NCBI RefSeq assembly: GCF_900112525.1
Contig: NZ_FOMD01000001.1
Location: 992,001-1,056,000 of the forward strand
Direction: 5' to 3'
DNA: 64,000 nt
Source of the DNA: Klenkia taihuensis
Lineage (GTDB): Bacteria > Actinomycetota > Actinomycetes > Mycobacteriales > Geodermatophilaceae
The translations under genes were made by a program, and so were the position numbers. Shown here in pieces: positions 1 to 64,000 of the stretch; the stretch's first letter is position 1; every line of letters starts with the position of its first letter. The notes beneath the pieces are model-generated. The model was not told the DNA's origin. It did not search any database and saw only the letters and a list, made by a program, of their open reading frames with translations.

Positions 1-2
1 CC

Positions 3-779
3 GTCGAGGCCGCCACCGTCGGCTGGCCGGCGCCGGTGCGCGCCGCGGTGCCGGTGAACTGCACGGTCCCGGCCGTGGGCCCCGAGCAGGCGCACGCCGT
101 GGTCACCGCGTCGGGCTGCCGGACCGCGAAGGTCAAGGTCGCCGAGCCCGGCCAGACCGACGCCGACGACGAGGCCCGGGTGGAGGCCGTCCGCGACGCG
201 CTGGGCCCGGGCGGGGCGGTCCGGGTCGACGCCAACGCCGCCTGGTCGGTCGACCGCGCCGTGGAGCGGATCCGCACCCTGGACCGGTACGGCCTGGAGT
301 ACGTCGAGCAGCCCTGCGCCACCGTCGAGGAGCTGGTCGCGCTGCGCCGCCGGGTCGACGTGCGGGTGGCCGCCGACGAGGTGGTCCGCCGCTCGGCCGA
401 CCCCGCGGGGGTGGACCTGCGCGAGGCGTGCGACGTCGTCGTCCTCAAGGTGCAGCCGCTGGGCGGGGTGCGGGCCGCGCTGGAGGTGGCCCAGGCGCAC
501 GGCCTGCCGTGCGTGGTGTCCTCGGCGCTGGAGTCCTCGGTGGGCATCGCCGCCGGGGTCGCGCTGGCCGCGGCGCTGCCCGAGCTGCCCTTCGCCTGCG
601 GGCTGGCCACGGTCGCGCTGTTCACCGAGGACGTCACCACCGAGCCGCTGCTGCCGGTGGACGGCGCGCTGCCGGTGCGCGCGGTGGTGCCCGACCGGGT
701 CCCCGCGGCCGACCCCGTCACCGAGCAGCGCTGGCGGGACCGCCGCGACCGGGTGGCCTCGGTGGGGGCCCCGGCGTGA
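3..779 (+). CDS. menC: o-succinylbenzoate synthase, 5'-truncated by window edge
   Basis: The reading frame is open from base 3 and runs off the left edge, so the N-terminal capping domain is missing. The visible part is the enolase-superfamily barrel. It shows a K-x-K catalytic lysine pair (KVKV), metal ligands in VDANAAW, VEQP and ADE, and a second catalytic lysine in VVLKVQPLGG. MenC dehydrates SHCHC to o-succinylbenzoate in menaquinone synthesis. Its stop codon overlaps the GTG start of menD by four bases (GTGA), so the two are probably translationally coupled. An internal GTG at 36 lies in mid-domain and is not a likely start. Identification is firm because of the motifs and the menD neighbour. 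Confidence 0.93.
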   Translation, partial: VEAATVGWPAPVRAAVPVNCTVPAVGPEQAHAVVTASGCRTAKVKVAEPGQTDADDEARVEAVRDALGPGGAVRVDANAAWSVDRAVERIRTLDRYGLEYVEQPCATVEELVALRRRVDVRVAADEVVRRSADPAGVDLREACDVVVLKVQPLGGVRAALEVAQAHGLPCVVSSALESSVGIAAGVALAAALPELPFACGLATVALFTEDVTTEPLLPVDGALPVRAVVPDRVPAADPVTEQRWRDRRDRVASVGAPA

Positions 780-2551
780 ACCCCGCCACCGCCTTCGCCC
801 GCGTGCTGGTCGACGAGCTCGCCCGGGGCGGCGTCACCGACGCCGTCGTCTGCCCCGGCTCCCGGTCGGCGCCGGTCGCCCTCGCGCTGCACCAGGCCGA
901 GCTGTCGGGCCGGCTGCGGCTGCACGTGCGCATCGACGAGCGCACCGGGGCCTTCCTCGCCCTGGGGCTGGCCAAGGTCACCGGCCGCCCGGTCCCGGTG
1001 CTCACCACCTCGGGCACGGCGACCGCGCACCTGCACGCCGCCGCGCTCGAGGCCGACCAGTCCGGCATCCCGCTGCTGCTGCTCACCGCCGACCGGCCCC
1101 CGGAGCTGCGCGGCACCGGCGCCAACCAGACGATCGAGCAGCCCGGCCTCTACGGCGGCACGGTGCGCTGGGCGGCCGACGTCGGCACGCCCGAGGAGGG
1201 CCGGGAGGCCGCGCAGAACCGGTACTGGCGGTCCACCGCCGCCCGGGCCCTGCTGGTCGCCACCGGTGCGCTGTCCGGCGACCCCGGGCCGGTGCACCTC
1301 AACCTGGCGCTGCGCGACCCGCTGCTGCCCGAGGGGCACGACCCCCGGCCCGCGCCGCCGTCCGGGGTGTGGGCCGGTCGCCCGGACGACGCCCCCTGGA
1401 CGACGGTCGCCCCCGGCACCGGCCCCGGCGCGGGCCCCGGCGCGATGGTGACCACCCCGCCGCCGCCGGGCACCCCCGGCCCGGCGCGCGCCCGCCGCAC
1501 CCTCGTCGTCGCCGGCGACGCCCCCGTCGCGCTGGGCCGCAGCACCGCCGTCGTCGCCGGTCAGCGCGGCTGGCCGGTGCTCGGCGAGCCGAGCAGCGGC
1601 ACCTGGGGCGGCACCACCTCCGTGCGCGGCACCGCGCTGCTGCTGGGCACGCCGTGGGCCGCCGCGCACCGGCCCAACCGGGTGCTGGTGGTCGGCCGGC
1701 CGACGCTGAGCCGGCCGGTGTCGGCGCTGCTGGCCTCCCCCGACGTCGTCGTCGACACCGTCTCCCCGCACCCCCGCTGGCCCGACGCCGGCCGGGGGAG
1801 CGTCCGGGTGGGCGGGGTGCTGCCCGACCCCGGCGCCGTCCTCGGCGAGGTCGACGTCTCCGGCCACGTCGTCCCCGACGGCTGGGCGCAGGAGTGGGCC
1901 GGGGCGGCCGACCGCGTCGGCGCCGCCGTGGACCGGGTGCTGGACGCCACCACCCGGCTCACCGCGCCGCGGCTGGCCCGCGACCTGGTGGCCGAGCTCC
2001 CGGCCGGCGCGCTGCTGGTGGTCGGGTCGTCCAACCCGGTGCGCGACGTCGACCGGTACGCCGTGCCGCGGGCCGGGCTGACCGTGCTGGCCAACCGCGG
2101 CGTGGCCGGCATCGACGGCACCGTGTCCACCGCGGTCGGGGCCGCGCTGGCCCACCAGGGCGCCGGCGGCGGGCCGGCGTTCGCGCTGCTGGGCGACCTG
2201 ACGTTCCTGCACGACCTGCAGGGCCTGCTGCTGGGCGACGGCGAGGCCGTGCCCGACCTGACGCTGGTGGTGCCCGACAACGACGGCGGCGGGATCTTCG
2301 CCCAGCTCGAGCCCGGCCGGCCCGAGCACGCCGCGGGCTACCGCCGGGTCTTCGGCACCCCGCACGGCCGGGACCTGGTCGCCGTCGCCCGGGCGATGGG
2401 CTGGGCGGCGACGTCGGTGCACGACGCCGACGGCCTGCGCGGCGCGCTGGCGCTGGGTGGTCCGCGGGTGGTCGTGGTGCGCGGTGACCAGCGGGTGGAG
2501 GCCGAGCTGGCCACGGCGCTGCGCGAGGCGGCCGCGACCGCGCTCGACTAG
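776..2551 (+). CDS. menD: 2-succinyl-5-enolpyruvyl-6-hydroxy-3-cyclohexene-1-carboxylate synthase
   Basis: This thiamine-diphosphate enzyme of 591 residues joins isochorismate and 2-oxoglutarate in menaquinone synthesis. The N-terminus carries VCPGSRSAP and the cofactor-activating glutamate of RIDERTGAF (about residue 55). TTSGTATAHLHAA, TADRPPELRGTGANQT, NRGVAGIDGTVSTAVG and the C-terminal diphosphate site GDLTFLHDLQG...PDNDGGGIF follow. GTG 776 was chosen because the family N-terminus begins there and it overlaps the menC stop; the frame stays open further upstream but lies inside menC. A Pro/Gly-rich linker near residues 200-240 makes it somewhat longer than enterobacterial MenD. The TAG stop overlaps the convergent isochorismate synthase stop in a shared CTAG. 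Confidence 0.96.
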   Translation: MNPATAFARVLVDELARGGVTDAVVCPGSRSAPVALALHQAELSGRLRLHVRIDERTGAFLALGLAKVTGRPVPVLTTSGTATAHLHAAALEADQSGIPLLLLTADRPPELRGTGANQTIEQPGLYGGTVRWAADVGTPEEGREAAQNRYWRSTAARALLVATGALSGDPGPVHLNLALRDPLLPEGHDPRPAPPSGVWAGRPDDAPWTTVAPGTGPGAGPGAMVTTPPPPGTPGPARARRTLVVAGDAPVALGRSTAVVAGQRGWPVLGEPSSGTWGGTTSVRGTALLLGTPWAAAHRPNRVLVVGRPTLSRPVSALLASPDVVVDTVSPHPRWPDAGRGSVRVGGVLPDPGAVLGEVDVSGHVVPDGWAQEWAGAADRVGAAVDRVLDATTRLTAPRLARDLVAELPAGALLVVGSSNPVRDVDRYAVPRAGLTVLANRGVAGIDGTVSTAVGAALAHQGAGGGPAFALLGDLTFLHDLQGLLLGDGEAVPDLTLVVPDNDGGGIFAQLEPGRPEHAAGYRRVFGTPHGRDLVAVARAMGWAATSVHDADGLRGALALGGPRVVVVRGDQRVEAELATALREAAATALD

Positions 2552-3810
2552 TCCTGCAGGGCCGCCTGCACCGCGGCGAGCTTGGCCTGGGTCTCGGCGA
2601 GCTCGGCCATCGGGTCGGAGTCGCCGACGATGCCGCAGCCGGCGAACAGCCGGGCCTCGGCGCCGCCCGCGCCGCCGGTCAGCTGGGCGCAGCGCAGCGC
2701 CAGCCCGAACTCGCCGTCCCCGCGGGCGTCCAGCCAGCCGACGGGGCCGGCGTACCGGTCACGGTCCATGCCCTCGACCTCCCGGATGAGCTCCAGCGCG
2801 GCCTCCCGGGGCGTGCCGCCGACCGCCGCGGTGGGGTGCACCGCCGCCAGCAGCTGCAGCAGGCCGGGGGCGCCGGGCGCGAGGTGGCCGCGGACGTCGG
2901 TGGACAGGTGCCGGACGTTGGGCAGCGTGAGCACCGAGGGCCGTGACGGGACGTCGAGGTCGGTGCACCAGGGCCGCAGCGCCGCGGCGAGGCTGTCCAC
3001 GGCGTAGCGGTGCTCGGCGTGGTCCTTGGCGCTGCCGGCGAGCCCGGCACCCAGCGCGGTGTCGGCCGCGGCGTCGGAGCTGCGCGCGGCGGTGCCGGCC
3101 AGCACCCGGGAGGACACCTCGTCGCCGGTGCGGCGCAGCAGCAGCTCCGGGGTCGCGCCGAGCAGGCCCTCGACGGCGAAGGTCCAGCAGGAGGGGAAGC
3201 GGGCGGCCAGCCGCAGCAGCAGCCGGCGGGGGTCCAGCGGGTGGTCGGCGCGGACCAGCACGTCGCGGGCCAGCACCACCTTGCCCAGGTCGCCGGCCGC
3301 GATCCGGCGGACCGCCTCGGACACCCGGCCGCACCAGGTCACCGGGTCCAGCGCGCCGTCGGCGTAGACCAGCCGGCCGATGGAGGTGTCGGCGGCCTGG
3401 GCGGGGAACTCGGTGACCTCGGGGTGGTCGTCGCCGGCCACGGTCACCCAGGTCTCGCCGTCCCGGCGGCCGAGCACCACGGCGGGGACGACGAACACCG
3501 ACCGGCCGCGCTCGGGGTCGAAGGCGACCGACCCGAACAGCACCGCACCCGAGCCGGGCAGGCCCACCGGGTCGACCACCTCGGTGGCCGCGCACCGCTG
3601 CGCCCACCACTGCGCGGCCCGCTCCAGCGCGCCGGGGCCGGTGACCTCCAGCCGGTCCACCTCGCCCCAGCCGACCAGGCCCTCGCCGTCGCGGACCCAG
3701 GCCAGCGCGCCCTGCGCGGGCAGCTTGGTCAGCAGGTCGCTGCGCCGGCGGCCCAGGGGAGTGGTGACCACCCGCTGGGTGGTCGTCGCCGTACCGGTCA
3801 CACCGGTCAC
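2548..3810 (-). CDS. menF: isochorismate synthase (menaquinone type)
   Basis: This chorismate-binding-family enzyme of up to 420 residues converts chorismate to isochorismate, feeding MenD. Diagnostic C-terminal motifs are HPTAAVGGTP, the DRYAGPVGW segment and LFAGCGIVGDSDP followed by an E-x-x-E metal/substrate region. VVLARDV, the usual start of the catalytic core, is present near the middle. The longest start is GTG 3810, but a -10-like TATCGT overlaps that codon on this strand. In-frame GTG 3801 sits where a leaderless transcript from that -10 would begin, so it may be the true start. The gene is divergent from menG and convergent with menD. Salicylate-type synthases are related, but the men context favours MenF. 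Confidence 0.93.
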   Translation of the reverse strand: MTGVTGTATTTQRVVTTPLGRRRSDLLTKLPAQGALAWVRDGEGLVGWGEVDRLEVTGPGALERAAQWWAQRCAATEVVDPVGLPGSGAVLFGSVAFDPERGRSVFVVPAVVLGRRDGETWVTVAGDDHPEVTEFPAQAADTSIGRLVYADGALDPVTWCGRVSEAVRRIAAGDLGKVVLARDVLVRADHPLDPRRLLLRLAARFPSCWTFAVEGLLGATPELLLRRTGDEVSSRVLAGTAARSSDAAADTALGAGLAGSAKDHAEHRYAVDSLAAALRPWCTDLDVPSRPSVLTLPNVRHLSTDVRGHLAPGAPGLLQLLAAVHPTAAVGGTPREAALELIREVEGMDRDRYAGPVGWLDARGDGEFGLALRCAQLTGGAGGAEARLFAGCGIVGDSDPMAELAETQAKLAAVQAALQD

Positions 3811-3837
3811 GATAGGCAGCGCGCCCGTATCGTGATC
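3805..3837. promoter_or_regulatory. Near-palindromic divergent promoter of menF and menG
   Basis: GGTCACGATA (3805-3814) and TATCGTGATC (3828-3837) are inverted copies with one mismatch, separated by 13 bp. Each arm supplies a TATCGT -10-like hexamer pointing outward. On the plus strand it ends at 3833, eight bases before the menG GTG. On the minus strand it ends at 3809, seven bases before an in-frame menF GTG at 3801. This geometry suggests two leaderless transcripts, or an operator that controls both genes together. No clear -35 boxes are seen. The promoter assignment is an inference from spacing. Confidence 0.55.
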
Positions 3838-3841
3838 GGGC

Positions 3842-4558
3842 GTGAGCGCAGGAGATCGGACACAGGCCGGCTACCGGGCGACGCTGGAGAAGCGCCCCGC
3901 CGAGGTCGCCGCGATGTTCGACCGGGTCGCCGGCCGCTACGACGTCACCAACACCGTGCTGTCGGGCGGGCTGGACGCCGGCTGGCGGCGGGCCACCCGC
4001 GAGGCGCTGGGCGCCCGGTCCGGCCAGACCGTGCTCGACGTCGCCGCCGGCACCGGCGTCTCCACCGTGGAGCTCGCCTCCGGCGGGGTCACCGCGATCG
4101 CCTGCGACTTCTCCCAGGGGATGCTGCGCGCCGGGGCGCACCGGCCGGTGCCGATGGTGGCCGGGGACGCGATGGCGCTGCCGCTGGCCGACGAGAGCGT
4201 CGACGGCGTCGTCATCAGCTTCGGCCTGCGCAACGTCGCCGACCCCGACGCCGCGCTGCGCGAGTTCGCCCGGGTCACCCGTCCCGGCGGCACCCTGGTG
4301 GTCTGCGAGTTCTCCACCCCGACCTGGGCGCCGTGGCGCACGGTCTACCTGGAGTACCTGATGCGGGCGCTGCCCTCGATCGCGCGGGCGGTGAGCAGCA
4401 ACCCGGAGGCCTACGTCTACCTCGCCGAGTCGATCCGGGCGTGGCCGCCGCAGCAGCCGATGGCGGCCAAGCTGCAGGCCGCCGGCTGGGGCGACGTCGC
4501 CTGGCGCAACCTCACCGGCGGCATCGTCGCCCTGCACCGGGGCACCAAGCGCGGTTGA
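3842..4558 (+). CDS. menG: demethylmenaquinone methyltransferase
   Basis: This 238-residue UbiE/MenG-family SAM methyltransferase methylates the naphthoquinone ring in the final headgroup step. The early family signature [12 protein letters not shown] is followed by the SAM loop [11 protein letters not shown], an acidic cofactor residue in [10 protein letters not shown], the motif [10 protein letters not shown], and the C-terminal [10 protein letters not shown] and [11 protein letters not shown] region. Length is normal. There is no Shine-Dalgarno sequence before the GTG, which fits a leaderless message from the TATCGT element just upstream. The menC-menD-menG order with menF opposite is a compact menaquinone cluster. 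Confidence 0.95.
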
Positions 4559-4587
4559 CCCCGTGTGAGGACGGGCACACCGGGCGC

Positions 4588-4722
4588 ATGACGTTCCCGC
4601 CCACGCCCGACCCCGGCCCCGTCGAACCCCCGCCCACCCCGGTGGACCCGGTGCCGTCGGAGCCCGCGCCGCCGTCCCCGGTGCCCAGCCCGACCGACCC
4701 GATCGCGCCCCCGCCTTCCTAG
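4588..4722 (+). CDS. small proline-rich hypothetical protein
   Basis: This 44-residue open frame lies between menG and the menJ-like gene. It begins MTFPPTPDPGP and consists almost wholly of Pro, Asp, Glu, Val, Ser and Thr, with repeated PVEPP/PVDPVP-like units. Almost every codon ends in G or C, matching neighbouring genes, and it stops ten bases before the next start. There is no membrane segment or recognised domain. A GAGG at 4567-4570 is rather far upstream for a ribosome site. It may be a genuine small protein or coding-like GC-rich spacer; no function can be given. Confidence 0.4.
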   Translation: MTFPPTPDPGPVEPPPTPVDPVPSEPAPPSPVPSPTDPIAPPPS

Positions 4723-4732
4723 ACTCGCCCCC

Positions 4733-5980
4733 GTGGCGACGCAGCAGCACGACGTGGTGGTCGCCGGGGCCGGGCCGGCCGGGTCGTCCGCGGCCTGGTG
4801 GCTGGCCCGGGCCGGGCTCGACGTGCTGGTGCTGGAGAAGTCGCACTTCCCGCGCGAGAAGGTGTGCGGCGACGGGCTGACCCCGCGCGGGGTCGCGGCG
4901 CTGTCCGCGATGGGCGTGGATGTGTCAGCCACCGCCGACTGGCAGCGGCACCGCGGCCTGCGGGTGCACGGCGGCGGCCAGGTCGTCGAGGTCGACTGGC
5001 CGCGGCTGGCGCGCTGGCCCTCCGGTGGCCTGATCCGCACCCGCGCCGACCTCGACGCCCAGCTCGCCCGGCACGCCGTCGCCGCCGGCGCCGACATCCG
5101 GTTCGGGGTCACCGTCACCGAGCCGCTGCTCGACGACGCCGGGCGGGTGTGCGGCGTGCGCACCGCCGACGGCGAGGAGCACCGGGCCGCGCTGGTGGTG
5201 TCGGCCGAGGGCCTGTCCGGCCGGCTGGCCAAGGCGATCGGCCTCACCCGCCGCACCGACCTGCCGCTGGGCGTCGCCGTCCGGCAGTACCTGCCGACCC
5301 CGCGCACCCACGACCCCTACCTCGACATCTCCTTCGACCTCACCGCGCAGGGCCCCGACGCCGCGTCGATGCCCGGCTACGGCTGGTTCTTCCCGATGGG
5401 CGACGGCACGGCCAACGTCGGCTTCGGCCTGCTGGACACCCGGTACGCCGGCGAGGACGACACCCGCACCGTCTACCGGCGCTGGATCGCCTCGCTGCCC
5501 GCGTCGTGGGGCATCGACCCCGAGTCGCCGGGCACCCCGCTGCGCGGCGCCGGGCTGCCCACCTCGCTGTCGCGGCGGCCCGCCTACACCCGCGGGCTGC
5601 TGCTGGTCGGCGACTCCGCCGGCACGGTCAACCCGTTCAACGGCGAGGGCATCAGCTACGCCATGGAGACCGCCCGGACGGCGTCCGAGGTGGTGCTCGC
5701 CGCGCTGGCCGCGCCCGCGGGCCCGGCGCGGGAGGCGGTGCTGCGCCGCTACCCGGAGCGGTTGCGCGCGGAGTTCGGCGCGCACCACCGGCTGGGCGCG
5801 CTGTTCCTCAAGGGGCTGGCCCGCCCGGAGCTGGTCCGGTTCGCCACCGCCCACGGCCTCAAGCGCCCGGCCGCGGTCTCGGTCGCGCTGCGGCTGATGG
5901 GCAACCTCTCCGACGGCCGCGACGGCGACGCCGTCGACCGCGCCCTCGACGTGCTGCACCGCCTCACCCCCTCCCGCTGA
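4733..5980 (+). CDS. menJ: geranylgeranyl-reductase-family flavoprotein, probable menaquinone side-chain reductase
   Basis: This 415-residue FAD-dependent protein starts with the dinucleotide motif VVVAGAGPAGSSAA and an acidic FAD-ribose residue in VLVLEKSHFPREKVCGDGLTP, the hallmark of geranylgeranyl reductases. The second FAD motif LLLVGDSAGTVNPFNGEGISYAMETA lies at about residues 290-315. In M. tuberculosis the equivalent (Rv0561c, MenJ) saturates one isoprene unit of the menaquinone tail and sits in the same neighbourhood. MenJ function is therefore inferred from family and synteny. The start is GTG 4733, ten bases after the small Pro-rich frame. Other family members reduce archaeal lipids or chlorophyll phytyl chains, less likely here. 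Confidence 0.85.
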   Translation: MATQQHDVVVAGAGPAGSSAAWWLARAGLDVLVLEKSHFPREKVCGDGLTPRGVAALSAMGVDVSATADWQRHRGLRVHGGGQVVEVDWPRLARWPSGGLIRTRADLDAQLARHAVAAGADIRFGVTVTEPLLDDAGRVCGVRTADGEEHRAALVVSAEGLSGRLAKAIGLTRRTDLPLGVAVRQYLPTPRTHDPYLDISFDLTAQGPDAASMPGYGWFFPMGDGTANVGFGLLDTRYAGEDDTRTVYRRWIASLPASWGIDPESPGTPLRGAGLPTSLSRRPAYTRGLLLVGDSAGTVNPFNGEGISYAMETARTASEVVLAALAAPAGPAREAVLRRYPERLRAEFGAHHRLGALFLKGLARPELVRFATAHGLKRPAAVSVALRLMGNLSDGRDGDAVDRALDVLHRLTPSR

Positions 5981-5990
5981 TCCTCCGGCC

Positions 5991-6230
5991 GGTCACCCCG
6001 CCGGCACCCGGTCACCGCAGCGGCAACCCGTCACCGCCGCGGCCATCGTTCACCGGGGCCATCCGGTCGCCGCGCAGCTGTCCGGTCACGGTGTGCGGTG
6101 ACCGGACAGCTGCCGGGTCACCGGACAGCTGCCGGGTGACCGGCCGACCGCGCGGTGAACCGACCGCTGCCCGGTGACCGGATGGCTGCCCGGTGAGCGG
6201 ACCGCTGCGCGGTGAGCGGATGACCCCGCC
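5991..6230. repeat. Degenerate 19-bp tandem repeat array with GGTSACC cores
   Basis: The heptamer GGTSACC (S is G or C), or a one-to-two-base variant, recurs at 5991, 6010, 6029, 6048, 6065, 6084, 6097, 6116, 6135, 6154, 6173, 6192 and 6211. Spacing is 19 bases except one 17- and one 13-base step. A typical unit is GGTGACCGGACAGCTGCCS. The core is a palindrome apart from its central base. Left copies mostly read GGTCACC and right copies GGTGACC, so the array is roughly mirror-symmetric about 6090. Because 19 is not a multiple of three, a conserved coding frame is unlikely. It fills the gap between menJ and nuoA. Function is unknown; a phased protein-binding array or decayed repeat element are possibilities. 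Confidence 0.85.
6074..6113. terminator. Perfect 16-bp hairpin at the centre of the repeat array
   Basis: GCAGCTGTCCGGTCAC (6074-6089) pairs exactly with GTGACCGGACAGCTGC (6098-6113) around an 8-base loop. It lies 94 bases after the menJ stop and could end that transcript, although no T-run follows. Actinobacterial terminators often lack one. It is also the symmetry centre of the 19-bp array, so it may simply reflect two inverted repeat units. Confidence 0.5.
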
Positions 6231-6315
6231 CGTGACCTGCGTGGACGTCGGTGAGGGTGCCCTGGGTCGCGACGCGCCGGGAGGGGGTCCCTTCCGGGAA
6301 CTGTGATCTCGGGCA

Positions 6316-6321
6316 TAGGGT
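6316..6321 (+). promoter_or_regulatory. Candidate -10 of the nuo operon
   Basis: TAGGGT lies 14 bases before the Rex palindrome. A start about 7-8 bases downstream (near 6328) would leave the operator at roughly +8 to +27. No convincing -35 is present. A strong GGGGGAGG ribosome site precedes the nuoA ATG. Confidence 0.35.
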
Positions 6322-6334
6322 TCTGACGTGTCGA

Positions 6335-6354
6335 CTTGTGAACCAATTCACAAG
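6335..6354. promoter_or_regulatory. Rex (NADH/NAD+ redox sensor) operator of the nuo operon
   Basis: TTGTGAACCAATTCACAA (6336-6353) matches the published Rex operator form TTGTGAA-N4-TTCACAA exactly, and flanking C/G extend the palindrome to 20 bp. Rex represses respiratory genes, including nuo in Streptomyces, when NAD+ is high relative to NADH and releases DNA when NADH rises. The site lies 26 bases before the nuoA ATG, probably just downstream of the transcription start, where binding would block initiation. The motif is seen directly; control by Rex is inferred, since no rex gene is in the window. Confidence 0.88.
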
Positions 6355-6380
6355 CGGACCGGGAACCGGGGGAGGCGCTG

Positions 6381-6743
6381 ATGCTGGCGACCTACGCGCC
6401 GCTGGTGGGCCTGTTCGTGCTGGCCGCCGGGTTCGCGCTGTTCTCGGTCACCGCGGCGCCCTTCATCGGCCCGCGCCGGTACAACTCCGCCAAGCTCGAG
6501 GCCTACGAGTGCGGCATCGAGCCGGTCGACCAGCCGCTGTCCGGCGGTCGCTTCCCGATCAAGTACTACCTGACCGCGATGCTCTTCATCGTCTTCGACA
6601 TCGAGATCGTCTTCCTCTACCCGTGGGCGGTCGCCAACGACCAGCTCGGGGTCTTCGGTCTGGTCGAGATGGTCGTCTTCATCGCCACGGTCTTCATCGC
6701 CTACGCCTACGTCTGGCGCCGCGGCGGATTGGAGTGGGACTGA
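6381..6743 (+). CDS. nuoA: NADH-quinone oxidoreductase subunit A
   Basis: This 120-residue membrane subunit is the first gene of a complete complex I operon. It has three hydrophobic helices and the family motif YECGIEPV in the first loop, which contains the conserved Cys that contributes to the quinone-site loop. It also has [26 protein letters not shown] in the second helix region, with the buried acidic residues of the family. A strong ribosome site precedes the ATG. The stop is one base before the nuoB ATG. Transcription is probably controlled by the Rex site upstream. Confidence 0.97.
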
Positions 6744-6744
6744 G

Positions 6745-7413
6745 ATGGGCCTCGAGGAGAAGATCCCCAGCGGCGTCCTGCTGACCAGCGTCGAGAAGCT
6801 GGTCAACTGGACCCGGAAGTCCTCGCTGTGGCCGGCCACCTTCGGCCTGGCCTGCTGCGCGATCGAGATGATGGCCTCGGGCGCCGGCCGCTACGACCTG
6901 GCCCGCTTCGGCATGGAGGTCTTCCGCGCCAGCCCGCGGCAGGCCGACCTGATGATCGTGGCCGGCCGGGTCAGCCAGAAGATGGCCCCGGTCCTGCGGC
7001 AGATCTACGACCAGATGCCCGAGCCGCGCTGGGTGCTGTCGATGGGCGTGTGCGCCAGCTCCGGCGGCATGTTCAACAACTACGCGATCGTGCAGGGCGT
7101 CGACCACATCGTCCCGGTGGACATGTACCTGCCCGGCTGCCCGCCGCGGCCGGAGATGCTGATGGACGCCATCCTCAAGCTGCACCACAAGATCCAGCAC
7201 GAGCCGCTGGGTCCCAAGCGCGCGGCGGCGCTCGCCGCGGCCCGGACCGACGGGACGGCGAAGGACCTGCACGTCGAGATGCCGTCGACCGTGCGCGCGG
7301 ACAAGCAGGCGCGGAAGGCCTACGAGGAGGCCGCCGCCGCGGGCCGCACCGGCCAGTTCGCCATCGAGCAGCGCGGCGGCAACGCCGTCCTGCTGCCGGG
7401 GGAACGGCCGTGA
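6745..7413 (+). CDS. nuoB: NADH-quinone oxidoreductase subunit B
   Basis: This 222-residue subunit holds the terminal [4Fe-4S] cluster N2 that passes electrons to menaquinone. Ligands are visible as the adjacent pair Cys37-Cys38 (FGLACCAIE), Cys103 (GVCASSGG) and Cys132 (LPGCPPRPE). It has a C-terminal extension of about 50 residues, rich in Ala, Lys and Arg, beyond the enterobacterial length, as is common in actinobacteria. The stop overlaps the nuoC GTG by four bases. Confidence 0.97.
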
Positions 7414-8077
7414 CGGGCGCGTTCCGCACCGGGGCCTTCGGGGTCACCGGCAGCGGCGACACCTCCGGCTTCGGCGGCCTGGTCCGCGTCGAGCCCGGCG
7501 GCGCGGTCGCGCTGCACTCCACCGACCGGCCCTACGGCGGCTGGTTCGACGAGGTCGCCGACGCGCTGGCCGACGCGGTCGGGCAGGCCACCTACGACGC
7601 CGCCGTCCGCCGGGTGCTGGTCGACCGGGGCGAGATCACCTGGTTCGTGCACGCTGCGCACCTGCTCACCCTGCTGCAGGCGCTGCGCGACGACGACGCG
7701 CTGCGGTTCGAGCTGTGCAGCAGCGTGTCCGGCGTCGACTACCTCGACGCCGGCGGCCCGACCGGCGAGCGGCTGCACGTGGTCTACCACCTGACCTCGA
7801 TGACCTACCGCCGCCGCATCCGGCTGGAGGTCGCGGTCACCGCGGCCGACCCGCACGTGCCCAGCGCCACCCGCGTCTACCCGACGTCGGACTGGCACGA
7901 GCGCGAGTGCTTCGACATGTTCGGCGTCGTCTTCGACGGCCACCCGGCGCTCACCCGGATCCTCATGCCCGACGACTGGGACGGCCACCCCCAGCGCAAG
8001 GACTACCCGCTCGGCGGGGTCCCCGTGGAGTACCACGACGCGACCATCCCGCCCCCGGACGAGAGGCGGTCCTACCG

Positions 8078-8081
<4 letters not shown>
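7410..8081 (+). CDS. nuoC: NADH-quinone oxidoreductase subunit C
   Basis: This 223-residue 30-kDa-type subunit is separate from NuoD, as in Gram-positives. The C-terminal signature [25 protein letters not shown], then RKDYPLG, is the standard family block. The first 40 residues are Gly-rich and poorly conserved. GTG 7410 overlaps the nuoB stop, and its own stop overlaps the nuoD GTG by four bases, implying coupled translation. It belongs to the peripheral arm near the quinone site. Confidence 0.95.
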
Positions 8082-9408
<1,327 letters not shown>

Positions 9409-9412
<4 letters not shown>

Positions 9413-10419
9413 GCGCGCTGCCGGGGTCCGCCGAGGGGACGGCGGTCACGGGCCTGGACTCCAGTGCCGTCGAGGTGCACGAGGACCTGCCGCCGCTGAC
9501 CGAGACCACGCGCACCGAGTGCCGCGAGATCATGGCGCGCTACCCGGTGCCCCGCTCGGCGCTGCTGCCGATGCTGCACCTGGTGCAGTCCGTGCAGGGC
9601 TACGTCACCCCCGAGGGCGTGGCGCTGTGCGCGCAGGAGCTGGGCCTGACCAAGGCCGAGGTCGGCGCGGTCGCGACGTTCTACACGATGTTCAAGCGCC
9701 GCCCCACCGGCCGGCACCTGGTCAGCGTCTGCACCAACACGCTGTGCGCCGTCCTGGGCGGGCAGCGGATCTTCGACGCGGTGGCCGGCGAGCTGGGCGT
9801 GCACCACGACGAGACCACCGCCGACGGCTCGATCACCCTCGAGCACGCCGAGTGCCTGGCCGCCTGCGACTACGCACCGGTCGTGACCGTGGACTACGAG
9901 TTCTACGACCAGCAGGACGTCGGCTCCGCCCTCGAACTGGTCGCCGCGCTCCGCCGCGGGGAGAAGCCCGACCCCACCCGCGGGGCGCCGCTGACCGACT
10001 TCCGCGGCATCTCCCGCCAGCTCGCCGGGTTCAGCCAGCACGCCGACGACGCCGCCGCCCGCGCCGCCGTCGACGGGCCCAGCGCCGGCGTCCCCACCCT
10101 GCGCGGGGTCCGGCTGGCCGCCGAGCGCGGCGAGAGCGCCCCCGCCATGCCGGACGCGGAGCCCCGGCCGGGTGCCGACGCCGCAGCCCCAGCCGCCGTC
10201 CGCCCCGACGCCGACGGCGGCCGGACGCCGGGTGCCGCCGCCGCGGACACCCAGGTGGCCGCCGCGGACAACCCCGCCGAGCGCTCCGGCGCCGAGCAGA
10301 ACCACCCCGACCGCGCCGAGCCGGCCGGCCGCGAGGCCGCCGACCGCGACGCACCCGCCCCCGACGCCGACGGCCAGGCCCAGTCCGGGTCCGGCACGTC
10401 CGTCCCGCGAGAGGTCTGA
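9409..10419 (+). CDS. nuoE: NADH-quinone oxidoreductase subunit E with long C-terminal tail
   Basis: This subunit carries the [2Fe-2S] cluster N1a next to NuoF. Ligands are the C-x4-C of VCTNTLC and the C-x3-C of [10 protein letters not shown]. At 336 residues it is roughly twice the E. coli length. Residues beyond about 200 form a low-complexity Ala/Asp/Pro/Glu-rich tail with no recognised domain. Codon use in the tail is as GC-rich as in the core, so a frameshift artefact is unlikely. It lies in the nuo operon, with its stop three bases before the nuoF ATG. Confidence 0.95.
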
Positions 10420-10422
10420 CCC

Positions 10423-11751
10423 ATGCCGCTCACACCTGTGCTGACCAGCCGGTTCGCCGAGCCGCGCAGCTGGACCATCGAGACCTACGAGCGCACCGAG
10501 GGCTACTCGGCCTGGCGGACCGCGCTGGGCATGACGCCCGACGAGCTGGTCACCCTGGTCAAGGACTCCGGCCTGCGCGGCCGCGGCGGCGCCGGCTTCC
10601 CCACGGGCATGAAGTGGAGCTTCATCCCGCAGCCCAAGCCGGGGGAGACCCCCACCGGCCCGGCCGCGAAGCCCAAGTACCTGGTGGTCAACGCCGACGA
10701 GGGCGAGCCCGGCACCTGCAAGGACGTGCCGCTGATGATGGCCGACCCGCACTCGCTGGTGGAGGGCGTGGCCATCGCCTCCTACGCGATCCGCTGCTCC
10801 TACGCCGTCGTCTACGTGCGCGGCGAGGCGGTGCACGCGCACCGCCGGCTGCAGGCCGCCGTCGCCGAGGCCTACGCCGCCGGCCACCTGGGCCGCGACG
10901 TGCACGGCTCCGGCGTCGACCTCGACGTCGTCGTGCACGCCGGCGCGGGCGCCTACATCTGCGGCGAGGAGACCGCGCTGCTGGACTCCCTGGAGGGCCG
11001 CCGCGGCCAGCCCCGGCTCAAGCCGCCCTTCCCCGCCGTCGCCGGCCTCTACGGCGCCCCGACGGTGGTGAACAACGTGGAGACGCTGGCCAGCGTGCCG
11101 TTCGTGGTGCGCGGCGGGTCGGCCTGGTTCAAGGAGTTCGGCCCGGAGAAGTCGCCCGGCCCCAAGATCTACTCGATCTCTGGCCGGGTCGTGCACCCCG
11201 GCCAGTACGAGGCCCCCATGGGGACGACGATGCGCGAGCTGCTGGAGATGGCCGGCGGCGTGCGGCCCGGGCACGAGCTGAAGTTCTGGACGCCGGGTGG
11301 CTCGTCGACGCCGTACTTCACCGCGGAGCACCTCGACGTCCCGCTGGACTTCGACTCGGTCGCCGCGGCCGGCTCGATGCTGGGCACCACCGCGCTGATG
11401 GTCTTCGACGAGACCGACTCGATCGTCGAGGCCACCCTGCGGTTCACCGAGTTCTACGCGCACGAGAGCTGCGGCAAGTGCACCCCCTGCCGGGAGGGCA
11501 CGTACTGGCTGGTCCAGATCTTGGAACGGCTGGTCGCCGGGCACGGCAGCGCGCGCGACCTGGACCTGCTCACCGACACCTGCGACAACATCCTGGGCCG
11601 GTCGTTCTGCGCGCTGGGCGACGGCGCCACCAGCTGCATCGCCTCCAGCCTGAAGTACTTCAAGGACGACTACGTGGCGCTGCTGCCGCCCGACGAGCAG
11701 GGCCGCCTGGGTCGGACGCTCAAGCTCGAGCCCGTGGGAGCCATGGCATGA
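10423..11751 (+). CDS. nuoF: NADH-quinone oxidoreductase subunit F (NADH-binding)
   Basis: This 442-residue flavoprotein oxidises NADH at the tip of complex I. It shows the FMN/NADH glycine-rich motif [13 protein letters not shown], then [13 protein letters not shown], and [19 protein letters not shown]. The [4Fe-4S] N3 ligands are in [13 protein letters not shown] plus the distal Cys of FCALGDGA. Its stop overlaps the nuoG ATG by three bases. With NuoE and NuoG it forms the NADH dehydrogenase module, showing that this complex uses NADH directly. Confidence 0.97.
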
Positions 11752-14213
11752 CCACCCCCGAGCCCGCCCCCGCCCAGGTCCCCGCCGTCCCCGGGCCGCA
11801 CACGCCCGAGGACCACGTCCGGCTGACCATCGACGGCTTCGACGTCGCGGTGCCGGGGGGCACGCTGATCATCCGGGCCGCCGAGCAGATCGGCGTGCAG
11901 ATCCCACGGTTCTGCGACCACCCGCTGCTGGAGCCGGTCGGCGCCTGCCGGCAGTGCCTGGTCGAGGTCGAGGGCCAGCGCAAGCCGGTCGCCTCCTGCA
12001 CCGTCCCCGTCGCCCCCGACATGGTGGTCAGGACCCAGCTGACCAGCGAGGTCGCCGAGGGCGCGCAGGCCGGCACCCTGGAGCTGCTGCTGGTCAACCA
12101 CCCGCTGGACTGCCCGGTCTGCGACAAGGGCGGGGAGTGCCCGCTGCAGAACCAGGCGATGAGCAACGGCCACGCCGAGAGCCGCTTCGAGGGCACCAAG
12201 CGCACCTACCCCAAGCCGCTGCCGATCAGCTCGCAGGTGCTGCTGGACCGTGAGCGGTGCGTGCTGTGCGCCCGCTGCACCCGCTTCTCCCAGCAGGTGG
12301 CCGGCGACCCGTTCATCGAGCTGTTCGACCGGGGCGCCCTGCAGCAGGTCAGCATCTACGAGGACGAGCCCTTCGAGTCCTACTTCTCCGGCAACACCGT
12401 GCAGATCTGCCCGGTCGGGGCGCTGACCAGCGCGGCCTACCGCTTCCGGTCGCGCCCCTTCGACCTGCGCAGCGAGCCCAGCACCTGCGAGCACTGCGCC
12501 TCGGGCTGCGCCCAGCGCACCGACTACCGCCGCGGCACCGTGCTGCGCCGGCTGGCCGGCGACGACCCCGCGGTCAACACCGAGTGGAACTGCGACAAGG
12601 GCCGGTTCGCCTTCCGGTACGCCGCGGCCAACGAGCGGCTCACCACGCCGCTGGTCCGGCGCGACGGCGAGCTGGTGCCGGCGTCCTGGCCCGAGGCCTG
12701 GGCCGCCGCGGCCGCGGGCCTGGCCGCCGCCCGCGAGGCCGGCGGGGTCGGCGTGCTGCCCGGCGGCCGGCTCACCGTAGAGGACGCCTACGCCTACGCC
12801 AAGTTCGCCCGCGTCGCGCTGGGCACCCACGACGTCGACGCCCGGGCCCGCGCGCACTCCGCCGAGGAGCTGGCCTTCCTGGCCGCGCACGTCGCCGGCA
12901 CGGCCCCGGGCGCCGGCGCGGTCACCTACGACGAGCTCGCCGCCGCGCCCGCCGTGCTCGTGGTCGGGTTCGAGCCGGAGGAGGAGTCGCCGATCGTCTT
13001 CCTGCGGCTGCGCCGGGCGGTCCGCGAGCGGGCGCTGCCGGTCTTCGACGTCGCACCCTTCGCCACGCCCGCGGACGAGAAGCTGGACGCCGTCCTGCTG
13101 GCGACCCCGCCCGGGATGGAGGCCGCCGTCCTGCGGGCGCTGGCCACCGAGTCCGCCGGCGGCGTCGGCGCGCAGGCCGCGACCGCGCTGCGCGCCGAGG
13201 GCGCGGTCGTGCTGGCCGGCGAGCGGCTGGCCGAGGTGCCCGGAGCGCTGTCCGCGCTCTCGGCGCTGGCCGCCGCCTCCGGCGCCCGCATCGCCTGGGT
13301 GCCCCGGCGGGCCGGCGAGCGCGGCGCCGTCGAGGTCGGTGCGCTGCCGAACCTGCTGCCCGGCGGGCGGGGCGTCGCCGACGCCGCCGACCGCGCCGAC
13401 GTCGAGGCCGCCTGGGGCGTGGAGCTGCCCCGCAAGGAGGGCCGCGACGTCACCGGCATCCTGCAGGCCGCCCGCGACGGCCGGCTGGGCGGGCTGCTGG
13501 TCGGCGGCGTCGACCCCGCCGACGCGCCCGACCCGGCGCTGGCGGAGGCCGCGCTGGCCGCCGCCGGGTTCGTGGTCAGCCTCGAGCTGTTCGGCACCGC
13601 GGTCACCGCGCACGCCGACGTCGTGCTCCCGGTCGCCGCGGCACCGGAGAAGGCCGGCAGCTACCTGGACTGGGAGGGCCGGGTGCGGCCCTTCGACGCC
13701 ACCCTGCACGGCAGCGGCCAGCTCACCGACGCCCGGGTGCTCACCGGGCTGGCCGACGCGATGGGGGTGGCCCTCGGGCTGACCACCGTGGACGCCGCCC
13801 GCCGGGAGCTGGTCGCGCTCGGCGGTGCCGGGCGCAGCCGCGAGGTCCGCGGGCTGGACGTCGCGCCCGCCGGCAGCCCGCGGCTGGGCGCCGACCAGGC
13901 CGTGCTGGCCAGCTGGCGCCAGCTGCTGGACGACGGCACGCTCCAGCGCGACGAGCCGGCGCTGGCCGGCACCGCCCGCCCGCCGGTGGTCCGGCTGGCC
14001 GAGGAGGCCGCCCTGCGCCTCGGCGTCGCCGACGGCGAGCGGGTCACCGTCACCGGGCACACCGGCTCCATCACGCTGCCCGCCCGCATCACCGACATGC
14101 CCGACCGGGTGGTCTGGCTGCCGATGCGCTCCCCGGGGAGCCACGTCCGCACCGACCTCGGCACCGCCCCGGGCGGGGTCGTCACGATCAGCGCCGCAGG
14201 GGGCACGGCATGA
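11748..14213 (+). CDS. nuoG: NADH-quinone oxidoreductase subunit G
   Basis: This 821-residue iron-sulfur subunit has an N-terminal ferredoxin fold with Cys in PRFCDHP, GACRQC and VASC (N1b). The His/Cys cluster follows in [17 protein letters not shown] (N5), then two-cluster-type CVLCARC. The C-x2-C-x3-C set CEHCASGC with a later Cys (NCDKGRF) marks cluster N7, found only in some bacteria. The remainder is a molybdopterin-oxidoreductase-like fold without obvious cofactor residues. It starts inside the nuoF stop and its stop overlaps nuoH. Confidence 0.96.
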
Positions 14214-15673
14214 ACGACTCCCCGACCCTGGCCGACTTCGGCCAGGACGTCTGGTGGCTCGTGCTCATCAAGATCGTCGGCGTGTTCGGCCTGCTGGTCG
14301 TCATGACGCTGTTCGCGATCGTGTTCGAGCGCAAGGTCGTCGCCCGCATGCAGCAGCGCTCCGGCCCCAACCGGGTCGGCCCGCGCGGCTACCTCCAGAG
14401 CCTGGCCGACGGCCTGAAGCTCGCGTTCAAGGAGGACATCATGCCGGCGCTGGCCGACAAGCCGGTGTACTTCCTGGCCCCGGTCATCGCCACCATCCCG
14501 GCGTTCCTGGCGTTCTCGGTCATCCCGCTGGGCCCGGAGGTCTCGATCCTCGGCGAGCGCACGCCGCTGCAGCTCATCGATGCCCCCATCGGCGTGCTGG
14601 TGGTGCTGGCCTGCTCGGCCATGGGCGTCTACGGGATCGTGCTCGGCGGCTGGGCCTCGGGCTCCACCTACCCGCTGCTGGGCAGCCTGCGCAGCGCCGC
14701 CCAGATGGTCAGCTACGAGATCGCGATGGGTCTGTCGATCGTCGCGGTGTTCCTCTACGCCGGGACGATGAGCACCTCGGAGATCGTCGCCGCCCAGGCC
14801 GGGGACAACCGGCTGGACTTCTTCGGCCTCACCTTCGACGGACCCAGCTGGTACGCCGTCCTGCTGCCGGTCAGCTTCATCATCTACGTCATCGCGGTGG
14901 TGGGGGAGACCAACCGGGCGCCCTTCGACCTCCCCGAGGCCGAGTCCGAGCTGGTCGGCGGGTTCCACACCGAGTACTCCTCGCTGAAGTTCGCGCTCTT
15001 CTTCCTCGCCGAGTACGTCAACATGGTCACCGTCTCCGCGCTGGCCGCGACGCTGTTCCTCGGCGGCTGGCGGGCGCCGTGGCCGATCTCGATCTGGGAC
15101 GGCGCCAACTCCGGCTGGTGGCCGCTGCTGTGGTTCCTGCTCAAGGTCGTCGCCGCGCTGTTCGTGTTCATCTGGCTGCGCGGCACGCTGCCCCGGCTGC
15201 GCTACGACCAGTTCATGCGCTTCGGCTGGAAGGTGCTGGTCCCGACCGCGCTGGTGTGGATCCTCGCCGTCGCCACCATGCGCACCGTCTCGCGGGAGTA
15301 CGACCTGTCCAGCGGCGAGGTGGCCGTCTACGTCGGGCTGCCGATCGCCGCGGTGGTGCTGGGGGTGCTGCTGGTGGCCTCCCGCAAGAGCAACGAGCCC
15401 ACCCGGATCGCCGCGGTCGCCGCCGCCGCCGGGTCGACCAACCCCACCGAGCCCGAGGTGCTGCCCCCGGTCCGCACCGGCGGTGCCCGGCACCGGCCGG
15501 CCCAGCGCAGCGGACCGGCCCGCGCCGAGGGCGGGTTCCCCATCCCGCCGATGGACCTCGTGGTGCCGCCCTCGCCCCGCCTGGCCAGCAAGGAGCCGGT
15601 CGCCGCCGGCGCCCCCGTGGCCTCGGGGCGACGCCGCCCCAGCCCCACCCCCCGGAAGGACGACGATGCCTGA
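14210..15673 (+). CDS. nuoH: NADH-quinone oxidoreductase subunit H with C-terminal extension
   Basis: This membrane subunit forms the heel of complex I and part of the quinone chamber. Family blocks include [54 protein letters not shown] and [13 protein letters not shown]. At 487 residues it exceeds the E. coli protein (about 325). The last 90 or so residues after the final helix form a Pro/Ala/Arg-rich cytoplasmic tail ending in a basic-acidic stretch. The gene overlaps nuoG by four and nuoI by eight bases. Confidence 0.96.
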
Positions 15674-16250
15674 CCTGACCCCCGAGGAGCGGCGCGGCGG
15701 CGAGGTCGAGCAGGCCGGCGGCACCCGCTCCGCGCCGGCCCCCCGCACCAGCCGGCTGCCCGGCCCCGCGCAGGGCTTCGGCGTCACCTTCTCGACGATG
15801 TTCAAGAAGGTGACCACCGAGCAGTACCCGGACGAGCCCAAGGTGACCAAGCCGCGCTACCACGGCCGGCACGTGCTCAACCGGCACCCCGACGGGCTGG
15901 AGAAGTGCGTCGGCTGCGAGCTGTGCGCCTGGGCCTGCCCGGCCGACGCCATCTACGTCGAGGGCGGCACCAACACCGAGGAGCAGCGCTTCTCCCCGGG
16001 GGAGCGGTACGGGCGGATCTACCAGATCAACTACCTGCGCTGCATCTTCTGCGGCCTGTGCATCGAGGCCTGCCCGACCCGCTCGCTGACCATGAGCAAC
16101 GACTTCGAGCTGGCCGACGACTCCCGCGGCGACCTGGTCTACACCAAGGAGCAGCTGATGGCCCCGCTGCTGCCGGGCATGGAGCAGCCCCCGCACCCCA
16201 TGCGCCTGGGGGACGACGAGAAGGACTACTACCTGCGGGCAGGCTCGTGA
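15666..16250 (+). CDS. nuoI: NADH-quinone oxidoreductase subunit I
   Basis: This 194-residue ferredoxin-type subunit carries two [4Fe-4S] clusters (N6a, N6b), shown by [12 protein letters not shown] and [12 protein letters not shown]. It connects the NuoG side to NuoB. ATG 15666 lies eight bases inside the nuoH end. The first 35 residues, rich in Arg, Gly and Pro, are a variable leader before [12 protein letters not shown]. Length is normal for actinobacteria. Confidence 0.96.
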
Positions 16251-17059
16251 TGGGGGCCGGCATCGAGATCGGGACGGCGGAGACCGTCGTCTTCTGGATC
16301 CTCGGCCCCATCGCCCTGGCCGGCGCGCTGGGCATGGTGTTCGCCCGCAACGCCGTGCACTCGGCGCTGTTCCTGGTGAACACGATGCTGGCGCTGGGCG
16401 TGTTCTACGTCGTCCAGGAGGCGCCGTTCCTCGGCGCGGTGCAGATCATCGTCTACACCGGCGCGATCATGATCCTGTTCCTGTTCGTGCTCATGCTGGT
16501 CGGCCGCGACTCCTCGGACTCGGTCGTGGAGACCCTGCGCGGGCAGCGGGTGGCGGCCACGGTGCTGGGCATCGGCTTCGCCGGCCTGGTCGGCGCGGGC
16601 ATCGCCCGGGCCACCGAGGGCATGGTGGTCACCGGCCTGGAGGGCGTGCAGGGCGGCGCCGGCGGCGCGGCCGACGGCAACATCGAGGCCATCGCCGGGC
16701 TGCTGTTCACCCGCTACCTGCTGGCCTTCGAGGTGACCAGCGCGCTGCTCATCACCGCCGCGGTCGGCGCCATGGTGCTCGCGCACATCGAGCGCGAACC
16801 CGGCAGCCGGCTGACCCAGAAGGAGCGCTCGCGGGCCCGCTTCCTCACCAGCGACCACCCGCAGACCCTGCCCGGGCCCGGCGTCTACGCCCGGGCCAAC
16901 TCCATCGCCGCACCCGGCCGGCTGCCCGACGGCAGCCCGTCGGAGGCCAGCTACGCCACCGGTGTCGAGCCCCAGGTGGTGGAGGAGCTGCCCCCGGGCG
17001 ACCCCGCCGCGGGGGGCTCGGACGCCGCGCTCGGCACGACCCGGGGGACGGCCCGATGA
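16250..17059 (+). CDS. nuoJ: NADH-quinone oxidoreductase subunit J
   Basis: This 269-residue membrane subunit has five predicted helices. It contains the conserved segment [24 protein letters not shown], whose pi-bulge helix helps couple quinone reduction to proton pumping. A hydrophilic tail of about 80 residues follows the last helix (after AHIEREPGS). Either ATG 16250 (TGATG junction with nuoI) or the adjacent GTG 16247 may be used. The stop overlaps the nuoK ATG. Confidence 0.95.
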
Positions 17060-17355
17060 GCCTCACGAACTACCTGGTGCTGGCCGCGATCCTGTTCACC
17101 GTCGGCGCCGTGGGCGTGCTGGTGCGGCGCAACGCCATCGTGGTCTTCATGTGCATCGAGCTGATGCTCAACTCGGTGAACCTCACCCTGGTCACCTTCG
17201 CCCGGTCCACCGGCACCCTCGACGGCCAGGTCATCGCCTTCTTCGTCATGGTGGTCGCCGCGGCCGAGGTCGTGGTCGGGCTGGCGATCATCATGTCGAT
17301 CTACCGGACCCGCAGGTCGGCCTCGGTCGACGACGCGAACCTGCTGAAGTACTGA
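17056..17355 (+). CDS. nuoK: NADH-quinone oxidoreductase subunit K
   Basis: This 99-residue protein with three membrane helices is an MrpC-like antiporter subunit. The conserved glutamates needed for proton transfer appear in [14 protein letters not shown] and in the third helix ([13 protein letters not shown]). Length and charge placement are typical. It overlaps nuoJ by four bases and lies ten bases before the nuoL ATG, which has its own GAGGGCG ribosome site spanning the nuoK stop. Confidence 0.96.
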
Positions 17356-17365
17356 GGGCGCCGAC

Positions 17366-19273
17366 ATGGACACCGTGCCCGCGACCGGGCTCCTCGCCGC
17401 CACCTGGCTGCTCATCGCGCTGCCGCTGGCCGGGGCCGCCGTCCTGCTGCTGGGCGGCAGGCGCACCGACCGGTGGGGCCACCTGCTGGCCATCGGCACC
17501 GTCACCGCCGCGTTCGTGCTCGCCGTGCTCTCCACGGTCGAGCTGGCCGGGCTCGACGAGCGCAGCGTCTCCGTCGACCTGTTCACCTTCGTCTCCACCG
17601 GGCAGCTCGACGTCAGCGCCGGGCTGCTCGTCGACCCGCTGTCCATGACCTTCGCGCTGCTGATCACCGGTGTCGGGGCGCTCATCCACGTCTACTCGGT
17701 GGGCTACATGGCCCACGACCCCGGCCGCCGGCGGTTCTTCGCCTACCTCAACCTGTTCGTCGCGGCGATGCTGCTGCTGGTGCTGGGCAACAGCTTCGTG
17801 GCCCTCTACGTGGGCTGGGAGGGCGTCGGCCTGGCGTCCTACCTGCTCATCGCGTTCTGGTACACCCGCCCGGCGGCGGCCACGGCCGCGAAGAAGGCGT
17901 TCGTGATGAACCGGGTCGGCGACGTCGGCCTGGCGCTGGCGATCTTCCTGATGTTCACCCAGCTCGGCACCACCTCCTACGAGGGCGTGCTCGGCTCGGC
18001 GGGGCTGCTGGCCGGGGGCACCGTCACCGCCATCGGCCTGCTCCTGCTGCTGGGCGCCTGCGGCAAGTCCGGGCAGTTCCCGCTGCAGGCCTGGCTGCCC
18101 GACGCCATGGAGGGCCCGACCCCGGTGTCGGCGCTCATCCACGCCGCGACGATGGTCACCGCCGGGGTCTACCTGATCGCCCGCTCGGCGCCGCTGTTCG
18201 ACGCCGCGCCCGCCGCGCAGACCGTCGTCGTCGTCATCGGCGCGGTCACGATCATGATCGGCGCGGTCGCCGGCTGCGCCTACGACGACATCAAGAAGGT
18301 GCTGGCCTGGTCCACGGTCAGCCAGATCGGCTACATGTTCCTGGCCGTCGGCCTGGGCCCCGTCGGCTACGCCGCCGGCATCGCCCACCTGCTCACCCAC
18401 GGCTTCTTCAAGGCCGGGCTGTTCCTGGGTGCGGGGTCGGTGATGCACGGCATGGGCGACCGCACCGACATGCGCCGCTTCGGCGGGCTGGCCACGACGA
18501 TGAAGACCACCTTCGTGACCTTCGGGCTGGGCTACCTGGCGCTCATCGGGTTCCCGTTCCTGTCCGGCTACTGGACCAAGGACGCGATCATCGAGGCCGC
18601 CTTCGACCGCGGCGGGGCCTCGGGCTGGGTCCTGGGCGGGGTCGCCGTCCTCGGCGCCGGGCTGACCGCGTTCTACATGACCCGGCTGGTGCTGCTCACC
18701 TTCTTCGGCGAGCCCCGCTGGGAGGACGGCGTGCACCCGCACGAGTCGCCCGCGGTGATGACCCTGCCCATGGTCGTGCTGGCCGTCGGCTCGGTGGCCG
18801 CGGGCTTCCTGCTCGTGGAGGCCTTCCCGCTGGCCGACTGGCTGGCCCCGGTGTTCGGGGAGCCCGAGGAGGCGGCCGCGCACGCGATCCCGCCGCTGGC
18901 GGTCAGCGTGCTGGTCACCGTCGTGGTGGCGCTGGGCGTGCTGGCCGCGTGGCTGCTGGTCGGCCGCCGGGAGGTGCCCACCACGGCCCCGGTCCGGGTG
19001 TCCGCGCCGGTGCGCGCCGCGCGAGCGGGCCTGTACGCCGACGCGGTCAACGAGGCGGTGTTCATGCGCCCGGGCATGCGGCTGGTCCGCGCCCTGCGGA
19101 TCGTCGACGACAAGGGCGTCGACGGCGTGGTCAACGGCATCGGCGCCGGTCTGGGCGGGTCCTCGGCCCGGCTGGGCCGCGCGCAGACCGGCTTCGTCCG
19201 GTCCTACGCCCTCGGCATGCTCGGCGGCGCCGTGCTCGTCGCGGGTGCCCTGCTGGCGGTGACGGCGGGATGA
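17366..19273 (+). CDS. nuoL: NADH-quinone oxidoreductase subunit L
   Basis: This 635-residue distal antiporter-like proton-pumping subunit has many membrane helices. Signatures include [18 protein letters not shown] with the key glutamate, [35 protein letters not shown], and [17 protein letters not shown]. The C-terminal part contains the lateral-helix region and a final helix. Length matches the family. A 31-base gap with an AAGGAG ribosome site separates it from nuoM, the largest spacer within the operon. Confidence 0.97.
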
Positions 19274-19304
19274 GCAACCCCCCTCGGACGAAGGAGTCCC
19301 GGTC

Positions 19305-20846
19305 GTGAGCGACGTCCCCTGGCTGCTCACGATGATCGTGGTGCCCGCGGTCGGCGGTGCCGCGGTGGCCGCGCTGCCCAAGGGCCGCGACGCGCTGGCC
19401 AAGCAGGCCGCGCTCGCGGTCAGCCTGCTGGTGCTCGTCCTCGCCGTGCTGGCCACGGTCGCGTTCGACACCGGTGGCGAGCGGTTCCAGCTGACCACCG
19501 CGGTCGACTGGATCCCCGCCTTCGGGGTGCAGTTCGCGCTCGGCGTCGACGGCATCGCGCTGGTGATGCTGCTGCTCATCGGGGTCCTGGTGCCGGTCGT
19601 GGTCGTCGCGTCCTGGCGCGACACCGGCCCCGGCGGCCGCTCGATGAAGGCCTACTTCGCCTGGCTGCTGGTGCTCGAGTCGATGATGGTCGGCGTCTTC
19701 GCGGCCACCGACGTGTTCCTGTTCTACGTCTTCTTCGAGGCCATGCTCGTCCCGATGTACTTCATCATCGGCAGCTTCGGCGGGCCCCGCCGGCAGTACG
19801 CCGCGGTGAAGTTCTTCCTCTACAGCCTGCTCGGCGGGCTGGTCATGCTGGCCTCGGTCATCGGCCTGTACGTGGTGAGCAACTCCCAGATCGGCGAGGG
19901 CACCTTCGCCTTCGACGCGCTGCGCCAGCTCGACATCGACCCCGGTGTGCAGAAGCTGCTGTTCCTCGGCTTCTTCGTCGCCTTCGCCATCAAGGCCCCG
20001 CTGGTGCCCTTCCACACCTGGCTGCCCGACTCCGGCGCCGAGGCCCCGGTGGGCGGCGCGGTGCTGCTGGTCGGGGTGCTGGACAAGGTCGGCACCTTCG
20101 GCTTCATCCGCTACTGCCTGCCGCTGTTCCCCGACGCCTCCCGCACCTTCGCGCCCTGGATCCTGGGCCTGGCGGTGGCCGGCATCCTCTACGGCGCGCT
20201 GCTGGCGATGGGCCAGTCGGACATGAAGCGGCTGGTCACCTACACCTCGATCGCCCACTTCGGCTTCATCGCGCTGGGCATCTTCGCCTTCACCGCCGAG
20301 GGCGGGTCGGGCGCGGTGCTCTACATGGTCAACCACGGCATCTCGACCGGGATCCTGTTCCTCGTCGTCGGGATGGTCATCACCCGCGGCGGGTCGCGCA
20401 GCATCGCCGACTACGGCGGCATCGGGAAGAAGGCACCGGTGCTGGCCGGGGTGTTCCTGGTCGCCGGCCTGTCCAGCCTCGCGCTGCCGGGCACCAACAG
20501 CTTCGTGTCGGAGTTCCTGGTGCTGCTGGGCTCCTTCCCGACCCGCCCGGTGTTCACGATCGTCGCCACCGTCGGCATCGTGCTGGCCGCCCTCTACGTG
20601 CTGCTGCTCATCCAGCGGGCGGTGCACGGCCCGGCCCGCGGCAAGGTCACCGACACGGCCTTCCCCGACCTGCGCCGCCGCGAGATGGTGGTCGTCGCCC
20701 CGCTGCTGGCCCTGGTCATCGGCCTGGGCGTCTACCCGCAGCCCCTGCTGGACCTCATCAACCCGGCCGTGGCCGCCACCATGGGCGACATCGGCTCCGA
20801 CCCCGCGGGGACCCAGCCCGCCACCGCCGAGCAGGGGGCCAACTGA
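19305..20846 (+). CDS. nuoM: NADH-quinone oxidoreductase subunit M
   Basis: This 513-residue antiporter-like proton-pumping subunit shows FYVFFEAMLVPMYFIIGSFGG with the conserved Glu, KAPLVPFHTWLPDSGAEAPVGGAVLL and MKRLVTYTSIAHFGFI. These are the paired proton-channel motifs shared with NuoL and NuoN. GTG 19305 follows an AAGGAG ribosome site. Its stop shares one base with the nuoN ATG (TGATG). Confidence 0.97.
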   Translation: MSDVPWLLTMIVVPAVGGAAVAALPKGRDALAKQAALAVSLLVLVLAVLATVAFDTGGERFQLTTAVDWIPAFGVQFALGVDGIALVMLLLIGVLVPVVVVASWRDTGPGGRSMKAYFAWLLVLESMMVGVFAATDVFLFYVFFEAMLVPMYFIIGSFGGPRRQYAAVKFFLYSLLGGLVMLASVIGLYVVSNSQIGEGTFAFDALRQLDIDPGVQKLLFLGFFVAFAIKAPLVPFHTWLPDSGAEAPVGGAVLLVGVLDKVGTFGFIRYCLPLFPDASRTFAPWILGLAVAGILYGALLAMGQSDMKRLVTYTSIAHFGFIALGIFAFTAEGGSGAVLYMVNHGISTGILFLVVGMVITRGGSRSIADYGGIGKKAPVLAGVFLVAGLSSLALPGTNSFVSEFLVLLGSFPTRPVFTIVATVGIVLAALYVLLLIQRAVHGPARGKVTDTAFPDLRRREMVVVAPLLALVIGLGVYPQPLLDLINPAVAATMGDIGSDPAGTQPATAEQGAN

Positions 20847-22381
20847 TGATCGAGGCACCGGACCTCTCGCTGTCCGCCCTCAGCCCGTTCCTGTTCGTCT
20901 TCGGGGCCGCGCTGGTCGGCGTGCTGGTCGAGTCCTTCGCCCCCCGGCACGTCCGCCAGCCCACCCAGGTCGCCCTGGCGCTGGTCGGCACCGTCGGCGG
21001 CTTCGCCTGCACCCTGCTGCTGGCCGGGCGCGGGGAGGTCACCGCCGCCGGCGCGCTCGCCGTGGACGGCGCGGGCCTGTTCCTGCAGGCCACGATCGCC
21101 GGGCTGGGCGCGCTGTCGGTCCTGCTGTTCGCCGAGCGGGCGCTGGACCCGGCCAGGTCGGCGTTCGTCGCCTCGGCCGCCGTCCCCGCGGGCAGCCCCC
21201 GGGACCGGGAGCTGCTCACCGACGAGCGGGTGCAGACCGAGGTCTACCCGCTGGCCACCTTCGCCGTCGGCGGCATGATGCTGTTCGTCGCGGCCAACGA
21301 CCTGCTGGTCATGTTCATCGCCCTCGAGGTGCTGAGCCTGCCGCTGTACCTGATCTGCGGGCTCTCCCGCCGGCGCCGGCTGCTGTCCCAGGAGGCGGCG
21401 GTCAAGTACTTCCTGCTCGGCGCCTTCGCCTCGGCCTTCTTCCTCTACGGCCTGGCCCTGGTCTACGGCGCCACCGGCACCGTGCGGCTGGCCGGCATCC
21501 GGGAGTCGGTCACCACCGACGGCACCGGCACCCTGCTGGTCCTGGGCCTCGGCCTGCTCGTGGTCGGGCTGATGTTCAAGGCCTCGGTCGCGCCGTTCCA
21601 CACCTGGACGCCGGACGTCTACCAGGGCGCCCCGACCCCGGTGACCGCGTTCATGGCCGCCTGCACCAAGGTCGCCGCGTTCGGCGCGGTCCTGCGGCTG
21701 CTGTACGTGGCCTTCGGGACGGCGGACTGGACCTGGCGGCCGCTGGTCTACGGCATCGCGATCGTGTCGATGGTGGTCGGCGCCGTCCTCGGCCTGACCC
21801 AGACCGACGTCAAGCGGATGCTGGCCTACTCCTCCATCGCGCACGCCGGGTTCCTGCTCACCGGCGTCATCGGCCTGGGCGCCGGCACCGGCTCGGGCCT
21901 GGCGGCGACGCTGTTCTACCTGCTGGCCTACGGGCTGACCACCCTCGGCGCCTTCGCGGTGGTCACCCTGGTCCGCGACGGCGACGGGGAGGCCACGCAG
22001 CTGTCGCAGTGGGCCGGGCTGGCCCGGCGCTCACCGCTCACCGCGGCGATCATGACCTTCCTGCTGCTCGCGCTGGCCGGCATCCCGCTCACCAGCGGCT
22101 TCACCGGCAAGTTCGCCGTCTTCCGGGCCGCCATCGAGGTCGGCGCCTGGCCGCTGGCCGTCGTCGCCCTGGTCACCAGCGCGGTCGCGGGGTTCTTCTA
22201 CCTGCGGCTGGTCGTGCTCATGTACTTCTCCGACCCGGCCGAGGACGGGCCCTCGGTCGGCGTCCCGGGCCTGCCCACGACCGTCGTGCTGGCCGTGACC
22301 GTGGCCGCCACGCTGGTGCTGGGCGTCGTCCCCGGGTCGGTGCTGGACCTCGCCGACGGCGCCGCCCGGCTGGTCGGGTAG
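20846..22381 (+). CDS. nuoN: NADH-quinone oxidoreductase subunit N
   Basis: This 511-residue antiporter-like subunit ends the nuo operon. Motifs are IALEVLSLPLYLICGL, FKASVAPFHTWTPDVYQGAPTPVTAFMAA and VKRMLAYSSIAHAGFLL. It adjoins the J/K side of the membrane arm. No terminator hairpin is obvious between its stop and the next gene 45 bases on, where a separate promoter is proposed, so some read-through into the prenyl synthase gene is possible. Confidence 0.96.
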   Translation: MIEAPDLSLSALSPFLFVFGAALVGVLVESFAPRHVRQPTQVALALVGTVGGFACTLLLAGRGEVTAAGALAVDGAGLFLQATIAGLGALSVLLFAERALDPARSAFVASAAVPAGSPRDRELLTDERVQTEVYPLATFAVGGMMLFVAANDLLVMFIALEVLSLPLYLICGLSRRRRLLSQEAAVKYFLLGAFASAFFLYGLALVYGATGTVRLAGIRESVTTDGTGTLLVLGLGLLVVGLMFKASVAPFHTWTPDVYQGAPTPVTAFMAACTKVAAFGAVLRLLYVAFGTADWTWRPLVYGIAIVSMVVGAVLGLTQTDVKRMLAYSSIAHAGFLLTGVIGLGAGTGSGLAATLFYLLAYGLTTLGAFAVVTLVRDGDGEATQLSQWAGLARRSPLTAAIMTFLLLALAGIPLTSGFTGKFAVFRAAIEVGAWPLAVVALVTSAVAGFFYLRLVVLMYFSDPAEDGPSVGVPGLPTTVVLAVTVAATLVLGVVPGSVLDLADGAARLVG

Positions 22382-22412
22382 GCCAGCCGTCGGCGCCCCG
22401 GCCTGCGGCGAC

Positions 22413-22418
22413 TAGATT
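22413..22418 (+). promoter_or_regulatory. Candidate leaderless -10 for the polyprenyl synthase gene
   Basis: TAGATT ends eight bases before the ATG at 22427, the distance expected if transcription starts at or next to the initiation codon. No Shine-Dalgarno sequence is present in the 45-base gap. The -35 region is not recognisable. Confidence 0.5.
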
Positions 22419-22426
22419 CAGCGACG

Positions 22427-23491
22427 ATGAGCGGAGCCAGCGCCCTCACCGCAACCGGTGACGGCAGCCAGACGCAGGCGTGGAACCGGCCGGGCAGGCC
22501 GGCGTCCACCGTGGGCTCGTGGCTGCCCGAGGGCCCGCTGGGTGACTCGCTGTCGGCGGGCCTGGCCCGGGTCGAGGACCTGCTGCACGCCTCGGCCGTC
22601 AGCGACTCCCCGTTCGTGGCCGAGGCGGCCTCGCACCTGATGACCGCCGGCGGCAAGCGCTTCCGGCCCGTGCTGGCCCTGCTGGCCGCGCAGCTGGGCG
22701 ACGCCGAGGCCGACGACGTGGTCGCCGCCGCCGTGGTCTGCGAGCTCACCCACCTGGCGACGCTGTACCACGACGACGTCATGGACGAGGCCGCCGTCCG
22801 GCGCGGTGCGCCCAGCGCCAACAGCCGCTGGTCCAACAGCATCGCCATCCTCACCGGCGACTTCCTCTTCGCCCGGGCCTCGGACCTGCTCGCCGACCTC
22901 GGCCCCGAGGCCGTGCGCATCCAGGCCCGCACCTTCGAGCGGCTGGTGACCGGCCAGATCCGGGAGACCGTCGGCCCCGCCGAGGGCGAGGACCCGATCG
23001 AGCACCACCTGTCGGTGCTGGCCGACAAGACCGGCTCGCTGGTCGCCACCTCGGCCCGCTTCGGCGCCACCTTCGCCGGCGTCGACCGCACCGTGGTCGA
23101 GGACCTCACCGCCTACGCCGAGGAGATCGGGGTCGCCTTCCAGCTCGCCGACGACCTCATCGACATCGTCAGCGACGGCGGGACGTCGGGGAAGTCGCCG
23201 GGCACCGACCTGCGCGAGGGCATCGCCACGCTGCCGGTGCTGCTGGTGCGCGCCGGCGACGACCCGGCCGAGGCCCGGCTGCGCGAGCTGGTCGCCGGCC
23301 CGATCACCGACGACGCCGAGCACGCCGAGGCGCTGGCGCTGCTGCGCGGGTCGGCGTCGCTGACCCGCGCCACCGAGGTGCTGCACTCCTACGCCGACCG
23401 CGCGCGGGCGCGGCTGGGCCGGGTGCCCGAGGGCGAGGTCCGCGAGGCGCTGTCGGCCCTGTGCGACTACGTGGTCACCCGCAGCGCGTAG
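22427..23491 (+). CDS. all-trans polyprenyl diphosphate synthase
   Basis: This 354-residue trans-prenyltransferase probably makes the menaquinone side chain. It shows GGKRFRP for substrate binding. The first aspartate-rich motif is DDVMD (about residues 116-120) and the second DDLID (about 242-246), each binding Mg-diphosphate. The residues before the first motif (THLATLYH) lack the bulky Tyr/Phe pair typical of short-chain synthases, consistent with a long product, but chain length is an inference. The syntenic M. tuberculosis gene is grcC1 (Rv0562), next to menJ. An N-terminal extension of about 35 residues is low in conservation. Confidence 0.93.
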   Translation: MSGASALTATGDGSQTQAWNRPGRPASTVGSWLPEGPLGDSLSAGLARVEDLLHASAVSDSPFVAEAASHLMTAGGKRFRPVLALLAAQLGDAEADDVVAAAVVCELTHLATLYHDDVMDEAAVRRGAPSANSRWSNSIAILTGDFLFARASDLLADLGPEAVRIQARTFERLVTGQIRETVGPAEGEDPIEHHLSVLADKTGSLVATSARFGATFAGVDRTVVEDLTAYAEEIGVAFQLADDLIDIVSDGGTSGKSPGTDLREGIATLPVLLVRAGDDPAEARLRELVAGPITDDAEHAEALALLRGSASLTRATEVLHSYADRARARLGRVPEGEVREALSALCDYVVTRSA

Positions 23492-23517
23492 TCGCGACAC
23501 CAGGGAGAGTGGACGGG

Positions 23518-24705
23518 GTGATCCGTCGCCCCGCCGCCCTGCTGACCGGACTCGTCCTGCTCGCCGGCTGCTCGTCCGGCACCTCGACCTCCGATGCCGA
23601 CGCCGCGGCCACGCAGGCACCGGCCGACGCCCCCGCGCTCGACGTCGAGGTGGTGCTCGACGGCCTGGACCACCCGTGGGACGTCGCGCAGGCCCCCGAC
23701 GGCACCCTGCTGCTCGACCAGCGCGGCGGCGGGTTCACCGCCGTCCTGCCCGACGGCACCGCGCAGGAGGTCACCGCCGACCTCGACGACCTCTGGGCCG
23801 AGGGCGAGACCGGTCTGATGGGCCTGGTCCTGGACCCCGGCTTCGCCGAGGACCGGCGCTTCTACACCTGCATGGGCGTCGCCGACGCCGGCGCGGACGG
23901 CGGCCCGGGCATCGAGGTCACCGCCTGGACCGTCGACGAGGACTGGACGTCGGCCACCCGCGTCGCCGACCCGCTGGTCGGGGGCATCCCGGTGAACGCC
24001 GACTCCGGCCGGCACGGCGGCTGCCGGCTGCGCTTCGACGGCGACGGCCAGCTGCTGGTCGGCACCGGGGACAACGCGGTCGGCACCAACCCGCAGGACC
24101 TGTCCACGCTGGCCGGCAAGCTGCTGCGGGTCGACCCGGTCACCGGGCAGCCGTCGGCGGACAACCCGTTCCTCGAGCTCACCGACCCCACCTCCCACGC
24201 GGTCGTGGGCTACGGCCACCGCAACGTGCAGGGCATCGCCGTGCAGCCGGGCACGGGGGCGGTCTACACCGCCGAGCAGGGCAGCCAGGTCGACGACGAG
24301 GTCAACCTCGCCACCGACGGCGGCAACTACGGCTGGGACCCGGTCGGGGAGGGCGAGTACGACGAGAGCGTGCCCATGACCGACCCGGAGATCCCCGGCG
24401 CGATCGAGGCCGTGTGGTCCTCCGGCGACCCGACCATCGCCGTCTCGGGCATCACCTTCCTCGACGGCGAGCAGTGGGGCGCCTACGACGGGTTGCTGCT
24501 GCTGGGCGTGCAGAAGGACACCGGCGTCCTCGCGCTGCGGCTGGCCGACGACGGCTCGCTCGTCGAGCAGTTCCGCATCCCCGAGCTCGAGGGCACCTAC
24601 GGCCGGGTGCGCAGCCCGCAGCTGGGCGGGGACGGCGCGCTGTACCTGACCACCGACAACGGCGACGGCACCGACCAGCTGCTGCGCGTCACGCCCGCGA
24701 GCTGA
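23518..24705 (+). CDS. PQQ-dependent sugar dehydrogenase-type lipoprotein
   Basis: This 395-residue secreted protein of the soluble glucose/sorbosone dehydrogenase beta-propeller family probably oxidises sugars outside the membrane. GTG 23518 gives a clean lipoprotein signal: Arg-Arg, a hydrophobic stretch, and the lipobox LLAGC with Cys at residue 18. A GGGAGAG ribosome site lies upstream. Blade-like signatures are DHPWDVAQAPDGTLLL, TGLMGLVLDPGF, RHGGCRLRFDGDGQLLVGTGDN and GYGHRNVQGIAVQPGTGAVYTAEQG. PQQ dependence is family knowledge and no PQQ genes are visible here. Its 3' end overlaps the convergent gene by 17 bases. Confidence 0.85.
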   Translation: MIRRPAALLTGLVLLAGCSSGTSTSDADAAATQAPADAPALDVEVVLDGLDHPWDVAQAPDGTLLLDQRGGGFTAVLPDGTAQEVTADLDDLWAEGETGLMGLVLDPGFAEDRRFYTCMGVADAGADGGPGIEVTAWTVDEDWTSATRVADPLVGGIPVNADSGRHGGCRLRFDGDGQLLVGTGDNAVGTNPQDLSTLAGKLLRVDPVTGQPSADNPFLELTDPTSHAVVGYGHRNVQGIAVQPGTGAVYTAEQGSQVDDEVNLATDGGNYGWDPVGEGEYDESVPMTDPEIPGAIEAVWSSGDPTIAVSGITFLDGEQWGAYDGLLLLGVQKDTGVLALRLADDGSLVEQFRIPELEGTYGRVRSPQLGGDGALYLTTDNGDGTDQLLRVTPAS

Positions 24706-25366
24706 CCCGCTCCGGCACGGGGGTGCCGGCGGGCAGCAGCGGGCAGGGCTCGGGCTCCCCCCAGACCGTGCGCAGCGGCAGGACGCCGGCCCAGTCGGCG
24801 GCGGGCCCGGCCCCCTGGTCGACGAGGTCGCGCTCGTCCTCACCGGGCGGGCCGGTGCGGATCTTCACGCTGGCCTCGGTCAGGTCCAGCGCGAGCACCG
24901 CGGTCGCGGCCAGCTCCTTGCGGTCCGGGCGCCGGCTGTGGTCCCACGACCCGGGTGCCAGGTGCTCGGTGAGCACGGCCAGCCCGTGCAGCCGCTCCTC
25001 GGGGTCGGTCACCAGCCGGGCGGTGCCCTGCACGACCGCCGACCGGTGGTTCATCGAGTGGTGGAAGGCCGACCGCGCGTAGACGATGCCGTCGACCAGG
25101 GTGACGGTGAAGCAGACCGGCACGCCCCCGGCCGCCGCCCGCAGGGACGCCGCGCCGCTGGAGCCGTGCAGGTAGAGGGTCTCGCCGTCCCGGCCGTAGC
25201 CGGTCGGCAGCACCACCGGCCCGCTGGGCATGGCCAGGCCGAGGTGGCCGACCAGCCCGGCGTCGAGGACGGCGTGCAGGTCGGCGCGATCGGTGCGGGC
25301 GCGGACGGCGTTGCGGCGCACGGTCGAGCGGGGCGTGGGGGACAGCGGGGTGCTCACGCCGTCCAT
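24689..25366 (-). CDS. pyridoxamine 5'-phosphate oxidase-like flavin-binding protein
   Basis: This 225-residue split-barrel flavoprotein resembles the PNPOx-like/nitroimidazole-reductase-related group. Its signature segments are GLVGHLGLAMPSGPVVLPTGYGRDGETLYLHG and AFHHSMNHRSAVVQGTARLVTD. It probably binds FMN or F420; the substrate is unknown. It is divergent from a MocR regulator, a common pairing in which the regulator controls B6-related or flavoprotein genes. ATG 25366 lacks a Shine-Dalgarno sequence, and an in-frame start about six codons upstream is possible. True PdxH is less likely because the start of the protein does not match it. Confidence 0.75.
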   Translation of the reverse strand: MDGVSTPLSPTPRSTVRRNAVRARTDRADLHAVLDAGLVGHLGLAMPSGPVVLPTGYGRDGETLYLHGSSGAASLRAAAGGVPVCFTVTLVDGIVYARSAFHHSMNHRSAVVQGTARLVTDPEERLHGLAVLTEHLAPGSWDHSRRPDRKELAATAVLALDLTEASVKIRTGPPGEDERDLVDQGAGPAADWAGVLPLRTVWGEPEPCPLLPAGTPVPERVSSRA

Positions 25367-25426
25367 CGTGGTGGCGGCCGTGGCATCCTCCGAGAGCCAA
25401 TCCGCACCTGTTCCAGGAGGCCACCG

Positions 25427-26776
25427 GTGACCGAGCCGCCCCCCGTCGTGCTCGACCGGGGCTCGGGGGTGCCGCTGGCCGTGCAGCTGGCCGACGGGCT
25501 GCGCGGGGCCCGGTGGCTGCGCCCGGGCGACCGGCTGCCCTCGACCCGGGAGCTGGCCCGGGCGCTCGGCGTCAGCCGCACGGTCACCGCGGCGGCCTAC
25601 GACCAGCTGCTCGCCGAGGGCTGGGTGGCCGGCCGCCGCGGGGTGGGCACCTTCGTGGTCGGCGCCGCCGTCCCCGCGGCCCCGGCGACCGGGCGTCCCC
25701 CCGCGGAGGCCGGCCCCGGGGTGGACCTGCGGCCGGGCGCGCCGTGCACCGAGGTGCTGGACCCGGCCGCCTGGCGCCGGGCCTGGCGGGCGGCCGGCGA
25801 CCGGCCCCCGGACGCCGGCTACGACGCGGCCGGGGACCCGGTGCTCCGCGCCGCGGTGGTCGACCACCTGCTCCGCCACCGCGGCCTGCCCGCCGACCCC
25901 GGCGACGTGCTCGCCGCCGCGGGCACGTCGGCCGCGGTCGTCGAGCTGGCCGGCCTGCTGGGTCCCGGCGCCCGGGTCGGGGTGGAGGACCCCGGCTACC
26001 GCCGCGCGGTCGGCGCGCTGCGCGCGGCCGGCGTCGAGGTGGTCCCGCTGCCGGTCGACGACGACGGCCTGGTGGTCGACGCCGTCCCCGCCGGGCTGGA
26101 CGCGGTCTACTGCACCCCGGCGCACCAGTTCCCCCTCGGCGGCCGGCTGCCCGCCGCCCGCCGCACCGCGCTGGTCGAGCGGGCCCGGGCGGAGGGCTTC
26201 ACGGTCTGGGAGGACGACTACGACGGCGAGCTGCGCTACGACGTCGCCCCGCTGCCGCTGCTGGCCGCGCTCGCCCCCGACGTGGTCGTCCACCTCGGGA
26301 CGGCGTCCAAGGTGCTCACCCCCACCCTCGGGCTCGGCTGGCTGGTGGCCCCGTCCGACCTGCGCGACCGGCTGCTCGAGCGGCGCACCGCCACCGGGCA
26401 GCGGCCCGGCCGGTCCGGGCAGCGGGTGTTCGCCGCGCTGGCCGCCTCGGGCGACCTGGCCCGGCACCTGCGCCGGCTGCGCCGCGAGCTGGCCGCCCGC
26501 CGCGAGCTGGTCCGCGCCGCGGTGGCCGCCGCCGGGCACACCTGCGTCGGGGACGCCGCCGGTGCGCACCTGGTGGTCCCGCTGTCCGACCGCGGCACGG
26601 AGTCCTCGGCGGCGACGGCCCTGGCGGCCCGCGGCGTCGCGGTGGGCACGCTGGCCGAGCAGTCGCTCGCCGACCCGCGGGCCGGGCTGGTGGTCGGCTG
26701 GGCCGCCCCCGCCCGGTCCGACCTCGCCCCGGCGCTGGCCGCCCTGACCGGGGTGCTGGCCGGCCTCAGGCGGTGA
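25427..26776 (+). CDS. MocR/PdxR-family transcriptional regulator
   Basis: This 449-residue fusion has an N-terminal GntR-type winged helix (about residues 15-78, RLPSTRELARALGVSRTVTAAAYDQLLAEGWV) and a class-I aminotransferase domain. The PLP lysine is K295 in HLGTASKVLTPTLG, with the upstream cofactor-contacting EDDYDGELRYD. Such proteins sense PLP or amino compounds. An AGGAGG site sits six bases before GTG 25427. The divergent PNPOx-like gene is its probable target. The 3' end overlaps the convergent P450 gene by 11 bases. Confidence 0.9.
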   Translation: MTEPPPVVLDRGSGVPLAVQLADGLRGARWLRPGDRLPSTRELARALGVSRTVTAAAYDQLLAEGWVAGRRGVGTFVVGAAVPAAPATGRPPAEAGPGVDLRPGAPCTEVLDPAAWRRAWRAAGDRPPDAGYDAAGDPVLRAAVVDHLLRHRGLPADPGDVLAAAGTSAAVVELAGLLGPGARVGVEDPGYRRAVGALRAAGVEVVPLPVDDDGLVVDAVPAGLDAVYCTPAHQFPLGGRLPAARRTALVERARAEGFTVWEDDYDGELRYDVAPLPLLAALAPDVVVHLGTASKVLTPTLGLGWLVAPSDLRDRLLERRTATGQRPGRSGQRVFAALAASGDLARHLRRLRRELAARRELVRAAVAAAGHTCVGDAAGAHLVVPLSDRGTESSAATALAARGVAVGTLAEQSLADPRAGLVVGWAAPARSDLAPALAALTGVLAGLRR

Positions 26777-28097
26777 CGGGCAGGTGCAGCGGGCCGCGCA
26801 GCACGGTGGCCACCCGCGGCACCGGGTCCCCGGCCGGCCGCAGCCGCGGTGCGCGCTCGGCCAGCAGCCGCAGGGCCACCTCGCCCTCCAGCCGGGCCAG
26901 CGGCGCGCCCAGGCAGTAGTGGGCCCCGCCGGAGAAGGCCAGGTGCGGTGCGGCCTGCTCGCGGTGCAGGTCGAAGCGGTCGGGGTCGGGGTGCACCTCG
27001 GGGTCGCGGTTGGCGCTGGCCAGGAGCACCAGCACGCCGCTGTCCCGGCGCAGCCGCAGGTCGCCGATCTCGACGTCCTCGTGCGCGAACCGGGCGGTCA
27101 GCTGCACCGGCGGGTCGTAGCGCAGCGTCTCCTCGACGGCCGCCGCCGCCAGCGACGGGTCGGCGGCCAGCGCCGCCCACTGCCCGGGCGTGCGGTGCAT
27201 GGCCTGCACCGCGTTGCCGATCAGGTTGGTGGTGGTCTCGAAGCCGGCCACCAGCAGCAGCTGGGCCAGCGCCAGCACCTCGTCGGGGGTGGCCGTGCCG
27301 CCGTCGACGGCGCCGGCCAGGGTGGAGACGACGTCCTCCCCGGGGTGCGCCCGGCGCTGCTCCAGCAGCTGCCCGAACAGGGCACGCAGGTCGTCGGTGG
27401 CCCGGGTCAGCTCCCGCACGTGCGACGGCGAGCGGACGCCCTCCAGGGACGAGCCCAGGGCCAGGCCCCACCGGGCGAAGCGGGCGCTGTCCACGTCGGG
27501 CACGTCCAGCAGCGCCGAGATCACCCTGATCGGCAGCGGCGAGGCCAGCTCGGTGACCAGGTCGAACGGGCCGCCGCGGGCCAGGGCGGCGTCCAGCAGC
27601 TCCCCGGTCACCTGCTCGGCGACCTCCCGGTAGTGCGCCAGGCGCCGCGGCGCGAAGGCCGGCTGGGCGAGCCGGCGCAGCCGGGTGTGGTCGGGCGGGT
27701 CGATGGTCAGCAGCGACAGGTCCACCGGCTCCATCAGCGACGGGCCGTCGCCCTCGCCGAGGCGGCTGCGCCCGTCGGAGAGCCGCACCCCCAGCCGCCG
27801 GTCGCGCAGCACGGCCTCCACCGAGGAGTGGGTGGCGACCGCGGCCAGCCCGGTGCGGCTGCGCACCGCGCCGCCGGCGCGCTGGGCCGCCCGGAGCTCG
27901 GCGTAGACCGGGTAGGGGTCCAGCCGCCACGGCCGGTGCAGCAGCCGGGCCACCCGGTCACCTCGCCGCGCGAGGACGTAGCCGCCGGCGCGCATGGCGC
28001 CGATCCGCGCACCGAGGACGACGTCCTCGACCAGCCGGCCGGTCGCCGTCCGCGGGGGAGCGGCGGGCGCGACGACGGTGTCGTGCCCGGCGCTCAC
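26766..28097 (-). CDS. cytochrome P450
   Basis: This 443-residue bacterial class I P450 shows the I-helix AGFETT, the K-helix E-x-x-R in EETLRYDPP, and the haem loop FSGGAHYCLGAPLARLE with Cys395 as axial ligand. The acid-alcohol pair of the I helix (ET) is intact, so monooxygenase chemistry is plausible. An N-terminal extension of about 45 residues precedes the usual start. No ferredoxin or reductase gene is adjacent. Substrate is unknown. It lies 40 bases downstream of korB on the same strand and might be co-transcribed with it. Confidence 0.92.
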   Translation of the reverse strand: MSAGHDTVVAPAAPPRTATGRLVEDVVLGARIGAMRAGGYVLARRGDRVARLLHRPWRLDPYPVYAELRAAQRAGGAVRSRTGLAAVATHSSVEAVLRDRRLGVRLSDGRSRLGEGDGPSLMEPVDLSLLTIDPPDHTRLRRLAQPAFAPRRLAHYREVAEQVTGELLDAALARGGPFDLVTELASPLPIRVISALLDVPDVDSARFARWGLALGSSLEGVRSPSHVRELTRATDDLRALFGQLLEQRRAHPGEDVVSTLAGAVDGGTATPDEVLALAQLLLVAGFETTTNLIGNAVQAMHRTPGQWAALAADPSLAAAAVEETLRYDPPVQLTARFAHEDVEIGDLRLRRDSGVLVLLASANRDPEVHPDPDRFDLHREQAAPHLAFSGGAHYCLGAPLARLEGEVALRLLAERAPRLRPAGDPVPRVATVLRGPLHLPVTA

Positions 28098-28137
28098 CGG
28101 TGCCTGTACCCGGCGGGGAGATAGGTGTGTCTGCGAG

Positions 28138-31187
<3,050 letters not shown>

Positions 31188-31286
31188 CAGGGAAGTACCT
31201 CCACCGGCCGAGATTACGTTCCCGTGACGGTCGGCCGGGCCGTCAGGAGCCCGAGGTGATCGAGCACACGCCGCCGCCCGGGCGGG

Positions 31287-32105
31287 TCAGCCCAGCAGCG
31301 CGCCGAACTCCCGCAGGGTGCGGGCCGCCACTTCGCGCAGCTTGACGTTGGTCTCCTGGCTGACGGTGCGCAGGATCCCGAAGGCGTCGTCGGGGGAGAC
31401 CTGCCGGACGACGGCGATCGCACCCTTCGCCTGCTCGATGACCGCGCGCGAGGCGATCGCCTCCTCGAGCTGGGAGATCAGCGTGGCCGACCGGTGCTGG
31501 CGCAGCTGCCCGGCGACCAGACCGCTGGCGATGCGGCTGATCAGCGTGGCCAGGGCCTCGTCGTGGTCGGAGAACCCGTCCATCGACCGGCTGTAGAGGT
31601 TGAGCGCACCGAACCGGGTCCCGTCGACCACGAGCGGGCAGGCGAGGAAGGCCAGCACACCGTCCGCGGTCGCCGCGCGGGTGAAGTCCGGCCACAGCTC
31701 GGCGGCCTCGGACACCGTCACCCGCACGCAGGACCCGGTGCGGACGGCGTGCAGGCACGGTCCGTCGTCGACGTCGTACTGGTCCCGGTCGACGGCCAGG
31801 GTGCGCTCGTCGGTCCAGGCCGAGGTGAACGGCGTGCCCTCCTGGACGACGGTCACCCCCGCGGAGTCGCAGTCGTCGATGGTGGCCGTGGCGGTGCGCG
31901 CCACCAGCTGCAGCAGCTCCGTGACGTCGCGTCCGTGCGCGTCCGGGCCGGTCAGCGCGTCCACCACGAGACCGACCGCCGCCGGCTGCGCCGTGGCCAC
32001 CCGGGTCACCAGGTCCAGGCTGCCCAGCCCGGTGGCGCGGTTCAGGTCGTCGGCACCGGGGGCGGCGACGCGCTCGTGCTCACCGGTGTCCGTGTCGGCG
32101 CTCAT
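31287..32105 (-). CDS. GAF and ANTAR domain protein (putative RNA-binding antiterminator)
   Basis: This 272-residue protein has a GAF sensory domain (about residues 55-205, with [12 protein letters not shown] and FGALNLYS) and a C-terminal ANTAR domain (about 215-270, [21 protein letters not shown]...[21 protein letters not shown]). ANTAR domains bind paired hairpins in nascent RNA to prevent termination. The ligand of the GAF domain is unknown, and no histidine kinase is adjacent. It is upstream of korAB on the same strand but separated by about 100 bases. Its RNA target cannot be named from this window. Confidence 0.9.
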
Positions 32106-32209
32106 GGGACCGGGGATTGCTCACCGGCAGCCCCGGCAAACCTCCGCCGGGCCGGTCGCCCCGCCGGGGGCCTGGGGAACGGCGCCCCGGCCCACCGCGT
32201 TGTCCGGGC

Positions 32210-33082
32210 GTGCACCGCTGGAACAACGGTCTCCGGACCGCCCTGCTGCTCGGCCTGATGGCCGGGATCATCCTGGCGATCGGTGCGCTGCTGGGCGGAC
32301 GGGGCGGCCTGGCCGTCGCGCTGGTGGTCGCCCTGGGCATCAACGGCTACGCGTACTTCAACAGCGACAAGCTGGCCCTGCGGTCGATGCGGGCCTTCCC
32401 GGTCACCGAGACCCAGGCGCCGCAGCTGTACGCGATCGTCCGCGAGTTGGCCACCGGGGCCCGCCAGCCCATGCCGCGGCTCTACGTCAGCCCCACCGAC
32501 CAGCCCAACGCCTTCGCCACCGGCCGCAACCCGCGCAACGCGGCGGTGTGCTGCACCCAGGGCATCCTCGAGCTGCTGGACCGCCGCGAGCTGCGCGGCG
32601 TGCTGGCCCACGAGCTCTCGCACGTCCACAACCGCGACATCCTGATCAGCTCGGTGGCGGGGGCGATGGCCACCGCGATCACCTTCGCCGCGCAGATGAC
32701 CATGTTCACCAGCCTGTTCGGCGGCCGGGACGAGCGCAGCGGCGGCAACGCCCTGGGCGGCCTGCTGCTGGTGCTGCTCGGCCCGCTGGCCGCCGGCCTG
32801 GTGCAGATGGCGGTCAGCCGCAGCCGGGAGTACCAGGCCGACGCGTCGGGCGCCCAGCTGTCGGCCGACCCGCTGGCGCTGGCCTCGGCGCTGCGCAAGC
32901 TGGACCGGGGGGTGGCCGCCCGGCCGCTGCCCCAGGACCAGCGGCTGGTCAGCCAGAGCCACCTGATGATCGCCAACCCCTTCCGGGGGGCGGGCGCGGC
33001 GTCGATGTTCGCCACCCACCCCCCGATGGCCGAGCGGATCGCTCGGCTGGAGCAGCTGGCCCGGGAGACCGGTCAGCGGTAG
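32210..33082 (+). CDS. htpX: HtpX-family membrane zinc metalloprotease
   Basis: This 290-residue M48-family protease degrades damaged membrane proteins. GTG 32210 gives the standard N-terminus [15 protein letters not shown], so the longer open frame upstream is not used. Two hydrophobic segments lie in residues 10-50. The zinc motif HELSH is at about 134-138, the third ligand is in [11 protein letters not shown], and there are two central membrane stretches. It occupies the same place, next to yajQ, as Rv0563 in M. tuberculosis. The 3' end overlaps yajQ by ten bases tail to tail. Confidence 0.95.
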
Positions 33083-33564
33083 TTGTCGAACTGCAGGGCG
33101 ATCTCGAAGTCCTTGCTCTTCAGCAGCTGCTGGACCGCCTGCAGGTCGTCCCGCTTCTTCCCGCTGACCCGCAGCTGGTCGCCCTGGATCTGCGCCTGGA
33201 CGCCCTTGGGGCCCTCGTCGCGGATGGTCTTGGCGATCTGCTTGGCCTTGTCCGAGGCGATGCCCTGCTGGATGGTCGCGGAGATCTTGTAGGTCTTGCC
33301 CGAGGCCTGCGGCTCGCCGGCGTCGACGGCCTTCATCGAGATGCCCCGCTTGACCAGCTTCTCCTTGAACACCTCCAGGGCGGCGGCGACCCGCTCCTCG
33401 GTGTCGGCGGTGAGGGTGACCCCCTCCTCGCCGGCCCAGGCGATGCTCGCGTTGGTGCCCCGGAAGTCGAACCGCTGGGACAGCTCCTTGCCGGCCTGGT
33501 TCAGCGCGTTGTCGACCTCCTGGCGGTCGACCTTGCTCACGACGTCGAAGGACGCATCTGCCAT
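33073..33564 (-). CDS. yajQ: YajQ-family nucleotide-binding protein
   Basis: This 163-residue DUF520 protein has two ferredoxin-like halves. Typical blocks are [21 protein letters not shown] near the start and [28 protein letters not shown] near the end. Family members bind nucleotides, and some bind cyclic di-GMP and act as effectors. The presence of a GGDEF-EAL gene 3.6 kb away is suggestive but not evidence of a link. ATG 33564 matches the family N-terminus, with a purine-rich ribosome site upstream. Confidence 0.95.
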
Positions 33565-33645
33565 GGGGGTTCCTTCCCTCCTCGGCGAGCCACCTGGTGG
33601 GGCGGCTCCGCCGGTCTTGTACGCTCGTCGGGCACCACAGCACAC

Positions 33646-33727
33646 GGCGGGTTGCCCGAGTGGCCAATGGGAGCGGACTGTAAATCCGTCGGCTTAGCCT
33701 ACGAAGGTTCGAATCCTTCACCCGCCA
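33646..33727 (+). tRNA. tRNA-Tyr (GTA)
   Basis: This 82-nt class II tRNA has acceptor GGCGGGT pairing with ACCCGCC and discriminator A at 33727. The anticodon loop CTGTAAA gives anticodon GTA, and a long variable arm and T loop TTCGAAT are present. The CCA end is not encoded. It lies upstream of, and divergent from, yajQ. Confidence 0.96.
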
Positions 33728-33737
33728 CGCCTGGTGC

Positions 33738-33769
33738 GACGGCCCCCGACCTCCTGGTCGGGGGCCGTC
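33738..33769. terminator. Strong hairpin terminator after tRNA-Tyr
   Basis: GACGGCCCCCGAC pairs perfectly with GTCGGGGGCCGTC around a six-base loop, eleven bases after the tRNA. No T-run follows, which is usual in actinobacteria. It could also end the convergent TadE/G-like gene. Confidence 0.75.
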
Positions 33770-33792
33770 GTCGTCTCCCGGCCGCGTCGGGT

Positions 33793-34221
33793 TCAGGCGG
33801 TGGGTGCGCGGGCGCTGGCCACGGCGGTGCGCTCGAGCGGCTGCCCGCCCAGGAACAGCCACCCGAACGCGATCGGTACGGCCCGGGTGCAGGTCACGGT
33901 GGCCTCCACGCCGTCGACGGCCACCGACCAGGCGTCCAGCCGGGTGCCGCCGTCGGCGAGCTGGTCGGCCACCGCCACCTCGGCGGAGGCCTGGTCCAGC
34001 GGCAGGTAGCCGGCCACGCCGCGGGAGTACACCGCCCCGTTGCCGGTCTGGTTGGCCGCCGCCAGGGCGGCGCCGTCGCAGGCCGACTGCACCCGCTGCT
34101 GCTCCAGGAAGGCGTCCGACGCAGCGATGGCCCCGAAGGCCATCAGCGCCGCGACCAGCCAGCAGACCAGGACGAAGGGCAGGCTGGAGCCCTCCTCCGA
34201 CCCGGTCCACGGCCTGCTCAC
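33793..34221 (-). CDS. TadE/TadG-like membrane-anchored protein
   Basis: This 142-residue protein has one hydrophobic N-terminal helix (about residues 14-36) followed by LEQQRVQSACDGAALAAANQTG. This resembles the N-terminal module of Flp-pilus TadE/G proteins, in which a prepilin-like helix leads into an alanine-rich start. The rest is a short extracytoplasmic domain. No other tad genes are nearby, so it is an orphan. GTG 34221 is the chosen start because the SRPWTGSEEGSSLPF sequence gives a short charged leader before the helix. Function is uncertain: pilus-like assembly or general envelope protein. Confidence 0.6.
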   Translation of the reverse strand: MSRPWTGSEEGSSLPFVLVCWLVAALMAFGAIAASDAFLEQQRVQSACDGAALAAANQTGNGAVYSRGVAGYLPLDQASAEVAVADQLADGGTRLDAWSVAVDGVEATVTCTRAVPIAFGWLFLGGQPLERTAVASARAPTA

Positions 34222-34330
34222 CGGCGGAACTGTAGGTGCGGCGGGGCCCGGGTGGTGCGCTGCTGTGGACGGCGTCCCCACCTGTGGACGACCGGGCCGG
34301 CAGGTCGGCGGGGCGTCGCACACTCCCGGC

Positions 34331-34612
34331 ATGACGATCCAGGTGCCGCCCGCGGAGCTGTACGGCCTGGCGGCCGCGCTGCACGGCTGCGGCGACACCG
34401 CGGCCGAGGTCCCGGCCCGGCTCCCCGACGCCGCGGTCGGCGGCCCCCTCCAGCCCGCGCTGGTGGTCTTCACCCAGGCCGTCGCCGTGGCGGGCGGGCA
34501 CCTGGTGGGGGAGCTGCACTGGCTGGGGTCCACGGTCGGCGCGGTCGCCGACGACTGGGCCGGCCTCGACGGGTCCCTGCTGGCCCCGCGCGGGTCGGTC
34601 GCCGCCCGGTGA
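34331..34612 (+). CDS. EspC/WXG100-like small helical protein, putative type VII secretion substrate
   Basis: This 93-residue, Ala/Leu/Val-rich protein has two predicted amphipathic helices. Its overall pattern is like EspC (DUF2580) and other small ESX-exported proteins. Near the C-terminus, DDWAGLDGSL gives W-x3-D, a possible relative of the Y-x3-D/E secretion signal. No signal peptide is present. The stop overlaps the GTG of a 652-residue WXG-like protein by four bases, so the two are likely partners. No ESX core genes (EccC etc.) are in the window. The assignment is by pattern only. Confidence 0.55.
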   Translation: MTIQVPPAELYGLAAALHGCGDTAAEVPARLPDAAVGGPLQPALVVFTQAVAVAGGHLVGELHWLGSTVGAVADDWAGLDGSLLAPRGSVAAR

Positions 34613-36567
34613 GCACGGTCCTCCCGCCGCCGGTCCCGCTGCCCGACCCGGAGGGCGACCCGCACGCCCTGGCCGCCGCCGTCGACGGCCTGGCCGCGGC
34701 CGGGTTCGTGCTCGGTGTGCTGGAGGCCCACCTGGCGGGCCCGGCCACCCAGGCGCCCGGGTGGCTCGGGGCCGACGCGGCCGCGGCGGCCGCGGAGGTC
34801 GGGGCGACCCGGCAGGTCGTGGGCGCGGTGCACGACGCGGTCACAGCCGCCCTCGGCGCCGTGGCCGGCCACCGCGAGGCCGTCGTGGCGGCCCGGGCCC
34901 GGATCGTGGTGCTGCGCGACCGGCAGGCCGCCGACCTCGACCGCGCGGAGCTGCGGCTGGCCACCCTCGTCGACCCCGCCGCCCAGGTGTCCTCGGTGAC
35001 CGAGGACCCGGCCGCCGCGGCCCTGGTCGCCGACGTCGTGGCGGCCGACGCGGCACGGGCGGCCGAGCACGCCGCGCTGCTGGCCTCGGTCGGCGAGGAC
35101 GCGGCCGTCGCGGCCGCCGCGCTGGGGGCCGCGGCCGCCGACCTGGGTGTCGGTCCGTCCCGCGGCGGCGCCTCGACGGCCGACGGTGTCCGCCTGCACC
35201 TGGCCGTGCTGCTGCCGGCGTACGGCGCGGCGGTGCGGTCGGCCCTGGGCACCGACGTCGCCGTTGCCCTGACCGGTGCGGCAGGCACCGACGAGGTCGC
35301 GCGCGTCCTGGACGAGCACGCCGGGCTGCTCGCCGACCCCCTGGTCGCCGGTGCCCTCGTGGAGCGGCTCGGCGCGCCCGGGCTGCAGCAGGTGCTCCTG
35401 CTGGCCGGCCCCGACGACAGGGTGGCCGGCGGGCTGGCCGTGGCGTTCACCGCGGCCGCGTCGTCGGCGACGCGCGCGCCCGGCCTGCTGTCGGCCGTGC
35501 TCGACCCGCTGGACCCCGACGGCGTCCCCGACCAGGTCGCGCTCGGCATGGGGGCGGTGGTCGCGGCGGGCGGGGGAGCGGCCCTGGCGGCCGGCTGGCT
35601 GCCGTCCCTGCTGGCCCGCGAGCGGGAGCAGGGTCTGTCGGCGGCCGACCGGGTGGCCAGCCGGGCCACCGACCCGGTGGCCGTCGTCGTGGGCGCACTG
35701 GTGGGGTCCCGGCGGTCCGAGCTCGCCGCCGGCGCGCTCGACACGCCCGCTGCGTGGACGGCGCTGCTGTCGCGCCCCTGGGCGGACGGCGGTGCGGCGC
35801 TGGCCGACCTGGTGGGCCTGGCCGCGCGCGACGCGGCCGCCCCGGTGGTCGCCACGGCCGCGCTGCTGTCCGCGGGGGCACCGTTCGTCCCGGGCGGGGA
35901 CCACGTGGTCACCGCGCTGCCGGCGACCTGGGCGCGGGTGGCCCCCGAGCTCGCCGCCGTGGTGGCGGCCCACCCGGACCTGGTCGTCGCCCGGTTGCTC
36001 GACCCGGCCGCGCCCGGCGCGGTGGCGGTGCTGGCCGGGGCGACGGCGCTGCTGGCGGAGCGCGCGGCCGCGCGGGTGGTGGTGCCCGCGCTGGAGGGGG
36101 CGGTGGCGACCCTGCCGGCGGGGCTGGACGTCACGGTGCTGGTCGGTGCGCTCACCGCGGTGCGGGACCAGGCCGCGACCGTGGCCCACCTGGTGGGCAC
36201 CGCCCGCGCGGACGCCGCCGCCGTCGACGAGCAGTTCCTGCGCAAGGAGGCCGAGCTGGTCTTCTCGCTGCTGCCGGGCACGGTGCCGTTGGTGGCGGGC
36301 CCGGTGGTCGACACGGTGCTGGGTGCCGTCGGCTTCGGCGTCACCGACCGTCCGGCGGCGCCGCTGCTGCGCGGTGCCCCGGGTGCCGTGGCCGACGCCA
36401 CCCGGCTCGTCGGCGCGCCCGGCGGTGCGGGGCTGGCGTACGAGCAGGTGCTGCGAGCCCTGCGGTTGCCGGCGCCCCTGCCGGTCAGCGCGGTGGCGCC
36501 ACCGGACGTGGCGTCCCCGCTCGGCGAGCTCCGGCGAGGCGGGTCACCCGTCGCGCGGCTGTTCTGA
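34609..36567 (+). CDS. large Ala-rich protein with WXG-like N-terminus, putative T7SS-linked effector
   Basis: This 652-residue protein is about a third alanine. Residues 15-130 are a predicted helical hairpin containing PGWLGADAAAAAAEV, a WXG-type turn. The middle and C-terminal parts are runs of amphipathic helices resembling the actinobacterial DUF6571-type region in layout. No catalytic motif or toxin domain is recognised. There is no signal peptide, and any membrane segment is weak (around 320-345). It is coupled to the EspC-like gene by a GTGA overlap. It may be an exported structural protein, an effector or a scaffold; no immunity-like gene follows on this strand. Confidence 0.6.
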   Translation: MSTVLPPPVPLPDPEGDPHALAAAVDGLAAAGFVLGVLEAHLAGPATQAPGWLGADAAAAAAEVGATRQVVGAVHDAVTAALGAVAGHREAVVAARARIVVLRDRQAADLDRAELRLATLVDPAAQVSSVTEDPAAAALVADVVAADAARAAEHAALLASVGEDAAVAAAALGAAAADLGVGPSRGGASTADGVRLHLAVLLPAYGAAVRSALGTDVAVALTGAAGTDEVARVLDEHAGLLADPLVAGALVERLGAPGLQQVLLLAGPDDRVAGGLAVAFTAAASSATRAPGLLSAVLDPLDPDGVPDQVALGMGAVVAAGGGAALAAGWLPSLLAREREQGLSAADRVASRATDPVAVVVGALVGSRRSELAAGALDTPAAWTALLSRPWADGGAALADLVGLAARDAAAPVVATAALLSAGAPFVPGGDHVVTALPATWARVAPELAAVVAAHPDLVVARLLDPAAPGAVAVLAGATALLAERAAARVVVPALEGAVATLPAGLDVTVLVGALTAVRDQAATVAHLVGTARADAAAVDEQFLRKEAELVFSLLPGTVPLVAGPVVDTVLGAVGFGVTDRPAAPLLRGAPGAVADATRLVGAPGGAGLAYEQVLRALRLPAPLPVSAVAPPDVASPLGELRRGGSPVARLF

Positions 36568-36931
36568 CCCGCAGTGCGGACCCGGCGCCGGAAGGTCACG
36601 ACACGACCGCGCGGGAGCCGAATCGGGTCGACCCTCCCGGCCCGCGCGTGTCGGACGCGGGGCCGGTGAGCAGTGGAACGGCCTCCGTGACGCAGGCAAC
36701 CACCGACACGCGGCGACACGGCCGGATGTCACCCGGCTCAGTGACTTGAGGTCGTTAAGCTTCGACGCAGAGTAGCGACGCGACCACGCTCCACCTGATC
36801 GGGCTGTCAACGACTTGCCCGGACGGGTGACGCCCTCGCAACCTGCTCGCAGCGGTCCTTGCCGACCTTGCTCTGCCCCCGCGTGGGCGGCTGCCGCACT
36901 CGTGCAGTCCACCCATGCCTGAGGAGGCGTC
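36568..36931 (+). other. Non-coding region and leader before the repeat-peptide gene
   Basis: These 364 bases hold no convincing gene. A weak 8-bp stem (CGCGCGGG at 36608-36615 with CCCGCGCG at 36641-36648) may end the preceding transcript. From about 36740 the sequence becomes less GC-rich, with AT-containing patches (TTAAGCTT near 36755). A promoter is expected here, but no good -35/-10 pair could be fixed. The last 150 bases read as an untranslated leader with several short pairing options. I found no match to a known riboswitch class, including cyclic di-GMP types. Confidence 0.5.
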
Positions 36932-37021
36932 ATGTCCAGCACCACCGCTATGTCCCCTGCCACCCGCGTGACCAAGTGGGGCCGCGTCACGAAGTGGGGC
37001 CGCGTCACCAAGTGGGGCTGA
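36932..37021 (+). CDS. 29-residue peptide with three RVTKWG repeats
   Basis: A perfect GAGGAGG ribosome site lies five bases before the ATG. The peptide starts MSSTTAMSPAT and then consists of RVTKWG three times, ending exactly at the stop. The three 18-bp units (36965-37018) differ only at synonymous third positions (GTG/GTC for Val, ACC/ACG for Thr), pointing to selection on the amino-acid repeat. The product is strongly basic, with Arg, Lys and Trp on a six-residue period. No signal peptide or known family is recognised. It precedes a hairpin and a membrane GGDEF-EAL gene. It could be a signalling peptide, a regulatory leader peptide or a small membrane-active protein. Confidence 0.75.
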   Translation: MSSTTAMSPATRVTKWGRVTKWGRVTKWG

Positions 37022-37038
37022 TCGACCCCGATCGCACG

Positions 37039-37072
37039 GGCGGGGTGGCGCAACGTAGTCAGCCACCCCGCC
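37039..37072 (+). terminator. Hairpin between repeat-peptide gene and GGDEF-EAL gene
   Basis: GGCGGGGTGGC (37039-37049) pairs perfectly with GCCACCCCGCC (37062-37072) across a 12-base loop. It begins 18 bases after the peptide stop codon. It may terminate the peptide transcript or act as an attenuator for the downstream gene. No T-run follows. Confidence 0.6.
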
Positions 37073-37145
37073 AGGGTGAGAAGACGCAGAGAACGTGGTC
37101 ACTCACTGTTAGCCTCGCGCCATTGCTGCTCCGACAGGCAGGACG

Positions 37146-39695
37146 ATGGTGGTCGACGCTCCCAGCACCGCGGGCGCCCCGCGCAGAGCGCTGCACCGGA
37201 GCCCGTGGGCCCCGACGCTGCTCGCCGTGGTGCTCGCCGTCGCGTTCGGCGTGCCCGTGCTGCACCCCGCGATCGGCCCGGTCTCGTGGTGGGTCGTCGG
37301 GCTGGTCTTCGTCGGCGGGGTCGTCGCCGAGTCCGTGCCGCTGCACGTGGAGTTCGGCAGGGAGACCTACGCCTTCTCGCTGATGGACCTCGTGCTGGTC
37401 ATCGGCCTGTTGGAGGTGGGGCCGTTCTGGACGTTCGTCGCCCGCACCCTGGCCCTCCTCGTCACGCTGGTCCACCAGCGCTACCAGCTCCCCAAGCTGG
37501 TGTTCAACATCGCGAACGGCGCACTCGAGGTCGCCCTGGCCGGGCTCGTCCTCGGAGCCTTCGGGTCGCTGGACATCGCCGAGCCCCTGACCTGGCTGGC
37601 GCTGCTGACCGCCCTCATCGCCAGCACGCTGGGCGGGACGCTGCTCGTCTCGACAGCGATCACCCTCACCGCCGGCCCCCCGGGCTGGGAATTCTGGCGC
37701 GGCATGCTCGCCACCGGCATCGTCATGCCGGTACTGGGGGTGGGCATCGCCATCGTCGTGCTCATCCTGGTCGGGTCGAGCGCCTGGACCCTCGTCGTGG
37801 TCCTCCCGCTGGTGATCGCGGTGCTCCTGCTCTTCCGGACCACCGCGAGGGTCGGTCGGGAGCGCAGGACCGTCCAGCAGGTGTACGACTTCGCCCGCCG
37901 GGTGGAGGAGGTCAGCCCGGACGAGGCCGGCGTGCGGCAGATCGCCTCAGCGGTGCGCGAGCTGCTCAACGCTGAGCGGGTCGCGCTGTGGTTGCCCCCC
38001 TTCCTGGAGGACGGACCCCGTCTGGTCGTCGTGGGGAACGCCGAGGTGCCGGACTGGTACGCCGGCCCCAGCGACCCCGAGGACCCCATCCGCCGCCGGG
38101 CGGTGGACCCGGTCGGGGGCGGGCCGGTCCTGGTGGCCTCCGCCACCGCGACCGACGAGGAATCCGCGGCCCTGGCGCGTCGGGGTGCCGACGAGGTGCT
38201 CGGCGCTCCGGTCGTGACGGCGGCGGGGGAGCACGGCTACCTCGAGGTCTGTGACCGGCGCAGCGACCTGGTGTCGTTCGAGGCGGGCGACCGGGCAGCG
38301 CTGGACGCCATGCTCACGCACGTCAACGCCGCGATCCGGCAGCAGCAGCTGCTGACCCGCATCCGGTACGACGCCGACCACGACGCCCTGACCGGCCTGC
38401 CGAACCGGCAGCGGCTGGCGGTCGAGATCGACACCCTGCTGTCCGCCGAGCCCGGCGACGTGCGCGCCGGCCTGGTGTTCGCCTCGCTGGACAACTACAC
38501 CGAGGTCACCGACACCCTGGGGCACGCCGCCAGCGACGAGCTGCTGCTGGTCACCGCCGGCCTGCTGCGCGAGCACGCCCCGCCCCGCGCGCTGGTCGCC
38601 CGGATGGAGGGCGGCCAGTTCGCCGTCCTGCTGCCCGGGCTGAGCCTCCCGGCCACCGAGCGGGCCGCCCGGCGACTGCGCGACGCGGCCGCCACCCGGG
38701 CCCGCGTGGCCGGGCTGGACCTCGACGTCCTGCTCACCTTCGGCGTCGCCGCGGCGCCGGTGCACGGGGACACCTCCGGCACCCTCATGCAGCGCGCCGA
38801 CGTCGCCCTGCTGGCCGGCCACAGCTCCGGTGGGGTGGCGAGCTACCACCCGGTCCTGGACCAGCAGAGCCTGCGCCGCCTGCAGCTGGGCACCGAGCTC
38901 GAGTCCGCGATGGCCGAGAAGCAGATCACCGTGGTGTTCCAACCCATCGTGGACACCCGCACCTCCGACATCGTCTCCGTCGAGACGCTCGTGCGCTGGG
39001 CCCACCCGCGCTACGGCAACGTGCCGCCGGACGACTTCATCGGCCTGGCCGAGCAGATCGGCCGCATCGGCGCGGTCACCGACTACGTGCTCGACCTGGC
39101 GCTGGAACGCTGCCGCAAGTGGCTGGACCAGGACATCGCGCTGTCGGTCGCGGTCAACCTCTCCGCCAAGTGCCTGGCCGAGCCCGACCTGGTCGACCGC
39201 GTCCGCGCGGCCCTGCGGCGGCACGGCGTCCCCGGCTCGCTGCTGACCCTCGAGCTGACCGAGGGCATCGTCGTCGACGACTCCGTGCGCAACTCCACGG
39301 TGCTGGCCGACCTGCACGCCCTGGGCCTGCGGCTGTCTATGGACGACTTCGGCACCGGCTACTCCTCGCTGTCCCAGCTGCGCCAGCTGCCCATCGACGA
39401 GCTCAAGATCGACAAGTCCTTCGTGCTGGGCATGTCCACCAGCCAGAGCGAGTCGTTCATCGCCCGCTCCATCGTCGAGCTCGCCCACAACCTGGGCCTG
39501 CGGGTGGTCGCCGAGGGCGTGGAGGACGAGGTCACCCGCGACCTGCTGGCCGAGATGGGCTGCGACAAGCTGCAGGGCTTCCTGGTCAGCCGTCCGCTGC
39601 CGGACGACCGGCTGGAGAACTGGCTGCTGGCCCGCACCGGCGTCCGGTCCGCCGCGCCGGGGGCCCCGCACCGCCGGTTGTTCGTGCGCTCGTGA
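37146..39695 (+). CDS. membrane GAF-like, degenerate GGDEF, EAL domain protein (probable c-di-GMP phosphodiesterase)
   Basis: This 849-residue protein begins with about seven membrane helices (residues 22-232), then a GAF-like domain (245-395), a GGDEF domain (405-565) and an EAL domain (580-830). The cyclase signature is degraded to EGGQF (488-492), so synthesis of cyclic di-GMP is unlikely. The EAL core looks functional: ETL at 613-615, Asn671, ELTEG (Glu703), DDFGTGYSS (Asp733/734), KIDKSF (Lys754) and AEGVED (Glu790). It probably hydrolyses cyclic di-GMP in response to a membrane or GAF signal. TAGCCT at 37110-37115 is a possible own -10. The 29-residue repeat peptide upstream may be linked. 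Confidence 0.9.
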   Translation: MVVDAPSTAGAPRRALHRSPWAPTLLAVVLAVAFGVPVLHPAIGPVSWWVVGLVFVGGVVAESVPLHVEFGRETYAFSLMDLVLVIGLLEVGPFWTFVARTLALLVTLVHQRYQLPKLVFNIANGALEVALAGLVLGAFGSLDIAEPLTWLALLTALIASTLGGTLLVSTAITLTAGPPGWEFWRGMLATGIVMPVLGVGIAIVVLILVGSSAWTLVVVLPLVIAVLLLFRTTARVGRERRTVQQVYDFARRVEEVSPDEAGVRQIASAVRELLNAERVALWLPPFLEDGPRLVVVGNAEVPDWYAGPSDPEDPIRRRAVDPVGGGPVLVASATATDEESAALARRGADEVLGAPVVTAAGEHGYLEVCDRRSDLVSFEAGDRAALDAMLTHVNAAIRQQQLLTRIRYDADHDALTGLPNRQRLAVEIDTLLSAEPGDVRAGLVFASLDNYTEVTDTLGHAASDELLLVTAGLLREHAPPRALVARMEGGQFAVLLPGLSLPATERAARRLRDAAATRARVAGLDLDVLLTFGVAAAPVHGDTSGTLMQRADVALLAGHSSGGVASYHPVLDQQSLRRLQLGTELESAMAEKQITVVFQPIVDTRTSDIVSVETLVRWAHPRYGNVPPDDFIGLAEQIGRIGAVTDYVLDLALERCRKWLDQDIALSVAVNLSAKCLAEPDLVDRVRAALRRHGVPGSLLTLELTEGIVVDDSVRNSTVLADLHALGLRLSMDDFGTGYSSLSQLRQLPIDELKIDKSFVLGMSTSQSESFIARSIVELAHNLGLRVVAEGVEDEVTRDLLAEMGCDKLQGFLVSRPLPDDRLENWLLARTGVRSAAPGAPHRRLFVRS

Positions 39696-39703
39696 GCGTT
39701 TGC

Positions 39704-39765
39704 TAGGGTTCTCGAGCACGCTCCGAGAGGGGCACGCGCACCGGGCCGCGAGGCCCGGGTAGTGT
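39704..39765 (+). promoter_or_regulatory. Promoter-like elements and GNRA hairpin before tRNA-Thr
   Basis: Two -10-like hexamers are present: TAGGGT at 39704-39709 and TAGTGT at 39760-39765. The second is 18 bases before the tRNA. Between them CCGGGCC-GCGA-GGCCCGG (39741-39758) forms a 7-bp stem with a GNRA tetraloop, perhaps ending the GGDEF-EAL transcript. Promoter assignment is tentative. Confidence 0.4.
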
Positions 39766-39783
39766 GTCCCGCGAAGCAGGCAG

Positions 39784-39856
39784 GCCCCTTTAGCTCAGTC
39801 GGCAGAGCGTCTCCATGGTAAGGAGAAGGTCTACGGTTCGATTCCGTAAAGGGGCT
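39784..39856 (+). tRNA. tRNA-Thr (GGT)
   Basis: This 73-nt tRNA has acceptor GCCCCTT pairing with AAGGGGC and discriminator T. The anticodon loop ATGGTAA gives GGT, and the T arm TACGG-TTCGATT-CCGTA is intact. CCA is not encoded. The tRNA-Thr, tRNA-Met, rpmG order matches M. tuberculosis. Confidence 0.96.
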
Positions 39857-39901
39857 CCGACCAGCCGGTCCAGTCGACAGATCGGGCCGCACGGTCATCC
39901 C

Positions 39902-39975
39902 GGCGGCGTAGCTCAGCCTGGTAGAGCAAACGGCTCATAATCGTTGTGTCACCGGTTCAAGTCCGGTCGCCGCTA
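39902..39975 (+). tRNA. tRNA-Met (CAT), elongator type
   Basis: This 74-nt tRNA has acceptor GGCGGCG pairing with CGCCGCT (G1-U72 wobble) and discriminator A. The anticodon loop CTCATAA gives CAT. The anticodon stem AACGG/TCGTT lacks the three G-C pairs of initiator tRNA, so it is the elongator. CCA is not encoded. Confidence 0.95.
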
Positions 39976-39980
39976 CTCCT

Positions 39981-40007
39981 GACGGACCCCGGTCACCGGG
40001 GTCCGTC
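39981..40007 (+). terminator. Hairpin after tRNA-Met
   Basis: GACGGACCCCGG pairs perfectly with CCGGGGTCCGTC around a TCA loop, five bases after the tRNA. It probably terminates the tRNA-Thr/Met transcript or marks a processing point before rpmG. Confidence 0.7.
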
Positions 40008-40063
40008 GCCGTGTGGGGGACCATCCCGCGCACGTCATCCCAGAACAAGGCGAGGAAACGCTC

Positions 40064-40228
40064 ATGGCAGCCACCGATGTCCGTCCGAAGATCACCCTGG
40101 CGTGCCAGGAGTGCAAGAACCGCAACTACATCACCCGCAAGAACCGTCGGAACGACCCCGACCGGCTCGAGCTGAAGAAGTACTGCCCCACGGACAAGAA
40201 GCACACGGTCCACCGCGAGACCCGCTGA
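40064..40228 (+). CDS. rpmG: 50S ribosomal protein L33
   Basis: This 54-residue protein shows the family core [35 protein letters not shown] 40064, after a GAGGA-containing site, gives the usual [14 protein letters not shown]-terminus. Zinc ribbon ligands are Cys14, Cys17 and Cys41, but the fourth position is Asp44 (CPTDKKH) instead of Cys, so zinc binding may be weakened or use another ligand. It is followed by hadA, as in mycobacteria. Confidence 0.96.
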
Positions 40229-40262
40229 CCCCAGCAGGCTTCGAGCGACGGAGGGCGGGAGC

Positions 40263-40706
40263 ATGGCGTTGGACCCAGGACTGGTCGGGCGCAGCTACCC
40301 GCCCTCCGTCGTCTACGAGGTGGGGCGCGAGAAGATCGCCGAGTTCGCCCGCGCGCTGGGCGACGACGACCCGGTCTACCGCGACACCGAGGCCGCCCGC
40401 GCGGCCGGCCACCCCGACGTCGTCGCCCCGCCCACGTTCGCCATCGTGCTGAGCCTGGGCGCGGGCAACGTGGTCCTCGAGGACCCCGACGTCGCCATCG
40501 ACTACAGCCGTGTCGTGCACGGCGAGCAGAAGTTCGTCCACCACCGCCCGATCCGCGCCGGTGACCGCCTGGTCGCCACCGCCTCGATCGAGGCCGTGCG
40601 CAGCGTGGCCGGCAACGACATGCTCACCACCCGCGTCGACCTCGCCACCGAGGACGGCGAGCCGGTCTGCCGGACCAGCGCCATGCTCGTGGCGCGGGGC
40701 GCCTGA
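40263..40706 (+). CDS. hadA: HadA-like MaoC-family (3R)-hydroxyacyl dehydratase subunit
   Basis: This 147-residue hot-dog-fold protein starts with GRSYPPSVVYEVGREKIAEFARALGDDDPVYRD and has the FAS1-like dehydratase N-terminal pattern. The partner subunit HadB supplies the catalytic His-Asp motif. In mycobacteria HadAB dehydrates acyl-ACP in long-chain elongation. Here, without evidence of mycolate synthesis in the window, the substrate is probably a general 3-hydroxyacyl thioester. A GGAGGGCGGGAG site precedes the ATG. The stop shares one base with hadB. Confidence 0.88.
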   Translation: MALDPGLVGRSYPPSVVYEVGREKIAEFARALGDDDPVYRDTEAARAAGHPDVVAPPTFAIVLSLGAGNVVLEDPDVAIDYSRVVHGEQKFVHHRPIRAGDRLVATASIEAVRSVAGNDMLTTRVDLATEDGEPVCRTSAMLVARGA

Positions 40707-41131
40707 TGGCCGCCGTCGTCCGCCGCGCCGACGTCGAGGTCGGCACCGAGCTCCCGCCGCAGACCTCCCGGGTCACCCGCGCCGACCTGGTCCGCTACGC
40801 CGGCGCCTCCGGTGACTTCAACGTCATCCACTGGAACGAGCGCGTGGCCACCGAGGTCGGCCTGCCCGGCGTCATCGCCCACGGCATGCTCACCGCCGGC
40901 CTGGCCGCCCGCGCCGTCACGGCCTGGGCAGGCGACCCCGGCGCCCTGGTCGAGTACTCCGTGCGCTTCAGCCGCCCGGTCGTCGTGCCCGACGACGGCG
41001 TCGGTGCCGAGGTCGTCGTGGCCGGCCGGGTCGCCGCCCTGCTGGACGACGGCCGCGTCCGGGTGGACCTCACCGTCACCAGCGGCGGCGAGAAGGTGCT
41101 CTCGCTGGCCCGGGCCGTCGTCCAGCTCTGA
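40706..41131 (+). CDS. hadB: HadB-like MaoC-family (3R)-hydroxyacyl dehydratase, catalytic subunit
   Basis: This 141-residue protein carries the hydratase-2 motif: GDFNVIHWNERVATEVGLPGVIAHGMLTAGLA, including the catalytic Asp and His. It forms the active heterodimer with HadA; the TGATG junction supports balanced synthesis. No hadC homologue follows, unlike M. tuberculosis. A noncoding stretch with a promoter leads to tRNA-Trp. Confidence 0.9.
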   Translation: MAAVVRRADVEVGTELPPQTSRVTRADLVRYAGASGDFNVIHWNERVATEVGLPGVIAHGMLTAGLAARAVTAWAGDPGALVEYSVRFSRPVVVPDDGVGAEVVVAGRVAALLDDGRVRVDLTVTSGGEKVLSLARAVVQL

Positions 41132-41175
41132 GACCCCGCCGGCAGGCGTGGTGGCTGGGCGCCGACCCCGTCACG

Positions 41176-41181
41176 TACACT
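41176..41181 (+). promoter_or_regulatory. -10 element of the tRNA-Trp/secE-nusG transcript
   Basis: TACACT lies within GTACACTTCTCG, which is nearly identical to the GTACTCTTCTCG at the proposed rplJL promoter (46692-46703). The start would be near 41189, giving a leader of about 118 bases before tRNA-Trp. The -35 is not clear. Confidence 0.55.
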
Positions 41182-41306
41182 TCTCGCCTGGGGTTCTCAG
41201 ACCCTGCCACCGGCGTGCCCCGGTACCACCCCGTGCTGGTCATGGAGTGGTCGGACCACGTCACCCGGCAGGTCGAGGTCCCCGGCGGTCGCCCCGGTGG
41301 CCGCCT

Positions 41307-41379
<73 letters not shown>

Positions 41380-41509
41380 CCCGCCCGCCGGTCCGCCGGC
41401 GGAGTGCACGACCCGCCCCCGAGCGGCGCAGGACACCCGGCCGGGCCGGCCGGGACGGTGGCGCGACCACCACCCCAGACCGCGAACACCGACGACGAGG
41501 CGAGGCGCA

Positions 41510-42100
41510 GTGAGCGACGAGCAGCCGGGCACCGAGGACGCACGCCGGCGTCCGAGGTCCGAGCCCGCCGACGACGCCGAGCTGACCGACGAGCAGATCG
41601 ACGCCGAGACCCCCGGGGTCGACGACGCCGCCGAGCTCGAGGCCGCCGAGGACGAGGTCGCCGCCGAGGCGGCCGAGGACGAGGACAAGGTCGTCGCCAC
41701 CCCCGCCCGCCGCCGTCGGGGCGCCATCACCGCCGACGACGACGAGGACGACGACGAGCCGGCCGCCCCCCGGGTGCGCCGCCGCGACCGTCCCGGTGGC
41801 CGCCCGGCCAGCGAGGCCCGCACCACCCGTCCCGGCGGGCGGAGCGCCGCGGCCAAGAAGGACCAGACCCCGACCCGGGCCGCGGCCGAGCGGGCCCGCG
41901 CCGCCGAGCTGCGCGAGAAGCGCAGCATCGGCCGGTTCCTCCGCGAGGTCGTCGCCGAGCTGCGCAAGGTCATCTGGCCTGGCCGGCGCGAGCTGATCAC
42001 CTACACGACCGTCGTCATCGTCTTCGTCGCCTTCATGGTGGCGCTGGTGGCCGGGCTGGACATCCTCTTCGCCCAGGGCGTCATCGCCGTCTTCGGCTGA
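41510..42100 (+). CDS. secE: preprotein translocase subunit SecE with long acidic N-terminus
   Basis: This 196-residue protein ends in the SecE core (from about residue 140): [25 protein letters not shown], then one membrane helix. SecE clamps SecY in the export channel. The first 135 residues are an unusual Asp/Glu/Ala-rich then Arg-rich extension with no domain, longer than in most actinobacteria. It starts with GTG 41510 and precedes nusG by 49 bases. Confidence 0.94.
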
Positions 42101-42149
42101 CCCCGCCACCGACCCCGCACCGCCGACGCACAGGAAAGAGACCCACCCC

Positions 42150-43070
42150 GTGACCGACCCCCGCGAGAACGACGACGTCGTCGCCGACGCCACCGAGGAC
42201 CCGACGGCCGACGCCGCCGTGGACGCCGCCACCGGTGCCGTCGACGCCGAGACCGGCGTGCGCGAGACCGGTGCGGCCGAGGGCTCGGTGGACACCGGCG
42301 ACCTGACCGCCGACAACCCGATGGCCGACGCGGTCGCCGGCGGCACCGGCAACGCCCGCGGCGCCGTCGACGACGCACTGGTCGGCGACACCACGCTGGA
42401 GCCGGCGCCCGACCACGACCCGCTCACCGAGGAGGTCCTCGCGACCGCCGAGGAGGAGGACGAGGACCCGGCCGAGGCGATGCGCAAGGCGCTGGCCGGC
42501 GCGTTCGGCGACTGGTACGTCATCCACTCCTACGCCGGCTACGAGAACAAGGTGAAGACCAACCTCGAGTCGCGGATCACCAGCCTCGACATGGAGGACT
42601 ACATCTTCCAGATCGAGGTCCCGACCGAAGAGGTCACCGAGATCAAGAACGGCAAGCGGGTGCAGGTCAACCGCAAGGTGCTGCCCGGCTACCTGCTGGT
42701 CCGGATGGACCTCACCGACGACTCCTGGGGCGCGGTGCGCAACACCCCCGGCGTCACCGGCTTCGTCGGCGCCACCTCGCGGCCCTCGCCGCTGAGCCTG
42801 GACGAGGTCGTCAAGCTGCTGGTCCCCGCGACCACCCCGAAGGCCGCCGCCTCGCCCGAGGCCGGTTCGCCGGCCGCCGGCACGCCCAGCAGCCCCGTGG
42901 TCGACTTCGAGGTCGGCGAGTCCGTCACCGTCATGGACGGCCCGTTCGCCACCCTCCCGGCCACCATCAACGAGATCAACGCCGAGCAGCAGAAGCTGCA
43001 GGTGCTGGTCTCCATCTTCGGCCGCGAGACGCCGGTCGAGCTGTCCTTCAGCCAGGTCCAGAAGCTCTGA
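42150..43070 (+). CDS. nusG: transcription termination/antitermination factor NusG
   Basis: This 306-residue protein has an N-terminal acidic extension (about residues 1-120), the NGN domain beginning [21 protein letters not shown], and a KOW domain ([23 protein letters not shown]). An Ala/Ser/Pro-rich linker (about 230-250) joins them and is longer than in E. coli. NusG binds RNA polymerase and links it to ribosomes or Rho. It sits in the conserved secE-nusG-rplK-rplA order. Confidence 0.97.
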
Positions 43071-43115
43071 CCCGGCTGATCCGCACCACCCCCTGAACGA
43101 CAAGAAGAGGAAGTC

Positions 43116-43544
43116 ATGCCCCCCAGGAAGCGGTTGACCGCGGTCATCAAGCTCCAGATCAAGGCCGGTGCGGCCACCCCCGCCCCGCCCGTCGGTCCGG
43201 CGCTCGGCCAGCACGGCGTCAACATCATGGAGTTCTGCAAGGCCTACAACGCCGCGACCGAGTCGCAGCGCGGTGACATCGTCCCCGTGGAGATCTCGGT
43301 CTTCGAGGACCGCTCCTTCACCTTCATCACCAAGACGCCGCCGGCAGCCCGCATGCTGCTGAAGGCCGCCGGTGTGGAGAAGGGCTCGGGCGAGCCGCAC
43401 AAGACCAAGGTCGCCACGGTCACCCGTGACCAGGTCCGCGAGATCGCCCAGGTCAAGATGGAGGACCTGAACGCCAACGACCTGGACCAGGCCGAGAAGA
43501 TCATCGCCGGCACCGCCCGGTCGATGGGCATCACCGTCCAGTAG
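43116..43544 (+). CDS. rplK: 50S ribosomal protein L11
   Basis: This 142-residue protein contains the signature [31 protein letters not shown] in the proline-rich N-terminal domain and a C-terminal rRNA-binding domain ([20 protein letters not shown], then GTARSMGI). It forms the GTPase-associated centre and activates RelA-type factors. An AAGAGGA ribosome site precedes the ATG. Confidence 0.98.
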
Positions 43545-43632
43545 CACCACCCCCAGTACTCGTGGGAGGGCCGGCCCAGGCCCGTTCACCACACGACCGC
43601 CCGCGCGAGCGGGCGCAGACAGGAGCGCCACC

Positions 43633-44355
43633 ATGGCCAAGCACGGCAAGAACTTCCGCAAGGCAGCGGAGCTCGTCGACGCCACCCAGCTCTACAGCCC
43701 GCTGCAGGCGGCGGGGCTGGCGAAGCAGACGTCGACCACCAAGTACGACGCGACCGTCGAGGTCGCCATCCGCCTCGGCGTCGACCCCCGCAAGGCCGAC
43801 CAGATGGTCCGCGGCACGGTCAACCTGCCCCACGGCACCGGCAAGACCGCCCGCGTCATCGTCTTCGCGACCGGTGACAAGGCCGCCGAGGCCGAGGCCG
43901 CCGGCGCCGACGTCGTCGGCTCGGACGACCTGATCGAGCGCATCCAGGGCGGCTTCCTGGACTTCGACGCCGCGATCGCCACCCCCGACCAGATGGCCAA
44001 GGTCGGCCGCATCGCCCGCATCCTCGGCCCCCGTGGCCTGATGCCGAACCCGAAGACCGGCACCGTGACCCCCGACGTCACCAAGGCCGTCAACGACATC
44101 AAGGGCGGGAAGATCAACTTCCGCGTCGACAAGCAGTCGAACCTGCACCTGGTCATCGGCAAGGTCTCCTTCGACGAGACCAAGCTGGTGGAGAACTACG
44201 CCGCCGCCCTCGACGAGGTGCTGCGGGCCAAGCCGTCGGCCGCCAAGGGCCGCTACGTCCGCAAGGTCACCGTCTCCACCACGATGGGCCCGGGCATCCC
44301 GGTGGACCCGAACCGCACCCGCAACCTGCTGGTCGACGAGGCCTCGCAGGTCTGA
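43633..44355 (+). CDS. rplA: 50S ribosomal protein L1
   Basis: This 240-residue L1-stalk protein has typical blocks [51 protein letters not shown] and the closing [18 protein letters not shown]1 often represses its own operon by binding mRNA; no leader site was sought in detail. A strong hairpin terminator follows 17 bases after the stop. Confidence 0.98.
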
Positions 44356-44371
44356 CCGACCCCGCACCGCA

Positions 44372-44404
44372 GACGCCCCCGCAGCCACCGGCTGCGGGGG
44401 CGTC
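44372..44404. terminator. Bidirectional hairpin terminator between rplA and the DUF1295 gene
   Basis: GACGCCCCCGCAGCC pairs perfectly with GGCTGCGGGGGCGTC around an ACC loop. It lies between convergent genes, 17 bases from one stop and seven from the other, so it can serve both strands. Confidence 0.85.
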
Positions 44405-44410
44405 GTGCGT

Positions 44411-45229
44411 TCAGGACGGCTTCGGGGGCCAGGGGACGAACGCGCTGGTGCGGGCCACGTACGCGGCGAACCCCGGCCGGGAGCTCGCCATCCGGCGCTC
44501 GGTCATCGCCGCCCCCGACCCCTTGACCAGGTTCAGCGTCATGAGCGCCGGGCAGACGACGAACACCCAGCCCGACCAGTGCGCCGCCGTGGGCAGCCAC
44601 AGGCCCCACATCACGCAGGCGTCGCCGAAGTAGTTCGGGTGCCGGGTGTAGCGCCAGAGGCCGCGGTCGTTGACCTGGCCGCGGTTGGCCGGGTCGGCCT
44701 TGAACCGCTCCAGCTGCCAGTCGCCGACCGTCTCGAAGGTGAACCCCAGCGACCACACCGCGACGCCGAGCAGGGCCACCACCAGCGGCCACCCACCGGT
44801 CGCCGTCCCGTCCTGGAAGGCCGCGACCAGCAACGGCGACGACACCACGAACAGGACGGCGGTCTGCGGCAGGTACACCCGGCGGTAGAGGTGCGCGGCC
44901 ACCGAGCCGCGGGCGCGGGCGGCGATCTCCTCGTACCGCGGGTCCTCCCGGTCCCCGTTGCGCCGGCCGATGTGCACGGCCAGCCGGACGCCCCACGCGG
45001 TGGTGAGCGCGAGGACCAGCAGCTGCCGGCCGAGGTCGCCGTGCCCGCCGGCCCGCGCGGTGAGCAGCCCGGCGAGGGCGACGACGACGAACCCCAGGCC
45101 CCAGACGACGTCCACCACCGAGTGCCGGCCCAGCCGCAGCGCGAGCAGCCAGGTGCCGGTGAACACCGCCAGCAGGACCACGAACGAGACCAGCGCACCG
45201 GTGCCCAGGGCACCCCAGTCGAGGTCCAC
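44411..45229 (-). CDS. DUF1295 / steroid 5-alpha-reductase-like membrane protein
   Basis: This protein of about 272 residues has several membrane helices and the C-terminal family signature GLWRYTRHPNYFGDACVMWGLWL, related to 5-alpha-reductase and isoprenylcysteine methyltransferase folds. The start is uncertain: GTG 45229 is the first conventional codon after the upstream gene, with no ribosome site. A CTG overlapping that gene's stop is an alternative. It is transcribed with the cyclopropane-synthase-type gene and probably reduces or modifies an unsaturated lipid. The substrate is unknown. Confidence 0.8.
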   Translation of the reverse strand: MDLDWGALGTGALVSFVVLLAVFTGTWLLALRLGRHSVVDVVWGLGFVVVALAGLLTARAGGHGDLGRQLLVLALTTAWGVRLAVHIGRRNGDREDPRYEEIAARARGSVAAHLYRRVYLPQTAVLFVVSSPLLVAAFQDGTATGGWPLVVALLGVAVWSLGFTFETVGDWQLERFKADPANRGQVNDRGLWRYTRHPNYFGDACVMWGLWLPTAAHWSGWVFVVCPALMTLNLVKGSGAAMTERRMASSRPGFAAYVARTSAFVPWPPKPS

Positions 45230-45246
45230 CGCCGTCGCCGTCGGGG

Positions 45247-46587
45247 TCAGGAGGCCCGGCGGGGGGCGCCCAGGCCCTCGTGCCAGGCGCTGCGGGTGGC
45301 GGGCATGCCGCTGCGGCCGTCGGGGCGGGGCTTGACGAACAGCAGCTGGTCCACGCCCATCCGGTTCTCCGCGAAGGTCAGCCCGCCGCCGGCCAGGTAC
45401 AGCCGCCAGATGCGTGCCCCGGCGGTGCCGATGAGCCCGGCCACCTCGTCCCAGCGCTCCTCGAGGCGCTGCGCCCAGGCCCGCACGGTCCAGTCGTAGT
45501 GCTCCCGGATGCTCTCCACGTCGCGCAGCTCCAGGCCCGGCGCGGCGAGCATCTCGGCGGTCTGCCAGGTCGGGCGCATGTGCATGTCGGGGGCCACGTA
45601 GCGCTCGATGAAGGCGCCGCCGCCGGGCGCGCTGGGGTGGCTCATCGCCTGCACCAGCACCCGGCCGCCCGGGCGCACCAGCCGGTGCAGGGTGGCCGCG
45701 TACACCGGGTACTGCTCCTGGCCGACGTGCTCGCTCATCTCGATCGAGCTGATTGCGTCGTAGGGGCCCTCGACGGGGACCGGGACGTCGCGGTAGTCCT
45801 GCAGCCGCACGGTCACCCGGTCGGCCAGCCCGCGCTCGGCGACGACCTTCTCGATGTGGTCGCGCTGCTGGGCGGAGATGGTGACGCCGGTGGCGTGCAC
45901 GCCGTGGTGCTGGGCGGCGTAGACGATCATCGAGCCCCAGCCGCAGCCGACGTCCAGCAGCCGCATGCCCGGCTGCAGGCCCAGCTTGCGGCAGACCAGC
46001 TCCAGCTTGTCCCGCTGCGCCTCGGTGACGGTGTAGCTGCCGTCGGCGGCGCCGGGGTCGGTGGCCGGGTCCTCGCGGAAGTAGGCGCACGAGTAGGCCA
46101 TGTGCTCGTCGAGCAGCGCCTGGTAGACGTCGTTGCTCTGGTCGTAGTGGTAGCTGATCGCGTCGCTGTCGCGGTCGGTGGTGTGCTTCTCGCCCGACAG
46201 CACCGCCTCCTCCGGCGGGGCGGCCGGCCGGCGGCCCACGATGCCCAGCCGGACGGCGGTCCGCGCCCAGCGCAGCTGGTCGCGCACGCCCGGCAGGGCC
46301 GGCGGCCGCTCGCGGACCAGCGACCACACCCGGGACAGGCCCTCGGCCAGGTCGCCCTCGACGTCGATCTCGCCGGCCACGTAGGCCCGCGCCAGGCCCA
46401 GCTCGTTCGGGTCCCACAGCAGCCGGCGCAGGGCGGTGCGGCTGCGCAGCACGACGACGGGGGCGTCGTCGGCGGGGCCGGCCTCGCTGCCGTCCCAGGC
46501 GCGGATGCGGACCGGGACGCGGCCGCCGAAGACCTCGCCCACGAGGCCGGCGAGCCGGCCTGCGACGGTGCGGTCGGGGGTGCTCAT
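45247..46587 (-). CDS. cyclopropane-fatty-acyl-phospholipid synthase-type SAM methyltransferase
   Basis: This 446-residue protein has a variable N-terminal domain (1-150) and a catalytic domain with YHYDQSNDVYQALLDEHMAYSCAYF, the SAM loop LLDVGCGWGSMIVYAAQ, SIEMSEHVG and HMRPTWQTAEML. It adds a methylene or methyl group from SAM to acyl-chain double bonds. AGGAG lies about 13 bases upstream of the ATG. It occupies the rplA-rplJ slot that holds the mmaA mycolate methyltransferases in M. tuberculosis. Whether the product is a cyclopropane or a methyl branch cannot be decided here. Confidence 0.9.
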   Translation of the reverse strand: MSTPDRTVAGRLAGLVGEVFGGRVPVRIRAWDGSEAGPADDAPVVVLRSRTALRRLLWDPNELGLARAYVAGEIDVEGDLAEGLSRVWSLVRERPPALPGVRDQLRWARTAVRLGIVGRRPAAPPEEAVLSGEKHTTDRDSDAISYHYDQSNDVYQALLDEHMAYSCAYFREDPATDPGAADGSYTVTEAQRDKLELVCRKLGLQPGMRLLDVGCGWGSMIVYAAQHHGVHATGVTISAQQRDHIEKVVAERGLADRVTVRLQDYRDVPVPVEGPYDAISSIEMSEHVGQEQYPVYAATLHRLVRPGGRVLVQAMSHPSAPGGGAFIERYVAPDMHMRPTWQTAEMLAAPGLELRDVESIREHYDWTVRAWAQRLEERWDEVAGLIGTAGARIWRLYLAGGGLTFAENRMGVDQLLFVKPRPDGRSGMPATRSAWHEGLGAPRRAS

Positions 46588-46692
46588 GGGTGGTGGTGCT
46601 CCTGTCCTGCCGACGACGTGCGGGTAGATCGTGCGGCATTCGTCCCGGGTGGGCCGGGCGGATGCCCGCGACCGCGCGTCGCGCCGGGCGTG

Positions 46693-46698
46693 TACTCT
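46693..46698 (+). promoter_or_regulatory. -10 element of the rplJL operon
   Basis: TACTCT in GTACTCTTCTCG, an 11-of-12 match to the element upstream of tRNA-Trp/secE. Transcription should start near 46705. No clear -35 is seen. Confidence 0.55.
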
Positions 46699-46705
46699 TC
46701 TCGGC

Positions 46706-46918
46706 GTTCCCCCCAGACCGCTGGTCGTCGCACGTCCGCGTGCGATCGAAGGTCCCGGATCCGTCCGGGCGGCCCGCGCAGGTGAACGGATCGTCGCCAG
46801 GCCCTGTGCCTGCCCACGCCCCGTGCGCCCTGCGCCGGGGCGTCTCCCGTCTCCGGGCCCCTCGATCGATGCGCACCGTGCCTCCTCCGGTGGTCGCCCC
46901 GACTGAGAGAGGAGGCCC
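46706..46918 (+). promoter_or_regulatory. rplJ leader (probable L10 leader RNA)
   Basis: A leader of about 213 bases lies between the proposed start and rplJ. It has several local stems, for example around GTCGCACG/CGTGCGAT near 46727-46746, and the last 20 bases carry GAGAGGAGG for ribosome binding. In many bacteria L10(L12)4 binds such a leader to repress translation. Identification is by position; the exact fold was not derived. Confidence 0.55.
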
Positions 46919-47524
46919 ATGCCCACGCAGGCCAAGGATGCGGCGATCGCGGAGATCACCAGCCGGTTCCAGGACTCGAGTGCGGCGGTGCTCACCGAGT
47001 ACCGCGGGCTGACCGTGGCGCAGCTGAGCCAGCTGCGTCGTTCCCTCGGTGCGGGCAGCAGCTACGCCGTCGTCAAGAACACCCTGACGAAGCGGGCCGC
47101 GGACTCCGTCGGCTTCTCCGAGCTGGCCCCGCTGCTCACCGGCCCGACCGCCATCGCGTTCATCGCCGGTGACCCGGTCGAGGCCGCCAAGGCGATCCGC
47201 GACTTCGCGAAGGCCAACCCGGCCCTCGTGGTCAAGGGCGGCGTCGTCGAGGGTCGTCCGGTCGACGCCGCCGAGGTCACCCGCCTCGCCGACGTCGAGT
47301 CCCGCGACGTCCTGCTGGCCAAGCTGGCCGGCGCGATGAAGGGCAACCTCACCAAGGCCGCCGGGCTGTTCCAGGCCCCGCTGTCGCAGGTCGCCCGGCT
47401 CGCCGAGGCGCTCAAGGAGAAGAAGCCCGCGGGCGACTCCCCGGCCGCCGACGAGACCGCTGCTGCTGCACCCACCACCCCCGACACCGACGCTGACGCC
47501 GCGCCCGCGGCCAGCGACGACTGA
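46919..47524 (+). CDS. rplJ: 50S ribosomal protein L10
   Basis: This 201-residue protein starts [17 protein letters not shown] and includes [18 protein letters not shown] and [13 protein letters not shown]. It forms the base of the L12 stalk; its C-terminal helix binds L12 dimers. An Ala/Thr/Asp-rich tail of about 30 residues extends past the core. It lies 17 bases before rplL. Confidence 0.98.
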
Positions 47525-47541
47525 CCAGTAGGAGAAGAACC

Positions 47542-47937
47542 ATGGCCAAGCTGTCCACCGACGAGCTGCTCGACGCCTTCAAGGAGATGACCCTCCTGGA
47601 GCTGTCGGACTTCGTGAAGCAGTTCGAGGAGACCTTCGAGGTCACCGCCGCCGCCCCCGTCGCCATGGCCGCTGCGCCCGCCGCCGGCGGTGCCGGTGGC
47701 GGTGGCGCCGAGGCCGCCGCCGAGCAGGACGAGTTCGACGTCATCCTCGAGGCCGCCGGCGACAAGAAGATCCAGGTCATCAAGGAGGTGCGCGGCCTGA
47801 CCTCGCTCGGCCTCAAGGAGGCCAAGGACCTGGTCGACGGCGCGCCGAAGCCGGTCCTGGAGAAGGTCGCCAAGGACGCCGCGGAGAAGGCCAAGGCCGC
47901 CCTCGAGGGCGCCGGCGCCACCGTCACCGTCAAGTGA
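47542..47937 (+). CDS. rplL: 50S ribosomal protein L7/L12
   Basis: This 131-residue protein has an N-terminal dimerisation helix ([22 protein letters not shown]), a Gly/Ala hinge and the C-terminal factor-binding domain ([42 protein letters not shown]). It recruits translational GTPases. A GGAGAAGA ribosome site precedes the ATG. A long hairpin follows. Confidence 0.98.
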
Positions 47938-47989
47938 CACCCCGCCCGGCGCACGCCGGGCACGTCGCCCGCGGGTGACACCGATCGAC

Positions 47990-48029
47990 AGCAGGGGCCG
48001 TACCTCCTCCGGGGGGTGCGGCCCCTGCT
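47990..48029 (+). terminator. Hairpin terminator after rplL
   Basis: AGCAGGGGCCGTACC pairs with GGTGCGGCCCCTGCT (15 pairs, one G-U) around a 10-base loop, about 50 bases after rplL. It separates the ribosomal transcript from the mce operon. Confidence 0.75.
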
Positions 48030-48086
48030 GCGTACGCGGCAGGTCGCGCGCAGGTCACGAGTTCGTGTGAGACGGGGCCCACGCGA

Positions 48087-48114
48087 TTGCCGTGACCTGC
48101 GTAACCACTAACCT
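48087..48114 (+). promoter_or_regulatory. Promoter of the mce operon
   Basis: TTGCCG (48087-48092), a 16-base spacer, then TAACCT (48109-48114) is one of the better sigma-70-like promoters in the window. The start would be near 48121, leaving a leader of about 105 bases to the ATPase GTG at 48227. Confidence 0.6.
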
Positions 48115-48226
48115 CGTCCTTCGTTACTCCCCAGTAGACATGCGCGGTCGCAGGTGGGGCCGCATGATGCCGGGGCCCAGCAGGAGCAGCAGCGCCGGCA
48201 GCGGAGCCGGTGGAGGAGGTCGGAGC

Positions 48227-49339
48227 GTGGGCGTCGCCGTGCACGTGGAGGGGCTCACCAAGTCCTTCGGCAGCCAGAACATCTGGTCCGACGTGACCCT
48301 CACCCTCCCGCCGGGGGAGATCTCGGTCATGCTCGGCCCGTCGGGCACCGGCAAGTCGGTCTTCCTCAAGTCCCTCGTCGGCCTGCTCAAGCCCGAGCGC
48401 GGCTCGATCGTGATGACCGACGTCGACATCGTCAGCTGCTCCGAGCGCGAGCTCTACGACGTCCGGCGGCTGTTCGGCGTGCTGTTCCAGGACGGCGCCC
48501 TGTTCGGCTCGATGAACCTCTACGACAACATCGCCTTCCCGCTGCGCGAGCACACCCGCAAGAGCGAGTCCGAGGTCCGGTCCATCGTCATGGAGAAGAT
48601 GGACATGGTCGGCCTGGCCGGCACCGAGGGGAAGCTGCCCGGGGAGATCTCCGGCGGCATGCGCAAGCGCGCCGGCATCGCCCGCGCGCTGGTGCTCGAC
48701 CCCGAGGTCATCCTCTTCGACGAACCCGACTCCGGCCTGGACCCGGTCCGCGTGGCCTACCTGAACCAGCTCATCGTCGACCTCAACGCCCAGATCGACG
48801 CGACGTTCCTCATCGTCACCCACGACATCGGCACCGCCCGCACCGTGCCGGACAACCTCGGCCTGCTGTTCCGGCGGCACCTGGCGATGTTCGGCCCCCG
48901 CGAACAGCTGCTCACCAGCCAGGAGCCGGTGGTCCGGCAGTTCCTCAACGGCCGCCGCGAGGGGCCGATCGGGATGAGCGAGGAGAAGGACGTCGCCCAG
49001 GTCGAGGCCGAGATGGCCGCGCTGGAGGCCCGGGGCGGGGACGCGCACAACGGCGTCGGCCCCAAGGGTGCCTCCGGCGGGGACGCCGTCCCGCCGCAGC
49101 TGGAGCCCACCCCCGGCCTGCCCGAGCGCAAGGCCGTGCGCCGCCGCCAGGAGCGGGTGGCCCGAATGCTGCACACCTACGACCCGGCCACCGCCGACGC
49201 CATCCGGGCCAGCCTGCCGCCGGACCTGCTCGCGCTGGCCGACTCGGGTTCCTTCGCGCCCACCCCCGGCGGCGGCCGGGAGTGGCGCACCGAGGACGGT
49301 GCCGACCTCGTCGTCCCCGATCCCCGGGGCCGTCCGTGA
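48227..49339 (+). CDS. mceG: Mce-system ABC transporter ATPase (MceG/Mkl)
   Basis: This 370-residue ATPase powers lipid import by the Mce complex. GTG 48227 follows GGAGGAGG by seven bases and gives the N-terminus VGVAVHVEGLTKSFG, matching the internal start seen in M. tuberculosis Mkl. Walker A is GPSGTGKS (37-44), the signature ISGGMRKRAGIARAL, and Walker B VILFDEPDSGLDP. The long C-terminal tail (after VVRQFLNGRREGPIGMSEEKD) is characteristic of MceG. It is fused to the mce operon here by a four-base overlap with the first permease. Confidence 0.95.
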   Translation: MGVAVHVEGLTKSFGSQNIWSDVTLTLPPGEISVMLGPSGTGKSVFLKSLVGLLKPERGSIVMTDVDIVSCSERELYDVRRLFGVLFQDGALFGSMNLYDNIAFPLREHTRKSESEVRSIVMEKMDMVGLAGTEGKLPGEISGGMRKRAGIARALVLDPEVILFDEPDSGLDPVRVAYLNQLIVDLNAQIDATFLIVTHDIGTARTVPDNLGLLFRRHLAMFGPREQLLTSQEPVVRQFLNGRREGPIGMSEEKDVAQVEAEMAALEARGGDAHNGVGPKGASGGDAVPPQLEPTPGLPERKAVRRRQERVARMLHTYDPATADAIRASLPPDLLALADSGSFAPTPGGGREWRTEDGADLVVPDPRGRP

Positions 49340-50157
49340 GCGCAGTCCCGGGCGAGAAGCCGAAGGCGCCGGGCCTGCTGGACGGGACGTTCTCCCCGAC
49401 CCGGCCCCTGCGCGCCAGCGGCAACCTCTTCGCCTTCGCCCTCGACGTCGTCCGCGCGGTCTTCCGGCGGCCGTTCCAGCTGCGGGAGTTCATCCAGCAG
49501 ACCTGGTTCGTGGCCTCGGTGACGATCCTGCCGACCGCGCTGGTCGCGATCCCGTTCGGCGCGGTCATCGCCCTGCAGCTGGGCTCGCTGACCCGGCAGC
49601 TGGGTGCGCAGTCCTTCACCGGGTCGGCGTCGGTGCTGGCCGTGCTGCGCGAGGCCAGCCCGATCGTCACCGCGCTGCTCATCGCCGGGGCCGGCGGCTC
49701 GGCCATCTGCGCCGACCTCGGGGCCCGCAAGATCCGCGACGAGATCGACGCCATGGAGGTCCTCGGCATCTCGCCGATCCAGCGCCTCGTCGTCCCCCGC
49801 GTGCTGGCCGCCATGGTGGTCGCCGTCCTGCTCAACGGCCTGGTCTCGGTGGTCGGCGTCTCCGGCGGCTACTTCTTCAACGTCATCCTGCAGGGCGGCA
49901 CCCCGGGCGCCTACCTGGCGTCGTTCAGCGCACTGGCGCAGGTGCAGGACTTCTGGTCCGGGGAGATCAAGGCGCTGATCTTCGGGCTGATCGCCGGCAT
50001 CGTGGCCTCCTACAAGGGCCTGCGGGCCGGTGGCGGGCCCAAGGGCGTGGGCGACGCGGTCAACCAGTCGGTGGTCATCACCTTCCTGCTGCTGTTCGCG
50101 GTCAACTTCGTCATCACGGCCATCTACTTCCAGCTCGTGCCGCCGAAGGGGTCCTAG
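49336..50157 (+). CDS. yrbEA: Mce-system permease YrbE, first copy
   Basis: This 273-residue MlaE-family permease has five to six membrane helices. It contains LREASPIVTALLIAGAGGSAICADLGARKIRDEIDAMEVLGI, the EQ-loop-like segment that contacts the ATPase. It forms a heterodimer with the next gene product. GTG 49336 overlaps the ATPase stop. Three bases separate it from the second permease. Confidence 0.94.
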   Translation: MSAVPGEKPKAPGLLDGTFSPTRPLRASGNLFAFALDVVRAVFRRPFQLREFIQQTWFVASVTILPTALVAIPFGAVIALQLGSLTRQLGAQSFTGSASVLAVLREASPIVTALLIAGAGGSAICADLGARKIRDEIDAMEVLGISPIQRLVVPRVLAAMVVAVLLNGLVSVVGVSGGYFFNVILQGGTPGAYLASFSALAQVQDFWSGEIKALIFGLIAGIVASYKGLRAGGGPKGVGDAVNQSVVITFLLLFAVNFVITAIYFQLVPPKGS

Positions 50158-50160
50158 ACG

Positions 50161-51030
50161 GTGGCCCTCCTCTCACCCGTCGACCGGGTCAAGGTCCGTG
50201 CGCGCCGGCTGGTGCGCACGGTCTACGGCCGGCCCATGGCCACCCTCGAGGACCTCGGCGACCAGGTCAGCTTCTACGGCCGGGCGCTGGGCTGGACCCC
50301 GCGCACGCTGCGCCGCTACAAGCGGGAGACCTTCCGGCTGCTCGCCGAGGTCAGCTTCGGCACCGGCGCGCTGGCCGTGGTCGGCGGCACCGTCGGCGTC
50401 ATCGCGTTCCTGTCCTTCTTCACCGGCACCGAGGTCGGCCTGCAGGGCTACCAGGCGCTGGACCAGCTGGGCACCTCGGCGTTCACCGGGTTCCTCTCCG
50501 CGTACTTCAACACCCGCGAGATCGCGCCCCTGGTCGCCGGCCTGGCGCTGTCGGCCACCGTCGGCTGCGGGTTCACCGCGCAGATCGGCGCCATGCGGAT
50601 CAACGAGGAGATCGACGCCCTGGAGGTCATGGGCGTCCCCTCGCTGCCGTTCCTGGTCACCACCCGCATCGTCGCCGGGTTCGTCGCCGTCATCCCGCTC
50701 TACGTGATCGGGCTGCTCACCAGCTACTTCGCCACCCGCACCATCACCACGTCGGTCTACGGGCAGTCGGCGGGCACCTACGACCACTACTTCAACCTGT
50801 TCCTGCCACCGCAGGACGTGCTCTGGTCCTTCGTGAAGGTGCTGGTCTTCAGCGTCGTGATCATCCTGTCGCACTGCTACTACGGCTACCGGGCCGGCGG
50901 CGGCCCCGCCGGCGTCGGGCTGGCCGTGGGCCGCGCGGTGCGCTTCTCCATCGTGGCCGTGATGGTCATCGACCTGTTCCTGTCCCTGGCCATCTGGGGC
51001 TCGACGACGACGGTGAGGATCGCAGGATGA
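50161..51030 (+). CDS. yrbEB: Mce-system permease YrbE, second copy
   Basis: This 289-residue MlaE-family permease has the matching block IAPLVAGLALSATVGCGFTAQIGAMRINEEIDALEVMGV and GGGPAGVGLAVGRAV near the C-terminus. It pairs with the first YrbE to form the inner-membrane channel. GTG start; its stop overlaps the ATG of the first mce gene by three bases. Confidence 0.94.
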   Translation: MALLSPVDRVKVRARRLVRTVYGRPMATLEDLGDQVSFYGRALGWTPRTLRRYKRETFRLLAEVSFGTGALAVVGGTVGVIAFLSFFTGTEVGLQGYQALDQLGTSAFTGFLSAYFNTREIAPLVAGLALSATVGCGFTAQIGAMRINEEIDALEVMGVPSLPFLVTTRIVAGFVAVIPLYVIGLLTSYFATRTITTSVYGQSAGTYDHYFNLFLPPQDVLWSFVKVLVFSVVIILSHCYYGYRAGGGPAGVGLAVGRAVRFSIVAVMVIDLFLSLAIWGSTTTVRIAG

Positions 51031-52466
51031 GCCGGGGCGGGCGCAGGGTCGCGCTGCGACGGGTGCAGGGGCTGGCCTTCCTGGTGGTGCTGGCCCTGCT
51101 GCTGGGGCTGGCCGTGGCCACCTACCAGAAGGCGTTCAGCGGCGCGGTGACGGTGACCCTGCAGACCGACACCGTCGGCAACCAGCTGCAGTCGGCCAGC
51201 GACGTCAAGGTCCGCGGCGTGATCGTGGGGGAGGTGCGCGACGTGCGGGCCTCCGCCGACGGCGCGACCGTGGAGCTGGCCATCCAGCCCGAGCACCTGG
51301 ACGAGATCCCGGCCAACGTCAACGCCCGGCTGCTGCCCAAGACGCTGTTCGGCGAGCGGTTCGTCTCCCTGGTCATCCCCGACGACCCCAGCCCGGAGCG
51401 GCTGGCCGCCGGCGACACCATCCCGCAGGACCGCAGCGAGAACGCCATCGAGCTCGAGCGCGTCATCGACGACCTGCTGCCGCTGCTGCAGGCCGTCGAC
51501 CCGGCCGACCTGTCCTACACCCTGGGCGCGGTCGCCGACGCGCTGCGCGGCCGCGGCGACCGGCTGGGGCAGAACCTGGCCGACACCGGCAGCTACGTGG
51601 GCCAGATCAACACCGTGCTGCCCGAGCTGCAGGCCGACATCTCGCTGCTGGCCGACGTCGCGGACACCTACGACGCCGCCGCGCCGGACATCCTGGCCGT
51701 GCTGGACAACCTCTCGGTCACCGCGAGCACGGTGGTCGACCAGGCCGAGCAGCTGCGCCGCACCTTCACCGTGGTCGGCTCCTCCGCGCAGACCGCGGCC
51801 GGGTTCCTGCAGCAGAACGAGCAGTCGCTGATCCAGCTGGCCCAGGGCTCCCGGCCGGTGCTGTCGCTGCTGGCGCGCTACTCCCCGGAGTACCCCTGCT
51901 TCCTGAACGGGCTGACCCGGTTCAACCCGATGATCTCCGAGGCCTTCGGTGCCGACGGCGACCCGGCGCTGAACCTGAACATCACCGTCACCCTGCCCCC
52001 GCGCAACCCCTACGTCCCCGGTGACCAGCCGGCCTACGACGACGTGTCAGGCCCCGACTGCCGGGGGCTGGGCGACATCGACGGCGTCATCGCCGCGGCC
52101 GCGCAGGGCGAGTACTACTGCCCGGTCCCGCCGCTGGACGGCGTCGACTCCCCGGACAACCCGGTGTCGGGCAACCCGCGCTGCCTCGGCGGCACCGGCC
52201 CCGAGGACCTCCCCTTCGAGGACACCCGCACCGGCCGCGACGGCACCGGCGTGGGCACCGACCTGGACCTGGCGTCGGCGCTGCCCAGCGGGCTGACCGA
52301 CGGCGGGCCCGGCGGCTCGGCCAGCCTGGCCGGGTCCTCGGCGGAGCTGGACTTCGTCCGCGGGCTGCTGGGCTACCAGACCGGCGTCGACCCGTCGCAG
52401 GTGTCCGACCTCGCGGCCTCGAGCCTGGCGCCGCTGCTGCGCGGGACGCAGGTGATGGTGCCGTGA
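51027..52466 (+). CDS. mceA: Mce family protein, A position
   Basis: This 479-residue protein has an N-terminal membrane anchor (about residues 13-31) and an MCE domain (about 38-120, VTLQTDTVGNQLQSASDVKVRGVIVGEVRDV). A long helical region follows, then a Gly/Asp/Pro-rich C-terminus of about 150 residues with four Cys. MceA-F subunits assemble as a hexamer that carries lipid through the envelope. Its stop overlaps mceB by four bases. Confidence 0.92.
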   Translation: MSRGGRRVALRRVQGLAFLVVLALLLGLAVATYQKAFSGAVTVTLQTDTVGNQLQSASDVKVRGVIVGEVRDVRASADGATVELAIQPEHLDEIPANVNARLLPKTLFGERFVSLVIPDDPSPERLAAGDTIPQDRSENAIELERVIDDLLPLLQAVDPADLSYTLGAVADALRGRGDRLGQNLADTGSYVGQINTVLPELQADISLLADVADTYDAAAPDILAVLDNLSVTASTVVDQAEQLRRTFTVVGSSAQTAAGFLQQNEQSLIQLAQGSRPVLSLLARYSPEYPCFLNGLTRFNPMISEAFGADGDPALNLNITVTLPPRNPYVPGDQPAYDDVSGPDCRGLGDIDGVIAAAAQGEYYCPVPPLDGVDSPDNPVSGNPRCLGGTGPEDLPFEDTRTGRDGTGVGTDLDLASALPSGLTDGGPGGSASLAGSSAELDFVRGLLGYQTGVDPSQVSDLAASSLAPLLRGTQVMVP

Positions 52467-53500
52467 GGGGCCTGACCGCACCGATCGTGAAGCTGGTCGT
52501 CTTCGCGATGGTCACCATCCTGGCCAGCTACGTGCTGCTGGCCACCATCACCAACGCCGGCTTCGGCGACCAGACCGGCTACCGCGCCGAGTTCACCGAC
52601 GTCGCCGGCCTGGTCGTCGGCGACGAGGTGCGCATCGCCGGCGTGCGGGTCGGGCAGGTCACCGAGATCGGGCTCGGCGACTCGGCGGAGGACCCGCAGG
52701 CCGAGGTCGGCTTCGAGGTGTCCACCGACGTGCGGCTGCCCGCCGGCGTCGAGGCCACGATCAAGTACCGGAACCTGGTGGGGCAGCGGTACATCTCCCT
52801 CACCGAGGGCGGGGGCTCGGGCGGGCGGACCCTGGCCGCCGGCGACACCATCCCGGTCGCGCAGACCAAGCCGGCCCTGGACCTGACCGTGCTGTTCGGC
52901 GGGTTCCAGCCGCTGTTCCAGGCGCTGGACCCCGACGACGTCAACCGCCTGTCCTTCGAGCTCATCCAGGTCTTCCAGGGCGAGGGGGGCACCGTGCAGA
53001 GCCTGCTGGCGCACGTGGGGTCGCTGACCAACTCCCTCGCCGACAAGGACCAGGTCATCGGCAGCGTGATCGACAACCTGACCACCGTCGTCGGCACCGT
53101 CGCCGCGCGCGACCAGCAGCTCTCGGACCTGGTCGTGTCGCTGCAGCAGTTCGTCTCCGGGCTGACGGAGGACCGGCAGGCCATCTTCGACTCGCTGCAG
53201 ACCATCGACGGCCTGGCCGCGACCACGTCGCAGTTCCTCAGCGACGCGCGGCCTCCGCTGGCCGCCGACATCACCGCGCTGGGCGACCTGTCGACCAACC
53301 TCGCCGACAGCGGCGACGTGCTGGAGAGCTTCCTGCAGCTGGCCCCGACCAAGGTCGACCTGATCACCCGGACGGCGGTCAACGGCAGCTGGTTCAACTT
53401 CTACCTGTGCTCGGCCTCGGGCGTGGTCACCCTGCCCGTCGTCGGCACCACCCAGCTGCCCCCGGGCGGCGCGCAGAACAACTCGGCGGGGTGCAGCTGA
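52463..53500 (+). CDS. mceB: Mce family protein, B position
   Basis: This 345-residue protein has a membrane anchor (about 7-28) and an MCE domain with FTDVAGLVVGDEVRIAGVRVGQVTEI and YRNLVGQRYISL, the B-type signature. The C-terminal helical region ends in a short segment with two Cys. GTG 52463 overlaps mceA. The stop shares one base with the mceC ATG. Confidence 0.92.
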   Translation: MRGLTAPIVKLVVFAMVTILASYVLLATITNAGFGDQTGYRAEFTDVAGLVVGDEVRIAGVRVGQVTEIGLGDSAEDPQAEVGFEVSTDVRLPAGVEATIKYRNLVGQRYISLTEGGGSGGRTLAAGDTIPVAQTKPALDLTVLFGGFQPLFQALDPDDVNRLSFELIQVFQGEGGTVQSLLAHVGSLTNSLADKDQVIGSVIDNLTTVVGTVAARDQQLSDLVVSLQQFVSGLTEDRQAIFDSLQTIDGLAATTSQFLSDARPPLAADITALGDLSTNLADSGDVLESFLQLAPTKVDLITRTAVNGSWFNFYLCSASGVVTLPVVGTTQLPPGGAQNNSAGCS

Positions 53501-54525
53501 TGGCCCGCCAGTCCCGCCCGTTCCGCGACCGCAACCCGGTGACCATCGGGGCGGTCAGCCTGTCGGTCATCGCGCTGCTGGTCGTGCTGGCCTTCAACGC
53601 GCAGTCCCTGCCCCTCATCGGCGGCGGCACCGTCTACACCGCGCAGTTCAGCGAGGCCGCGGGCCTGCGGCCCGACGACCCGGTGCGCGTGGCCGGCGTC
53701 AAGGTCGGCCAGGTCGAGAGCCTGGCGCTGGAGGACGGCGCGGTCACCGTGGAGTTCCGGGTCCGCGACGCCTTCGTCGGCGACCAGAGCCAGGCCGCCA
53801 TCAAGATCGAGACGGTGCTGGGCGCCAAGTACCTCGCGCTGGTGCCGCAGGGCACGAACGCGCTGGACCCGGGGACGCCGATCCCGCTGGACCGCACGGC
53901 CTCGCCCTACGACGTCGTGCAGGCCTTCAGCGGGCTGGCCCAGACCATCGACGGCATCGACACCGGACAGCTGGCGCAGTCCTTCGAGGTGCTCAGCGAG
54001 ACCTTCGCCGACACCCCCGACGAGGTCCGCACCTCCCTCGACGGGCTGTCGCGGCTGTCGCAGACCATCTCCAGCCGGGACGCCCAGCTGCAGCAGCTGC
54101 TGTCGGCCACCCGCGACGTGACGCAGGTGCTGGCCGACCGAAACGGCGAGTTCACCCAGCTGATCATCGACTCCAACACCCTGCTGACCGAGGTGCAGAA
54201 CCGGCGGCAGCTGATCGACTCCATCCTCACCACCACCCAGCAGCTGTCCACCCAGCTGTCCGGGCTGGTGCAGGACAACACCGCCGCGCTCACCCCGGCC
54301 CTGGCCCAGCTGTCCACGGTCACCGACATCCTCGAGCGCAACCGGCAGAACCTGGGGGACACGGTGGCCAACCTGGCGCCCTTCGTCACGGTCTTCACCA
54401 ACACCCTGGGCAACGGCCGCTGGTTCGACAGCTTCGTGGACAACCTGATCCCGGGCGTCGTGGGTGGCGTGCTGTGCGGCACGGTCTCCCAGGGCTCCGG
54501 CGGCCTCGTGGGGTGCTCACCGTGA
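53500..54525 (+). CDS. mceC: Mce family protein, C position
   Basis: This 341-residue protein has basic residues then a membrane helix (about 19-37), an MCE domain (FSEAAGLRPDDPVRVAGVKVGQVESL), and a long coiled-coil-like region rich in Gln, Leu and Thr. ATG 53500 (TGATG junction) was preferred over the longer open frame inside mceB. The end carries two Cys in VLCGTVSQGSGGLVGCSP. Confidence 0.92.
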   Translation: MARQSRPFRDRNPVTIGAVSLSVIALLVVLAFNAQSLPLIGGGTVYTAQFSEAAGLRPDDPVRVAGVKVGQVESLALEDGAVTVEFRVRDAFVGDQSQAAIKIETVLGAKYLALVPQGTNALDPGTPIPLDRTASPYDVVQAFSGLAQTIDGIDTGQLAQSFEVLSETFADTPDEVRTSLDGLSRLSQTISSRDAQLQQLLSATRDVTQVLADRNGEFTQLIIDSNTLLTEVQNRRQLIDSILTTTQQLSTQLSGLVQDNTAALTPALAQLSTVTDILERNRQNLGDTVANLAPFVTVFTNTLGNGRWFDSFVDNLIPGVVGGVLCGTVSQGSGGLVGCSP

Positions 54526-55763
54526 CCGCCCGGCTGCAGCGGTGGGTGGCGCTGGCCGCGGCGCTGGTCCTGGTCGGTGCGCTGGGCTGGGCGGTGCTGC
54601 GCCCGGCCGGCCAGATCCGGGTCACCGCGTACTTCACCCAGGCCGTGGGCCTCTACGAGGGCTCCAGCGTGCGGATCCTCGGCATCGACGTCGGGTCCAT
54701 CACCCGGGTCGTGCCGATGGGGGACCGCGTCGAGGTCGAGATGCTCGTCGACGACGCCTACGCCATCCCCGCGGACGCCGACGCGGTCATCCTCGCGCCG
54801 TCCCTGGTGGCCGACCGGTACGTGCAGTTCGCGCCGGTCTACAGCGGCGGCGACCGGATGGCCGACGGCGCCGAGGTGCCGCTGGAGCGCACCGCCACCC
54901 CGGTCGAGCTCGACCAGGTCTACGGCGCCCTCGACGACCTCTCCACCGCGCTGGGCCCCACCGGGGCGAACGCCGACGGTGCGCTGTCCGACCTCGTCGA
55001 CGTCGCCGCGGCCAACCTCGACGGCAACGGCCAGGCGCTGAACGACACCCTGTCCGGGTTCTCGCAGGCGGTGCGCACCCTCGCCGACAACCGCGACGAC
55101 CTGTTCGCCTCGGTGGAGAACCTGCAGACCTTCACCAGCGCGCTGGCCACCGTCGACAGCCAGGTCGGCCAGTTCAACCAGAACCTGGCCGCCGTGGCCG
55201 AGCAGCTGGCCGGCGAGCGGCAGGACCTGGCCCAGGCCATCTCGCTGCTGAACACCGCGCTGGGCCAGGTGGCCACCTTCGTGCAGCAGAACACCGCGCT
55301 GCTGACCACCAACGTCGACCGGCTGGCCGACGTCACCCTCACGCTGGTGCAGCAGCGCCAGGCGCTGGCCCAGGTGCTCGACGTGGCTCCGGCGGCGATC
55401 GGCAACCTGGCGCACGCCTACAACCCCGACTACGGCACGCTGGACACCCGGGACAACTCCCTGGGCAGCCAGAACGCCGACGTCGTGGTCTGCCAGCTGC
55501 TCGGCCAGGCGGGCCGGCTGCAGCTGGGGGGCATCGACCTGGCCGACCCGACGGCACTGCTCGGGCTGCCGCCCATCGACCAGGTGTGCGGGCGGATCCT
55601 CTCGGGCGACCCCGGTGCCACCGGCGAACTGCTGGACCTCAACGGCAACGGCATCCCCGACCTGCAGGAGCTGCTGACCGCCATCTTCTCGCCGTCGTCG
55701 TCCGCGCCCGGTGGGGGTTCGCTCCTGCCCGGCCTGCCCTCGATCCCGGGAGCCGGCTCGTGA
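54522..55763 (+). CDS. mceD: Mce family protein, D position
   Basis: This 413-residue protein has a membrane helix (about 8-26) and an MCE domain (YFTQAVGLYEGSSVRILGIDVGSITRV, then LVADRYVQFAPVYSGG). A helical region rich in Asn, Gln and Thr and a Pro/Gly/Ser tail follow. GTG 54522 overlaps the mceC stop; an in-frame GTG three codons earlier also exists. The stop overlaps mceE by four bases. Confidence 0.92.
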   Translation: MTARLQRWVALAAALVLVGALGWAVLRPAGQIRVTAYFTQAVGLYEGSSVRILGIDVGSITRVVPMGDRVEVEMLVDDAYAIPADADAVILAPSLVADRYVQFAPVYSGGDRMADGAEVPLERTATPVELDQVYGALDDLSTALGPTGANADGALSDLVDVAAANLDGNGQALNDTLSGFSQAVRTLADNRDDLFASVENLQTFTSALATVDSQVGQFNQNLAAVAEQLAGERQDLAQAISLLNTALGQVATFVQQNTALLTTNVDRLADVTLTLVQQRQALAQVLDVAPAAIGNLAHAYNPDYGTLDTRDNSLGSQNADVVVCQLLGQAGRLQLGGIDLADPTALLGLPPIDQVCGRILSGDPGATGELLDLNGNGIPDLQELLTAIFSPSSSAPGGGSLLPGLPSIPGAGS

Positions 55764-57052
55764 CCACCTCGCTGCGCCGTGCCGCCGCCCTCGCGTCGGC
55801 CGCCGTCCTGCTGTCGGGCTGCGGGTTCCGTGGCGCCTACTCCATCGACCTGCCCGGCGGCGCCGACACCGGCGACGACCCGTACTCGGTGCAGATCCAG
55901 TTCACCGACGTGCTGGACCTGGTGCCGCAGTCCGGCGTCCGGGTCGCCGACGTCCCGGTCGGCAAGGTGACCGACATCCAGCTCGGCGACGACTGGACCG
56001 CCCTGGTCACCGTCGAGGTCGACGGCGACGTCGACCTGCCGGCCAACGCCGTCGCGATGATCCAGCAGACCTCGCTGCTCGGCGAGAAGTTCGTCGAGCT
56101 GGCCGCGCCCGGCGGGGGAGAGGCACCCTCGGGCCGGCTCGAGGACGGGTCGCTGATCACGCTGGACCGCACCAACCGCAACGTGGAGGTCGAGGAGGTC
56201 CTCGGCGCGCTGTCCCTGGTGCTCAACGGCGGCGGGCTGGCCCAGCTGCAGACCATCACCGCCGAGCTCGGCGACGCCCTCGAGGGCCGAGAGGACGCCG
56301 TCCGCAACACCCTCGACCAGCTCGACACCTTCATCGGCGGCCTCGACGACCAGCGCGCGGAGATCAACCGGGCGCTGGACAGCGTCGACGCCCTGGCCGC
56401 GACCCTGGCCCAGGGCACCGGGACGCTGACCACCGCGCTGGACACCATCGGCCCCGGCCTGGCCGTGCTGGAGGACCAGCGCGGGCTGCTGGTGTCGATG
56501 CTGCAGTCACTCGCCCAGCTCGGCGACGTCGGCACCCGGGTGATCAACGAGACCGGCGCCGACACCGTGGCCAACCTGCAGGACCTGCAGCCCATCCTCA
56601 GCCAGCTCGCCGCGGCCGGCCCGGACCTGGCCGGCTCGCTGGACCTGCTGCTGACCTACCCCTTCCCGGCCAGCTCGCTGACCGCGCTGCAGTACCGCAC
56701 CGACCAGCGCACCGGCGGGTACGCGCTGTTCTCGAACATGACCGCGGACCTCAACCTGGACCTGACCGAGCTGTTCTGCCGCTACGTGGTGGACCAGACC
56801 ACCGGCGCCCTGGTGCTCCTGGACCCCGCGCAGGTCACCGACGCGTGCGGCGTCCCCGGCAGCCCGGGCGGCGGGGCGGGGACCACGCCCACCCAGGGCT
56901 CCGGCGGCGGCGGGTCCAGCGGCGGGTTCACCCTGCCCACGCTCCCCGACCTCACCGCGCTGGTGCCGGGCACCGCCGGCACGGGGAGCACCGACGGCGG
57001 GCTGCTCGGCCTGCCGGCCGTCCCCGGCCTGACGACGGGAGCCGGCCAGTGA
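55760..57052 (+). CDS. mceE: Mce family lipoprotein, E position
   Basis: This 430-residue protein has a lipoprotein signal with Arg-Arg, a short hydrophobic stretch and lipobox LLSGC (Cys21), as in the LprK/MceE subunits of M. tuberculosis. The MCE domain contains VQIQFTDVLDLVPQSGVRVADVPVGKVTDI. A helical region and a Gly/Pro/Ser/Thr-rich tail follow. It is probably anchored through lipid instead of a transmembrane helix. It overlaps both neighbours by four bases. Confidence 0.93.
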   Translation: MTTSLRRAAALASAAVLLSGCGFRGAYSIDLPGGADTGDDPYSVQIQFTDVLDLVPQSGVRVADVPVGKVTDIQLGDDWTALVTVEVDGDVDLPANAVAMIQQTSLLGEKFVELAAPGGGEAPSGRLEDGSLITLDRTNRNVEVEEVLGALSLVLNGGGLAQLQTITAELGDALEGREDAVRNTLDQLDTFIGGLDDQRAEINRALDSVDALAATLAQGTGTLTTALDTIGPGLAVLEDQRGLLVSMLQSLAQLGDVGTRVINETGADTVANLQDLQPILSQLAAAGPDLAGSLDLLLTYPFPASSLTALQYRTDQRTGGYALFSNMTADLNLDLTELFCRYVVDQTTGALVLLDPAQVTDACGVPGSPGGGAGTTPTQGSGGGGSSGGFTLPTLPDLTALVPGTAGTGSTDGGLLGLPAVPGLTTGAGQ

Positions 57053-58323
57053 TCACCCGGACCACCCGGCTGCAGCTGCTGGCCTTCGCGGTCGTCGCGC
57101 TGCTGGGCATGAGCTACGTCGGCTTCCGCTACGTGGGGCTGGACCGGCTGCTCCTCGGCGGCGGCTACACCGTCGCCGCGGAGTTCAGCGACTCCGGCGG
57201 CATCTTCGTCAACGCCGAGGTGACCTACCGCGGCGTCGCCGTCGGCCGGGTCAGCGACATGCAGCTGACCGACGACGGCGTCGAGGTCGAGCTCCGGATC
57301 GACGACGACGCCCCGCCCATCCCGGCCGACGCCGCGGCCGCGGTGGCCAACCGCAGCGCCGTCGGCGAGCAGTACGTCGACCTGCGGCCGGACTCCGCCG
57401 ACGGCCCGTTCCTGGGCGACGGCTCGGTCATCCCGGTCGACCGCACCTCGATCCCCATCCCGGTCGAGCAGCTGCTGCAGGACGTCGACGGCCTGGTCGG
57501 CTCCATCGACACCGAGAACCTGCGGATCGTCGTCGACGAGCTGGGCACCGCCTTCGACGGCGCGGGCGGTGACCTGTCCCGGTTGATCGACAACGGCAAC
57601 CTGCTGCTCACCCGGGCCGAGGAGTCCCTGCCGCAGACCCTGCAGCTCATCCGCGACGGGCAGACGGTGCTGCAGACCCAGGTCGACTCGCGCAGCGCCA
57701 TCGAGGACTGGGCGGCGAACCTGCGGCTGCTGTCGGACACCCTGGTCAGCAGCGACGCCGACCTGCGCAGCCTGGTGGTCAACGCCCCCGACGCCGGTGC
57801 GGCGCTGCAGCAGCTGGTGCAGGACGCCGGCCCCGGCCTGAGCTCCCTCATCCGCAACGTCGACGTGCTCAACGACGTCACCACCCCCCGCCTGGACGGC
57901 GTCGAGCAGCTGCTGGTCACCTACCCCGAGGTGGTCACCGGCGGGTTCAGCGTGGTCCGCCGCGACGCCGACGGGCAGATGCGCGCGCACTTCGGGTTCG
58001 TGCTGAACTCGAACGACCCGCACGCCTGCGTCAGCGGCTACGTGTCCACCGGTTCCACGCCCTCGCCCGGCGCCGTCGCCGGCCTGGACACCACCCAGGT
58101 GCGCTGCGACGTGGTCGACGGCGTCGACCCGAACCCGGGCGACGGCGTCGACGAGACCGGGTCCAACATCCGCGGCGAGCAGAACATCGGCGGCTCGGGC
58201 GGCGTGGCCTCGCCCGGGCCCCAGGGCGGCACGGTCGGCGGCGGCCCCTCCCTGGACGGGCTGCTGGACGACCTGCTCGGCGGGCTCCTCGGCGCCTCGC
58301 CCTTCGCCACCACCGCCGGCTGA
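57049..58323 (+). CDS. mceF: Mce family protein, F position
   Basis: This 424-residue protein has a membrane helix (about 10-27) and an MCE domain (EFSDSGGIFVNAEVTYRGVAVGRVSDM, VGEQYVDLRPDS). The helical region is followed by a region with two Cys and a Gly-rich tail. It completes the set of six Mce subunits. The next gene begins 113 bases on, with its own ribosome site. Confidence 0.92.
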   Translation: MITRTTRLQLLAFAVVALLGMSYVGFRYVGLDRLLLGGGYTVAAEFSDSGGIFVNAEVTYRGVAVGRVSDMQLTDDGVEVELRIDDDAPPIPADAAAAVANRSAVGEQYVDLRPDSADGPFLGDGSVIPVDRTSIPIPVEQLLQDVDGLVGSIDTENLRIVVDELGTAFDGAGGDLSRLIDNGNLLLTRAEESLPQTLQLIRDGQTVLQTQVDSRSAIEDWAANLRLLSDTLVSSDADLRSLVVNAPDAGAALQQLVQDAGPGLSSLIRNVDVLNDVTTPRLDGVEQLLVTYPEVVTGGFSVVRRDADGQMRAHFGFVLNSNDPHACVSGYVSTGSTPSPGAVAGLDTTQVRCDVVDGVDPNPGDGVDETGSNIRGEQNIGGSGGVASPGPQGGTVGGGPSLDGLLDDLLGGLLGASPFATTAG

Positions 58324-58435
58324 CCCGCCCGGGCCGGCCGGCGCGGCCGGCGGCCCGGTGCCCGGCCAGGACAGCTACCGTGACCTGCCCACCGACCGGC
58401 CCCCGCCGCCGGCCCCGACCCGAGAGGAGCGCACC

Positions 58436-59077
58436 GTGACCGACCAGACCCGGGTGGGCTCGCCCGAGGCCGAGCCGGACCGCACCCCGGACGCCCCGGT
58501 GACCGACACCCCCGCCGACGAGCCCACCGGCCCGGCCGCCGAGGCCACCGAGGACCAGGCAGCCACCGACCGGGACGACGACGCCGGCCGCCCCCGGCGC
58601 GCCGCGCTGCCGCTGGTGCCCGTGCTCGCCGTGCTGCTGGTGCTGCTGCTGGCCGGCACGGGCTTCCTGTGGTTCACCCGCCCCGGCACCTCCTCGGTGG
58701 CCACCGGCGACTACGTCGACGCCCTGCAGGCCGCCCGCTCCGGCATCGTCGACGTCGCCTCCTTCGACTACCTGACCCTCGACGACGACATCACCCAGAT
58801 CGAGGCGGTGACCACCGGCGACCTGAGGACGGAGTCGGTGGACCAGCTCAACAGCCGGCGGCAGGACATCACCGACGCCCAGGCCGTGGTGAACACCGAG
58901 GTCGTGGGGGCCGCGGTCGGCGCCGCCGACGACTCCGACGCGACGGTGTACATGGTCATCCAGTCGACCCAGACCAGCAGCGCCTCCCAGCAGGCCCAGG
59001 TGCAGCGCTACCGCATCGAGGTCGACCTCACCAAGGACGGCGGCCGCTGGCTGCTGTCCGGGATCTCCGGACGGTGA
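58436..59077 (+). CDS. Mce-associated membrane protein
   Basis: This 213-residue protein has an acidic cytoplasmic N-terminus (about 1-55), one membrane helix (about 58-78) and an extracytoplasmic NTF2/SnoaL-like domain (SGIVDVASFDYLTLDDDITQIEAVTTGDLRTES). It is typical of Mas proteins that follow mce operons and stabilise the complex. GTG 58436 follows GAGAGGAG by about nine bases; a longer frame from 58358 lacks a ribosome site. Confidence 0.85.
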   Translation: MTDQTRVGSPEAEPDRTPDAPVTDTPADEPTGPAAEATEDQAATDRDDDAGRPRRAALPLVPVLAVLLVLLLAGTGFLWFTRPGTSSVATGDYVDALQAARSGIVDVASFDYLTLDDDITQIEAVTTGDLRTESVDQLNSRRQDITDAQAVVNTEVVGAAVGAADDSDATVYMVIQSTQTSSASQQAQVQRYRIEVDLTKDGGRWLLSGISGR

Positions 59078-59084
59078 CCCGACC

Positions 59085-60044
59085 GTGACCGACACCCCCG
59101 ACGGCACCGACGGCGGCACCCGCCCCCGGCCGCGACCCACCCCGCGCCCGCGCACCGGGGCCGCCCGGCCCTCCCCGCGCCCCCGGGTGGCCGGCAGCCG
59201 CCGCGCCGAGGACGACGCCACCGACACCACCGTCCCCACCGACGCGACCCCCACCGCCGAGGCCGGGACCGTCGCGGACGCCCCGGCCGGCCGGCGCCGT
59301 CCCTCCCCGCGGACCCGCGCCGCCGAGCCCGCCCCGCTGCCCAAGGCCAGGCCCCGCCCGGCCGCCCGCGCCGCGACCGCCGTCGCCGACCCGCCCGCCG
59401 ACACCGACACCGACGCCGAGCGGCCGGGCCGCCGCCGGCGCGGCCGGGGGAGCCGCGCACGGTCCGGTGCGGTGCCCCGGACCGCCGGCCGCACCGCGAC
59501 CGGCGGCCCCGGGCGCAGCCGCACCCTCGCGCTGGTGCTCGCCGTGCTGTGCGTGCTCACCGCCGCCGGCGGGGGCTGGCTGCTGTGGCAGCGCAGCCAC
59601 CCGACGTCGGTCGACCCGGCCATCTTCGCGGCCGCGCGCAGCGGCGTGGAGGACGTCTACGCCTACGACTACCGGGACTCCGACGGCAGCGTCCAGCGCA
59701 AGCTCGACGCGCTGACCGGCGACCTGCGCGACCAGTACGAGGCCGACCTGTCCTCCGGCGGCATCATCGACACCTACGAGCAGGTGTCGGCGACCACCAG
59801 CTACGACGTCCTCGAGGTCGGTCTGCAGCAGGTCAACGCGTCCCAGGACCAGGCGACCCTGGTCGTGTTCGGGCAGTACGTCGTGGAGTCGGTGAACTCC
59901 GGCACGCAGACGCCCCCGGCGGGCTCGGAGTGCACCGTCACCGACGACGGCGCGCAGTCGTGCACCCAGACGGTGCGGGTGACCGTGCTGGAGACCGACG
60001 ACGGCTGGAAGATCAGCGAGCTGACGCTGCTCACCAGCAGCTGA
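59085..60044 (+). CDS. Mce-associated membrane protein with long basic N-terminus
   Basis: This 319-residue protein has about 145 disordered residues rich in Arg, Pro, Ala and Thr, one membrane helix (about 147-167) and a Mas-type outer domain (SGVEDVYAYDYRDSDGSVQRKLDALTGDLRDQY). Two Cys (SECTVTDDGAQSC) may form a disulfide. It follows the previous Mas gene by seven bases. The long basic segment could contact membrane lipid or nucleic acid, but this is a guess. Confidence 0.82.
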   Translation: MTDTPDGTDGGTRPRPRPTPRPRTGAARPSPRPRVAGSRRAEDDATDTTVPTDATPTAEAGTVADAPAGRRRPSPRTRAAEPAPLPKARPRPAARAATAVADPPADTDTDAERPGRRRRGRGSRARSGAVPRTAGRTATGGPGRSRTLALVLAVLCVLTAAGGGWLLWQRSHPTSVDPAIFAAARSGVEDVYAYDYRDSDGSVQRKLDALTGDLRDQYEADLSSGGIIDTYEQVSATTSYDVLEVGLQQVNASQDQATLVVFGQYVVESVNSGTQTPPAGSECTVTDDGAQSCTQTVRVTVLETDDGWKISELTLLTSS

Positions 60045-60128
60045 GCCGCCGGTCGGCGCGCCCGGCTGTCGCGACGGGCGCTCCTCTGCCATCATTCCCC
60101 GCGGCGGCGTGAGCCCTCCGACCCGACG

Positions 60129-60157
60129 TGGACATCTGTCCCGATCACGGGTAGGGT
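60129..60157 (+). promoter_or_regulatory. rpoB promoter
   Basis: TGGACA (60129-60134), a 17-base spacer, then TAGGGT (60152-60157), preceded by GGG. This is the most consensus-like promoter in the window. The start is expected near 60164, 190 bases before the rpoB TTG. Confidence 0.75.
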
Positions 60158-60164
60158 CTCCTGT

Positions 60165-60353
60165 TGCGCTGCCCTCTGACTGCCTGCCCGCCGAGCCGGG
60201 TCACCAGGGGTGCCCCGGAACAACTCGGGGACACCCCGTGCTGACCAGGTCGGGCGGGTGCGAGTCGGCCGTCGGGTCGCAGCGCCGCATCCACCGCCGA
60301 CGACGACCAGCACCGACCGCCCGCACGTCGTGAGGTCCTTGGAAGGACGCATC
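60165..60353 (+). promoter_or_regulatory. rpoB leader region
   Basis: This leader of about 190 bases has no gene. A bulged hairpin pairs GGGGTGCCCCG (60207-60217) with CGGGGACACCCC (60225-60236). A GGAAGGA ribosome site lies seven bases before the start. Attenuation of rpoBC is possible but not shown. The region between the second Mas gene and the promoter (60045-60128) appears empty. Confidence 0.5.
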
Positions 60354-63851
<3,498 letters not shown>

Positions 63852-63856
63852 TCGGC

Positions 63857-63893
63857 CGCCGGCGCGGGGGTGCGCACCACCCCCGCGCCGGCG
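63857..63893 (+). terminator. 16-bp hairpin between rpoB and rpoC
   Basis: CGCCGGCGCGGGGGTG (63857-63872) pairs perfectly with CACCCCCGCGCCGGCG (63878-63893) around a five-base loop. It begins six bases after the rpoB stop. As rpoC must also be expressed, it may be a partial terminator, processing site or stability element. Confidence 0.6.
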
Positions 63894-63942
63894 CCTCGAC
63901 CCTCAACAGTTGTGAAGAACTAGCCCCGGGAAAGGGGTAACA

Positions 63943-64000
63943 GTGCTCGACGTCAACTTCTTCGACGAACTGCGCATCGGTCTGGCCTCCGGCGACGACA
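63943..64000 (+). CDS. rpoC: DNA-directed RNA polymerase subunit beta', 3'-truncated by window edge
   Basis: GTG 63943 follows AAAGGGG by a short spacer and opens VLDVNFFDELRIGLASGDD, the standard actinobacterial RpoC N-terminus. Only 19 codons are in the window, so no catalytic motif is visible. It lies 91 bases downstream of rpoB, after a strong hairpin. Confidence 0.95.
   Translation, partial: MLDVNFFDELRIGLASGDD

Follow-up and report, generated by a model that had tools for sequence, protein, structure and literature searches.

A tandem hexapeptide encoded beside a GAF-GGDEF-EAL gene in Geodermatophilaceae as a candidate signal with a proposed receptor of its own

What does a very short gene do when it repeats one hexapeptide three times and lies directly upstream of a gene for a cyclic di-GMP (c-di-GMP) enzyme? 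This question is raised by a locus in the window, the whole stretch of 64,000 nucleotides that was analysed. A small open reading frame (ORF) at 36932..37021 on the forward strand encodes a 29-amino-acid peptide, MSSTTAMSPATRVTKWGRVTKWGRVTKWG, that is, MSSTTAMSPAT(RVTKWG)3. Its ribosome-binding site, 5′-AGGAGG (36922..36927, forward strand), lies 4 nt 5′ of the ATG. The tandem units occupy 36965..37018 on the same strand (Tandem Repeats Finder row 36964-37018, with a score of 96, third among the 62 rows for the window). They read CGC GTG ACC AAG TGG GGC in unit 1 (36965-36982), CGC GTC ACG AAG TGG GGC in unit 2 (36983-37000) and CGC GTC ACC AAG TGG GGC in unit 3 (37001-37018), with differences at two third-codon positions and nowhere else. 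The stop codon is followed, after 124 nt, by the start codon (ATG) of the GGDEF-EAL gene (37146-39695). A preliminary description of the locus had reported the ribosome site, the repeat with only silent differences and the gap to a membrane GGDEF-EAL gene, all of which were confirmed here. Its statement that the peptide belongs to no described family also held: the peptide matched 0 families in Pfam and NCBIfam.

The peptide was an orphan by its exact word, not by its position. Among 112 genomes of the family, only the window's own genome had the VTKWG unit in tandem, and single units were present in 9. Two such units in a row, written as a degenerate DNA pattern, had no match in genome_contigs or viral_contigs, from which the window's own genome and very near genomes are possibly absent. 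When the peptides of five relatives were compared with NCBIfam, four had no match and the fifth (L061) had only a match at chance level (E 0.11).

Conservation proved far more general than the preliminary description saw, once the word was allowed to change. We counted 97 loci with an orthologue of the GGDEF-EAL gene (bits ≥967, 66-100% identity) in 96 genomes, one of which (G037) had two loci. A small ORF with at least one R-x-x-[K/R/S/M]-W-x unit was found upstream of the enzyme gene in all 97. The preliminary description had asked whether the repeat and its place before GGDEF-EAL genes are conserved; the place was kept in 97 of 97 loci, and the exact RVTKWG repeat occurred in no other genome searched. 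The peptides had two to five units in 90 loci, with all units identical in 86 of them and a deviating unit in the other four. Seven of the 97 had one regular unit. By eye, it was preceded by a seven-residue first copy in five of these loci (L066, L067, L105, L106 and L114), and the other two were degenerate (L045 and L052).

Within the unit, position 5 was W in all 97 loci and position 1 was R in 96, while position 4 was mostly K (56 loci) or R (37), with S in 3 loci and M in 1. The other three positions, 2, 3 and 6, were variable, giving 62 distinct words among the 97 loci. Examples are RVTKWG x3 in the window, RSSKWS x4, RTNKWT x4, RTGKWA x4, RNPRWG x3, RGAKWA x5, RGASWS x5 and RGHKWS x3. 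The Shine-Dalgarno match was six bases long in 62 loci, five in 26 and four in 9; the ORFs had been chosen with a match of at least four bases, which imposes a lower bound on this likeness. The enzyme start, as placed by the alignment, was 124-287 nt (median 179) from the peptide. No peptide among the 97 reached a hydropathy of 1.5 in a 12-amino-acid window; lacking a hydrophobic stretch, they would have to be exported by some other route. Neither an exporter nor a maturase was identified.

Six more distant loci of the family lie outside this count (two in G068 and one each in G072, G073, G074 and G075). The two loci of G068, G068:C95 (L143) and G068:C195 (L431), have different words, RNGRWG and RAGRWG. 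Another distant locus, L054, has a peptide of the signal-peptide-like type with EGVSWN repeats. No peptide was found upstream of the partial gene at L056, and the upstream DNA of L102 and L103 was too short to be read.

To see how specific such arrays are to the enzyme locus, we searched 108 family genomes with a DNA pattern for three R..[K/R]W. units. Of its 120 matches, 82, at 62 loci, were within 450 nt of the start of an orthologous GGDEF-EAL gene. The remaining 38 were elsewhere, in DNA that appeared by eye to be of low complexity, and they represent no more than background because a control with the reversed pattern gave 63 matches in the same 108 genomes. In the window's own genome, the peptide locus was the sole match of this pattern. 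A separate search with a period-15 Trp pattern in 41 genomes was uninformative: reversing the pattern gave a similar number of matches, and the matches were low-complexity DNA.

The preliminary description had suggested that selection acts on the protein repeat and not on the DNA. We compared all pairs of units within each peptide at positions 2, 3 and 6, which the search pattern had left free. The units showed 305.0 synonymous differences in 757.7 sites (pS 0.403) and 30.0 nonsynonymous differences in 1978.3 sites (pN 0.015), in agreement with that suggestion. At these positions, residues were identical in 900 of 912 comparisons within peptides versus 4517 of 13968 (0.323) between peptides. 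Each lineage repeats its own word, and the word that is kept differs even between close relatives. The high pS and low pN indicate that the sameness of the units is maintained by selection at the protein level in most arrays, and not by recent copying. With a within-peptide pS of 0.37-0.40, recent copying was ruled out as the sole and general cause of unit identity. Some arrays are clearly young; for example, L035 has one difference among its four units. A function of the repeat at the DNA level, as iterons or a regulatory array, was likewise ruled out, since the units vary synonymously and hardly nonsynonymously. Homologues were thus present in close relatives, where they repeat a different hexapeptide, and nonsynonymous change inside the repeat was rare; the preliminary description had named the opposite of either as evidence against it. 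Unchanging copies combined with a changing word are what is needed of a multi-copy mature product that is recognised by a co-changing partner.

Our candidate for such a partner is the neighbouring enzyme, a membrane GAF-GGDEF-EAL protein of 849 amino acids (37146..39695, forward strand) that we propose to be both receptor and c-di-GMP phosphodiesterase. Pfam domains were GAF at residues 263-397, GGDEF at 410-558 and EAL at 584-817 (EAL match, E 2.1e-67). At the nine EAL positions that we take to be catalytic, all 79 orthologues of full length were identical. The GGDEF domain has a degenerate motif: it reads ARMEGGQF in the window, and the orthologues had MEGEQF in 36 of 79, MEGGQF in 24 and other variants in the rest. 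The signature of an active cyclase was not found in the enzyme in this comparison of 79 orthologues. The protein, with its catalytic EAL residues, is therefore probably a phosphodiesterase and not a two-way enzyme; on this one point, the preliminary description of a GGDEF-EAL protein was too generous. N-terminal to these domains is a hydrophobic and hypervariable membrane domain (residues 20-232; 37203..37841, forward strand; from hydropathy and distances), the proposed peptide sensor, which had no Pfam match above the cut-off and no match in PDB.

The full gene was available for 79 of the 97 loci, and the distance comparisons rest on these. Mean amino-acid distances for the membrane domain, GAF and GGDEF-EAL were 0.570, 0.281 and 0.123, respectively. 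In 27 pairs of close relatives with different words, divergence at four-fold sites was 0.41-0.53 over residues 1-350, 0.33 over 351-400 and 0.12-0.19 from 401 on. In three close pairs with the same word, it was 0.16-0.25 before residue 401 and 0.08-0.19 after. For example, L069 (RNWKWG) and L074 (RGWRWS) had an amino-acid distance of 0.005 in the catalytic half and 0.476 in the membrane domain, while L069 and L071, both with RNWKWG, had distances of 0.023 and 0.057, respectively. Conversely, L074 and L108, both with RGWRWS, had a membrane distance of 0.113 despite a divergence of 0.37 at the four-fold sites of the catalytic half. This mosaic pattern, with a boundary near residue 400, suggests that a 5′ cassette of peptide, spacer, membrane domain and GAF is exchanged.

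Does the word vary with the sensor? In a partial Mantel test that controlled for the catalytic half, unit distance was correlated with membrane-domain distance (r 0.252, 0 of 999 permutations); the reverse test, unit against catalytic half given the membrane domain, gave 0.031 (221 of 999). Given synonymous, GAF and catalytic distances together, the correlation with the membrane domain was 0.230 (0 of 499), compared with 0.021 for GAF (142 of 499) and 0.015 for the catalytic half (184 of 499), each given the others. When the membrane domain was not controlled for, unit distance was also correlated with GAF (r 0.199) and the catalytic half (r 0.171), each with 0 of 499. The permutations in these tests ignore phylogeny. 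A disjoint nearest pairing, which takes out most of the shared ancestry, left 39 pairs, in which unit and membrane divergence were correlated with a rho of 0.63 (p 1.5e-5); control for synonymous, GAF and catalytic distance left an r of 0.48 (p 0.002). In the same pairs, rho was 0.56 for GAF and 0.47 for the catalytic half. Among 21 pairs with a membrane distance below 0.25, 14 shared the word and five more differed at one position. When same-word pairs were compared with other pairs of matched synonymous divergence, 23 of 27 had a membrane distance below the median of the matched pairs; the distance exceeded 0.5 in 5 of 28 same-word pairs. Mutual information, calculated for each unit position against each column of the receptor alignment, was set aside as dominated by lineage: 25 of the top 60 columns were in the membrane domain, with no concentration.

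Linkage contributes to this correlation. With membrane-domain distance, the non-coding spacer showed a stronger correlation than the hexapeptide (r 0.431 versus 0.250), as linked DNA would, so physical linkage explains a part of it. When leader, spacer and 5′ region were included, the unit-membrane correlation was 0.203 (0 of 299). As in a pherotype, signal and sensor domain are polymorphic and vary together and the output is constant, with linkage accounting for a part of the co-variation.

Related arrangements were found outside this close group. We compared 54 loci of the same order with a similar GGDEF-EAL protein (L055, L057-L063 and L158-L203). By eye, a short ORF with a repeat or a terminal Trp motif preceded the gene in at least 24 of them, and most of these peptides start with a hydrophobic, signal-peptide-like segment, the exceptions being L055, L057 and L158. 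Their repeats include GGSLN (L177 and L178), SSGEVA/GSGEIA (L184 and L187) and DGGSWTFA x4 (L158), and their tails include QDLIWT and LADIVWT. Tails in named actinomycetes are ..TQDWIWN in Actinoplanes siamensis, ..STLEYVWN in A. regularis, ..EDFGWG in Dactylosporangium sucinum and ..ARGSSWA in Kineosporia; no such tail was recognised in others, for example in Lentzea cavernae, Saccharothrix sp. S26 and Umezawaea. No short peptide was recognised at the other 30 of the 54 loci, though two of them, L060 and L180, have a long ORF that ends in Trp repeats. Repeats free of Trp, in peptides with a signal-peptide-like start at the same place upstream of the gene in other families, were seen at L177, L178 and L355 (GGSLN and GASLT) and at L184, L185, L187 and L202 (SSGEVA, NSSDIG and GSGEIA).

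Within the family, 7 of 14 sampled distant paralogues (about 37% identity; L144-L157) were preceded by an ORF whose C-terminal tail consists of Trp repeats, and the ORF upstream of a Blastococcus tunisiensis paralogue (L303) has GVTWS repeats. At the class level (28 loci, L344-L371), by eye, Trp-repeat-tailed ORFs preceded 11 loci and short repeat or Trp-tailed peptides preceded 3 (L344, L346 and L355, the last with GASLT repeats). Pfam identified Peptidase_S8 in both tail-bearing ORFs tested (L303 and L060), and others resembled subtilases by eye. Trp-tailed ORFs upstream of paralogous genes were noted at L303, L144, L151-L156, L060, L180 and L290, and further ones at L345, L348-L351, L353, L358, L360-L362 and L365; the pentapeptides repeated in such tails include GVTWS, GSTWS, GAGWR, GLRWN and GSSWR. 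A repeat that often bears Trp and is apparently exported, encoded beside a GGDEF-EAL gene, appears from these sequences to be a wider theme that is not universal.

The surroundings of the peptide ORF were compared in the same way. An untranslated leader, GCGGTCC..GCTCTGCCCCCGCG..TGAGGAGGCGTC (36852..36931, forward strand), was recognised in the alignment of genus and family loci. These roughly 80 nt 5′ of the ATG were nearly invariant in nine loci of the genus, one of them shortened by a contig end, and the core was conserved in 42 aligned family sequences out of 96 extracted. In predicted folds, the leader is able to pair around the Shine-Dalgarno sequence. A short stem in the leader shows some compensatory change, but RNAalifold on the 42 sequences found almost no covariation and did not propose it. 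In the register that we tried first, only 30.6% of pairs were formed, and it was dropped; one column over, 88.4% were paired, a figure to be taken only as a lead since the register was picked after a slide control. In the shifted register, there were five double changes, all at one of five pairs, and another pair was never standard. Rfam gave no match up to E 5 for 36300-37400.

Directly after the peptide stop, an 11-bp GC-rich hairpin was predicted (37039..37072, forward strand). The 127-nt stretch containing it had a z of -1.66, and 12 of 200 shuffles folded as well. No T-tailed terminator was found near it. This predicted hairpin is a possible transcript end or processing point, and leader and hairpin may together set the ratio of peptide to receptor. 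Two adjacent ORFs further upstream, 34334-34612 and 34609-36567, had no Pfam match; by eye only, the former resembles WXG100-type secretion partners. The three protein-coding neighbours checked by Pfam, that is, the enzyme and these two ORFs, included no modifying enzyme.

We favour the interpretation, which we hold to be rather probable, that the locus encodes a peptide signal together with its receptor, the two forming a jointly inherited, exchangeable cassette of specificity that controls a c-di-GMP phosphodiesterase. In this model, the small ORF would be translated into a precursor with a short N-terminal stretch followed by two to five identical hexapeptides, R-x-x-(K/R)-W-x. The copies would be exported, cut into units and released outside the cell, or would act in series. 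They would bind the membrane domain of the adjoining GGDEF-EAL protein, and binding would alter EAL phosphodiesterase activity in one direction or the other and hence the c-di-GMP level. This control of the enzyme and an autocrine or quorum-type role are inferred. The cassette of peptide, spacer, membrane domain and GAF would be swapped among strains, while the GGDEF-EAL output half to which it is joined would stay constant. Because it would be exchanged as one block, each lineage would have its own word and a matching sensor, as in peptide pherotypes. A broader reading, to which we give slightly less than even credence, is a peptide language across Actinomycetes in which secreted short repeats are the cognate ligands of a so far unnamed membrane sensor family on GGDEF-EAL proteins and the recombining cassettes of Geodermatophilaceae define communication groups. 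It would cover the hexapeptide words, GGSLN/GASLT/GSGEIA, the C-terminal Trp motifs and the Trp-pentapeptide tails of subtilases.

Other explanations have to be weighed against a signal with its receptor. The peptide might stay in the cell as a microprotein, a co-translated regulatory subunit that binds the membrane or GAF half from the cytoplasm or from the inner face of the membrane. This would explain gene adjacency and co-divergence equally well and agrees with the lack of a hydrophobic segment in the family peptides; cationic Trp-containing repeats would also fit a membrane interface. We nevertheless consider it unlikely, because the peptides of other families at the same place start with a signal-peptide-like segment and the repeats elsewhere form the tail of a subtilase-like ORF, identified as Peptidase_S8 by Pfam in two cases. 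Alternatively, peptide and membrane domain might merely share an often-exchanged block under relaxed constraint and vary together without contact, as the behaviour of the spacer and the mosaic boundary near residue 400 would allow. This is improbable as the whole explanation: the unit-sensor correlation outlasts spacer, leader and 5′ region, and relaxed constraint does not account for the near-zero nonsynonymous differences among units.

Two readings would give the peptide a different function altogether. Periodic cationic residues and Trp resemble membrane-active peptides, and polymorphic paired cassettes are typical of toxin-immunity pairs, so that the product could be an antibacterial peptide, against which the polymorphic membrane domain would help to protect the producer. 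The partner, however, is a c-di-GMP enzyme whose catalytic EAL positions are kept in 79 of 79 orthologues and not a stand-alone immunity protein, and repeats of other families (GGSLN, GASLT and GSGEIA) are not cationic; we regard this as very improbable. Least probable of all is a leader peptide that senses the supply of Trp or Arg and attenuates transcription or translation of the GGDEF-EAL gene. Its position before the gene, the hairpin after the stop and the conserved 5′ leader with a weak stem are what an attenuator might have, but positions 2, 3 and 6, which have no fixed amino acid, are the same in all copies of a peptide, no terminator-like site or Rfam match was found, and versions elsewhere have a signal-peptide-like start. 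The last point also bears on the preliminary description, which had considered a new signalling or leader peptide: signalling is the best reading of the data, and the leader alternative is disfavoured. Its suggestion of RNA or nucleotide binding found no support, as the counterparts in other families start with a segment like that of a signal peptide.

We know of no extracellular input for most GGDEF-EAL proteins. Here, a candidate ligand is written in the genome beside its receptor in 97 of 97 loci, providing dozens of natural word-sensor pairs. If the model is true, a peptide would signal straight into c-di-GMP without a relay by a kinase or a transcription factor. Copies that are the same within a precursor and variable between lineages could also serve as a practical genome signature for multi-copy peptide signals. 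The host group is one where c-di-GMP controls development: PMC8325347 reports that the twin-motif form of RsiG, an anti-sigma factor that binds c-di-GMP, is present in 16 of 16 Geodermatophilaceae species.

Searched by word matching only, open-licence papers yielded no peptide signal paired with a GGDEF-EAL protein and no RVTKWG-type peptide, and the pairing appears to be an undescribed peptide signalling system. The tandem identical copies recall the yeast alpha-factor precursor, which carries tandem identical pheromone copies and uses a eukaryotic secretory route and a G-protein coupled receptor; no relation is implied. As regards multi-core RiPP precursors, no dedicated modifying enzyme was seen among the three protein-coding neighbours checked; as regards attenuator leaders, a GC-rich hairpin was predicted after the stop and no T-tailed terminator was found.

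Two known systems join a GGDEF-EAL protein to another input. According to the available part of PMC13220807, RpfR (PAS-GGDEF-EAL) is controlled directly by the quorum-type signal BDSF, a fatty acid bound by PAS. Both cases would have a quorum-type signal acting directly on a GGDEF-EAL protein, but the ligand that we propose is a peptide encoded by a gene, and our proposed sensor is a membrane domain that has no Pfam match. In RgsP-RgsM of Rhizobiales, a membrane receptor likewise has a GGDEF-EAL output and works with a cell-wall peptidase partner (PMC6107284, in part). That partner is a metallopeptidase, and the available text mentions no repeat peptide, whereas some paralogues here adjoin a subtilase-like, Trp-tailed ORF.

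Among peptide signals, RRNPPA systems (Rap-Phr, NprR-NprX and others) are similar in having a short peptide gene adjoining the receptor gene, and some of their propeptides carry several copies of the pheromone (PMC9765709, in part). Their receptors are soluble TPR proteins, unlike the membrane GAF-GGDEF-EAL protein found here. Their propeptides are exported; here, the copies are likewise at the C-terminal end, and a signal-peptide-like segment is present in other families and in 0 of the 97 family peptides. In ComQXPA, the signal and adjoining genes show striking polymorphism, and strains form communication groups (PMC4408185, in part). Similarly to ComQXPA and agr, signal and sensor half vary together here and the output half is constant. 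The Com system, as outlined in the available part of PMC4008528, consists of an isoprenyl transferase, a histidine kinase and a response regulator, whereas here sensor and second-messenger enzyme are in one protein and no modifying enzyme was identified. By analogy, the locus would work like a peptide pherotype locus, yet its receptor, a membrane GGDEF-EAL protein, places it outside both RRNPPA and ComQXPA.
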